DNA of 64,000 nucleotides from Monilinia fructicola (lineage: Eukaryota > Ascomycota > Leotiomycetes > Helotiales > Sclerotiniaceae): positions 2,514,501 to 2,578,500 of the forward strand of contig VICG01000007.1 of the NCBI GenBank assembly GCA_008692225.1, written 5' to 3'. The notes beneath the pieces were generated by a model. That model worked only from the letters and a program-made list of their open reading frames with translations, was not told the DNA's origin and searched no databases. Below, piece by piece: positions 1 to 64,000 of this stretch. Both the position numbers and the translations under genes were made by a program. Numbering within the stretch: position 1 is the first letter of the stretch; each line of letters opens with the position of its first letter.

Positions 1-690
1 TATGGAAGTTAAGACAGGTTTTCTTAACTGCTTGGAGAGCTTATCAATGGTGGAATAGTTAGTTAATCCCAGTGAAATACACCTCCTCCCCGCTCCCCTC
101 TTAGGGGTTAAGATAGGAGAGGAGTAGTGAACAGGTTGTTTATAAGCAGGAGAACAGCTTTAAAATAACTTCGGCAAAAGAGTAGAAAAATGTAGTGAGG
201 TTTGAGATTGGGAAGGGGAAGTAATAGCAAGATTTCTAATATTATGATTATATTCCAAGAAAACTTCTGATTATTGTTTTTATCTTTAAATATTTCAAAA
301 ATTTACTTCGGAAAACAATTGAAAACATCGTTAAAAAAGCTACGATTTAATTATTAAATTTATTCCTTTTTTCTTTCTTTAGTAGAATAATAAAAGCCAA
401 CTAGAAAAATAAAATAGAAATAAGATAAAACAATTCGAGTTTTCCTAGGCTAAAAGCAGAATAGGAGGGGAGAGACCAAGGAGGGTCCCGGTGAGGAGGG
501 AAGATAACTTTCACTGAGTGAAATTGATTCAACAACAACGGAGTCTTGGCTCTAGTTCTGGTTTCGGTTTTTTTTTTAAATCCTCCTCCTAGCTATAATC
601 CTTCTAATTCCAAATCTTATCAAGAGAGAGACAGATGTATAAAGGTCAAAAATAATACATGGATTTTTAATTGAATGATTAAAAAAAAGA
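1..690. other. Moderate-GC stretch without a recognisable gene
   Basis: This stretch is clearly richer in G and C than what follows, with purine-rich patches such as AGGAGGGGAGAGACC near 462-476, but no long open frame or spliced frame was found. It may be the flank or UTR of a gene outside the window. After about 700 the sequence changes to the AT desert. Confidence 0.3.
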
Positions 691-872
691 GATTTTTTGT
701 AGTTCGTTAAAAACATATATTTCTATAGTATAATAATTTCCTACTTTTAGAAAGTAAAAAGACTTTAAGAATTTAAAAGACTATAGTTTACAATAAAGTA
801 AATATTAAATTCTTTATTAATAACTCATAAATAGTTTGTAAAAACTCTAGATTTAAGGTTTCTACTTGTAAT

Positions 873-1116
873 TTTAAATAATTAAATAATTAAATAATTA
901 AATAATGAAATAATTAAATAATTAAATAATTAAATAATTAAATAATTAAATAATTAAATAATCAAATAATTAAATAATTAAATAATTAAATAATTAAATA
1001 ATTAAATAATTAAATAATTAAATAATTAAATAATTAAATAATTAAATAATTAAATAATTAAATAATTAAATAATTAAATCATTAAATCATTAAATAATTA
1101 AGTAATTGAATAATTA
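873..1116. repeat. 8-bp tandem repeat (AATTAAAT)n
   Basis: The unit AATTAAAT is repeated about 30 times almost without error, with a few point changes such as AATGAAAT and AATCAAAT near the edges. An 8-bp unit cannot keep a reading frame, so this is a non-coding simple array. It lies at the start of the AT desert. Confidence 0.9.
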
Positions 1117-1649
1117 ATATTTTAAAAACTTTATAAAATAATAAAGGCATTCTAATAAAAAAATATCTCAATTAATATAATTAAAGAAACAACTCAATTA
1201 GTACATTAAATTATTAAATAGCGATTAAAATATTAAATATACTGTTTTGAATCAAAAATCAATAATCCTATATTACCTAAAGTACTACTAATAAGAAGTA
1301 TACTATTCGAGGTTATTACCGTTTAATATATATTTTTTTAAATATTTTTAACACTTCTTATACTTTAATACTTTAAATCCTTCTTGAATATCTAAAGTAT
1401 TTAGATATCTTTAATACTTTTAATATTTTCTATGTTTTTAATATCTTTGATACTATTAATATCTTTAATTATATAATATTTTAAAAAATTCGATTTTTTT
1501 AATTTTCTTTTAATAACTTTAATATTTGAAATAAACTTAATTTCTCAAATATCTGTAATATTTGATTAATTTCAATATCTTCAATTATTTAAGTGATTTT
1601 GATTTTTTAATAAAATTATATTTCACAACATTTTTATATTATATAAAAC
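1117..1649. other. AT desert; right end of a TIR element near 1293-1322
   Basis: No gene. At about 1293-1322 the sequence GTATACTATTCGAGGTTATTAC is the reverse complement of the end of the TIR family seen complete at 13,028 and 14,075. Its left partner was not found and is probably decayed beyond recognition. Confidence 0.45.
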
Positions 1650-1995
1650 GATAATAACCTCGAATAGTACACTTTTTAATAATGATATCTTAATTAATAT
1701 TTCCTTTATTAAACTAGCATCTTTTTGTTAAAATAAGTAAATAATTATAACTAGAATTAATATACAACCTTAATAAGATTAGTAAATACTATCGATAAAT
1801 ATGTTCTAAGTACTTACTAATTAAGGAATTCAAAAATTAAATTTATATAAAATTTCGATTATATTTTAGTTTTTAGTTAATTAACTTCGAAATTTTAAGC
1901 GAAAACAAATTTTTTTATTAATTTTAAAATACTTTATAAATATAATATAATTAAAATATATAATTTATATTAAAACTTTTAGTAAAGTGTATTAT
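1650..1995 (+). mobile_element. Truncated RIP-mutated TIR element (GTAATAACCTCG family)
   Basis: The left end reads ATAATAACCTCGAATAG, and the following 250 bases align by eye with the interior of the copy at 14,075-14,606: the same order of motifs, including AATTAATATACAACCTTAATAAGATT and AAATTTCGATTATATTT. The right end is not visible; the copy stops where the arm repeat at 2003 begins, so it may have been cut by that insertion. No coding frame. Confidence 0.5.
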
Positions 1996-2002
1996 TGAAT
2001 TA

Positions 2003-2200
2003 TAGATTCGAAGAATCAACCTTAGAGAAATGTGGAGTCATGTAACTGTTATTATGTGATTATTATTCCTATACTATAAAAGGTTCAAAATGAAAAAACA
2101 CTAACCTTAAATCCTTAGCGGCTCGTATAATTGATCATAAGTAAACAGCGAAAATTTTAATTGATCGAATATTAATAAGCAAAAAACCTTAATTTTTAAT
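2003..2200 (+). repeat. Degraded copy of the composite-repeat arm
   Basis: From ATTCGAAGAATC through AGGTTCAAAATG, CCTTAAATCCTTAGCGGC and AAACAGCGAAAATTTT to the AAAAAACCTTAATTTTT end, this matches the arm at 8386-8575 in the same order. It ends without the CATTTCGGCC minisatellite found at 8.6 kb, so it is a partial copy. Many C-to-T and G-to-A differences from the better copy point to RIP. Confidence 0.7.
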
Positions 2201-5200
2201 ATTTTTAAAATTTGTATATATAAATAATATTAATAAAGAAAAGATTAAAGTATATAAATAGAATTATAAAAATATTCGAAAATTTAGCTTTCAATATAAT
2301 ATCGTAAATATATTTAAAGTTTCTAATAAAAAATACAAATTTAAAAAACTTTTCTTAAACAATGTGAAAATTATTATTATAAAAATATTTGAAAATATAC
2401 TTTTTTAATTTGTATTCGATAATTTTAAAATTTGGGGATAATTTAATATTAATTTTGACTCTTAAATTATTAAACCAATTAAAATTTATATTATAAATTA
2501 AATAATTATTTATTGTTTAAATATTATTACAGTTTATAAAAAAGATTCTAATAAAAAGTTTATTTATTTTAATCTAAATAAAAAAAATTTTAATAAAAAT
2601 GTTTTTTTACTATTATATATTTGATTAAAAGCCTACAACTATTTTTTCGAAAAGAATAAAAAGTCCGATAATTATTATATACTTTTTTAGTAAAAAATAT
2701 AATATACTTTTTTAGTAAAAATATATAATCTTTGTAATAGAATAATATATTATATTCCTTTTATAAACAAATAAAATAAAAAAACTTTATAATTATTATA
2801 TAAACCAATTTATCAATTATTTTAATTTAATAATCATTTGTATTACAAATAATATTTTCATTATAAAGCTTAATAAAACAAAAGAAAATATTAAAAATAT
2901 CGATAATTTTTGTATTAAAATAGAATATATTTAGAATTCAAAATTTATAATATAATATATAAACTTAAACAAATTAAAACTTTTAATATTATTAGATTTA
3001 TAATACTTTTATAAATAATTACAATAACAAAAACTCTATGTTTTCTTTAAATTTATAAAATATTTTTATATTTAATAAATTCATTATTATAAAAAAATAA
3101 TTTGTTATATATATATATGTAATAAAAATACAAAATTTTAAAAAAAAAAACGAAAGTAAAATTTTATTAATATTATAATTAATTTTATAACAAAAAGCTT
3201 AAATTTTTATATATATTATTATTGTTTAAATCTTGAATAAATAATTTGTAAAAATCTAAAGTTTTAATAATTAATTGTAAAATATTATAATAATAGAAAA
3301 TTTTGATTATTTACAATACTATAATTTTCAATTAAAATTAAAGCAAAAAAGCTTTTCTATTTTATAATAATTAATAATAATATAAAAGTTTTATTAAATA
3401 ATAATAAAATCAATAAAAAAATACAATTTTTATAGTATATATAACCCTTATTACAAAAATAAAAAATAAAAAAATATGAATAATAAAATAATAATAATTA
3501 TATATTATAATTATTATTATTTAATAATGATGATAATTATATTTAATCGTAGATTTTTAATATTACTTTTAAATACAAGAAGTTTTTTTCGAATAAAATT
3601 TAATAAAAATATTATTTTTTAATTAGAAAAAAAGATTATTCAAAGATTATTCAAAAATAATAAAATCGTTTAATGTATATTAAAATATCTTTGAATAATT
3701 ATAGTATTAGAAATTTCGATAAAAAATTTAAATATAAGAAAATATATTAAACAATATATATTTAATTATAATATTTATTTTTCTATAACGATTTGTATAA
3801 ATAAAAATAAAGAAATTTTAAAAATTTTAAATAATAATTTTCGTTATGAAAATGTTATATAATTCTATATTAATTTAATAATATTTTATGATAAAATTAT
3901 TATAAATAATAAAGTTTTTATTATAAATAATAATTTTTAATTTTTTAATTTTTTCAAAATAGCCAATTTGGTTAAATTATTTTTTCGGATATATTTTATA
4001 GATGAAATTATTTTTTATTAATATATATATCTTTTTTTTTAAAGTTTATTAATTAATAATTTAATAAAACCTATAGGTTTAAAAAATATAATATAAAGAA
4101 ACAAAACCAATTTATTTTTTTCACTTAGAAAATATATATATAAAAATAATTTATACTTTAATATAATAAATCTAAAGCAAAAAGAAAATATATTAGAAAT
4201 TGTTAGTAATAATAAAATATTATTATTCAAGAAAAACATTTAATTAAAATAAAATATTAACTAAAAAAACAATTTTATTAAAAACCTTTATACGAAAATT
4301 GCTTAAAAGTAAATTTAAAATATTTTATAAATTGTTTAATAAACCAAAAGCTAATTTTATCATTTATTTTCAAACAAATAAGTTGTAATTAAAAGTTATA
4401 CTAAAATCTAAATCAAAAAAAAAGTTAAAGAGTTTTTATTAAATATATTTTCGAAAAAGTGTAAAACAATTTCAAAAATATTCAAGGGGAAAAAAAAATA
4501 AAAAAATCATTAATATTATAAAAGAAAATATCAAAGTTTAGAAAAAAGATTTAAAAACAAAATTTGTTGTTAATTTAAAAAGTAATTCAATAATTAGAAT
4601 ATATCAAAAACACCTCAAAATAAAATTAAAAATAATTTAAAGATTTTACATTTTAAATATAAAATTATATATTAAAAAAGTTAAATTGAATAATAGAATT
4701 TTAAATTCAGTTATTATATTAATGGTTTATAATTTGAAAATAATATTTTGAATATTTTTAATTTTCTTTTTTTACTCTTAATACATTATATTCTATTATT
4801 AAAAAAGGATTCAATATTTTAATTATACAAAAATATAAAAAAATAATCCCTATTTTTAATAATTAAACAATCATATGATTTAAAATTATTATATATTTAT
4901 AGTCATCTTTTATATAATTTAAAATTATTATACTTTTTATATTAATATATATTTTATTTATTATACTATAAAGTTTATTTAATTATAATTAGCAGTTATA
5001 TTAGTATCTTTTTGCTTTAAAATATATAATTTCCGAACTTTTGATTTTATAGAAATATTCTTTTTTCTCTTTACAATTTTTATTCCTTTACAATAATTTT
5101 TTAAACAAAACAAAATATTAAAAAATATTATTAATATAGATTTTAAATATTGTTCAGTATATTTCAAAAAATTCTTTTAAATATTTATTTAATAATATAT

Positions 5201-5634
5201 AATTAGAATCTAATAAAATCAAATATTTATTTCAAAATACTCAATATAAATATTCTATTAATAAATAAATTATAAAAATAGAAATTATTTATAGAAAAAT
5301 AAATATAAACAATCCTAATAAAATTATTGAAAGTATTTAGTATTCTATAAATATACACTTTTATATTAATATTTAAAAAAACAACAAAAAAAGAGATTTA
5401 CTAATTATAAAACTATTTTGTATCTGTTGATTAGCAATCGCAGAAAATAAGATTTTCAGATTATAAACTGGAAGATTCTTTTTTCTTTTATATAATATTA
5501 ATTTATTAAATTGATTAAATTGATTATTAAACTATATATAATTATAATATTCATAAGAGCTAGCTTAAACCCCTAATTATTACCTTGTTCAATATTTTAT
5601 TATTATTATTATTTAAGAATATTTATAAATTATA
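2201..5634. other. AT desert, no gene
   Basis: Nearly pure A/T with scattered TATA-rich and TAA-rich runs. Reading both strands I saw no recognisable coding motif; short open frames rich in I, L, F, N and K are expected by chance at this composition. It is probably one or more RIP-destroyed transposons, but I cannot name them. Confidence 0.6.
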
Positions 5635-6160
5635 TTTAACTTTTAATATTTTTAATATTTTTATTCTTTTATTTGTTATTTGAATAATTTGAATCAATGT
5701 AATAAAATTAATCGTAATTATAATCTTAATAATATCTATAATATCTATTGTTTTTACTATTTCAATAATTTTAATACCTTTAATACTTTGAATAATCTTA
5801 ATAATCTTAATAATCTTAATAATCTTAATAATCTTAATAATCTTAATAATTTTAATAATATTAATAATATTGATAATATCAAAAATTTTAATAATTTTAA
5901 TAATTTTAATAATTTTAATAATTTTAATAATTTTAATAATTTTAATAATTTTAATAATTTTAATAATTTTAATAATTTTAATAATTTTAATAATTTTTAA
6001 TAATTTTAATAATTTTAATAATTTTAATAATTTTGATAATATTAATAGTTTCAATAATCTTAATAGTTTTAATAGTTTTGATAGTTTTACTCTTTTTAGT
6101 TGTTTTAATTTTTTAAGTTTTTTTTATTATTTAAGTTCTTTGAATTTCTTTGATTCTTAG
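5635..6160. repeat. 9-bp minisatellite (AATAATTTT)n with degenerate edges
   Basis: The core at about 5785-6050 repeats AATAATTTT, with variants AATAATCTT and AATAGTTTT. Since 9 is divisible by 3, it opens frames coding for Asn-Asn-Phe repeats on the plus strand and Lys-Ile-Ile repeats on the minus strand. One extra T near 5995 shifts the phase. Periodicity weakens outward into TTTGATAGTTTTAC-like units. No start context, intron or neighbour suggests that either frame is a real protein. Confidence 0.85.
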
Positions 6161-6169
6161 ATCACTTCA

Positions 6170-6320
6170 AATTTCTTTAATATTTTTACTTCTTTCGATT
6201 CCTTTTACTCTTTTAATTATCTCTATTCCTTTGATTCTTTTAATTATTTTAATTCTTTCGATTCTTTAATTCTTTCGACTCTTTTAATTCTTTTGATTCT
6301 TTGAATTTTTTTAATTCAAC
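6170..6320. repeat. Degenerate TTCTTTYRATTC-type array
   Basis: Units resembling ATTCTTTTAATT and ATTCTTTCGATT recur at 6190-6310. It continues the neighbouring 9-bp array but with a looser unit of about 10 to 18 bp. It keeps some CpG (TTTCGATTC, TTTCGACTC), so it is less RIP-mutated than its surroundings. Confidence 0.55.
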
Positions 6321-7755
6321 TAAATCTAATTATAATCAATTAGTAAAAGATATTAATAGAGATACAATAGTTGCAAATATATATATTCATAACTATTTAG
6401 TAATTGATTAAAAAAGTACTTTTTCTTTTTATTATTTTTAGTTATTATTATAATAATTATAATATTTTTTCAATTAGAAATATTATTATTCCATTAATAT
6501 TATAAGAATTGATGAATGAAAAATATTATAGTATGTTGATATTTCAATTAAAAATAGTTTAAGAATTTTAAACTTCAAACTACATTTCTTTTATTAGTAT
6601 TATTTTATTGCTAACATTTTAATATTGAAAATATTACTATATATGAAATTCCGTATTTTTTATTATAATATATTGATATTTAAAAGTTTTGTAATATAAT
6701 AATAAGTCCATATATACATTTATCGACCACTCTCTATTCCTAGCTATCATTTACACCAAAAATCGTTATGTTAATATATGAATAACTAAATTATTAATCA
6801 ATATTATGAACTTATATTAGATATAAAATTTTTTATATATTTATTAATCAATCCTCAAGTTTTAAAAGTTATAAATATCTGAAATATAGTATTTTAAATT
6901 TATAGTTAAATTCTATACAAAATTGAAATTTTTTAATTCTTTTTGTAATTTATTTAAAGAAATTATCAAAATTAAAATTATATTATTTTATAAACTTTTT
7001 TAACTTAAAAGATTTAAAATATGAAAATTCATTATATATTTCAATTTATAAAAGATTTATAAATATAAGATCTTTTAAATTAAATATTTTATTAATAAAC
7101 TTTTTCAAATGAAATTTTTAAAACTGTTTACTTTTCAATAATTTATTTTTCAATTTTTTATTTTTTAGTTAAGAAAATATTACTTCAATACTTCTACTAC
7201 AACTGGTATAGTTATAAAAAAACAAAAAATAATTTAATCTAGTTTATTCTATACTTTAACAAATATAATTCATTATTTAAGGTATTAATATCAAAAATTA
7301 TATTATTTTTAATTATTACTATTTATAATACCTTATTATTGAATATGAAACTTTCAATTTTAAAACCAACTTTTTTTTAATATTATAATAAAAAAATTAC
7401 GAAATTTGAATAATCCAATTAATATATAAATAAAAATTATATATATATATATAATTATTAGTATTATTATATGATTATATGATTGTATACTTTAATCATA
7501 TTGAAAAAAAACCTTAATTGACTATTAATTTCTAGTAAACGATCTATAACTTAAAGATACCAAATTATAATAATAATAAGAATTCAATAAAATAAATATT
7601 TAATATTAATATTAAACTAAAAATTTAAAAGAAATTTTAAGAAATATCAATTGTTTAAATTTATATATAATATATAGTTCTATTACATCTTAGAATTCAT
7701 TAATAAAGTATTATTATAGTAAATTAATAAAAAACAAATAATATTCTTTATAGAA
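6321..7755. other. AT desert, no gene
   Basis: A/T-dominated sequence with no frame longer than chance and no terminal repeats that I could pair. Confidence 0.6.
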
Positions 7756-7885
7756 CTACGAGCTTTGAGTACGGCCGCTCGGGCCGGCCAATGATATGAC
7801 TCGCCTAAGGCTCGTCGATATCATGTGACAACAGCCCTTCACAACCTTTCTCATAGCTTGTTCTACAGAGCTTATATAATATCTA
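7756..7885. other. Isolated normal-GC patch, possibly a solo LTR remnant
   Basis: About 130 bases with many CpG sites (ACGGCCGCTCGGGCCGGCC near 7772-7790) sit alone in AT desert. The later part runs from TGTGACAACAGCCC through a TATA-like TTATATAATATC to TTCCTTAACA, which would fit a short LTR starting TG and ending CA, but no second copy exists in the window to confirm this. RIP spares short or single-copy pieces, so this is a recent insertion or a preserved host fragment. Confidence 0.3.
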
Positions 7886-8599
7886 TTTATTCCTTAACAA
7901 CTAAAGGTTTTATAAACTTGAAAAATTATATATTTAGAAAGCATATAATCTATAAAATATAATTATTTATTTTAATATTATTTTATATATTGCTCTAATT
8001 TATAATGTTATTAAAATGTAAATATACACTTTTGCTCAAGTTTCTATGTTCCTATATAAACGTTACGTAGTTTTTCTAGACCAATCAGCTTCTAGTTAAT
8101 GAGACGTTTTAGAATATGTAACTTATATAGATTTAATACTATAGTAATATTAAATCAATTTAAAAAAGGTAATTTAAAAGAGAAAAAACTTAAAGGAATA
8201 ATTTATTTAATTATTATAGAAATTGTTTATTTAAAGATTAGAGTAATTTTTTATTAAAATAGAAAAAGTCGAATATATATACCCCTTAGTATTTTATATA
8301 ATCTTCTTAATAATTAATCAGCTAAAAAGATATTTATTAAATCAAATAATTTAATAATTCGAATTATAAGCCTTTATATTAAATTTATGGATTCGAAGAA
8401 TCTTAGTTCATCAATTTGTTGTGTGTCATGTGATTATTATACCTGTACTATAGGAGGTTCAAAATGCAAAAACATAAACCTTAAATCCTTAGCGGCTTGT
8501 GTGATTGGTTATAAGTAAACAGCGAAAATTTTGATTGGTCGAGCATTAGTAAGCGAAAAACCTTAATTTTTTGATGCCGACTTTCCGTTCTACCTTCGG

Positions 8600-8745
8600 A
8601 GCTTAATTATTCCGATCATTTCGGCCCATTCCATTTCAGCCTATTCCATTTCAGCCCATTCCATTTCGGCCCATTCCATTTCGGCCATTTCATTTCATTC
8701 CATTTCGGCCATTCCATTCCGCGTATTTCATATGGACCTATTTTA
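8600..8745 (+). repeat. 15-bp minisatellite CCATTTCGGCCCATT (composite copy 1)
   Basis: Units such as CATTCCATTTCGGCC and CATTCCATTTCAGCC repeat with a period of 13 to 15 bp. Copies with the same unit, more heavily mutated, are at 17,990-18,515 and, reversed, at 59,480-59,695. Because 15 is divisible by 3, the reverse copy opens a frame of pentapeptide repeats (FGLFH-like). I see no reason to call it a gene. Confidence 0.85.
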
Positions 8746-8920
8746 TTTCGAAATAATAAATAAAATAATAAATAAAATAATAAATAATAAATAATAAATA
8801 ATAAATAATAAATAATAAATAATAAATAATAAATAATAAATAATAAATAATAAATAATAAATAATAAATAATAAATAATAATAAATAATAAATAATAAAT
8901 AATAAATAAAAAATAAAAAA
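8746..8920 (+). repeat. (AAATAAT)n array
   Basis: Seven-base units AAATAAT, starting as the longer AAATAATAAAT, repeat over about 170 bp. The equivalent TTATTTA array in the reverse copy is at 59,100-59,450. Purely A/T, so RIP cannot be judged. Confidence 0.9.
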
Positions 8921-9097
8921 GATATAAAAATAAAAAGAGATATAAAAATATAATATAATATTATTAATATATTTTAATATAGAAATATAATTAAATAAGA
9001 TATATATTTATATATAAGAGTATTTTATATTAGAATTGATAAAGTAGAAAATAAATATATAATAGTAAAGGATTTTAAAAATAATTTCTTTCTTTAA

Positions 9098-9205
<108 letters not shown>

Positions 9206-9208
9206 CAA

Positions 9209-9367
9209 TACTAGCACTCGCGGAAAATAAATTTTTAGATTATGGATTCGTAGAATTTTATTAGCCTCGAACAAAGTGAGGATTGGGGGTTTGGGGGCTA
9301 GCCCCCATTAAGTAATAAAATTCGAAGAATCCATAGTCTGAAAATTTATTTTCCGCGAGTGCTAGTA
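9209..9367 (+). mobile_element. Hairpin MITE, copy 1 (159 bp, near-perfect palindrome)
   Basis: It begins TACTAGCACTCGCGG and ends CCGCGAGTGCTAGTA. The two arms of about 55 bp pair almost fully (AAATAAATTTTTAGATTATGG against CCATAGTCTGAAAATTTATTT). The loop holds GCCTCGAACAAAGTGAGG and a second small palindrome, GGGGGCTAGCCCCC. TA at both ends may be a target duplication as in Tc1/mariner-type elements. It codes for nothing and is almost free of RIP despite lying in RIP-mutated DNA, as expected for an element below the RIP length limit. Other copies: 40,867 and 58,516. Confidence 0.88.
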
Positions 9368-12300
9368 TAAAAAAGCTTTTTTTTAAACTTTTTAAATAAT
9401 TAAAACTTATTAATTAGAAAATTAAATTATTCTTCGAAAAGAAAATAAAATAGAAATTAAAAAACTTTAAAAAGAGAGTATATTTGAAAATAATTATTAA
9501 CTATAAAATAAAAACTCAACTCAATTTCTTAAAATAGGTCTTTATATATATAGAAAAAAGTTTTAAAAAATACTAAAACACTATAGACTAAAAACAAGAA
9601 TATAAAAATATACAATTTAATTTAATAATTAAATCAAAATTTGAAATAATTTTGAATATAATATTTTTGTGATTAAAGATAGAAGTAATTACAAAATGTA
9701 TATTTAAGACTTTGTAATTTTATACTATTGATTTATCTCTTTTTTTGAAAATAAACAGAAATTCGAATATTAAGAATTACTATATATTAAATAGTTTATA
9801 ATAATCTAGAAATCTTTGTAAAATAAATTATATATTTTATAAAAATAAATGATATTTTGATTTTTATTAAATCAAAAAATTATTATAACTTTTTTAAAAT
9901 ATAGAATATAGAATTACAAAAAACATCTATATATTTTCTAGATACTATATAGAAAAATCAAAGCTCTAATATAGTTAATAAATGAATTTATACTATATAG
10001 CCCAAACTATCTTTATATTATACGGCTCGGGTAAAAGATAATTTAAAAAGTATATTATATATAGAAATCAAAGTTGATATTAAATTTATACTTAATAGCA
10101 AATATAATAAGAAATTACAATTGCAAATAATATAGAATTCTAAATTTGTTTTTAAAAAATAATTAAATTTATAATCAAATATCAATTCGATATTAATATC
10201 TTTAATAGAAATAAAGTAAAAATAAATAAATGATAAAAAATCAAAAATGATAACAAGCCCCTACAATCTATTTATTAAACAAAAATATAAAATATTAATA
10301 TTTTATTTTAATTAAGTATCAAAGAAAGAAAAGTTTCTTAGAAGTATAAATAGTTTTTAAAAACAAAATTATAAATAAATAAAGAGAAACTTATAAACAA
10401 AACAAGAAATGTATTAAACAAATGTATAAATTTGAATATTATATATATTTAAGATTTTAAGAAGAAATTTAAACTTTTATATAACTAATTATTTAAAATA
10501 TATATTAAAAATTTAAATTCTAATATATTATTATTGTTATTATATTATCAAATTATTTATAAATATTGTACTATTGTGAAAAATGAATATATAATAAAAT
10601 AATAATATATGTTTTAATCCCGCTAGTTTTATATAACAAAATCGCTTGTAACTTTTAGCAAAAATCGTTTTATATAAAACGATTAAAAAAACAATCTTAG
10701 ATTCCATTTATATTTACTCTTGAATTATTTTAATATATATTCTACTTTTGAATAGATTTGCTTATTTGGTATATATGTTTTTCTTAAAACTATTTAAATA
10801 TAAATTAAAAACCCTATAAATAATTACAAACTTTATTAAAATATTAGATTTGTTATTAATTTTAGTTATTTATATAATTAGTTGAAATTTCGATAACACT
10901 TTATAAATTTCTTGATTGCTTTATTATAAATCGATTTAAAAACTTAATATTTTAATATTTAAACATATAAAAAATTTCTATTAATTTTAAATATATTTCT
11001 TTTATATAAATTTATTGAAATTTTCTATATTGAATCAATTTGTACAAATAATAAACTATTATTATTAATTTATTTATTTATTAAATAAATTTATTTTAGA
11101 AGCTTTATTATTTAAAATAAAACGATAGAGGAAAATAACGAAAAGAATAAATATATTAATAGTTTAAACTAATTTCTTTTCATTTAATTATATAATTATA
11201 TAGCTGGTGATTGAATAAACAGTTTTTGAAATTATAGTATATTTTAAAATTAATAATCTTTTTTTTAAAATAATTTTAATTTTTGAATATCTTTCTAAGA
11301 TAAAATAAAATAGTTTTTTTCATAGATATTTGAAACTCGTTAATTTATTAAAAACTTCTATTAAATATATTTCCGTATTAATATCAAGTATGTTTTTAAA
11401 AACCATGGTTTTATTAATCTCTTTAATTTAAGCCTAAAAAGTAATAAAAAATTTATAAAACATTAATACGGATAGTGTGTTTTTCCATTAAACTTATTTG
11501 CAATTTATGATTTTGTATGATTTTTGAAATTCGTATTAAGATTATTTTATTTTTACTTTTTGATATATTCATGTTTTGAAATTGAATTAATATCAATTAT
11601 TCTAAAAAGAATTTTGATTAAAAGAACTAAAATAATATAACTTGTTTGAATAATATCAATAATAACTATAATAGGTATTTTTTTTAGATTTTTTTACCGA
11701 GTTTCTTTTCGATAATTCAATTGAAATAATAATATATATATATAGATTTTTATTTTGATAAGAATATATTTTATAACTATTTCTGTAAATATTATATTTA
11801 AAACAATTTTTTTAAAAAAGATTTTCTATTTCTTAAATAGAATAATTTGATAATCCGAAATTAATTTTAAATCAGTATATTTTCAATGAATTTTAAATAT
11901 TTACAATAATTATATTTATTAACTATTGAGAAGTTTAATACTCTATAATTTTTATTAATATTATAAAGAGATAGACTTTTTGGAATATATATAAAAAATC
12001 TATTTAAATAATGTTACTAAACATTTTATTATTAATTAATACAAATTTAAATTTATATAATAACTTTTTATAAAATTCTTATTATATATAGTATTTTATA
12101 AAATATTCAATTTCGTAATAATATTGATTTTAGTTTGTTTATTGAAATATTTTGGAAAACATTTCAATTAATTATTTTATAATATTTAAGTATAATTTAC
12201 AAATATCGATTTAAATTTAAAAAATCTTTTTAAAATAATCTTCTTAAACAAAGAAATTAAAATAAATCTTCTATAATTGAAAAATAGAAATATTTTTTAA

Positions 12301-13027
12301 TAATAAATGAATAAATCTTTAGTTGTATAATTAATTAATTAATTAATAATATCATTAATAGAATTTTATATTTCTTTATATCATTTATATAAAATATAAT
12401 TAATACTTTTATTATAATAATATATAGCTAAAAAAAATTAAAAGTATCTTAATATCTATTAAATTAAGAGAAATTATATTTGTTTTTGAGAAAAAACAAA
12501 TATAATTTTGCTAAAAGTTCTATTGGAATTTAATATTTTGTATATTTTATCTAACTTGATATTATTCTTAATTAATTATAGATTTACTAGATTACTATGT
12601 ATTTGTATTTGTATATAGCAAATTATTATCAAATATTGTAATATAAAATAACTTGTATTAATAACTCTAAATCTTCGTTTCAATAATATAATAGAATATT
12701 AAAATAAAAAATTGATTTTAACTTTTTCTTTTTTTAATTAATTTTAGATTTACAAAACAATTCTTATTAATTCCATCAATATTTAAACAAAATTACTTTT
12801 TTGATATTTTTAAATTTTATTTTATTTTTTATTTTTCGTTTTTCATTTAAAATATTTAATAAATTTTATTTACTAGTGTAAAAAATCTGTTTGTTAATTT
12901 CTAATATTATATTTTTTATATTTTTAGGGTAGAATTAATTAATAGATTAAGTTTTATTTTAAATATTCAATATTCTTTTAAATTAAAACTCAATTTATTT
13001 TTTTGAAAGTTTTTATTATTAAAATAT
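9368..13027. other. AT desert, no gene
   Basis: About 3.7 kb of A/T-rich sequence. I found no paired terminal repeats and no coding motif; scattered CpG-containing words are too short to interpret. Confidence 0.6.
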
Positions 13028-13549
13028 ATAATAAAGATCTCAAATAGTATACTTTTTAATATTGATACGCGAACTTATATAAGATACTAGAGAAACTATC
13101 TAAATAATACAAATAATGTTATTATTAATTTAATAATATAACTTAATAGATAACGCAATTAATATTATAATAAATTCTATATAAACGTTTATTAGCTTTT
13201 AGAGAAAATATTGTATTCTATTTTAGATTCTTATAATTATTAAGTATTTAAATAGTGTTATAAATATAAAGTAATTTAAAATTGCTTAAAATCTGGTTTT
13301 TATTTAAAACTTAAAAGTTAATTACCTGTACAATTATAATTAAAACTTTTAATATATTCTATTTTAAAATCATTTAATCAATAAGTTTCTAAAATCAATA
13401 TAATAATTTTATTTCGTGAATCTTAAAAAAGTTATTTATAAAGTCTAGTTTATAATATTAAAATTTTCAGTAAGAAATAATTTAATTTAACAAAAAGGAT
13501 ACTAGTTGAATTCTCTATATTAAAAGGTATATTATTCGAGGTTATTATT
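13028..13549 (+). mobile_element. RIP-mutated TIR element, about 520 bp (GTAATAACCTCG family)
   Basis: The left end (CAAATAGTATACTTTTTAAT) and the reverse complement of the right end (GAATAATATACCTTTTAAT) match, giving imperfect TIRs of about 35 bp. Length and ends agree with the copy at 14,075. No coding capacity, so it is a MITE-like non-autonomous element. C-to-T changes have blurred both ends. Confidence 0.55.
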
Positions 13550-13869
13550 ATGAAACATAAATTAAAATCAGGACTTCAATTTTTTTTTAAAAATATTCTT
13601 GATTTATAAAGAATATTTCTATTTGTTTATAGAATTCCTTCTATTTTATAATTAAACAATAATTAACTTACTTTTTAATAATAGTTTTAATATTTCTATT
13701 AATATGTTTAAAGTATTACTATTATAAAACTTTACCATTTTCTATATAAATCAATTTCTTTTATATAAAGTTAATAAGCTTTTTATTTAAAAAAATATAA
13801 TCTATAAATTTTAAAGTTTCTTTATAACTAGAAAAAAATATTTTAAAATATTTTTACTTTTTTTTGTTT

Positions 13870-14060
13870 TTACAATAATAACATTTAATAATATACTTTT
13901 TAATATCGATATTTTAAATAACACCTCTTCTATTGAATTAATATTTTTTCGTTAAAATAATTAAATAACCAAAATTAGAATTAATATACAACCTTGATAA
14001 GATTTATAAAATACTATTAATATTTATTTTTTAAAAACTTATTAATTATATAATTCAAGA
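13870..14060 (+). mobile_element. Partial copy of the GTAATAACCTCG TIR family
   Basis: The motifs AACACCTC, TTGAATTAATATTTT, GAATTAATATACAACC and GATTTATAAAATACTATTA follow the same order as in the complete element immediately downstream at 14,075. The left TIR is decayed (TAATAACATTTAATAATATAC) and the right end is absent; the next copy starts about 15 bases later, so two copies lie head to tail. Confidence 0.5.
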
Positions 14061-14074
14061 ATATGATTTATACG

Positions 14075-14606
14075 GTAATAACCTCGAATTATATACTTTT
14101 TAATGTTAATACCTCGACTAACACCTCCCTACCCCCTATTGAACTTGTACCTTCTCGTTAAAGAAATTAAATAGTTAAAATTGGAATTAATATACAACTT
14201 TGATAAGATTTATAAAATACTATTATAATATATTTTCTAGATATTTACTTATTACAAAATTCAAAAATAGAGTTCAAATAAAATTTCGATTATATTTCAA
14301 TTTATAATTAATTAATTTTGAAATTTGAAGTATTAAGCAAATCTTTATCAATTTTCAAATATCTTATAAATACAATACAATTAAAATAAATAATTCACAT
14401 TAAAATTTTGAATAAAATATATTAACAAATCATTTGAAAACTCACTAATTTTTCTATATAATTTATAATAATATTAAATATTTTATTTAGTAAGTCATAT
14501 TGTTAAATAGATAATAGTATTATTTATATTAATCGAAACTGTTTTTTAATAATTTCAAGTTAATTAAAAAATCAATACTAAAGAATGTGTTATCTAGGGT
14601 TATTAC
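14075..14606 (+). mobile_element. TIR element, 532 bp, best copy of the GTAATAACCTCG family
   Basis: It starts GTAATAACCTCGAATTATA and ends with the reverse complement of GTAATAACCCTAGATAACA. The first 100 bases keep several C-rich words (CACCTCCCTACCCCC), making this the least mutated copy in the window. No open frame of note. TIRs are about 30 bp, then diverge. Confidence 0.65.
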
Positions 14607-15565
14607 TATTGTTTTTATTTTGCTTTTATAAATGAAATAAAATTTAAACAAAAAGAAATATTTTATTTAATAAAATTCCGAATTCCTTTTTTAAATAACT
14701 CTATATAATTATCAAGTCTATAAAAGATTCTCTCTATTTATTTATTAAAAACAAACTAAAATACTCTGTAATATTAAAAATAATATTTTAAAATACCAAT
14801 TTGTAAAATAATTTTTAAAAGAATACAAAGTCTATATTCGAAGTAAGAATAATTTCATCAAGATTTTCTCAAATATATATTACTTTAAATAATTGAATAA
14901 TATAGCAAAAATATAATGATTCTTTGTTTGATTACTTTTATTAGAATTTTTTATATACTTTCTTTTTATTTAAATTATTTTTGTAATATTCTTTTATTAT
15001 AAAAAATTCGATATTTTTAGTTTATATATAAATTCTATACAAAATTATAATTTTTTAAAATTATTAAATAACTTTTTCAAAAAAATCCTTAAAAATAAAC
15101 GATATTATTTTTTAAGTTTTTTAACTCAATTTCAAATTAAATAATACAAAATATGAATATTTTTGATTATACTAAAATAAATAAATCGATATTATATATT
15201 TTGCTAATAAAATACTTATATATAGAAACTTACATTTATAATTTGGTTATAAACTATAAATTATAATATATCTTTTTTATATATAATATAGATTAGAATT
15301 GCTTAAATAATATAAAAAGAAATATAAATTTTTTTTATTTATTTTTGTTAAAAAGTTATTTAGAAATACTAAAAGTTTTAATTTTGTATATAATTTATAT
15401 ACAAATTGAAAATATCAAATTTGAAAAATTTATAACTTTACAAGAAAAATCCAGAAATATTCAAAACTTAAAATTAATTTGAAATTTATATACAAAACTT
15501 TTATATTTAATTTTATTCAATTATGTCTAACAATAATTGAGTTATTAATAGGTTAAAATAAGGTT
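14607..15565. other. AT desert, no gene
   Basis: A/T-rich with no terminal repeats or coding motifs that I could identify. Confidence 0.6.
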
Positions 15566-15625
15566 TTTTGGGTGTAAAAAGTGGCCGGGAAGGGAAGGTG
15601 GCCGAGAAGTGGGTGTACGGACTTA
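15566..15625. other. Short GC-rich patch with a duplicated GTGGCCG motif
   Basis: GTGGCCGGGAAGGGAAG is followed at once by GTGGCCGAGAAGTGGGTG, a 17-bp imperfect tandem duplication. It stands out in pure AT sequence. A second small patch, GTGCCGCGAGTAATGG, is at 15,788-15,803. Together they could be the ends of a short insertion, but they do not form a clear inverted repeat. Confidence 0.4.
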
Positions 15626-17925
15626 TATCTATTTTAATAAAATTAATAAAAATTTTTTTTAAGAAAGAGATTAAATGATTATTTGAAGTATAATAAGTTT
15701 TTTTAAAAATTTAATCGTATTTAAATAAATTCAGCAAGAAATTGAAAAGTTAAAGAATTAATTCTTTTTGGTATAAATTGATTAAGTGTGCCGCGAGTAA
15801 TGGTTACAACTCTTATAATTCAAGAAATGTATTAAGATCTTAATAAAGAATTTTTATTACTTATATATTTTTTTAAGTCTTTAATTGTTTTTTATTTTAT
15901 TTTATAGGTTATATATTATATCAATGGCTTTAATTCTTCTAGGATTTATAATATTACAATTTAATCATTTTAATACTTATTTTAATTCTCTAAATTATAT
16001 TATAAAATATAGATATAATAAAACCAGTTAAAAATCATATTTATATATATATATATATATAGTACTAATATAAATATCAATATAAAATTTTTTATTAATA
16101 TCAATTGAAAGAAATAAAATTATATAACAATTTTTAAACATTATAAAATAATAGAGAATAAATATAATCTTTACTAAGAAGTCTAAACCTACTATTAAAT
16201 CTATTTAAATATTAATCATTTCCAAAACTGCGATATAATCTTTTATTTTCCATTTAGAAAAATAACGTTTTAATTAATAACATTTATAATTAATATTAAT
16301 ATTAATTTTCTATAAATATATAATGCTTTGATCATTAATACAATAATTAAAAAAAGTTAATATTAAATCTCTATAATAAATAATTGTTTAATATTTAAAT
16401 AATATTAATAAAGCTTCCTATAGTGAATTTATATAGTTTTTCTACCTCTGTTTCAGATTATAAAATCTATTCTCGTCACTTGGTTTTATATTTTTCTAAT
16501 TCGGAAACATAATTTAAAAAAACAAAATCTTATTAAAAGCTATTTAAAATCTAGAAGAAAATTTATTTAAATAGTTTTTTAAACTTTTGATTGTATATAT
16601 TTAAATTCAATTCTTTTTATAACTTTATATTAAGTTTATTCAAACTGAATTATAAGAATTAATATTTTTCAAATTTTTTATATAAAAATAATATAATAAT
16701 TAAATTATTCAAAATCTATATTGTTAAAATCTATTTTTCTTTTAAGGAAATAAACAATATACAGTTTTTAATAAATCTCTTAATAAATTATTATTTTTAA
16801 AATAAGTTTATTTGCTTAAATATTCACTTCTATATCTTATTATAATAAATTTTTCCACTATTATATAATTTGAACTATTTTTAATAATCTAAATAAAGAT
16901 ATCAAATTAAGTAAAAAGTTGCAAATTAATGAATCATTTTTGAATTTAATTACTTTTTATGATTTCATTTAGAAGAAATGTATTTAAGAATTTCTCGTTT
17001 TTATTTTTCAAAAAAGAATAAGATATAGAGATATAAGAAAAAATATTAAAACTCAAAATAGTTGAATATTTAAGAATTCAAAAAAAAAGTTTTGTTTTTA
17101 AACTATTATTAAAACAGAATTTATTAGTCTTATAAATTCGAGTAAAACGAACAAAAAAAAACAAAAGATTTTAAAATTAATAATTTAATAAGTAATAACT
17201 ATAAATGATTTATTTTTTAATATTGATATTTCAATTAATAGTTTTATAATTAAAATCAAATTTTTAAATTAAATTATTAATTAGTGAAAATTAAAGTTAA
17301 TAAATACCTTTAGTATAATTAATAAAATAAATTTATTATATCAAAACTATAAACTTACAATTGTATAAATTTAGACAAAAATTCTATATAAAGTTTTTAT
17401 TGTATTTTAAGTTGTAATTAAGTAATTTTGAGGATTTTAGTAAAAATAAGATTTTTCGCAGCTTTCAAATATTTAATTTATTTCTAGAATATTTAATACT
17501 CCTTAGAATTCTAATTTAATAAAACCACTTTATCTTTTTAAAGTTAATTAATATATATATATCGTTTTAAGGATACCAATTGTTTTATTTGATAAATTAT
17601 ACAATTAAACAAATAATACTATTATTTATATTAATCTAAATTGATTTTTAATAATTTCGATTTAGTCAAGTTATTATTTATACTAACAGATATATAATTT
17701 GAAATCGTTAACATATTTGAGAATACAAGATCTAAATATTTATATCGGTAAATTATTCTCATACTATGAAAAATCGAAAAAATTACTTTTATACTATAAA
17801 AATCAAAGTGATTTTACTATAATGCTATAAAGATTCTAGCTTTTTTTTAATTAAATTCTAAATTAGATTTCATTTAAAAAAACTAAAATCTAAATAATGA
17901 ATTATAAATTTTTAAAATCTAGTAT
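15626..17925. other. AT desert, no gene
   Basis: No gene seen. The stretch at 17,560-17,700 resembles the right part of the GTAATAACCTCG element (AATACTATTATTTATATTAATC), so another decayed copy is likely there. Confidence 0.5.
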
Positions 17926-17929
17926 TTTC

Positions 17930-18520
17930 ATTGATCGATTATTAATAAGTAAAAAAGCTTTAATTTTCTGTTTTACTTTTGAAACTTAATTATTCTAATC
18001 ATTTTAAAGGTAATTAAGTATTTTAGCTATTTCGAAGGTAATCAACTATTTTCAATTATTTCGAAGGTGATTAATCACTTTAATCTTTTTATTTTAACCT
18101 TTTTATTTTAATTATTTTATTCTTGATTTTTTTATTCTAACTATTTCATTTTAGCTTTTTTATTTTAATTATTTTATTCCGAACTTTTTTATTCTAGTTA
18201 TTCTGTTTTAGCTTTTCCATTTTAATTATTTCATTCTGGTTATTTCATTTTAACTATTTCATTTTTAGTTATTCCATTCTGGTTATTCCATTCCCAATCT
18301 TTTCATTTTAGCTATTCCATTTCGGTTCTTTTATTTTAACCATTTTATTTTTAACTCTTTTATTTTAACTATTCTATTTTAGCCCTTTTATTCTAGCTAT
18401 TTTATTCCCGATTTTTTCATTTTAACTATTTCATTTTAGCCCTTCCATTCTAACCATTCTATTCCTAACTTTTCTATTTTAGCTATTTTATTTTGATTAT
18501 TTTAGTCTAACTTTTTTATT
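17930..18520 (+). repeat. Degraded composite-repeat copy with an expanded 15-bp minisatellite
   Basis: The start (GATCGATTATTAATAAGTAAAAAAG) matches the end of the conserved arm at 8540, and about 530 bp of units such as TATTTCATTTTAGCT, TTATTTTAACCAT and TATTCCATTTCGG follow. It ends TTTTATTTTGAAATAATA like copy 1 but lacks the AAATAAT array, the TTA tract and the hairpin. RIP has turned most GGCC cores into AGCC, AACC or AATT. Confidence 0.75.
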
Positions 18521-18878
18521 TTGAAATAATATAACTATTAATTTATTAATATAAAAAATCTATTATAAAACCCTAGATTCTATAATTTTTAAATAAAATC
18601 TAATTTAGATTCTATTGAAAAAGTATAGAATCTATATAATATTATAATAAAATAAATCTAATTTTTGTAGTATAAGAGTAATTTTTTCGATTTTTTATAA
18701 TATGAAAGTAATTAACCATATTTATATTTATATTATATATTCATAAACATATAAAAAAATATTATAATAAAATAATTTTAAAGTTTAAAATTTTTCCTAA
18801 TTCTAAGGAAATTCTATTCTTAGAATTATAACTTCTAAATTTTATTCAAATAACACAAAAAACTATATAGTTTATAAT

Positions 18879-19680
18879 TACTCGGGCGCGTTTTAAAAGA
18901 GGCATAGGCGAATATAAAAACTTATAATTATTCAACGAAATCTTAATATAATTTTAATATAACTTATATATGTATTAGATTTAGTATTTTAAGATCTTCC
19001 TATGAAGTTTTTATATTATAAAAATTATTTTTAAAAGAATATTAATATTATAAAAGTTAGTGATTTTAGAAAATTTTAGTATTTATTAATTTATTAATTT
19101 TAAATTTAAAAATATATAAATATTAAAAGTTAAAATTATAGAAAAATAATATAAGCTTTGAAGTTTTATTAGATGATTTTAAAATTTAATATTATTTATT
19201 ATATCAATATATATGTTGATATAAAAGGTGGAAAATTCAAATTTTTTAACAAAAAAATATGCTTCTATAATCCAAATAAGCGAATTTACTTTTTCGAAAC
19301 CTGTAAATTTTCCTATATTTTCAACTTTATTAATTTATATTTTAAACATTAATAAAGATATTCAAATTCTAAAATAAGATATTTAAAATTTAGCTTTTAT
19401 TTTATTATTTAACAAAGTTTGATAGGTTTAATTATGATATTCGTTAAACTATTCAATATTAATATAAATCTCTAATTTTTTCATTAAATTTCCAATATTC
19501 ATACATTTTATTATACTATTATTCATTTAATATTAGGTTTTATAATACAAAATCTTTTATATTAAGTATAAAAATACTAAATCTATAATATTTATAAATT
19601 TTATAAAATTATATAAAGGTTTCGCTGAATAATTATAAGTTATATTTTAGCGTATGCCTCTTTTAAAACCCGCCCGAGTA
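18879..19680 (+). mobile_element. TIR element, 802 bp (ACTCGGGCG family), complete
   Basis: TIRs of about 80 bp: TACTCGGGCGCGTTTTAAAA at the left and the reverse complement of TACTCGGGCGGGTTTTAAAA at the right, followed by shared AGAGGCATA and CTTATAATTATTCA. TA at both ends fits a TA target duplication. The interior is A/T only, with no transposase frame; RIP may have erased one, but 800 bp is too short for a full gene, so it is probably non-autonomous. A second copy is at 57,958-60,153. Confidence 0.85.
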
Positions 19681-20076
19681 GAGAAAAGCAATATAATCTA
19701 AAAAGGTAAAATATTAGAAAAATTCAAAAGTAATATAAAAAACCAATTTTAATTTATAGAACTAAATAATAAAATAATTTCAAATATAATTAAAGAAATA
19801 TATATGAGATCATCTAATATAAAAAATCGTATATTTAATAAAATCGAAGTTCTTTAAATAAAGAAATTTATTTTAAGATTCTTTTTTAATAAAAATTTAG
19901 ATTTCAAATAAACATTAAAATATTGTTTTAGTTTTCAAAATAATATTATTTTTTAAGTTATAAGATTTTTTATTAGTAGTACTTTTACTTAAAATAAATT
20001 ATAGAAAAATCAATACATCATTACTTATAGTTCTTAATCGATATTCAAATATAAAAATCTTAGTTCTTTGATTAAT

Positions 20077-21531
20077 TAACCGAGCTCCCTGTATTATGTA
20101 CGCCCCTGTATCTTGTGTACGTTTTAACATTTTCGAAAATAAATAATTATAAATTAATTAATCATTAAAACAATCTGAAATTTTATATAATTATAAATTA
20201 AAACAAATAGTTTATAATTATAGTTTTTTTAATATATAATATTATATATTATTAAAAGTATTATTAATAAAATAATAAAAAGATTTATTTAATATTTTAT
20301 TAATAAAATAAAGAATTTAAGATTTGAAAAGATTATGTTTAGTTTTTCAATGATTTTATTATTTATAGTTTAATATTTATATTTTAAATTTTTTAAAAAG
20401 ATCATAATTTAATTTTTATATTGAATTTAAAAAAAATAAAAAATATTTAGAATTGAAAACAAAAATAAAATTATTTTAAAAAATATTATATTATAATAAT
20501 ATCAATAAATATAAGTTTCAATAAAATAAATATATAAAAAAGTAATATAAAGATAGTTTTTAATTAATAAAACTTATTTTAAATTAAATTAAAATAAATA
20601 TTTAAAATTTTAAATAATTTAAAAAATAAAATCAAATTAAAATTAAAAAATATAATTACATATTATATTATATAAAAATAATATATTTTAATAGTTATTA
20701 TATATAAATTTATTTTATATATACTTTTTAAGAAAAAAAATTATATTATTATTTTAAATAAAAATTTTATAACTTAAATTATTGAACTTTTATAGTCATT
20801 AGTATACAAAAAATAATATTACTATTAAAAAAATAATTCTTTTAAATTCAATATTAAATTAAATTTAAAATATATTTTTAGATCTTTTTTATAATAATTT
20901 TGATTTCTTTATATATATACTAAAAAAGATTTATTTTTTTGAAACAAGTATTATATATTATATAATATAAGTATAATAAACGTTTTTTCTATTTTTTATA
21001 ATATAGTTTTATTTTCTTTTATTATAAAAGTTTTATTCTTTTTTAATAAATATAATATTTTTAATTAATATTTATATAATACTTTATTTTTCTATTAAAA
21101 TATTCTTTATTTATTATAATAAATTCATTTTTAATAAATATTCTTTTGATTATTCAATTTCAATGAATTATATTTAATGTAATATTTAGTGTTTTTTAAA
21201 AAAAATCAATTCTTTTTATTATTTACAGTTTTTTTATTATTAAAAAATATTATTTAAATAAAAAATACTTATTTTTAATAATTTATAAAGAGTTATTTAA
21301 TTTTTATAATAATTAAATATATATTTTTAAAATTATAATTAGTATTTAGATATAATTCAAATTTTATATATTTTTTATATAATATTATTTAAAATCTTTA
21401 AAAATATATTATATTATATTTTATATTATAATATTAATAGGTTTTTTATTAATTAATTTTATTTGTTGATTTTCGACTTTTTCAAAAGCGTGTAAGATAT
21501 AGGGACGTGTATAATACAGGGAGCTCGGTTA
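20077..21531 (-). mobile_element. TIR element A, 1,455 bp (ACCGAGCTCCCTG family)
   Basis: The ends TAACCGAGCTCCCTGTAT and ATACAGGGAGCTCGGTTA are perfect inverted repeats, extended over about 42 bp as CGCCCCTGTATCTTG against GATATAGGGACG. TA flanks both ends. The terminal 45 bp keep G and C while the 1.35-kb interior is RIP-like A/T, so it once was long enough and repeated enough for RIP. It is inverted relative to copies B and C: its left subterminal ATTTTCGAAAATAAATAATT is the complement of their right subterminal region. Any transposase is unreadable. Confidence 0.88.
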
Positions 21532-24500
21532 TAATTTTAAATTGGAAAGATGTTTGAAAATCAAGATTAAATATATATTTATTCTTTAATCTCTTTGGAA
21601 AAATTAACTTTCAATTCCCTCTGACTTTTTTTTCCAAAGGTATTGATAATAATAAAAATGTTATTATGAAGATAAAAGTTCTTAAAACTAAAAATTTACT
21701 TTAATTTTTCTAAAATTGCTTTGATGTTTTTAAATTTCTATATTTAAAAGTATATTTTACTTGTTGAAAAAATACATCTTAATAAATATAATTTTGAAAA
21801 TAATAACTATTTTGAAGTTATTTAAGTTTTTACAAATTAAAATAAAGTATAGAGTTAATATTAATAATAATAATAAAATTTTTTAAAAACTATTTTTTAA
21901 TAATAAAAAAACTTTTTTTTGTTTTTTCGATATAAATATATAATACTATTAAAAATAGTAATATTATAACACCGAAGTATTAATTAGATTCTCAATATAA
22001 AAAACGTTATAAATAATTATAAGATTTAAGTACAAATTCTCTAAAAAATTAAAAAATCAATTATTTTCGAAACTACAAATTTAAATAAAATAAGTTCCTT
22101 AATAAAGAAACTTAGTTTTTTATTTAATTATATTGTTTTTTAAAAAGTTTAATATATTTTTTATAGATATTATAAATATTAAATAGAACTAGAATATTAT
22201 ATAGTTTCAAAAAAGATTAAATTAAATACTTAATTCAGCAATTATAATTTATTCAAGATACTTAAAGAATTATTATCAATAAAGAAATCAGCAATTGAAC
22301 TATTGATTCGTTAGTTTTCTAATATAAAAACAGAATAATATATTTGTTTTTTTCCTTTTTATATTTGAAATATAAATATTTAATATTTTAATAGAAAATT
22401 TATTCTTAAAAAGAAAATGCTTTTTACTATATTGTTTATCAAATTGTGTTTTTTAATAGATTTAAAAGTAAAAAATCCAAATAATTTTTTTTTAATTTTA
22501 ACATCTATTAAAAGCTAATATATATATTAATATTAAAAATCATTTTAAGTTTTTTAAAAAAGCTTTTCAAACTAGTTTTAAAAGTGAAAGTAAACAATTA
22601 AAGTTCTTTTTAAATATTTAATTAAAAAATATATTAATGTTTAAAAAAATATTAAAATCTCTAATTAATATCTTTATAAATAAAGATATTTAAATATTCA
22701 AGACAATGTTTAAATAATGCATTCTATTTAATAGATTAATATAATAAGTTTTTTTATGAATATAATTTGTAATTTAAAAGCAATTATTTATTAAAATTAA
22801 TATATATGATTAAATAAAGTAATATAAAAACTTTTAAGTTTTGAAAAGCGATATAATTTAATTAAATAATAAAAATATAAAGATAACTCTTTTTTTGTAA
22901 GTAAAAAAGTCAGGAATTAAATTACTGGATTTTAAATTATAGTATTTCGCTTTAATCTTATAATTTTCTTCTTGTTTTTTATTTTAAATAAATACTTGAA
23001 AACAATTTCACCTAACTAGTTGTATAAAAGTTTTATCAATTGTTTATATAATATCTTTAATTTATTATAAATAAAGCTTAAACTCCTATTAAATATAATA
23101 TAATATTTTGAAAATTCTTTAAAATTCTAGGGATAATAGTAAATTATTAAAAAAAAATATAATTATTAAAAAAAATTGAAAATTGTATAGTTTAATACAG
23201 AATCGAGATTTAATCTAAAGTTTAAATTAAAAAGTTGAATATAAATAAACCTTTAAATGAGCCTAATAATAACACGATTTTCAAATATAATTTAATATTT
23301 TATTAATAAGCTAGTATTTATTTATTTTATTTATAAACAGAAATAGGTTAAAATATATTAATTAGAAATATTATATATAATATTTTCTAGTTTTGCGACT
23401 TATATTTTAAATATTATTGAAAACTATATATTTATTATATATATTATATTTTAATTTTTGATAAAAAATGCGAGTAATATATTATTAATTAGAAAGGAAT
23501 TTGTTTAAAAGATTGTTTATAAATAACTTTAATTAGAAGCTATATAATAGTATTGACATTTAAATTACTAAATAATATAAAACAAATTTTGTTTATTTTT
23601 TTTAAAAAAAATTTAGGGTTATTTTCAATATTTGTATATTATATTGAAGTTATATATCTTCTTAAAGGTTTTATATACTTGAAATTTTAATTAAAACTTA
23701 AAACTTTCGATTCAAAACTTTTAAAGTTTAATATTAAGATTAAAATTAAAGAAATAATTTTTTTTCTAAAGAAAATCTTGAAACTATTAACCTCTTTTTT
23801 AAAATATTTTTGTTTTTTTTAAAAAAAATCTTCCGAGATAATATTATTGTTATTATTTGTTTAATAAGAACTTGTATATATATCAATTATAATTAATCTT
23901 TTAGAAATCTTTAATTGTAGATATATATATATTATAATATTAAAATGTTAAAAAATTCAAAATTTAAATTTTAAAAAAACTTTGAAAATAAAAATATACT
24001 AGCTTTACTAAAATAAACGAGATTAAAAAATATGTTTGAAATTATTTTTTGAAATTATGTAAAATTGAATACCTTATAAAAAAGAAATATTATTTAATAT
24101 TTATTAATAACTTTTGTTTAAATTTCATTTTAATTCGTATTAATTTAATTTGCATTAAAGATATTTACATTCATTAAATAAATTTATTTATTATTATAAC
24201 ATAAAAGCCAACTTTGATATTACTATAAAGCCTTAAACTAGTAGGTATTTATTACTTTTTATATCGCTTAGAGCTTTCAAAAACGAATACTTAAAATAAC
24301 GATTATTTCGATTCTCTACTTACTTTATAGCGATAATATATTTAGTTTAATTATTAAATCTTTAACTTAATTTAAGAACTTCAAATAATTTATCTTTATT
24401 ATAATCAAAAAGTGCATGTATTATAAACGGAGTTACTAAAAAAATAAAAAAAAAAATTATTTAAACATCTTTTAAAGTCCTATAAAAGCCATTTCCTAAT

Positions 24501-24540
24501 TAACGAAATTAATAATTTTGTATTTGTTTTTAACAATAAT
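21532..24540. other. AT desert, no gene
   Basis: About 3 kb of A/T-rich sequence with no terminal repeats or coding motifs that I could pair. Confidence 0.6.
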
Positions 24541-24895
24541 ATTATTGTAATTAAAATCACCGTAACAAAGAGGAAAAAGGCCCTTTTCACGGACGGAAAG
24601 TTTGCTAGCCATTCTGGTAATAGCTACTGGGAATAATACTACTCGGGTATGATTTTAGCAGTATATTGATCGAATGCTTCTCGTAATTCAACTTCTAATA
24701 TATGAAATTTAACACTAAATGCCTAAGCTGTATAAAAAGCGGTCGCTGTATTAAATCAACTAACTATTCTGAAAATAGAGCCTTGCTCATATGTACCATC
24801 CTCATTGATAGAAACAATTGTTCCAATATCAGACAACTACACTACGGATACTTCGACATAGCAGGGTATATATCAGTGGATTATTCGTAACTTAA

Positions 24896-26352
24896 TAACC
24901 GAGCTCCCTGTATCATACACGTCCCTATATTTTGCATGCTTTTTAAAAAAGACGAGAATTAACAAATAAAGTTAATTAATAAAAAAACCTATTAATATTA
25001 TAATATAAAATTCAAATATAATGTATTTTTAATAATTTTAAATAATATTATACAAAAAATTATATTAAATTGAATATATTTAAATACTAATTATAAATTT
25101 TAAAAAATATATATTTAATTATTATAAAAATTAAATAAGTCTTTATAAATTATTAAAAATAAGTATTTTTTATTGGAATAATATTTTTTGAATAATAAAA
25201 AACTTTAAATAATAGAAAAAACTAATTTTTTTATAAAAAACTAAAGATTATATTAAATATAATTCTTTTAAATTTAATAATTAAAATATTATTTATTAAA
25301 AAGAAATTTATTATAATAAATTAAAAACATTTTAATAGAAAAATAAAGTATTATATAAATATTAATTAAAAATCTTATATTTGTTAAAAAAAAATAAAGA
25401 TTTTATAATAAAAAAATAAAAACTATATTATAAGAAATATATAATAAAGTTTATTATTTTTTATATTATATAATATATAATACTTTTTTTAAAAAAGAAA
25501 TTTTTTTATTATATATATAAATAAATTGAAATTATTATAAAGAAAGATTTAATATATATTATAAAATTCAATTTAATATTTCATTTAAAAAAATTATTTT
25601 TTGATAGTAATATTATTTTTCGCATACTAATCGTTTTAAAAAAATCAATAATTTAAGTTATAAAACTTTTATTTAAAAACATTACATAATTTTTTTTTAA
25701 AAATTTATATATAATAAATTTCTATAATAATTATTAAAATATATCATTTTTATATAGTATAATATATAATTATACTTTTTAATTTTAATTTGATTTTGCT
25801 TTTTAAATTATTTAAAATTTTAAATATGTATTTTAATTTAATTTAAAATTGATTTTATTAATTAAAAACTATCTTTATACTATTTTTTTATATATTTATT
25901 TTATTAAAACTTATATTTATTGATATTATTATAATATAATATTTTTTAAAATAATTTTATTTTTGTTTTCAATTCTAAATATTTTTTATTTTTTTAAATT
26001 CGATATAAAAATTAAAATTATAAAATTTTTTCAAAAATTTAAAAATATAAATATTAAAGTATAAATTATAAAAACATTCAAGAACTAAATATAATTTATT
26101 AAGATTCTAAATTCTTTATTTTATTAATAAAATATTAAATAAATCTTTTTATTATTTTATTAATATAAACTTAATAATATATAATATTTTATATTGAAAA
26201 AAAACTATAATTATAAAACTATTTATTTTAATTTATAATTATATAAAATTTTAGATTGCTTCAATGATTAATTAATTTATAATTATTTATTTTCGAAAAA
26301 ATGTTAAAACGTGCAAAATACAGGGGCGTGCATGATACAGGGAGCTCGGTTA
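24896..26352 (+). mobile_element. TIR element B, 1,457 bp (ACCGAGCTCCCTG family)
   Basis: It starts TAACCGAGCTCCCTGTATCA and ends TGATACAGGGAGCTCGGTTA, with TIRs of about 42 bp and TA flanks. The interior is RIP-like A/T and aligns by eye with copy C and, reversed, with copy A. It is inserted in the minus-strand pseudogene. Autonomous capacity cannot be judged. Confidence 0.9.
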
Positions 26353-26395
26353 CGTTCTACATAAATTCTTTCCATTCCGTACAAGAATGTTTGTG

Positions 26396-27826
26396 TAATC
26401 GAGCTCCCTGTATCATACACGTCCCTGTATCTTGCACGCTTTTCAAAAAGTCGAAAATTAACAAATAAAATTAATTAATAAAAAACCTATTAATATTATA
26501 ATATAAAATTTAAATATTATATATATTTTTAGTAATTTTGAATAATATTATAAAAAAAAACTTGTAAAATTAGATGTATTTGAATATTAATTATAAATTT
26601 TAAAAATGTGTATTTAATTATTATAAAAAAATAAATTTTTTTATTTAAATAATATTTTTTTATAATATAAAATTTTAAATTAATAAAAGAAACTAGAATT
26701 TTTTATAAACATTTAAAGATTATATCAAATATAATTTATTAAAAATTAATAATTTAAAAAAATATTTATTGAGAATAGTTTTATTATAATAAACTAAAAA
26801 TAATTAAATCAAAGAATAAAATATTATATAAATATAAATTAAAAATTTTTTATTTTTTCATAAAAATTGAAAATTTAATAATAAAGAAAATAAAGAATAT
26901 ATTATAAAAAATTTAAGAAAAGCTTATTATTTTTATATTACGTAATATATAATACTTTTTCTAATAAAAAATTTCTTTTTATAATATCTATGAATAAATC
27001 AAAATCTTTTTTAAAATAAATTAAAAACATATTATAAATTCAATTTAATATTGAATTTAAAAGGTTTATTTTTTTATATTAGTATTATTTTTTGTATACT
27101 AATCGCTATAGAAAATCAATAATTTAAACTATAAAATTTTTATTTAAAATAATTATATAATTTTTTATCTTAAAAAAACTTACATATAATAAACTTATAA
27201 AATAATAAATACTATATATTATTTTTATATAATATAATATATAATTATATTCTTTAATTTTAATTTAACTTTATTTTTTATATTATTTAAAATTTTAAAT
27301 AATTATTTAAATTTAGTTTAAAGTATATTTTTTTAATTAAAAACTATTTTTATATAATTCTTTTATATATTTACTCGATTAAACCTTATATTTATTAATA
27401 TTATTACTAATAAAAGTATTTCTTTCAATTATTTTATTTTTATATTAAATCTTTTTTATTTTTTATTTTTAAAATTCAATATAAAAATCAAATTATGATA
27501 TTTTTAAAAAATTTAAAAAACAAATCTTAAATTATAAATAATAAAAATACTAAAAAATAAAATATAATCTTTAAAAATCTTATAGTTTTTTATTTTATTA
27601 ATAAAATATTAATTAAATCTTTTTATTATTTTATTAATATTAATTCTTAATACTATATAATATTTTATTGTATTCAAAAAATTATTATTATAATCTATTT
27701 ATTTTAATTTATTATTATATAAAATTTCAGATCGTTTTAATGATTAATTAATTTATAATTATTCATTTTCGAAAATGTTAAAACGTGCAAGATACAGGGG
27801 CGTGCATGATACAGGGAGCTCGGTTA
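26396..27826 (+). mobile_element. TIR element C, 1,431 bp (ACCGAGCTCCCTG family)
   Basis: The left end TAATCGAGCTCCCTGTATCA carries one C-to-T change relative to copy B; the right end is TGATACAGGGAGCTCGGTTA. Same orientation as B, only 43 bp away. The conserved subterminal block ACGTGCAAGATACAGGGGCG is intact at the right. The interior is RIP-like. Confidence 0.9.
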
Positions 27827-27949
27827 ACTATATCTAAGACGAACAATCTTGACAACAAAAGAACGGTTCTTATTGTTATATAAAACTAATTTACAAACTA
27901 GATCCTTTTCCCCTTTGGAGTTTAGGAGAAGTATGAAGTGAAGTGTCAA

Positions 27950-28076
27950 GCGGGGACTGAAGACCCGTCGGAACATTAAATTTCCGTGTTCGATGAGGAT
28001 CGAGGCCGGTTGGAACATCAAAAATCCGTGCTCAGTAAAGATTGGACACCGGCCGGAACATTAGACTTCCGTGCTC
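27950..28076 (-). repeat. Three tandem 42/43-bp units, coding-type
   Basis: On the minus strand each unit starts GAGCACGG or GAACACGG and contains ATGTTCC. Two units are 42 bp and the upstream one is 43 bp, so the third copy is out of frame by one base. Divergence between units is mostly at positions that alter single residues. The 42-bp period equals 14 residues and fits a repeat protein or a short internal duplication. Confidence 0.8.
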
Positions 28077-28590
28077 CGTGATACATCAGAGGTGACTTTA
28101 TCAGGTCAGGTGCACTTTAACTTATCTTACCCTTATCATTCCAGTACAGCTACTAGATACACCCCTCTCTAATTAACTTTTGTTGCCTACAGCCTCGCCT
28201 TTGCCCTGCCTTGCCAATCTCTCAATCCATCCATCATGCAACATAATAATAACATCAAACCTCATCACCGTCAACTTCGACGTCGAACTCAATCTCGACT
28301 TCCACATCAACCTCGAGAAATGGTTCATAAGACTGAGCCTGAGAAGAAAAGATCTTCTACATCAATCCCCGCCTACATCAGTAACAACCCCGACTGATTT
28401 CTCATCGCCATCACCATCTTCATCACCATTAACACCACCTCATTTCGAGAGAGAACCGTTAACACCCCCCTAAAACCGATGATTACAACTTCGCATCCAA
28501 TTCGATACCTATTCCTACATCCATAAGCACTGGCATAAGCACTGGCACATATATACCTCTCACCTATACCGACAGAGTTTGTAGTATTGA
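28077..28590. other. Gene-flank region with possible decayed N-terminal exons
   Basis: Normal base composition. A plus-strand frame from 28,180 to 28,473 is rich in Pro, Ser and Thr, and another frame continues from about 28,466 (reads KTDDYNFASNSIPIPT). Neither joins cleanly to the frame that opens at 28,591. They may be the N-terminal part of the next gene with frameshifts, or spliced leader exons. I could not choose a start codon. Confidence 0.3.
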
Positions 28591-29733
28591 ACTTCATTAG
28601 ACAACGACAGGAACACAAAATTGTCAGATCAATCACTAGAGTTAGTAGTGACGAGGTTGGAATATCGACGTCTTTTAGCAGAGCTGGAACTCTCTGAATT
28701 GAAAGGTTTTGTGGATGATAAACTTAGGTAATACTTCCTTCCTCTCTCTTCTCATTTCATCCAAAAAATATCTCGTTTTACCTCATACTCTTTGTTTTAG
28801 ATACGAATACGATTCTACAGCAGAGATATTATATATTCCACCTATGCCCAGCGTGCGCCACGAAACCTTTTCGGCAAAAGTATCACGAGAAACAGAAGCC
28901 CAACTTGTGAAGATTGCAAACGGCCCAAAGAACGAAACAAGCGAATTTGCTTCCAAAATATCCACTGGACGATCCGGAAAAGTATACCTGCGAGAGTTTG
29001 ATTCGGATGATGATGATCTCGAATTAATTAAAGACTGGATTGAACGCGAACCTGACGAACAATTTCAGCATGAAGGTGCTGTATATCCAGGTGTAGTATT
29101 TGAGATCGCGTCATCTCAAAGTAGGAAAAGTTTGGAGAAAGTTGCATGGGATTATATACAATACTCAAATGGAAGTATCAAGGTCGTGGTTGGATTTCAA
29201 TTAGGATATGATAAGGATTTGACAGCTCGTGTATCTGTATGGAAGCCAAGATATGCGGATGAAGATGGGGAGGAAGTATTGGATGCTGAGGCTGTTGTAC
29301 TTGGGGATGTACGTTATATGCTTCTCTTTCTTTCGTTCCATTTATTCTGTCCATGTATGACAACTAAATTTATACAGCCTTTTCGATCCTCCGACAAATT
29401 ATCCCTCAATCCAACCAAGATGTTACACATTCCTCTCTTTCATCCTTTGCTCCATCCGAAGTCGTAGAGTTGAAAGAACCAACACCGGATATCACGATCA
29501 CCTATGCCCAGCTTGCGACATTTTTGAATCAAGCTGAAAGTATGCAACAAGTAAAACAGCTGGAGAACGAGGAGACTGGTGCAAAGAAATCGACGAGGAA
29601 AACAAGAAAAAGGAAGAGGGAAGCCACGCCAACGGAACTTCCGATTAAAAGGGAAAGACAATTCTTGGAACAGGAAAAGAGAGTGGAAAGGATGACGACA
29701 AGGCAGGATAGAGCTTTTCGTGGGAGGAAGTGA
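28591..29733 (+). pseudogene. Probable PD-(D/E)XK (Uma2-like) fungal protein gene, likely frameshifted
   Basis: The frame opens at 28,591, is interrupted by a clean 73-bp intron at 28,728-28,800 (GTAATA...TTTTAG) and continues to 29,308. A second intron fits 29,309-29,377 (GTACGT...ATACAG). The core PGVVFEIASSQSRKSLEK, followed by a Tyr-containing helix and VVVGFQLGYDK, resembles the Uma2-type PD-(D/E)XK nuclease fold, with Glu in FEIA as the likely acidic residue; this rests on pattern only. After the second intron the direct frame ends at 29,467, while a different frame (SSFAPSEV, ITITYAQLATFLNQAE, then a Lys/Arg-rich tail) runs to 29,733. One inserted or deleted base near 29,425-29,440 would reconcile them, so this copy is probably broken. 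The true N-terminus is uncertain. The basic tail suggests nucleic-acid binding or nuclear entry (inference). Confidence 0.55.
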
Positions 29734-29884
29734 AGGGGAGTTGTGAATGACGGATGAATGACGGATGGATGAGAGATGAGGGAAGAGAAAGATTAACGGC
29801 ATTGACGAAACAAAGTAAAATAGAGGTGGGTAAGTGGATTTGAGATGATGGTTATTATAATGGTTGTTATGGGTTTGATTGAGT

Positions 29885-30010
29885 ATTAGATATCAGGTAT
29901 TATTGGGTATTGGGTAATGGGTATTGGGTAATGGGTATTGGGTATTGGGCAGTGGGTATTGGGTATTGGGTAGTAGGTATTAAGTATTGGGTTCTTGGGT
30001 CTTGGATTAT
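29885..30010 (+). repeat. 7-bp minisatellite (TATTGGG)n
   Basis: About 15 units of TATTGGG with variants TAATGGG, CAGTGGG and TAGTAGG sit just downstream of the gene. The G-rich unit resembles a telomere repeat but is 7 bases, not the fungal TTAGGG, so it is better called a minisatellite. It marks the border between the gene island and the AT region. Confidence 0.8.
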
Positions 30011-30054
30011 AGGTCTTGGTGTCTAGTATTAGGTGTTAAATATTAAATATTAAT

Positions 30055-30930
30055 ATTAATAATAATTCCTATAAATTTTTTGCGAGTTACTACTCGAAAA
30101 TTTTAAAGATACAATATAAAGTTCAAATTACTTCTCTATTAAAAAATAAGTTCTAGATTTAACTAATCTATTTGATATAGATTTTTTTTAAAAACTTTAA
30201 ATCTCGAAAATATAATATAAGGTTCGAATTATTCTTAATAATAATTCCATGGATCTTTTCCCGGGTTATTATTAATAATAATTCAAATTGATAAAAGTAG
30301 TAATAATTCGCGAAAAAAAAAATAATAATTGATTATTTAAAAATATAATATAAGGTTCGGGTTACCTCTAATAATAATTCTATAAACTTTTTCGTGGGTT
30401 ACTATTAGTAGTAATTCAAAATGACAAGAGTAATAATAACCCCGCGAAAAAAACAACAATTGATTATTATTTAAATAAATTTAAATATTAAGCTAAATAT
30501 AATTTGAAAAAAGAATTATTATTAATTAAAACCTGAATTTTAATAATTTTAAATTTTATTAAAATTATATTTAATATTGATGAATTTGTATTAGTTTAAA
30601 TATTTAAGTATTCTTATAATTAAAGTAATGGTTAAAATATATATAAAGCAAAAAATAAATTTTAGATTAAATTAGCTTATTCGATATAGAATCTTATTAA
30701 AATTCCAAATCTAGTATTTTTTTTTATAATTTATTTATAATATATATTATGATTAAAAAAGCTATTATTCGAAGGTACAATATGGGGTTAAGGTTACCCC
30801 CTTGTTAAAAAAATAAATTTTGAATCAAATTAGCCTATTCGGTATAGATTTTTATTAAGATTCCGAATCTGGTATTCTTTTTTTCCATAGCTTATTTATA
30901 GTATATATATTATAACAAAATAAAGCTTTT
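30055..30930 (+). repeat. Interleaved tandem duplications of about 126 and 170 bp
   Basis: Unit type 1 (ATATAATATAAGGTTCG, then TAATAATAATTC, TTTCNNGGGTTA, CGCGAAAAAA) occurs at about 30,217 and 30,343, with a partial unit at 30,060. Unit type 2 (AAAATAAATTTT, then TAGCYTATTCGRTATAGA, CCRAATCTRGTATT) occurs at about 30,650 and 30,819, with a decayed unit at 30,145. Neighbouring copies differ mostly by C/T and G/A, so RIP has hit the copies unequally. No coding frame. Confidence 0.65.
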
Positions 30931-31316
30931 ATATAGAAATTAAAGGCCCATTTATCGATTTAAGGTTTTTTTATTATAAGCTATATCTAATTAAAGGTTT
31001 TCATATCATTTTTATTATTATACGAAATATTAATATTATTAAAATTTTAAAAAAGTTATAATATTATATAAAACACTGGCTTTTCAAATTTAAAGCTTAA
31101 TTTAAATTATATATATAATATTAATAAATCTATACTAATTTAAAAATATTAATAATTAAAGTAATAATTAAAGCATATATAAAATAAATAATTATTAAAT
31201 TAAGTTTTTTTCATTATATATTTTTACTCGTTTAAGCTTCTCACATTATTATTATTATTAAATAAAAATATTAATAAAATTAAAATTTTAAAGAAGCTGT
31301 TATATAAAATAAAAAT
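30931..31316. other. AT-rich flank of the LTR element
   Basis: A/T-rich sequence with several TTATTATTA runs; no gene. Its last five bases, AAAAT, are the left target duplication of the retrotransposon. Confidence 0.6.
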
Positions 31317-31462
31317 TGTTAGGAAGCAACTCTTATACAAGGGTCACATAACTATTAGAGCTAATATTTAAGGGGAAAGGATCTTTAATCCTTTTCTTTT
31401 TTCTTCTTATAAATAATTATATTATTTCAATTAATCCTTTTGTTTTTTTGTACTTTATTATA
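31317..31462 (+). repeat. 5' LTR, 146 bp, of the Ty3/gypsy element
   Basis: It begins TGTTAGGAAGCAAC and ends at TACTTTATTATA, the RIP-mutated form of the TACCTCGTCACA end of the 3' LTR. TTATAAATAA near its middle is a likely TATA box. It is more mutated than the 3' LTR toward its end. Confidence 0.92.
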
Positions 31463-33214
31463 GAATTATTTATCTTTCAAAATTAAAGAACTTTATTAAT
31501 TAAATTTAAACATTATTAAGCTAATTCTATTAAAAGAATTTTCTTATTTAAATAAAACCCCGAAAATTTCTAAATTAATTCAAAGATACCTTAAAGATAC
31601 CCCAAATTATAAAGTTACAATATCAATCATAAAACCATAATTAAATTAAATAATTTATTTTATTTTAATATAAATAATATACTTTAGAAAACAATATATC
31701 AAATTTATAAAACCAAACTTAATATAATAATCAAATCATTATTATAAACCTAAATATAAACCTAAATACAAATTAAAACCAATTTAAAAAAACTATAATT
31801 AGATATTAACAAAAAAAAAAAAAAACTATATTTAATAATAAAAACAAACAAAAAAGCAAAAATAAGAAAATAATATTTAACAAAAATAATTTAAAACCTT
31901 TTATTTTAAATCTTTTTAAAATCTAAAAGAAAGTATTTATTTAAGATAAAAATATAATTATTATTATCGCTAAATTTTTTATTATTTTAATTCTCTTTTT
32001 TATCTTATTAAAATCAAGATTTATATTACAATACTATTCGAGTTATTCTTTAGAATTTTCTTACATTTAAAAGCTTTTAATAAAAAAAATAAATATTTAA
32101 TTAACCCTATTTCAAATATATATAAACTTTATTAAAAAGCAAAATAAGATTAACAAAAGAACAAAAGTTAAATTTAATAAATATAACTTTAATTATAATT
32201 AATATTAAATTTAATATTCATTATTGAATATAAATATATTATTAAAATCTTAAACTATTATAATCCAATAAAAACATAAAATAAAAGTATTTAAAAAAAA
32301 GGATTGCAAAAAAGAAAAGAAACTTTTTATAATCAAAAAACTTTTAATTAAATTTATACAAGATTATAACCAATCTTCTAGAAAACCAAAAACTATTTTA
32401 TAATATTATACTAAGCTAATAAATATTAAATTAATATAATAATTATTAAGAAGAATTTGTAAATCAATAATAAATTTAAATGTAAATTTTATTTATATAA
32501 TTAATAATATTAATACAAAAAAAAACTTAAATTTAAAGTATTGCTAACTTTCGATAAAAGAAAATCGAATATATATTTCTAAATTATAAAATTAAAAGAT
32601 TATATAGTTTTAAGAAAATATATACAATAAAGTAAAATAAATTGTTTTAGTATAAAGCTATATTATAAAATTAACAAAATATAAAATTCAATTAATTAGA
32701 TTAAATATAAATAATATTAACAATTTAAAATTCCAAAATTAATAATTATTAAAATAATAGCTTTTTAAATAATATAGATTAATAAATATTAATATAAAAA
32801 TAGATTTTAAAATATAAAATATAAAAATAAGGGATAAACAATTAATTCAAGATTTTATTAACTATTTTGAATTAATATTACAAAATATATCCTAATTATA
32901 TAAAAATTAATTAATTATAATAAACTACAAGCTAAAACTATTACAAAACATTTTAACTAGAATATACATTAATTATAATAGACTATTATTAACAATATTT
33001 GGAGAATTAAAAATAATAATATAAAATACTAAAAATTTTATTTACATACAAAAGAAACTTTTTATAAAATCAATTAAATTTGAAATCTACAATATATTTA
33101 TAATAAATACTTTGAAATCAAATATATTATAAAATATAATATTATTAAAAAAAAGAAAAAAATCCTTCTTTCTAAATATATTAATAAAACGTTATAAAAA
33201 AGCCTATAATAAAA

Positions 33215-36200
33215 GCATATATTTCTATTATAAAAAGAAAAACCATTATATCAAAAATTATCCTAAAAAACCAAAAAACAAAAAGCTTTCCTAAACCTAA
33301 AAACTATAGAATATGAAAGGACGAATTTTTAATTAACTAAGCTAAAACGGAAAAGGGACTATAATGGTTTTTAAATAATAAACTTAAATAAATTATTTAT
33401 AATCAGGTTAATATCAAAAAAAGAAGAAATATATTATATAACAAATATATTAAAACTAATAAAAATACAATAAACTATTACATTAATATCGTTAAAAAAT
33501 ATATTATAGGAACCATTATTATTAGGATTATATAAGAATAAAATACTATATTATAATCTACTAACAATTAAAGATATATATAACTACTTTTAAATTATAA
33601 ATATTTATTAAATATTCCTAACTATAAAAATTATTTTTATAGAAAAAAGTGAAAATAAAATAATATTTTAAGCAATAATAGATTTAAAAATTATTATAAA
33701 CTTTATTAAACCAGAAATAATTAAACAAATCAATTATAAAAATATTAATATATATTACTCTACAATACAAAACATAAATAAAAAAATAATAATATTAATC
33801 TTAAATATTGTAAAAAGGAAAATAGAAATTAAATATCTTTTTTTTAAAAAAAGATTATTAATAGTTTTCTATAAGATATTTTTATAAATAATTAATATTA
33901 TCCTTGGATTGTTATTTTTAAAATAATTTAATTCAAAAATAAATTAGAAAATAGGAAAATTAGAACGAAATAAAAAAAGAATGTTTAAAAAAATATAAAA
34001 CTTCTTTGAATTATTAGTATTATATTATAATATAAGAATAAAAGTAAAAGAAAAATGAAAAAATCTTTATTATTAATAATAATATTCTTAATATTAATAA
34101 AAGAATTAAACCTAGGTTTAATTATAATAGTATTATAATAGATCCCAAATAAATATAAGAAGTTTATTAAAGTATTTAGCAAAATAAAGGCGGAAAAAAC
34201 TTCTATTATACAAACTAAAAGTAAATTACAAAATCATATTATAATTAAGTATAATACTATTATTCGGTTTAATATATAATTTGTTAAAAGCAAAATTAAA
34301 GATATTGGAAGAATACATAAAGAAAATAATAAAATTAAAATTTATTAAATTAATTAAATTGAAAATAAACATATCGATATTATTTATAAAAAAAAAATAC
34401 TACAAAACTATAATTATATATAAATTATCAAAGTATTAATACAATAATTATTCTAAATAGATACCCAATCTTATTAATATCAAAAATATTTAATAGATTA
34501 GAAAAAGTAATTATATTTATAAAACTAAATTTAAAAGAAATTTACAATTTGATATATATATATGAAGAAAATGAATAGAAAATAATTTTTTATAATAAAT
34601 TGGGTTTTTATAAGTATTTAATAATACTATTTAGATTATATAATACATTAATAATTTTTTAGGCTTATATTAACTAATATTTAAAATAATTTATAAATAA
34701 ACTAATAATAGTTTATTTAAATAATATTTTGATTTACTTTAAAAACAAAGAAGAATATAAAAGTTATATAAAATAAGTATTAAAACAATTATTGAAATAA
34801 AGATTATTTTATAAACTTGAAAAATATTAGTTTAGAATTAAATAGGTAAAATTTTTTTAATTATATAATATTAAATAAAGAAAATAACTATAAACTTATT
34901 GAAAATAAAAACAATAATCGTTTAACTATTTTTAAAAAGTATTTAGGAAATACTATTATTTTTTAGATTCTGTAATTTCTATAAACAATTTATATTATTA
35001 TATAATAAAATAGTATTACTATTAATTAACCTAATAAAAGGAAAAAATTAAATTTATTTAATTTAAAAAATGTAAAATAATTTTTAAAAAACTTAAGGAT
35101 GTTTTTATAAAAATATTATTACTAAATTATTTTATTATAACATTAGTATATTTTTTAGAAACAAATGTATTAATAAAAGCTTTATACAAAATCTTATTTT
35201 AGAAATAAAAGGATGAATATAAATATTTAATTGTATTTTATTTAAAAAAACTAATATTAGCGGAAATCAATTATATAATTTTCAATCAAAAATTACTAAT
35301 TATTATAAAATTAATAAAACATTAAAAACATTTTTTTAAAAAAGTATAATATTAGGTGATTATAATAATAGATTATAATAATCTAAAGCATTTTATAATA
35401 TCAAAAACATTAATAAAAAGATAAATATAATAAACAATAATATTATCAAAAATAAATTTTATAATCGTTTATAAATTAAATAAAAAACAATTTAGTAAAT
35501 ATATTATTAAAAAAATTGAATTACCAAAAGTAAGGATTTTAAATCAACCCTATTATTAAAACTACATTATCAATTATTTAATTTGCTTTTAACTATAAAT
35601 AACTAATAAAATCTATTATATATTATTATAACCAAAACAAATATAATTTACAAAGAAAAAAGGTATTATATAATAAAAAAGTTGAAAAAAAATAGAAAAT
35701 GCAAAATTAAATTATAATAATATATAAAGTATAGCAATCTTGCTTTTATTAGTATTAAACCTAAAAAACATCACAGCAAAATCAAAGTATAAGGAACTTT
35801 TAATATTGTTTGGGAATAAAGCGGAACTAATTAAGAAAAAATTTTTTCAAAAAATTTAATTAAATCATTAAAACCTAAAGGAAAAGAAGTTTATTATATA
35901 TAATGATTTTCTGGTATTACAAAAGAACAAAGATTATATATACTACTAAAACAAACATTACAAAAATTATTATTATAGAAAATTTTATAATTTTTAATTA
36001 ATTAACTATTTTGATTAAAAAGCAATTATAAATAATATAAAAAGATTATTATATCAAAAAAGAATAAATATAAATATAATAGATTATATTAGATTTTATA
36101 TAGTATACTAAAAAATAAATTTTTATATAAAAAGAAACTTAGAGAATTAATATTAATATTAATTCTTATAAAACCATAAAGCAGATTATCTATAGATTTA

Positions 36201-37140
36201 ATTATTAATTTATTAATATTATAATTAAAGGGTGATTTTAATAATAGAAAAAACCAAAAGGATTTATCCTTATATTTAGTATATAATTATATTTTAATAA
36301 TAATAAACAAATTCATTAAAAAAATAAACTTTAACCCAACTAGAAAAAATATAATAATTATTTAATTTGCTTTCATTTTCATTTAAATTATAATAACAAA
36401 ATATAAAATGTTAAATTTAATTATTTTAGATAAAGTAAGCTTTTTACAAATGCTTTTTGAATAACTTTAATAATTTATTTAGGTATAATAAGGAAATGTT
36501 TAACAATATTTTATTTACAAACTAATAATTCTATTAAAAATAAATCAAATAAACCAGATTAGATTATTAACTATAAATAAGATAATTGGGCCTATATTAA
36601 ATATTTTTACATATTAATTATAAATAAAACAATTAAACAAACCTTTTATTTGTAGTAGAATACACTTATAATTTTATATTAATATTAATTATAAGTATTT
36701 TACTATTTAAAGCAAATGGAAAATAAGTGTTATTATTATTAATTAATACAAATATATAATAAAAATTAAAAAATGTTTTACAACTAACAAAAAAGCTAAA
36801 AATATTGTATATAATAATGATAGAAGAAACTGATTTACACCTAAAAATCTAATGGCAAAATATTATAATATAAAATATAAACCCTAAATATTTAAAATAA
36901 GTAATATAGTTTAATTAATAATAAAAAACCTATTAATAAATAAAAAGTATATTAAGCTAAATCTTAAAAACATTGGTTTTTTCAAAATAATAAAAAGTAT
37001 AAAACTATAAGCTTATAAACTAAAACTATTATTAATTTTTTAATATTATAGTATTTTTTATATTAGTTTTTTTATATTATATAAAACAGCAAATTTAAGT
37101 GAATTGTTTAAACGAAACCGAAGAAAAAACTAGATTATAA
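33215..37140 (+). pseudogene. RIP-destroyed gag-pol of the Ty3/gypsy element
   Basis: The nucleocapsid knuckle at about 33,219-33,264 reads FYYKKKNHYIKNY, a CX2CX4HX4C motif with each Cys changed to Tyr. The protease active site is at about 33,675 (AIIDLKIIINFI, from a DSGAT-type motif). The reverse transcriptase motif is YLNNILIY at 34,711-34,737, both catalytic Asp now Asn. RNase H starts at 35,155 with ETN in place of ETD and continues with FYLKKLILAEINY at about 35,233-35,275. The integrase core near 36,195 reads SIDLI and then IIINKFIKK. The integrase C-terminal part, YKTANLSELFKRNRRK, at about 37,075-37,130 is almost unmutated. Residues change in the way G-to-A and C-to-T transitions predict. 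gag upstream (about 31.5-33.2 kb) is not readable. Confidence 0.88.
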
Positions 37141-37149
37141 ACTTGTATA

Positions 37150-40147
37150 AAATATATAATATAGGGATACTATTATAAAATGATACATTAAAAAGATTTT
37201 TAATTTTAGAATAAAAGGGAAATAAAAAAAATTAAAATTCTTAATCAAATAAAAAGAATATTCAAATAACGAAAATATATAGCAAAAATTAAAGGATTCA
37301 GTTAATGTTTAAAACATAATAAAAAAGAAATTTTTTAAATTACATGTACTTATTCGCTACAAAAGCTTTTATAGATGATATTGAAGATTTAAAATAAAAT
37401 AAAAATAAATAAATATTAATTTAGATTATAAATAAAAAGATATATTATTATTCCAATTTTAAAAACAAAATCAAATTAAAAGAAAATCAAATAAAATTAT
37501 TATAGATTAAAGATTATAAAAATAATATTTAGATAACTAAAACCAGGTTTTAAACCATTATAATAATAACCCGTTTTAAAAATAATAAATTATTATTTAA
37601 ATAAGTTTATACAATTCTAAAGATATTATAAAAAACATACTAATTAATAGATTAAAATATAAAGGGTAGTTAAATAATTGGTAATATTATTATAGTAATA
37701 CTAAGAATAAGTTTTATTTTTTTAAGAAAAAGAATACTAAATTAACTCTGGAAATTTTTAATAGATATTTTATAAAAAAAGAGGAGTCGAAACGTTTAGT
37801 TTAAATATTTTTAAAAGAGGATGTAAAACCTATTAATTAACCTTGTTAATACTATTATCCTTATTGTAAACTATATAATTATTATATTATTAGTATTTTT
37901 TAGGTTTGATTTTTATTAAAATATTCTTTTTAAAAATAATATTAATAATATTAAATCGATTAGAATAAGTGTAACAAATTTTAATAAATTAGGGTTGATA
38001 TTTTAAGTTAACAAAATAGTATTAATAATAAACATTTTCTAGATTATAGTAAAAATATAGGATTCATTAATAATAGGAGAATAATTCGATTTGTATAATA
38101 ACAAAATATAAAAAAAAGTCTATAATATAATAAATATAAAATAAGGGGAATTACGGAAATAAATAAAATTAAATATAAAAAACAAATTTTTAAGAGAAAT
38201 AATTATAAAAAAATATATTTTAAATATATAGGATATTATTAATCTATTAATAAAGAAAAACAATTAGAAAATTTTAAAAAATAAGTATTATTAATTACTT
38301 TGCTTTTAAAGAAAATAATAATATACAAATAATATATAAATTTAATAAAAAACAAAAACGTAATTTAATTATATTAGTATATAAAAAAGATATAGTTAAA
38401 ATAACTATAATAATTAATAAAGAACAATTAAATAAAGACTGAGGTAAAATTATAGTTATACTTAAATTAATTAATACTAAAAAAAAGTATTTGCAAAGCA
38501 ATGATTAAATATATAATTCAATTATAAAAAAAAAAACAAAAAAGAAAGAAACTAAAAAAAAAAAAAAAAAATAAAGAAGAAAAAAAAAAAAGAATAAAGA
38601 AGAAAATAAATTAGCTATATTACAAGAAAAAAAATCAATAAATTAGCTATATTACAAGAAAAAAAAGCTAGAGAATTAGTTATACTATAAGTTAAAAAAA
38701 CTATAAATATAAATAAAATAATATTAAACATTTTAAGAAATATAAAGAAGGTAAAAAGCAATATATTTATATAAGAAATATAAAATGATAACGATAAAAC
38801 TATTTAAAATGATAAAAAAAACTATAATTAATAAACGGGAAAATATAAAGTATTTATATTAAACCAATAAATCAAATAAAGAATATAATTAAAAGAAAGG
38901 AAAACTTTAATATTTATATTAAAGTTAAAAATTGAAATAGAAATTATAAATAAAATAAACAATTCGAAAGATTTATATTAAGATTAATAAAGAAATTGAT
39001 AAATTGGAATAAAAATAAATTATTGGAAAGATTTAATAATCTTTAAATTTTAGTTAGAATAATGGGGGGAATATTAGTTAAAGAATTTTATAAGAAAATC
39101 TTTAAGAATTGAAATATCTTAATAAGTTTTGGTTTAAAAATTATTAATGTTAAAAAAAAAGTATGGATAATAATGTAAGTAAAATATAATATTATAATTA
39201 GAGATTATTATTCAATAATAAAAAAAAAGAAGATTAAGGTGGTGGGTAAAGAGTTAATGAAAATAAGGTTTGGAGAATGTATGCTATATCAAAGAGTTAA
39301 AGCTTTAGTATTTTTAAAAATTCAATTTAATATATATGGATTAATCTTAAATTTTGTAAATAAAAGATTATAATTTTTATAAAGGAATAATATTTACTTT
39401 GTGGATATATATAATATTTATATATTAATTTTATAAAGCTTTATTAAATTACAATATAAAATATTTGATAAATTACTATTTTACAAATAAATGTATTATA
39501 GTCTGAATTGCAAAAATCAGATTTTATAAATAATATATAATATAACTAAAAATAAAATAAAATTAAATTATTAATATATATATTAATAAAAATAAGGTAG
39601 TTTTCAATCTATTAATATTGATTTGAATATACTTTTAAATATATAGAATGGAAAATAGGTATAATAATTATCAATAGAAATGATTTAATATTACAATTGA
39701 ACAATAAAAGTCCAAATGAAGAGAGATTAAACAGTGTATTTTATTCGTTGGAAAGAATAATGGAATACAATTTATGATTAAACGAGAATCGAAGAATTAA
39801 GCTTAATATTAAAAAAGTATTAAAGGTAGAAAAGGATAATAAAGTAATAAAGAAGTAATATTTTACACCATATGGGGTATATACTAAGATAGTATTAGGG
39901 TGGTATTAGGGTGAATTGGAGAAGAGTATAAGCTGTAACGGAAAAAAGGGGAAACCTATATTTATTTTGCTTTTTTTCTTTTTTTGCTTAAGAATATATT
40001 ATTTAACAAAAACCAAAAAAGCAATAAAAAAGGAATTTTTATAGGATATTATAAAATTGATAAATTTTTTTTTTTTTATAGAACCTTTTAGAAGTATTAT
40101 TATTAGTTAAAATAATTTGCAATGGTTTATCGGGATATTAAATACAA
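37150..40147 (+). other. Extra 3-kb 3' region of the Ty3/gypsy element
   Basis: After the integrase end there is a long stretch before the 3' LTR. It includes a Lys-codon-rich tract (38,520-38,640) with a small direct duplication of TTAGCTATATTACAAG at about 38,609 and 38,640, and less mutated segments at 39,230-39,300 and 39,870-39,950. An extra ORF after pol is known in some fungal retroelements, but none is readable here. Confidence 0.55.
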
Positions 40148-40159
40148 AAGGGGAGGTTA
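40148..40159 (+). promoter_or_regulatory. Polypurine tract
   Basis: AAAGGGGAGG immediately upstream of the 3' LTR is the expected priming site for plus-strand DNA synthesis. RIP spared it because it lacks C and has few target dinucleotides. Confidence 0.75.
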
Positions 40160-40305
40160 TATTAGAAAGCAACCCTTATACAAAAATCATATAATTATTA
40201 GAGTTAATATTTAAGGGGAAAGGATCTTTAATTCTTTCCTTTTTTCTTTTTATAAATAACTACATTATTTCAGTTGACCCCTCTGTTTCCTCGTACCTCG
40301 TCACA
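40160..40305 (+). repeat. 3' LTR, 146 bp, of the Ty3/gypsy element
   Basis: It begins TATTAGAAAGCAAC and ends CCTCGTACCTCGTCACA. The last 40 bases keep the original C residues, while the start is mutated (TG to TA). Equal length to the 5' LTR supports the boundaries. Confidence 0.92.
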
Positions 40306-40864
<559 letters not shown>

Positions 40865-40866
40865 GA

Positions 40867-41024
40867 TACTAGCACTCGCGGAAAATAAATTTTTAGATTA
40901 TGAATTCGTACAATTTTATTAGCCTCGAACAAAGTGAGGATTGGGGGTTTGGGGTCTAGCCCCCATTAAGTAATAAAATTCGAAGAATCCATAGTCTAAA
41001 AAGTTATTTTCCGCGAGTGCTAGT
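40867..41024 (+). mobile_element. Hairpin MITE, copy 2 (158 bp)
   Basis: Same sequence and orientation as the copy at 9209, with the TTA-type tract on the same (left) side. It starts TACTAGCACTCGCGG and ends CCGCGAGTGCTAGT. The right TA is changed to TC. The central GGGGGCTAGCCCCC has become GGGGTCTAGCCCCC. Here the hairpin and tract occur without the arm, minisatellite and AAATAAT parts of the larger composite. Confidence 0.88.
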
Positions 41025-42097
41025 CTAAAAAAACACACCAAGATTTTGGTGGGGTTGAAATCTTGTATGTGTTATTTTTTTTATCACCCGCGTGCCCCTT
41101 TTCCTTCTCGCTTAATATTTAGGCGCAGACAAAATCCGCACTTATAGGTTATCGAGTCATTTGTAACTGATTTATAAATAATCTATATAGAGCTTGAAGC
41201 ATTTATTAAAGTTTCAAATCATTCGCCTTACTATCGAATAATTTGCGGAGCACCCATCGGCTATATCAACCGCCCCTCGGAGCCTCATTATACAATTTAT
41301 AATTAAAATTAAATAATAATAACAATATACAAATTCCTCTATATATAATTATTTCAATATTTTATTTACTTAATAATTTAAATCATAGCTTTGATTTGGA
41401 TCTCCTTTTTATTAAGAAAAAGGCTTTATTTTTATTATATATATAAATAAAAGACTTTACTTTTATTATATATATAAAAAGCCCTATGGAATTACATTTA
41501 CTTATATTTAAAGGGTGAAATAATATATTTCCTTAGAACATTATATTTTTAAAGGGTGCGGTTACTTTCTAATTTATTAATAACTTAATAATTATTTAAA
41601 AATAGCTAAATTTTAAAGTTTTTTATATTAATTTATTTTAAAAAAATATTAAATCTCTTAAAAAAACCCTTAATTTCACTTTAACACTTCGAATTCACTT
41701 TGAATTGATTTCAATTCTTTTTTTTTATATAATCAAAGTAAATTATTTCATTAAATTAAAAATAGGTTTATTATTTTTATTATTATTATTATTATAAAAA
41801 AGTAAGTGATTTTTTTAAAGTTATTCAGACTCGGTAAATTGCTTTTTTCGCTTTCCCCTCGTTTTACTGCTTTTCGACGTTAATATTCAATAGGTTTAAC
41901 AGCTTTAAATCTTTAAATAGCTTTAAATATAAATAATAATAATTATTATAATTATAATATTAATAATATATTAATATAAACCTTATAATATAAAGTTTTA
42001 AAAAAAGTTTAAATACTTAATATAAAATATAACTATTAAATAATATTAACCTTTTAAATAAAATTAATTTAATAAATAAAAAAAGAAGGGTGAATAA
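41025..42097. other. Mixed AT sequence with a 250-bp normal-GC patch, no gene
   Basis: The first 260 bases after the hairpin have normal composition and include a small hairpin, CAAGATTT...AAATCTTG, at 41,039-41,066. No frame or paired repeat was found there. The rest is A/T-rich, with a short patch GCTTTCCCCTCGTTTTACTG at about 41,850. Confidence 0.5.
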
Positions 42098-42261
42098 TGT
42101 GACGAATATCACGTGACTTAGGCACGTGATATCTCATTACGCTAAGCGATACTGTACATATAAGAGATCTCTAGGTCCCTTAGAAGATCTCTTTCCTCTT
42201 TAGCTTTCTTATTTCTAGTTAATTAACCTCTATTAATTCGCTTTAGTATGTGATCGTAATA
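42098..42261 (+). mobile_element. Solo LTR (164 bp) of the second LTR family
   Basis: It starts TGTGACGAATATCACGTGAC, contains TTACGCTAAGCGATACTGTA and a TATA-like CATATAAGAGATCTC, and ends GATCGTAATA. It matches the 162-bp LTRs at 47,202 and 51,086, in the opposite orientation. AATAA on both sides (42,093-42,097 and 42,262-42,266) is a 5-bp target duplication, so this is a true solo LTR left by recombination between LTRs. It keeps CpG and CpA sites that are lost in the full-length copy. Confidence 0.9.
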
Positions 42262-42459
42262 AATAATAATACTATTATTAAAAGTTCGATTATATTACCG
42301 AGTTGAATATTAAAATAAATTTTGATAAATATTAAGTTAATTACTTTTAGAAAAAAGTAACCCACCCTATTCCAATGAGAGGGTACTCTGATACCGTAGG
42401 GAAAAAGGATAATAAACTAATTTCCTTGCTCGTTAATCCGCTTTAGAAGAATACATATA
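42262..42459. other. Spacer downstream of the solo LTR
   Basis: Starts with the AATAA duplication. Normal composition returns by about 42,360 (CACCCTATTCCAATGAGAGGG). No gene. Confidence 0.5.
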
Positions 42460-43380
42460 ACTCCCCTCACTTACTCATTTATCTTTCCTCCCCTTTTAAT
42501 TGTTCGATATTTTTATTTAATGTCTTCTCTCCGTCCCTATCTACTTATTCTACATCTTCATTTCCCTTATTCATTAATTTCCTCTATCTATTATCCCCTT
42601 GACTTATTAATCCTCCTTATATATCAAAAATACAAAAATATTCTAAACTTTTCCGTTCCCTCTTCTCCATTCCCCATCCCTCTCTTGCCAATCCGCTCTC
42701 CTTTTCACCTCCTCTATTCGCCAATTCACCTAGAAAAATATAATGACCTTCTCCCTTCGTCTTCTTCGCCCTCAGGTATTCATTCATCTATCCTACTTTG
42801 ACCCAATCAGTCCACCTGTTCCCATTCCCTTTATTTGACTACCTGTTGAGAAAGAATATACATACTTCTCTTTTTCTCTCTGCCCCTTTCACTCATCCTG
42901 CTGACCATCTCTTTCATTCACCGAGTTACGTCAGGAAAACACAAATGCCTTCTCCTTTCTTCTTCCTTCTCCCATCTACTACTCATTTTACCGCATAGCC
43001 TATTCATCACCTTGACTCGTAAATCAAAAAGCGCAAATGTCCCCCCCCCTTCTTCCGCTCTTCTTTCTCCCTCACTTCATTCATCCTTCTGTTCCTCTCT
43101 CCTGCCCCTCCATCCATTGGTTCTATCTATTGCTCATGACATCCCCTCCTACCCTACTTACAATCACACCTTGCTTCAGAGAAAGATATAGCCTAAATTC
43201 CTTCTCCATTCCCCCAATCATCTGACTAACTCGTGAACCCGGCTCAGAGATAAATAAATTTCTTTCTTCCCCTCATCACTCGTTCATCAAACCTACACCT
43301 CGCCCTCCTTCACCCATTTACTCGTCCTGCCCGGCGTATCATGCCCGTCACCTCTTTCACCCACGAACCCGTACGGTTTA
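42460..43380. repeat. Pyrimidine-rich stretch with loose units of about 90-130 bp
   Basis: The plus strand is strongly C/T-rich. Motifs such as GAAAAAYACAAATG, CTTCTCCYTTC and TTGACTNNT recur at irregular spacing (for example near 42,610, 42,735, 42,855, 42,945 and 43,035), suggesting a degenerate tandem array. It holds many CpG sites and no RIP. Frames here are Pro/Ser/Leu-rich and change often, so I do not call a gene. Confidence 0.4.
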
Positions 43381-43855
43381 ATGTGATATTAGTATGATTC
43401 TATAAAACCAAAGCCATCAACTACTTTGCCCCATTGACAATACTATAAATTTGCACCTGAATATAATAATGATATCAATATATAAATAGTATGATGATTT
43501 TTGCGCTACTAAAAAATGTAATGTGGTATCTATCTATCGCTATTTAATCCAAACCAAATCAATCCATCAATCAAATAACAATATCAATACATGTAAAACA
43601 AAACGGACGAGTAACGTTCCATCCATATCCAGGCCCAATTCCAAAGAGTCCTCAGACCAATCTTCAACCCCAAGCTCAAACCCAAGGTTAAACACAAACC
43701 CAAATCCAAGCCCACATCCAAAAGTCGGTTCCCAAAAAATTACCAAGTCCCAAAGTTTACATCAAACAGATCCAAAAAGAGGAGATACCTCCAATCCAAT
43801 CATCGATCCGTCCCTGAGAAAAAGAAAACATTAAACATAATATCACCGAAGATAT
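43381..43855. other. Probable 3' flank of the nuclease-like gene
   Basis: Normal composition. A plus-strand frame at 43,523-43,834 encodes Asn, Ser, Pro and Lys-rich low-complexity residues and overlaps the expected 3' end of the minus-strand gene. I regard it as non-coding flank. Confidence 0.4.
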
Positions 43856-45012
43856 TTATTGATTTATCAATCTTATGAACCATGGCCTCCATACTGTCTC
43901 AGCCCAATTCATTAACCAATGAAGAATCGCAATTATCTTCATTGCATCAAAACACGACCTGGTACTTCCAATAGTAATCTGCTCCCAAATCGTCATATTC
44001 TCGTTATTCTTCGAGGCGATCAATAAATGCCAATCATGACCTTGAGCGATCAACAATGGGAAGGCTGGCCATGAATCAATCGTATTTCCAGAAATCAGTG
44101 TGAGTCGTTTTAGCCAGGCATCGACCCATATCGCAATTTGAGGTTTACCATCAGTCCACGACTTCATGGGACCTTTTGTTTCAATATGGATAGCAATTGG
44201 ATAACGACGAGCTCGAGTTGTATGGTTCCAGGACTTAATCGATACACCAGGGAGTGGATGGAGTTGTTGCCAGGCTTGATCGATGATCTTGTCGGGTTTG
44301 AGTGCAACTACAAAATCGACAACGCGACCGGGAAGAGGAGCGCGTGAGAGTGAAGGAGGTTCAATTTTTGCCGTTTTTCTATATGGTGTAAGCTTGAGGA
44401 TTTATACTTTACAGAGGAGACTTACACATTACAAATCTCGAGGTTCTTTGCATGCTTGCATGAAGCCAGGGCGAGTTTGAGTAATGGATGCTGAACCTCC
44501 GAATTCCACTCATCCTCAGATACACCCGAACCACGATCGTATTCCCGTGCCCTCTCAACTATTTCGAGCATTTGTGTCGTGGATGGCATTGAGCCAAAAG
44601 TAGACGCTGGTGAAGATCATTCGCCCAAGAATATTGAAATCGTATCTTATCCATCTGCGGTAACTCAGAGACAACCATGTGTATATTGTCGTATGCTAGG
44701 ATGCCAATACCATCTGCAAAATGTTGAATAGCTGTACGCATCGATGTAAACGTCTTCGGCTTCAACTTCATTTGTATCCGTATCACCATCGAAATTACAA
44801 AATACCACAGGGTAATCTTGGAAGTCTTCGAGGAGTTGAATTTGTTTAACAGGACTCAAGCGCCCACTCTTATGTGACTCGACATCGAAGTCTTCGGAGA
44901 CTGATTCGCTTGATACACTTTTCGCCGAAGAAAGAGGAGGAAATTGGGATGGATTGTCAAAGGTCCGCTTTCTTTTCGAAGGACGAGGTGTTTGTTCGTG
45001 GTCGGTTTCCAT
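43856..45012 (-). pseudogene. Fungal PD-(D/E)XK nuclease-like protein, two frameshifts
   Basis: Starting at ATG 45,012-45,010, the protein has a Pro/Ser/Lys-rich N-terminus (PSKRKRTF, a likely nuclear signal), the SGRLSPVKQIQLLED segment typical of this fungal family, then WAND, EVQHPLLKLAL and a nuclease-like core. Candidate catalytic residues are Asp in VVDF (44,315-44,317) and Glu and Lys in IETK (44,180-44,182 and 44,174-44,176), spaced as in PD-(D/E)XK enzymes. The C-terminus (PLLIAQGHDWHLLIAS, WRPWF) is complete. A 48-bp intron fits 44,378-44,425 (GTAAGT...ATATAG). The frame shifts near 44,740-44,752 and again near 44,611-44,620; each site needs one base gained or lost, and no intron fits. 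Unless these are assembly errors, the gene is dead. The family resembles Pfam PDDEXK_12 (recalled, not searched). Confidence 0.72.
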
Positions 45013-46520
45013 AGTACGTTTCTTTCCTCCTTTTGGTAGCTGTAAGTTCTCTTTATCGTCGTCGATGGGGTAAGTTTCAACTAGCAGCAGGAGTGGTTGA
45101 TTATTACTGTCGCGAGGAAGATTATTAGCTGGGCATTGATGAATGCGCGAGACATAAGAGTTTCATACAATTGCTCCTGTGCTTGTGTCTGGACATTGTC
45201 AAGCCATATTGCGATGGCTAGAAGAACTACCCGTTGTAGTCATTTGGAGATGGCAATGAAAAGTTGTGAGTACAATCGTAGAAAGATGAAAGATGAAGAT
45301 GTATTTGATTTATTTTTTTGAACCAAATGAGGCTGGTGGGAAAAGGTTTGCCCAGGTGGTGTGTGGATGAGTGAGGCTGAGGTTGAGGCTGATATAGTAA
45401 CCAATCACGTGTCGATTAGAGAAATAGACCTCACCACCCTCATCACCGTCACCACCTTCATCACCCTCATCACTACATTCCTCGTCTTCTTCTTCTTCTT
45501 CTTCATTACATCACCTCTCTTTCACCCAAGTCGTCTTTTGTATCCCCAAAATTCCTCAAGCAATCCTCCTCCACTTTCCACTCCGCGATCTACCTCTTCA
45601 TATATGCCATCTGTCGTGTATGAAAAGAAAATGGTTCTTGGACTTAGGCAGTGTACTCCAGAGATTCGTGCATAGAAATCGAAATTGGAACGCAGGAATG
45701 AATCTGGATTGTTTCTATTATTTCAATTCAGGCGGAGATAAGGATTTTGTGAAGCTGTATACGAGTAGAATTTACTTATTTCGAAATAGAACCAATTTAA
45801 GTATCTATTGATGCATTACGTTCTTCGATCTCTATCCTCGTCACTGTTACTCGAGTATACACTTTCCATATGGACGTCGTCACTCTCACCTTCTATACCA
45901 ACCCAGCTCTCGTCAAGTCATTGAGGGTTTGGTATATATGTGTGGCCTACATCAATGAGAAATGAAGGCGGAATGAGGATAGCTTGGTAGTATCAGTTCG
46001 GACAGTGGTGATTCTCTCATGAAAAGAGATCAATCAGTATGTATGGAGCACGAATCGAGACGCGATTAATTTTCAAGATACATTGTGCTGACTAATAGAA
46101 CTACTAGATTCAAGGTGCTAAGACAAAACTCACATATCATGTGTTAAGCTACAATAGAGACATTTAGCCACTTTTCATTTTTTCATTTTCATAGTTTATA
46201 TATAATAGGCATGGTCGATGAATATGAAGATCCTATTAAAAGACATTTAGCTACTATTTATACTTTTTAAGATTAGTGAGATTATAAATGGTATAGTATT
46301 CTATATAAGCGGATAAGCTAGATTGATTTAAAAATTACTAGTAATTCTTTAGTAATTCTAATATAGGTAGGTATATCTTCTTTAAGATTAACGCTCGTTT
46401 TAGCTATATTAGGCTAATTCGATGAAAACGAAGCTTCACTTTATATTTATCGAAATGGATGAATATATAGTCTAACTTTCGCCAACCCTTTAATGCTCAT
46501 ATAATATAGATATACTTCGC
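45013..46520. other. Upstream flank of the nuclease-like gene, with a possible decayed exon
   Basis: Normal composition to about 46,150, then increasingly A/T-rich. A CTT/CAT-rich simple stretch lies at 45,430-45,510 (CACCACCCTCATCACC, TCTTCTTCTTCTTC). On the minus strand, 45,912-45,816 reads ESWVGIEGESDDVHMESVY and then an acidic tail to a stop, which looks like a C-terminal exon, but no upstream exon joins it. Other frames look random. Confidence 0.35.
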
Positions 46521-47146
46521 TAGGAGGGTTTAGACGGCCGTTTTCTAAATTGTATATTTTTAATCTAGATTTTAAGATTTTCTAATTCTTTTAATTAATT
46601 AATAACAATGATTGATTAATTTTTAAATTAAGTATTGTATATAAAAAATTAAACGTTAGCTATTTATTAATATTTTATTAATAATATTTATATTTAATTA
46701 ATAATAAAATTATTAAAAATTAAAAGTGGAATTTTAGTTACTTAACAACATTCGCTTATATAATTTATTATTATATATATCGTTTTAATATTATTATAAA
46801 TTCGATTTTTATTTTATTTTATTCGTATAAAGCTAAAAATTAATTAGATTATAAATATCTATTGATATTATAATCCTTTGAATTTTAAATTATTTTGGGT
46901 TTAAAATAAAAAGTAACTAAAACTTAATAAAATTAAAAAATATAATTTATATTTCGAAATATTATAACGAAATAAGAATTGAACTTTTTATATTTTTAAA
47001 TATATATTCTAAATTCTTGAGTTTCAAGAATTTAAAATATATATAAAAAAAAAGATTATTTTAATTAATAAAATACTTTAAAATATATAAGTAAAAAATC
47101 TAGATTAAAAATACACAATTTAGAAAACGATTATCTAAACCCTTTA
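46521..47146. mobile_element. MITE-like TIR element, about 626 bp
   Basis: Left end AGGGTTTAGACGGCCG and the reverse complement of the right end, AGGGTTTAGATAATCG, are followed by the shared TTTTCTAAATTGT, TATTTTTAATCTAGATTTT. TIRs are about 50 bp, with TA on both sides. The interior is A/T-rich with no coding frame. The left end is less mutated than the right. Confidence 0.78.
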
Positions 47147-47201
47147 GCAAGCCATCGATCGAATTAACCAATGAAAAAGATCGAGGCTTATAAGTGGGGC
47201 T

Positions 47202-47363
47202 TATTACAATCACATACTAAAGCAAATTAATAAAGATCAATTAACTAAAATAAGAAAACTAAGAAGGGAAGAAATCTTTAAGGGACTTAAAAATCTTTTA
47301 TATATACAGTATCGCTTAGCGTAATAAAATATTATATACTTAAAATACATAATATTCGTTATA
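47202..47363 (-). repeat. 3' LTR (162 bp) of the minus-strand LTR element
   Basis: On the minus strand it runs from TATAACGAATATTATG to GTGATTGTAATA. It matches the solo LTR at 42,098 with many C-to-T and G-to-A changes. CGCTAAGCGATACTGTA is kept. Confidence 0.9.
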
Positions 47364-48779
47364 TATACTCTTTTTTTAAGAAAGATATAAAACTTTAAAT
47401 TATATAAAAAAGAAAAAGAAAAAAAAAGCTTTTAATTAATATATATAATGTATTATGATAATCCCTAATCAACAAATTAAAAAACAATTAAAAATAATCC
47501 TTTAATCAAATCAAAACAATTATTTTAAAAATATTCTTTTTATAAAAATATTAAATCAACTTTGATAAAAATCGCTTTTTATACAAATATACACACTTTT
47601 TTTATTATATTATTAAATTAATTAATTGTAAAGTAAAATAGGTTTCTATTAAAAAAAACTTATTAAATCTTCTGAATTATATTTTCTTTAAAATTTAAAG
47701 CAAATAAATTAGCATTATTAATGGAAATGATATTATTGTTTATATATAAATACTAATATATATTCTATTTGTAAATATAAAACAATTGTTGTAATTTAAA
47801 AAATATTTTGTAATATATAAAAATTCGATTGATGATTTATACTTTTGTAAAATTAAAAATATAATAAAATCGAAAGATAATAATACAAAAATAAAAGATA
47901 CAATCAAATGTCATTCTAAATATATAATACTTTTTTAAATTAAAAAAAGAGGTAAAAGTAATAAAAATGATTTAATTTAAAAACATTAAAAAATTAAATT
48001 TTTTGATTTACCAATTAATATATAATAATTAAATTATTAATCAAATCCTAATTATAAGGTAATAAAGTTTTATATAAAATTAAAATTAATGTAACAAATT
48101 AAATAATAAAATTATATAAAATTTTAATTAAAAGATATAAAATTATTAATTCTAAAAGTAACAAATTAAAGAAAACTAAATTTTGAAAAAATAAATATAA
48201 AGAAAAATAAAAACCCTTAAAAGGTAAAATAAAACAATAACTAAATTAAAACTATATTATATAAAATAATTAAAAATATTATAACTAATTTTAAACTTTA
48301 AATCCAGATTTATACAAATATTTTATATAAAAAGCTTTAATAAACTTTTTTACATTAATAAAGTTTTTAGTATAATAAAATTTTTTATTATAAAGATATT
48401 CTTTTTATTTAGTTTAATATTTAACCTATTTATTTATTTTTTTAAAATTAATAATTTCCTTAATCTTGTATTTAGGTTCTTTATTAATTAAAATTGATTA
48501 GATATTCTTTTATTACTATTCGGAAAATAAATTAATTAGATTTAATATTAATAAACTTATATAAAAAACAAAATGAATCTTTATAGTTAAAAAAAAATTA
48601 AGCTTATATAAAATAAAATCTAAAAGTCTTTTAATAGCTTAAAATCCTTTGTTTTTATTATTAAGTTTTTTATAAGATTAATATATTTTGATATTCCAAA
48701 AGTTTAAAAAGATTTTATTATTAACTTTATACTTAAAATGTAATTAACGCTTTCTATTAGTAAAATCCTTTATTTTTGC

Positions 48780-49025
48780 TTTAAAAAGCTTTATTTCTTT
48801 ACGCATGTAATCCCAAACATCCTTTATCTATTTGATGAAATCAGTTGCTGTTCGTTTGTTAAAGCTGTCCTTAGCATGTCGATCCGCAGGTTCCATCAAA
48901 ACAAAAGGTGAACTTGGTGGAATGTTTATATGCTCTTCAACGGATGGTATGTCTAAGTAATCTTCAGCAGTAGATAAACCAGGCCCTTTAGAACCGTTTT
49001 TGCTAAAGGGGATTAGTTTTCCGAA
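48780..49025 (-). pseudogene. Integrase-like fragment, hardly RIP-mutated
   Basis: The minus-strand frame reads SKGPGLSTAEDYLDIPSVEE and then ADRHAKDSFNKRTATDFIK, a stop, and IKDVWDYMRKEIK. The second part resembles the region between the integrase core and its C-terminal module in fungal Ty3/gypsy elements. Only one stop (TAG, from CAG) breaks about 70 residues, while sequence on both sides is fully A/T-changed. No other copy of this piece is in the window. Confidence 0.5.
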
Positions 49026-51085
49026 TCAACTTTTAAATCATTCTTTAGATTAACTTTAAGCAAATTTATAGTTTTATTTTCATTAAAATTATAATTTTTT
49101 AATTTAATAATATTAATCATTTTTTAATTTATTTTTCTTTTATTAAAACAAAAATAATTATAAACTATATATTTGTTTTCTTTATAATTAAAATAATCGA
49201 TTTTTAATTTATCATTTTTGTTAACTTTAATAATAATAAAAAAAAAACCTTTTTTTAAATATAATTAAATATCCTATTGCGAAAAAATAATAATTAGAAA
49301 TTGCTTTTATAATAATTTTGTTTAATAAAAGAATAATTAAGTAATTTCATTTATTAAATATTAATTTAAATATTAACATTAATTTTCTTATATTTATTAG
49401 TAAATTCTAATATAATAAAAAAATCAAAAAAGTTAAATATTGCAAAACGAAATGTAAATGTAATTTTCTTTTAAATTGTATAGATTTGTATATTTTGATT
49501 TATATCTAACTCTAAAACTAATTATTGAAATTTCCCCTAAAATACTAAAAAAGAATTATATCTTTATACCTAAATATTAAATATATTTTAGGTTATTATA
49601 ATAAGATTATAATTATAATAAACAATATTTAAAGTCTTAAATATTTAATCCATTATTATATAAGAATTTTTGGAATCTTTATAAAAATATATATAAAAAT
49701 ATTAATTAATAACTCTTATAACCCTATTTCGAAAATATTGAACTTTTAAACCTTTAAGTATCTACAAAATCTTGTTCTTTATAATTTAACATTAATCTTT
49801 ATAATCTACATTTAAAGCTTATTTATTATTCTTTTGTAAAGTATTAACTTCCTTAAATATTTTAAAATTAAATAATTTAAAAAGCTTTTTATTATTAAGA
49901 ATATATAATAAATAAGTTTAAGCCTGTTATTAAAACCGAATAATCTTATTCACCTAAGTTTTTAATTTTTTGTTATATTAACGTTCAATACTATATAATT
50001 TAATCTTATATTGTTTTTCAATTTTATATAGTTTAATTTGTAGATTCTTAAAGTAATTAAGCAACCTCTGATATTTTTCCACTATCTTCAATAAACCTTT
50101 TGAATTACAATCAAAATGTTTATATTATAGAAGATCCTTTCACAATTGTTTAACCTTTTACTAAAGTTCCTAATTATTTTTATTAAGAGCAAAAAACAAA
50201 AATATTATTATATAAAGCTTATTCATTAACAAAATAAAGAATCTTTTATTAACGCTTCTTGAATTAATCAAGGAATTTAAATAATTGCAGAAAATTCTTA
50301 ATATCCATATTTAACTCAGAAAACAAAAGATTTTCTTTTCTCTTCTCATATCAAAAACTAATATTAATTTCGTTAATAAATAATTTATCCGCTATATTAA
50401 TAAAAAATATAAAGAGAAAAATAAAGAATAATTATTACTTTAAATTAATTTTATTATTTTTTTTTTAAAATTGTAATAAAAATCCTTTTTTTATAATAAT
50501 AATAAAAAGAAAAAAAAGAAAAAAAGAATATTTTTTTATTAGAAAAAAAAAAAGCTTTAATGCTTCTATAGTTAATGATTTAATATAACAAATTACTATA
50601 TATAATATAATAATATATTAAATTATTATATAATACTATATAAAACAAATAAAACAAAAAAAAAATTAATTAAAATAAAGAATTTAATAAGAATAAATTT
50701 ATAGAAAATCCATTTTTTAATTTTTATAAAATAAAATAATTTTTTATAAGAAAACAAAGATTTTTTATAAAGCAATATATTGATTATTGTTGGAAAAGAT
50801 TTTAATTTCTTAGATGGATTATATTTCTTAGATTAATACAAATTTAAATTATTTGCAAAATATATAACCGGTATTTAATATCTTATATAAAAATAACCTA
50901 TTTAATTTTAATATTAAAAAAGTTTTAAATGATTTTAAAATATTTAAAGTTAAACGTTTTTTTTTAGTTTTAACGTTATTTAAGATTTTTAATTATAATC
51001 TATAGATATAGCTTTACTTTTTAAATTAGGTAATTCTTTAGTTTTTAATATTACTAAATCGATAAAGAAAAAAGCTTTTTTATTA

Positions 51086-51247
51086 TATTATAATTATATA
51101 TTAAAATGAATTAATAAAGGTTAATTAATTAGAATAAAAAAGCTAAAAAGGGAAAAGATTTTTAAAGGACTTAGAGATCTCTTATATGTATAGTATCGCT
51201 TAGCGTGATGAGATATTACGTGCTTAAGGCATGTGATATTCGTTATA
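51086..51247 (-). repeat. 5' LTR (162 bp) of the minus-strand LTR element
   Basis: On the minus strand it runs from TATAACGAATATCACATG through CACGCTAAGCGATACTATA. The upstream half is well kept; the downstream half is more A/T-changed. Equal length to the other LTR supports the boundaries. Confidence 0.9.
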
Positions 51248-51252
51248 GGGCT

Positions 51253-51390
51253 AAGTAAACATTAGACTAGATGAATATAAAGTGGGTCTAAGGATTTCAT
51301 AGTTGCCCTTTTGGGATTCGTTTTGATAATGGATTGATCGCTACTATGAATTCCCTTATTCGAAACTTTTAATAGTTACCTAAATGTCTC
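51253..51390. other. Short host segment between the LTR element and a MITE
   Basis: Moderate composition (AGTGGGTCTAAGG, GTTGCCCTTTTGGG). No gene seen. Confidence 0.4.
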
Positions 51391-51645
51391 TACTTAGCGT
51401 TGTTTTGGGTCAATGCCGGGCTAAAAATCTACAAAATAATATATCTTTTAAATTCTTTTTTATATATTATAAAACTTTCACTTTTAAGAATTTAAATATA
51501 CTAAACGTTTATTCTTTAACTTAATAATGCTGTAAATCATTATTTATAATTTTTAATTGATTTGTTAATTTATTATAATTTTTTAAAATAAGTTCCGTTT
51601 TTAGTTAATTTTAAGCCCAGCATTGACCCAAAACAACGCCAAGTA
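51391..51645. mobile_element. MITE, 255 bp, with 38-bp TIRs
   Basis: It starts TACTTAGCGTTGTTTTGGGT and ends with the reverse complement of TACTTGGCGTTGTTTTGGGT, followed by CAATGCYGGGCT on both sides. TA flanks suggest TA target duplication. The interior is A/T-rich without coding capacity. Confidence 0.88.
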
Positions 51646-51855
51646 CATACTCACCAACTTTCAATTTCTAATCTATCCTTCTTCTATAAATCTATAGAGC
51701 GTAGCGAAAAGGTCTTCACGGTAGTAGCCCTCGGAGACTCGGAGAGCCAGCGGAGCTATGGATATACAAGAACAAGAATTGACGATCTGGATCCGCCGTC
51801 CATGCAGACTATCATATCCCGTGATTTGTTTCTCTCATGGGCTGTTCATCCTATC
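51646..51855. other. Normal-GC host segment
   Basis: Contains ATG at about 51,762 followed by about 35 sense codons (MDIQEQELTIWIRRP), running into the MITE at 51,856. It could be an upstream exon of the kinase pseudogene or chance. A CTCGGAGA repeat (CCTCGGAGACTCGGAGAG) is at 51,730-51,747. Confidence 0.3.
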
Positions 51856-52344
51856 TGGTCCACCCCGTTCATCAATCCGCCCCATTAGTTGATGGGGTGA
51901 GGGGTAGTATCCCATTCATCAATGTAAGGGATAATTTAAGAGAAGGAGGGTGAAATATTGAAGGGGGGGGAGGGAGGGGGAGGGGCAGGGGTTGATAGCC
52001 ATTAAAGGTATGGTACTTACAACGTTCAAAAAGGGTATTTTTGAGGGAGGCGACAGCAAGTACTGTACCTATACGTCATACTAGTACTCGACGGCGAGGT
52101 GGACCTCGTCGAAGCAGTATTTGATAATAGTTAATATGTCTAATGGATTTGTTTTTATAATACTCTGTATTCGTCTTAATCAAAAAAGCAATATTTATAT
52201 CTTTAAATTATTAACTAACAGGGCACCCCGTCCATCAATCCGTCCGGTTAGTCAATCGGACCACCCCATTACCCAATGGGATGGGGTCAGCCGAATGGGA
52301 CATCCAATTAACTAATGGGATGGATTGATGAACGGGGTGGACCA
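51856..52344. mobile_element. MITE, 489 bp, with GC-rich TIRs and an internal TIR copy
   Basis: It starts TGGTCCACCCCGTTCATCAA and ends with the exact reverse complement of that 20-mer; the TIR continues to about 40 bp (CCCATTAGTTRAT). TATC directly outside both ends looks like a 4-bp target duplication. An extra TIR-like segment, CACCCCGTCCATCAATCC, lies inside at about 52,223, and CACCCCATTACCCAATGGG is a further palindrome. A G-rich run at 51,963-51,993 could form a G-quadruplex. No protein is apparent. Confidence 0.85.
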
Positions 52345-52483
52345 TATCGATAACTTCATCAATGTTAATAAAAACATTTACCTTACTATTTTATGATACC
52401 TAGTGGGTATACGATACAACCTCTTGCCATTCATTCACTTGCACATTCATTCACTCCCGTTACCTGATGGAAGTTTTTATTCC

Positions 52484-53735
52484 ATGACCACTGTCCATTC
52501 ACCTCAATCACCACCACCTACATTTCAATCCAAAAAACATGATGAAATATCCTTTACTCTTGAACTTTACAAAATCAAACATAGTCGGCATATCGGTACA
52601 GGCCGTTGGAACCAAGACAAGACCACCTTCATCCAGCCGAATGAACTTATTGATGTAGAACTAATGCTGGCGCCTCCAGCTCGGGCGGATTTCAAAGTAC
52701 ATGGCATTCACAAAAAACATGCTCATATGTTCTTTCACTATGGTCACTTGCAGATTCCAAAAGCCCAGTCATATCACGAAGTGTTTGTGAATACAACTTC
52801 ATTACAAAGAATGGAGCCTATTGGTTTTGATCACAAGGAACAAGTGTTATCGTTCGGAGCCTTTACATATAAACTAAGCTTCGCACCTTTTGAAGATTCC
52901 ATATAAGATCACCAAAGGAATCTAAAATCCTAAGCAGTTAAGTATCTGAAGGATCAATTATTTTTACCGGAGATTGCCGCGACATCAATATCTTTTGATA
53001 TTCACGCTGACCCATGGATTATCCAGCGTATAGTGGGAGTAGGTGGTTTTGCTCAGGTATATGGTGTTAAGCAAAAAGTTACTTTGGAAGCAGCAGCCGC
53101 CAAATTCTTCATCCGGAACGATACAAATTTTCTACAAATTGTTCGCGAGGATTTTATTCTATTTATACTAATTTCGAGCCCATGCTTACTCAAGAAACGT
53201 ACAGCAACCTACGAGCGAGGTAATCATTGGTATATATAGTTCTGACCTGAGCAACAATTGGGAAAATCGATGCCCAAAGTACAACACCGGAGAGAATGTT
53301 TATTATACTTCAACCTTTAGCTCGAGCATGACTTGGTGATATACAGAACCAACTCAGCGAAAAACACAAACTTGATACTTTGTACCAAGTTTTGAAAGGG
53401 CTTAAAGCATTATACGGTAATGTACCTCCGATGGTTCATCAAAACATTAATCTTTAAATGCCGGTGTTGTATCATAGAAATCAACACAAAAAATCCAGGT
53501 TGTCATTTTAGATTATGGTTAAACCATCTTGATAGATGGAAAACCGAACAATATTCATTCCGCTATGTATGATACATTAGGCTATCAAGCCTTAAAGTTG
53601 AGATCGATACCCTATGACAAGCACTTTGATCTATAGTTTGTTGGTTTTATGAAACTAAAGATGTTTTATGATTCGAAGAAACCATGGGGTCCTTTTCTGA
53701 ATTACCAGAACAGAATGTTTACAAATATTTGTTAA
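52484..53735 (+). pseudogene. FHA-domain serine/threonine protein kinase pseudogene
   Basis: From ATG 52,484 the frame encodes about 140 residues with FHA-like features (KKHAHMFFHYGHLQI, a VFVN segment, LSFGAFTYKLSF). A TAA at 52,904-52,906 and another near 52,937 break it, but the same frame continues into the glycine loop GVGGFAQVYG at about 53,036-53,065 and AAAAKFF. Further on, in other frames, are VHQNINL (53,434-53,454), where HRD has become HQN; LDYG (53,508-53,519) in the DFG place; and DTLGYQALKLRSIPYDKHFDL in the activation and F-helix region. FHA followed by kinase is the order in Rad53/Chk2-type kinases, which act in DNA damage signalling; this copy could also belong to a lineage-expanded kinase family. 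Several stops and shifts show it is dead. HRD-to-HQN and CAA-to-TAA changes are RIP-type. Confidence 0.78.
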
Positions 53736-54930
53736 TTTGTTTACAAGGCTTCAATGCAAATCCTGTTTCTAACTAAATTCTTCAATTGCTTTTTTGGGGT
53801 TCTGATGAATGTATTTCGACTCAAAATGTAATACTTTATTTTTTGCTTTGCGCAATTCCATGATTAATATTCATCATTTTTAGAGCCGATATTGAAAAAG
53901 TTAAGATCCTAATTACCCTATGTAAATAAGTTTTGGTACTTTGTTTTCTCTAATAGATTTTCGCTTTACATAGAAATTCAAATTTATATGTTTTTTAAGG
54001 GGCTTATGTAAGTAGGTACTTTTCGTCACGTCTCTACTAATGTTCTTCACCTTCCCGTCGCATCTCTGCCTCATCGTCAACTTCAACCTCATTTGTATCT
54101 TCAACATTCATACATATTATAGGATTGTTATTTCATCTTATCTCATCTCATCTCTCCTCAGCTATTTTCTCTCTCTCTCCTTTTCCGTCATCTTCTGCTT
54201 CGATCCGATCATTCATCGAAAAATGACTCAGCTCGGTTTTCTTATCTTTCCTTTCCCTTCCCTTCCCTTCCCTTCTTCATTTCATCTGCAACGACAAGGC
54301 TGAACATACTCATTCATTCATCAAATGATATCCTGCTCTCAACATCTTCCCCTTTCCTTCTTTTCTCTTCCAATTATCTGTAACTTTCGGCTTCTTTGTC
54401 TTTCCCTTCCCTTCGATTCCTTTGCGATGATGAAGCAGAAAATAACATGGAAAGTAATCTGCAACGATAAAGTTCAAAAGAATATCGGGAACCATCTGCG
54501 ACAATGAAACTTTTTGGCCTAATCGCTTTGGTGGTGTTTCATTTATTCCAACGGTTGTCTCTTTGAAGCGAAAGGAACGCAGCAGAATGTCAGATCGACA
54601 GAGGAAGAAAGGAGATACAATATTAATACCCTATCCATTACCAACTATCTATTACTTACCATCATCACCATCACCATCGCCATCACTATCACCGTCAACA
54701 ACGCCGTTACCAACACCTACTACTGGCCATCTACCACCGACTACCACCTGCCTTCTACCTCCCACCTACTACCAAACTCTCACTTTCTACTTCCTACCTA
54801 CTACGTGTCATCCACCACCTCCCACTTTCTACTTTTCATCCAATACCTCCCATTTATCACTCATTATTCCTCACCTGCCACCTTTGACCTCCTATCTACC
54901 AACAATCATCTACCATCGATCCATATTCCA
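53736..54930. other. Intergenic, with pyrimidine-rich and CCA-rich simple sequence
   Basis: 53.74-54.02 kb is mildly A/T-rich, perhaps the kinase 3' flank. From 54,030 the plus strand is C/T-rich with CCCTTCCCTTCCCTTCC runs (54,250-54,275). At 54,655-54,925 it is CCATCA- and CCACCTACTA-rich. The open frame through the latter is low-complexity Pro/Thr/Ser/Tyr and is likely leader or promoter DNA of the next gene. Confidence 0.45.
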
Positions 54931-54931
54931 A

Positions 54932-55727
54932 ATGGCTCCAACTATTCACATTATTCAAATTGATAACAATTATCTGCACAAGGACACCATTTTTCCTCAT
55001 CATCTACAATCTTCACATATCTTAAAACTACGTTTAGAAACAAATCTCAACAACCTTTCCAATTCTAGAAGAAAACCCGACCTTATTTGCCGTATCCTGG
55101 CCCATCGTTTAAGATTACATTTTGATACCATGTACACAGCAGATGAAGATGAGTAAACTTTAAGAAGCGGTGGACGACCGTTTCGAACATTTCGTTGTCG
55201 ATATTCCAAATTAATAAAGATGCCTATAATTAAATTGAATGAAAAGTTTCATAAAGGATTGAAGGGGTTGAGAAGAGATGAGGAAGATAGTGATGATGGT
55301 GATGATGATGATAACGACGATAATGGTGGATTTCGTGTCAAATCTATTATGATTTTGGAGATTTTGAAGAAGGAATTCAGATCACAGTATTCCATCTCTG
55401 AATTGGGATCTTCGAGGGGTTTATCTTCAATGAATTCTTCGTTACATTTACTTTTAACTTCAAAACCAGTATCTACTTTAAAGTGAGTTGCCCTCCGCTC
55501 GCTTCCCCTATCTCTCGTTCCCCGCTTCCTTTCCATACCCCTTTTCCTCTCCCTCCTTACCCCTCTCAATTGTCGGGGAGGAAGACTTGGTCAAAACATC
55601 AGCTCCAATAGTCGTAATCGACAGGGACAACTCAAGAGTCTCAATCATCAAAACGGATAATTTGGCGAACCAAATTTTCACCAAATTTACAAGAATTCTT
55701 ACCAAACCATTTTAACGAGTTTGACAT
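54932..55727 (+). CDS. Unrecognised gene or pseudogene, two exons likely
   Basis: An ATG at 54,932 opens about 74 residues (MAPTIHIIQIDNNYLHKDT...TADEDE) to TAA 55,154-55,156. The same frame reopens at once and runs to 55,482 with RPFRTFRCRY, an acidic run of Asp (about residues 110-125) and a Ser-rich end. The TAA could be a point mutation or sit in a missed splice. A 142-bp intron at 55,483-55,624 (GTGAGT...GACAG) joins in frame to 30 more residues (DNSRVSIIKTDNLANQ) ending TAA about 55,714. A different frame (QEFLPNHFNEFDIPVFQLGG, 55,689-55,763) also looks coding, which suggests a frameshift. No family recognised. Confidence 0.4.
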
Positions 55728-55763
55728 ACCAGTATTTCAGCTGGGAGGTTCGGATTACATGTC

Positions 55764-56340
55764 AACACGTGGATAATCAGTGGCTCTGTGTTAATCTATC
55801 AAGACAAGTATGAATTGATTATTTGCTCCTCTTTTTCAATATCCATTTCTATGAGTAAAGTAGGTATGAATTTAGGAAGATGATTTGATTTGAAAATGAT
55901 AACAATGATGTGATGATAATGAATAAAGACAAAGGAATTGATTGGATTTAGTCATTGAAATTGCTGTTTAATATAGGACGAGATAGACAGGAGTTGGTTG
56001 GATTTCATTGTTATTATTATTCGTCTTTGGTATGGGATGGGTGGGAATAGAATGTGTTGAGATAGAATGGGTTGGAATAGATAGAACCTAACTCATAAGT
56101 ATACTCAGCAAAATGGAAGGGATAACAAGGAAAAATGAAAGGCTAATAGACTCACAGTGTTCTGCGTATCCCCTCTTACTTCTTTTCTTTCCTTTTCTTT
56201 CTTTTCCCCTCCCTTTCCTAGTCCGAGGAAAATTTAGGCCTTTCGTTCCCTGCACCCAGCTTTCCTCTTTAACCTTCCTCTCCTATCTAGAGCTCTCCAG
56301 GCGGGAGAAGGGGAGATGCAGAACATTGTCGGCTCAAACA
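55764..56340. other. Intergenic or intron-rich stretch
   Basis: Normal to mildly A/T-rich sequence, with a pyrimidine run at 56,160-56,220. A frame at 56,113-56,433 is mostly Phe/Leu/Ser/Pro and probably accidental. No clear exon. Confidence 0.35.
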
Positions 56341-56722
56341 GGTATACATTCCAACAGAAAACGGAATTGTAAGTATCACCTCGGTAATGACTATGATGTC
56401 TTCATGATATGTAACTTGTCATATATTGATTGATGTGTAGAGTTGAAGTGGTTCAGCTTGAAGATAGGAATATAAGGTGGCTTACGCCTAATGCATAGTC
56501 AAGTGCATATATTCAATCGTATCACAATAGGAATACCCAGATCTCCAAGGGACTTCTACTAATACTGCTGCTTGACAGGGATACAATTCTATTGATGATC
56601 AAAAGATGTTTCGTCGATTTGGGACTGAAGATGTTAATAGGATATTTTTGGAGAAGTTCATGCAAGCTTCACCGGATGTTGCTGAAACCTTTCGCTATCT
56701 CATTAATTACTTAGGAGAATAA
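56341..56722 (+). CDS. 3' exons of an unrecognised gene
   Basis: Three exons fit well: one ending at 56,368, a 72-bp intron 56,369-56,440 (GTAAGT...GTGTAG), an exon from 56,441 reading VEVVQLEDRNIR, an intron ending at 56,578 (branch-like CTACTAATAC, then TTGACAG), and a final exon 56,579-56,722 reading GYNSIDDQKMFRRFGTEDVN and on to NYLGE and TAA. The donor of the second intron may be at 56,477 (GTGGCT) or a little later; a stop follows soon if it is not spliced. The 5' part could belong with the gene at 54.9 kb, but I could not connect them. The product is not recognised. The A/T desert starts right after the stop. Confidence 0.5.
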
Positions 56723-57957
56723 CAAGAAGAAGCTTAAGCGATTACATTTATTTTTAATTTTATAAAAGATAAAGTCGATCCCAGATCTATTTCTCGGGTC
56801 TTTGAGAATGTATATATCCTTTTCGATGATCTTAAATTAAAGTCTTTGTTTCTCTTTATAATATTAAAGTCGAGTCTTTATTTTTATATTAAATGAATAT
56901 TTATTTAAACTTCATAAAGTTATTATTTAAGCTCGAGATATTAATCAAGTTATTATATGCCTTAATAAACTTAATTAAAAACGATTTAATTGTTTAATTA
57001 CTTTTTTCTTATATAGAAAATTTAAATAAATCTCTCGATATTATAAATATTGTATTAATTAAATATAATAAACAAATAATAAAAATTAATATTAATTTAT
57101 ATTATTATATTATTAATTCTATATTTTGTATTTTATATCTTTCCTTCTTTACTTTACTTCTTCTCTTTTATTCTTTTTCTCTTTTATTACTTTTATTCTT
57201 TACCTCTCTTTTCTTTTCTCCCGCTTTTAGTCTAACAAACTTGATTTTTTCGATTTAAGTTTTCCCCACCGGCTCTCCTATACCATTTAAAGCCCTAAGA
57301 AAAGAGGGGAAGGGGTAAAAAGGAATATAATTATTAAGAAGCTATTTTCACTATAAATTTAAATAATTTCATTACTCCTCTTTATTTTTAATTTTAAATT
57401 TTATATCTTCTTTTTTTTTTGTTTTTGATTTCTTTTAACTTTCTTTTTTTGTTTTTATATATATAAACATCTTTTTTAATAGTTCTTTTTAATAATTCTT
57501 TTTGTTTTTAAATTTTAAAGGGTATAAAATATAAGATATTTAAAAAATCTACTTTATCTATATTATAAGAATTAAATTGAAAATTAAAAATAAATAAAGG
57601 TAATATAAATTAATAATTAAAGAAAAACAAATTATAAAGATTGTTTTTAACCCCCGTGTAAATTATATAAAAAAATATAAGATTATAATAATATTTAAAT
57701 AAAATATATATCCTTTTGAATATTAAATTTAATAAAAGATTATTTGATAATAAATTTATTAAATACTTTTGCTTTTAAATAATTATATAATTAATATCTT
57801 TAATAATAATCCGTTATAATATATTATAAATACTTAAACAAAAGTATATAATATATAAAAATAATAATATTATATTATAATAATATATTATATAGTATAT
57901 CTTAATTAAAGTAAAAAAAAATCCAGGTAAAAAGATTATAAATAAGATATTAGTGAA
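56723..57957. other. AT desert, no gene
   Basis: A/T-rich with a C/T-rich stretch at 57,140-57,230 and a short GC patch (CCCCACCGGCTCTCC, near 57,265). No gene seen. The last 65 bases recur after the TIR element at 60,154. Confidence 0.5.
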
Positions 57958-58515
57958 TACTCGGGCGTGTCTTGAAAAAGGTATACGCAAAACAAAAACT
58001 TTAATTACTTAATAAAATCTTAATATAATTTTATATAACTTTATAATATTAAAAACTAGTCTTTAATTTATATATATCTTTTAAAGAAATCATTTATTAA
58101 TTTCTTTATTATAATCATAATGTATTAAAGTTAAAATTTTTTAAAAATTTAACTTTTCATTAATATATTAAATTAAAACTTCATTATAATCAAATTTAAA
58201 AAAAAATAAAATAATAGAAAAATATAATAAGTTTTAAAGTTTTATAATCCTTTTTTAAAAACTTTCAAATATCTACGAGTTTAATATATATGTTGAGATA
58301 AAATTAGAGTATTAAAGTTTTATAATAAAAAGATTTACTTATACAATTGAAATAAGCGAAATTACTTTAAGAGAATTAAGAATTTTTTATAAATTTTATT
58401 CTTATTGTATAACAACTATAACAGTAATAAAACTATAATTATTTTAAAATATTATATAAAAAGTTCACTTATTATTTTATTAATAAGTTAATTTTCAGGT
58501 TTCAAAACTATATAA

Positions 58516-58673
58516 TACTAGCACTCGCGGAAAATAAATTTTCAGACTATGGATTCTTCGAATTTTATTACTTAATGGGGGCTAGCCCCCAAACCCCAAT
58601 CCTTACTTCGTTCGAGGCTAATAAAATTCTACGAATCCATAATCTAAAAATTTATTTTCCGCGAGTGCTAGTA
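58516..58673 (-). mobile_element. Hairpin MITE, copy 3 (158 bp)
   Basis: Same palindrome as copies 1 and 2, in reverse. It starts TACTAGCACTCGCGG and ends CCGCGAGTGCTAGTA. The trinucleotide tract lies to the right, which is the same side of the element as in the other two copies once orientation is considered. Confidence 0.88.
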
Positions 58674-59085
<412 letters not shown>

Positions 59086-59099
59086 ATTAATTAATAATT

Positions 59100-59450
59100 T
59101 ATTTTATTATTTTATTATTTATCATTTATTATTTATTATTTATCATTTATTATTTATTATTTATTATTAATTATTTATTATTTATTATTTATCATTTATT
59201 ATTTATTATTATTATTATTAATTATTTATATTTATTATTTATTATTTATTATTTATTATTTATTATTTATTATTTATTATTATTATTATATTTATTATTA
59301 TTATTTATTATTTATTATTTATTATTTATTATTTATTATTTATTATTTATTATTATTATTTATTATTTATTATTTATCATTTATCATTTATTATTTATCA
59401 TTTATCATTTATTATTTATTATTTATTATTATATTATTATTATTTACTAA
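59100..59450. repeat. (TTATTTA)n array with TTATCATTTA variants
   Basis: Seven-base units TTATTTA, sometimes TCATTTA, with short TTATTATTA inserts. It is the counterpart of the array at 8746-8920, roughly twice as long. Confidence 0.85.
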
Positions 59451-59479
59451 TTACTATTTACTATTTAGAAATAAAATAA

Positions 59480-59695
59480 GCCTATATAGAATAACTGGAA
59501 TGGTATGGACGAAATGGAATGGGCCGAAATAAAATGGCCAAAATGGAATAGCCGAAATGAAATGGTCCGAAATGGAATATAGGCTGAAATGGAATAAGCC
59601 GAAATGAAATAGGCCGAAATAAAATAAGCTGAAATAAAATAGCCAAAATGGAATAGGCCAAAATGAAATAGGTTGAAATAAAATGATTGATTTTT
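59480..59695 (-). repeat. 15-bp minisatellite (composite copy 2)
   Basis: On the minus strand, units such as TTCATTTCGGCCTAT and TCCATTTTGGCTAT repeat about 14 times. It corresponds to 8600-8745 and 17,990-18,515. Confidence 0.85.
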
Positions 59696-60153
59696 TTTCG
59701 CAACAGCTGGAATAATTTAGCTCCGAAGCAAAACGAAATATCGACATTAAAAATTAAGGTTTTTTATTTATTAATGTTCAACCAATTAAAATTTTCACTA
59801 TTTACTTATAACCAATCACATAAACCGCTAAGAATTTAAGGTTTATATTTTTGCATTTTGAACCTCCTATAGTATAAATATAATAATTATATAATATAAC
59901 AAATTAATAAACTAAGATTCTTCGAATCTATTAAAGTTATTTTATTATTTTAAAAAGGTTAAGATTTTAATACTTTTAAACTTTGATTTATAATTACAGT
60001 ATAGTTATTATATTTCAATTAATTAAACCTTAATTATAAATAAATCGTTAATAAAATTATAATATACCAAAATTATAAAGAATTATATTAAAATTTGAAA
60101 GAGTTATATTAATATTTATTTTGTATATGCCTTTTTAAAGACACGCTCGAGTA

Positions 60154-60455
60154 TATAATATATTTTAATTAAAATAAAAAAAGAATTTAAATAAAAAGAT
60201 TATAAATAAAATACTAGTAAATAATACAACAAATATATTAATAAGCTTTTTTAACGTATAATGTTTACCTTGTATGCCCATGAGACGAATATCAAAAATG
60301 AAATTTATTTTAATAAACGACTATATATAAAGTAAAACTTTTATATATTAAGACTTGAACTAATGCTTTACTCAATAAGCGAATAGTTTATAGTTAACAA
60401 TATATACCGGTTATACTTGTTTAAAAACTAAAATCATATATATTCTTTTAACTTT
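60154..60455. other. AT-rich flank
   Basis: The first 60 bases repeat the sequence left of the TIR element. The rest has slightly higher GC (CTTGTATGCCCATGAGACG near 60,270) but no gene. Confidence 0.5.
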
Positions 60456-61271
60456 TTATATCCTCTCTATCTCCTTTAACATTTTCATAGACTTTTCTCC
60501 CCAAGGCAAATCCCTTTTAACCCTTTTACTCCTCCCCTCTCTTTTTACCTCACCTAACTTTTCTTCATTCTCCCATCCTTCCTTATTCCCAATCTCTATC
60601 TCCTCTCCTTCATCTTCCAATACCTTCCTCAAAAATCCCACCTTCACCTCCAAAGCCTTAATCTTCTTTTTCACTTTCTCAATCTCCTTATCTACCTATC
60701 CTCTCTTTTCATTCAAGTTCCCCAATTCCCCTTTAACCCCAAGTCCTATTAATTTAACCCTTTCCCTAATCCTTTCCAATCCTCCAAGCATTCCCTCAAT
60801 CCATTTCTCAAACACTCTAACCTCTTCGTTCATTTCATTCTTCTCTTTCTCTAGCTCTCTTTTCCTTTTCTCTTATACTTCTAATTGCACTTTTAGTCCG
60901 AGAACTTCTTTCTCTAATAACTCCTTTTCCTTAACTTTGAAGGATATCGCACTAATATATGCTTTTTGTTCGGTAATAAACTCTGCATATTGTTTTTTGA
61001 GAAATGCAAAAGAGGCTAGAAGATTAGGTTTGGAATTGGAAGTGAAAATGAAAAAGTTGGATGGTTGGAATATGGAAGCTTGATCGATAAAAGTTGCTAA
61101 AATATTGATTATTAATAAAGAAATTTCAAGACTAGAATTGAATAATTTAGTAGATTGAATAGTATTGATAGATTCTATAGTATTCGCTCCTATTAAGCCA
61201 CAATTTTCCTTTGCTATTCCAAGTAAAAGTTGTAGCCACAGCTTATCGCACATTTTTGCGTTTTCAATCAC
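60456..61271 (-). pseudogene. Unrecognised coiled-coil protein pseudogene, two RIP-type stops
   Basis: One minus-strand frame of 272 codons from ATG 61,271 to the stop at 60,456-60,458 is broken only by TAA at 60,873-60,875 and TAG at 60,696-60,698. The N-terminal half (MIENAKMCDKLWLQLLLGIA) is mixed and partly hydrophobic; the C-terminal half is Lys/Glu-rich with heptad-like spacing (KEKELLEKEVLGLKVQLE, VDKEIEKVKKKIKALEVK), so a coiled coil is likely. Both stops fit Gln codons CAA and CAG changed by C-to-T. Base composition is normal only inside the frame; A/T desert lies on both sides. The start may not be the original one. Family unknown. Confidence 0.6.
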
Positions 61272-62511
61272 TTTATTTCGAAATTCAATTATAAATTAAT
61301 ATATGAATATTTTTTTTATAAACTTAAAATTATATATTAATTAATAATAATTAATCCCTTTACTTTAATTATATTTTTTAATTTACAAATTAATCTTTTA
61401 ATATATAATCTGAAATTTAAAAAATCTATTTTTTTTATAATACTTTTAATTTATACTTTAATTCTTCAATAAAAATAAATACAAATAATAGTTTTTTGAA
61501 TTTTTTTTTCATTTAACGCTATACCTTTTTAATAAAATTAAAATCTAAAGAAAAAAAAGCCAATTAAAGTTTTATACAAAATACTTTAATTAAGCTATAT
61601 AAGTATACTCTAAATGTATTTTTATTTTACCTTTTATAAAAATATATTTAAGTTTTAATTTATTAAATAATAAGAATATTATTGAAATAAAAACATAATC
61701 ATAATATACCTTCAAAATGATACTTTTGTTATTCTTCTTCTTCTCCAAAAATATTAATAAAGATTTATAATTTTAACTAATTGCCTTTTTATATTATAAT
61801 TAATATTCTTTTTAATTTATACATTAATTTAATATAATTAAAACATCTTTTTTTCTTTAATTTATCTAATAACCTAAATCCTACTATTTTTTTTAATTCA
61901 AAAATGCTTTTATTTGATTATATAACCTTTTTTTAATTTCCTCTCTTTTCCTAAATAAAAGCTATATAATTAATCTTTTATCAATAATAAAAATATATAA
62001 AATTTAATTTTTTTTGTTTGTATTTTTAAGATAAAAGGTTTAAAATATTTTATATATTATTTAAAATTATATTAATATAATTCTTGTTAAATTATATATA
62101 GTAAAACTTTAAATTAAAAAACATTTTTAATTTATTTATAAATTTTTTTTATATTTAATTCTTTATTATACTCTTTATAATTTAATAAATTTCTTTAACT
62201 AACATTAAAGAATATTAATAAACCTTCCCTTTATATATTTTTCGCTTTAATTCAGATTTAAAAATACTTTTAATTATCAAATGTTTAATATTAATATTTT
62301 TTTTGATTTATAATCAAAATTTTCTATAATCATATATTAAAAATAATTTAAAGTAATAAAAAGTACTTTAATTCTTTTTATATATATATTGATCATTTTA
62401 ATCCCGAAAAAAAACTACTATTTTAAATTTAAAGAAAAAATATTAAAAAATAAATTTATAATGGAATTTCAAAATGTATATATTAAAAAATCGATAGCTA
62501 ACGAATCTCGT
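61272..62511. other. AT desert between two pseudogenes
   Basis: A/T-rich with no gene. TIRs were not found, so I cannot tell whether it is an insertion separating two parts of one gene or ordinary intergenic RIP-mutated DNA. Confidence 0.5.
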
Positions 62512-63351
62512 TTAAAATGTACAATAAGCTATGGCCATAACTTTTACAACGTTCCTAACTTCCCTATCCTCTTGCTTTGCTAATCTATCTTCCTCTACCG
62601 TACTTCTCTCCGGTCGAAATGTAGGAGTATCAACTGTAATTGAGGAAGCACTATTGGTTGTAGATCTAGATTAATTTGTGTTGATACATTCCGTATTCGT
62701 GCTTGTAGATAAAGTTCGATAATGGATTTGTTCGGATCCAAAATTGGGATTCGATATTGATGTTGCAGACAAGGGAAAGGTTGTATTAACACTCAACTTA
62801 ACCTGTTCATTACTAAATGAAGTATTCTGGTAACAAAAAGATATATTTGAAACCTTGATATTTGTTTGAAGCCTTAATGTTTTGGACTATAGCAAAGTAG
62901 ATTTCGTTGCTAAAAAATATGGATTTTCCTGCTCCTTGGTCAATAGAGAATCTCTTTTATAATCTGACATTTGTAAATTTGTTGATGAGGTAGAAATCAA
63001 TGATCAAGGAATCCGCAGAGTGTTTTCTTTAACCTTACAAAGTACTAAATGCTGGTCCATCATCCTTCCCTCCCTTCTCCCATTCACCCTGCATCAATTA
63101 CCTTTCATGTCTCCTAGTCCATTTTCATCAAACGATCTATCAAATGATTTTAATCTCGCCATTATTCTTTCAATATTAGCCCTTGAATTTGGCCCATATA
63201 TTGCTGATTCTGATTGTTGATTGGGATTGGATTTGATAGGACAGTTTTTGGCTGGTTTACCAACCTTACCATCCTTACCATCCGTCTCCATCTTCTTTTT
63301 ATTACTCTCCCCCCCCCCCGGAATAAATGTTAAAATATGGACTAGATCCAC
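62512..63351 (-). pseudogene. Unrecognised two-exon gene, two RIP-type stops
   Basis: Exon 1 is 63,351-63,102: a low-complexity Lys/Gly start, then SAIYGPNSRANIERIMARLK. A 138-bp intron, 62,964-63,101 (GTAATT...TGTCAG), joins in frame to exon 2, 62,963-62,512. Exon 2 carries a Ser/Thr/Asn-rich middle and a charged end (STVEEDRLAKQEDREVRNVV) and stops at TAA 62,512-62,514. In-frame TAG at 62,887-62,889 and TAA at 62,671-62,673 are both explained by C-to-T in Gln codons. The upstream start is uncertain because a poly-C run precedes it. I do not recognise the family. Same strand as the pseudogene at 60.5-61.3 kb; they could be pieces of one gene. Confidence 0.55.
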
Positions 63352-64000
63352 TGGTATAAAATCTGAATTAGGTAAATGATATAGGGGTAGTTTAACTAAT
63401 AAAACTTATTGGAATATTCTTTAATTGGTTTATGCGTTGTTATTAATAGTAGAATAAAAGTGAAGATATACTAATTGCTTTTTTCGTCTAATTTTTAATA
63501 TCCTTTAAATCAATAAAATAAAGCTTAATAAATATTATTAGTTTATTATATTTTAATGATTTTATACTATTCAATAATAAATCTAAATCAATTATAGTTT
63601 TTTAATACTTTTATATACTTTTAAGAAAGGTAAAAACTAATAAAACAATTTAATTTAATCAAATTCGAATAAAAATAGCTTTTGATTTTAATTATTTGAT
63701 ACTAAAGATTTAAGCTAAATATGACTATATTATTTAATAAATACAATTAATCAAAGTATAATTAATTTTTCAAAATTATAATAAAGGGTGTAATTCTTTT
63801 TTAATATCTACGAAAAGGGGTAGATTAAAAGAATAGCTATTAACTTTTTTTTTGTTGGTATATAAATTATATTTATATATTTTAACTTGCTTTAAAGCTT
63901 TAATTTAATGGGATTGGTTAGAAAGTTATTAAAATAAATCTTTAATTTAAAGGGTATAATAAAAGAATAACAAAAAGAAAGAGATTTTTTATTAATTTTA
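63352..64000. other. AT-rich end of the window
   Basis: A/T-rich sequence with no gene. A poly-C run of 11 lies just upstream at about 63,308-63,318. Confidence 0.5.

Follow-up and report, generated by a model that had tools for sequence, protein, structure and literature searches.

How does a simple (TTA)n microsatellite come to lie always on the same side of a long palindrome? The question is raised by a 64-kb window of Monilinia fructicola DNA from contig 7 (2,514,501-2,578,500), by which we mean the whole stretch that was analysed. Its GC content is 19.9%, and the available text of a transposon survey of this species gives 17.1% for RIP-affected regions (PMC8959702). The window contains three near-perfect palindromes of about 155 bp, each extending from CTAG to CTAG: copy 1 at 9211-9365 and copy 2 at 40869-41023, both on the forward strand, and copy 3 at 58518-58671 on the reverse strand. 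Their arms are 85-93% complementary over 56-61 bp. Each palindrome is accompanied by a tract, which is (TTA)35 at 9100-9205 for copy 1 and (TTA)141 at 40442-40864 for copy 2 (both on the forward strand with a 100% match) and a TTA/TAA tract with a 96% match at 58675-59098 on the reverse strand for copy 3. The orientation of each palindrome was set from its asymmetric loop and the side of the TTA tract was read relative to that loop. Read in this way, all three copies bear out the observation of the earlier note that the tract is always on the same side of a near-perfect palindrome. As a single strand, the copy 1 palindrome is predicted to fold with an energy of -55.1 kcal/mol, compared with a mean of -13.4 and a standard deviation of 2.5 for 200 shuffled sequences, and the predicted fold is a single long hairpin, the loop of which forms two sub-hairpins.

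The family was followed through the genome, which comprises 44.03 Mb in 20 contigs. A loop pattern, with up to 3 mismatches allowed, produced 110 matches (56 forward and 54 reverse; control 0), and the side of the tract was determined for the 100 of these loops that were listed, from flanks of 200 bp towards the tract and 60 bp away from it. The median identity of these 100 palindromes to their majority sequence is 97.8%. On the proximal side, 94 of the 100 listed loops have a TTA-type run of at least 12 bp within 60 bp. Only two have such a run within 60 bp on the distal side, and both of these also have a proximal one; in random 60-bp stretches of the window the frequency is 2.9%. Among the six exceptions, a run (30 and 135 bp) lies farther out but inside 200 bp in two, and is missing from the whole 200 bp in four; judged by eye, the palindrome is shortened in at least two of the six. 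When longer flanks are considered, a tract is present in 48 of 50 palindromes, and it ranges from 15 to 587 bp with a median of 151. In many copies the tract is preceded by the same conserved sequence. The constant side therefore implies that the tract belongs to the element, which is one of the two possibilities raised in the earlier note, and its position between conserved element sequence and the palindrome agrees with this. The same note had named many tractless copies, or tracts on either side at random, as evidence to the contrary, and the one-sidedness of 94 of the 100 listed palindromes genome-wide speaks against both. Across 65 pairs of the palindrome arms, 86 distinct sequences show 7 two-sided changes, a covariation that is uninformative because the copies are too alike. 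An exact 25-base arm pattern had no match in viral and prokaryotic collections, as expected for a fungal element.

The element had been taken to be 159 bp long. In fact the palindrome forms the 3' end of a longer unit, of about 0.8-2.2 kb, whose termini are fixed, 5'-(T)GGATTCGAAGAATC...GTGCTAG(T)-3'. In the 5' to 3' direction this unit consists of GGATTCGAAGAATC, a block of about 200 bp that falls into two subfamilies, a minisatellite of the CATTTCGGCC type, AAATAAT heptamers (followed in some copies by additional arrays), an AT-rich stretch whose end resembles TAAAGGATTTTAAAAATAATTTCTTTCTTAA, the (TTA)n tract and the palindrome ending in CTAG. Copy 1 occupies 8388-9365 on the forward strand, reading T-GGATTCGAAGAATC...GTGCTAG between A8387 and T9366, so that the interval 9209-9367 given earlier places the palindrome correctly while representing just the 3' end of the true unit. 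In this copy a 5' terminal hairpin, GATTC-GAA-GAATC, lies at 8389-8402, the CATTTCGGCCCATTC-type minisatellite at 8617-8718 and the AAATAAT array at 8751-8934, all on the forward strand. Copy 3 occupies 58518-59930 on the reverse strand, with its 5' end (AGATTCGAAGAATC) at 59916-59929, its minisatellite at 59510-59684 and its heptamer array, which reads TTTATTA on the forward strand, at 59103-59467. In copy 2 the tract and palindrome alone were recognised, and the sequence 5' of the tract has no match to the element. A further copy on the forward strand is represented by its 5' end (AGATTCGAAGAATCAACC...) at 2004-2195, with an approximate right limit, and no tract or palindrome was recognised downstream of it. 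Copy 1 contains only two reading frames of more than 40 aa, of 43 and 88 aa, and the longer is largely a translated array.

The association of the two ends was examined with a 37-base stretch of the 5' block, which occurs 62 times in the genome. A listed palindrome is found 0.62-2.06 kb downstream on the same strand of 47 of these blocks, while an opposite-strand palindrome lies within 12 kb of only 2 of the 62. Of the remaining blocks, 14 are unpaired, and for one more the next palindrome, at a distance of 7.2 kb, is part of a different copy. In two of the 14 unpaired blocks a palindrome or arm outside the 100 listed loops lies in the right place (C4:2831254 and C6:169243), and diverged arms were seen in 4 of the 8 unpaired blocks that were examined.

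Where does this unit insert? With the count limited to 5' ends carrying no more than 2 substitutions, and one of 36 rows excluded because it proved to be a palindrome arm, TNAT precedes 33 of 35 recognisable ends, compared with 6.7% of background positions. At the other end, a T directly follows the terminal CTAG in 99 of the 100 listed palindromes; the distal dinucleotide in this set is TA in 68, TT in 25, TC in 6 and CA in 1, and a TA is also present on the proximal flank. Paralogous empty sites were sought by BLAST of joined flanks with dust on, requiring at least 35 bp on each side, more than 72% identity and a GC content above 0.10. Judged from 24 of 88 matches, a few of which contain small gaps close to the junction, such sites exist for at least 3 of 31 elements (L029, L010 and L034/L035), and the whole unit is cleanly missing from them. 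The empty site retains one of the two flanking Ts and nothing more, with no target duplication. Since the 5' unit, the tract and the palindrome are all absent from these sites, the three must have moved together in those copies. Insertion of the unit thus takes place at TNA|T and leaves no target duplication, a 1-bp duplication of the T being indistinguishable from a T owned by the element; the shared T may belong to the 5' or the 3' end, an ambiguity that according to the available text exists for FoHeli as well (PMC5148889). For a fourth copy, at locus L024 in a (ATTATAAT)n stretch, inspection by eye indicates that the repeat period is kept under the same insertion rule.

These features invite comparison with Helitrons, as far as these are described in the source texts available. 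FoHeli1 and FoHeli2 of Fusarium oxysporum are non-canonical Helitron2 elements which start with a T followed by a short stem, its GAA loop and the stem's complement, insert after TNAT (the next base is T in a figure legend and A in the text) and contain an inverted repeat at a distance of 38-51 bp from the 3' end (PMC5148889). The Monilinia element resembles them in its 5'-T and short stem with a GAA loop, in an inverted repeat near the 3' end, in its insertion at TNAT without target duplication and in its non-autonomous copies, which are reported for FoHeli as well (PMC5148889). The FoHelis differ in ending in ATTTT with a short hairpin 38-51 bp inside, whereas here a 155-bp palindrome runs up to CTAG, and also in being about 5-6 kb long and encoding RepHel, for which a weak search found no counterpart in this genome. 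The words microsatellite and tandem repeat are absent from the main text of the FoHeli paper (PMC5148889). By definition, a Helitron2 has a hairpin at each end and asymmetric inverted repeats, 8-15 bp in length (PMC3627910). At the 5' end the inverted repeat is placed 0-2 bp from the terminus and forms a hairpin (PMC3627910, PMC5148889), an arrangement present here as T-GGATTC-GAA-GAATC, in which the GGATTC of the copy 1 hairpin doubles as half of the asymmetric repeat. This repeat, TGGATTC/GAATCCA, is 7 bp long inside the element (8 with the flanking A), a borderline length for Helitron2, and GAATCCA ends 32 nt from the CTAG terminus. In place of a short 3' hairpin, the 3' end including the inverted repeat forms one 155-bp palindrome.

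Non-autonomous Helentrons of mites and of Drosophila, HINE and DINE-1, are likewise non-coding and abundant and have a 3' palindrome and internal microsatellites or central repeats; the mite HINE elements also have palindromic subTIRs, with microsatellites or tandem repeats in some copies (PMC4067079). As described in the available text, they differ in that their 3' palindrome is only 5-10 bp long and lies 8-35 bp from the end, and in a TT or T-rich target with variable terminal Ts (PMC4067079). Canonical Helitron1 elements share insertion at A|T without duplication and a 3' CTRR (CTAG here), although the Monilinia element starts with TG rather than TC, possesses a 5' hairpin and lacks the short hairpin 10-12 nt inside the 3' end (PMC5148889, PMC3627910). 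The ends of the element therefore combine Helitron1 traits (A|T and CTAG-3') with Helitron2 traits (a 5' hairpin and an asymmetric inverted repeat), and, as judged from sequence, the closest known systems would appear to be FoHeli1/2 and HINE/DINE-1. It had been suggested that no named fungal element has this structure. For the 155-bp 3' palindrome this still holds among the elements compared, while the 5' GAA hairpin and TNAT target do find a match in the described parts of FoHeli1/2 (PMC5148889). No earlier description of the family was recognised in the literature searched, which does not prove its absence from print, and the M. fructicola transposon survey does not use the word helitron in its main text (PMC8959702).

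We conclude that the family is very probably a high-copy (about 100), non-autonomous transposon of the Helitron, or rolling-circle, type. A RepHel transposase acting in trans would nick the 5' end, one strand would be peeled off and copied with the palindrome serving as the 3' terminator, and a single-stranded or circular intermediate would reinsert at an AT step. The (TTA)n tract would be carried along, its length being altered by slippage, and the side of the tract is constant because the tract is internal to the element. The tract is thus internal cargo beside the element's 3' end.

Several observations do not sit easily with this conclusion. Searches with the RepHel profiles PF14214 and PF20209 revealed no candidate, with the caveat that the control genomes were silent too, and a search with PF05970 identified only two loci, with frames that resemble what we take to be host Pif1-type helicases. 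A second gene for a Pif1-like helicase, at L062 (C10:157300-157764), has a frame of 772 aa, the N-terminal domain of which is presumably of the RNase H1 type. The available text of the transposon survey counts only 9 transposable elements of at least 500 bp with TE domains in M. fructicola (PMC8959702), a paucity in line with the loss of a partner. Further, the 7-bp inverted repeat falls short of the 8-15 bp of Helitron2, a palindrome of 155 bp that reaches the terminus is unlike the short 3' hairpin of described Helitrons, and although GATTC-GAA-GAATC is the minimum-energy fold at the 5' end, the 61-nt region around it folds no better than shuffled sequences (z 0.25).

The last difficulty concerns copies that lack the palindrome. 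A pattern taken from just 5' of the tract has 63 matches in the genome (35 forward and 28 reverse; control 0), and the palindrome accompanies 53 of them, 41 through the loop list and the others by reading further loci (4, and 8 of another 15). In the remaining 10 (3, and 7 of the 15) no palindrome was found within the 1 kb or up to about 3 kb inspected. Eight of these 10 retain the tract, with a longest run of 19-115 units. A different repeat starts at the tract in two (L139 and L149), and in six of the 63 (L127, L130, L132, L135, L137 and L145) the tract runs straight into other sequence. These six, which count against the Helitron explanation, may have lost the palindrome by deletion, may stem from insertion events that stopped at the tract, or may reflect additional nested insertions. 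One could also imagine a separate Helitron lineage with hybrid ends and the 155-bp palindrome as its terminator, in which stalling at the palindrome would resize the array at each copying and failures would yield the palindrome-less copies; we regard this more specific version as rather unlikely.

Other kinds of element fare worse than a Helitron. A short conserved target on the left, a hairpin at each end and the lack of duplication might also describe another hairpin-ended single-strand transposon, akin to IS200/IS605 with its one-tyrosine transposase, inserting at a short fixed target, and the failure to find RepHel (PF14214 and PF20209, with silent controls) would suit such an element. We know of no IS200/IS605-like elements in fungi. 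The available description of FoHeli1/2 includes both the 5' hairpin design and the TNAT target (PMC5148889), which argues against this explanation and makes it improbable in our view.

It is more doubtful still that the palindrome alone is the mobile unit, a foldback MITE of the Tc1/mariner type that duplicates TA and inserts beside TTA microsatellites. Near-perfect inverted repeats are typical of foldback MITEs, and the TA on the proximal side of the palindrome, matched by a distal TA in 68 of the 100 listed copies, is what such an element would leave. Against this, the distal TT, TC and CA of the other listed copies agree poorly with TA duplication, and no target duplication is found at the empty sites, where a 1-bp duplication of T would look like a T owned by the element. 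The distal flanks vary among copies while the proximal neighbour is conserved element sequence. A stand-alone palindrome is also disfavoured by the constant side of the tract in 94 of the 100 listed loops and by empty sites that lack 5' unit, tract and palindrome alike.

Least credible is a SINE- or LINE-like retroelement with a (TTA)n tail and a secondarily acquired palindrome, which would account for a tract of variable length close to the 3' end, for the six copies that end at the tract and for some 5'-truncated copies, but which is disfavoured by three empty sites without target duplication, by the predominance of full 5' ends (33 of 35 after TNAT, with only recognisable ends counted) and by the lack of a Pol III-type RNA head in copy 1, where ARAGORN reported no tRNA and Rfam nothing above threshold (best E 0.17, taken as chance).

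The family demonstrates how a microsatellite can keep to one side of an inverted repeat, namely because both belong to one mobile element. It also extends the Helitron-like elements by a family whose 3' terminal palindrome is very long and whose end signatures are mixed, and such ends escape a rule based on 5'-TC and a short 3' hairpin. The presence of palindrome-bearing and palindrome-less copies in the same genome makes the role of the palindrome as a terminator testable.

Some properties of the tract and of its surroundings deserve mention. Of 19 tracts that consist of several runs, 15 have their longest run nearer the palindrome (p=0.02), a weak hint of growth on that side; tract length and palindrome identity are not correlated (Spearman 0.19, p=0.19). 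By eye, the tract at L023 (C10:1231245) contains a solo-LTR-like insertion, and that at L018/L070 (C3:2853829) a short element that appears to be LTR-bounded, with a direct repeat of about 105 bp at its borders. Such insertions inside the tract can mimic a tract of other origin. At L003/L069 (C8, about 2234600-2238100) one element is apparently nested in another in the opposite orientation.

Across 34 copies, RIP-type changes affect 26 of 306 CpA-type sites in the palindrome and 91 of 733 in the 5' block; we do not claim a lower load in the palindrome as a rule because the loci were selected by their palindrome or arm match. In copy 3, the 5' block is changed at 12 of 22 CpA-type sites and 16 of 47 other G/C sites, and the palindrome at 1 of 9 and 0 of 52, respectively.

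Other repeats are present in the window. A probable old relic of a related palindrome lies at 5430-5600 on the reverse strand, with one arm matching at 88% over 33 bp and the rest recognised by eye. It is followed by a short TTA run and then by 9-bp arrays, ATTTTAATA and TTTTAATTC, at 5759-6317, and together these perhaps represent an older related family with the same layout and a different array unit. At 17733-18732, two 100-nt arms that are 82% complementary (17747-17846 and 18618-18717) surround a minisatellite at 18079-18522, and the copy at C3:2663308 has matches to this region in its right flank. Finally, L014 (C7:2337696-2338017) contains a direct tandem of two palindromes, whose identity to copy 1 is 99% for the first and 94% for the second.
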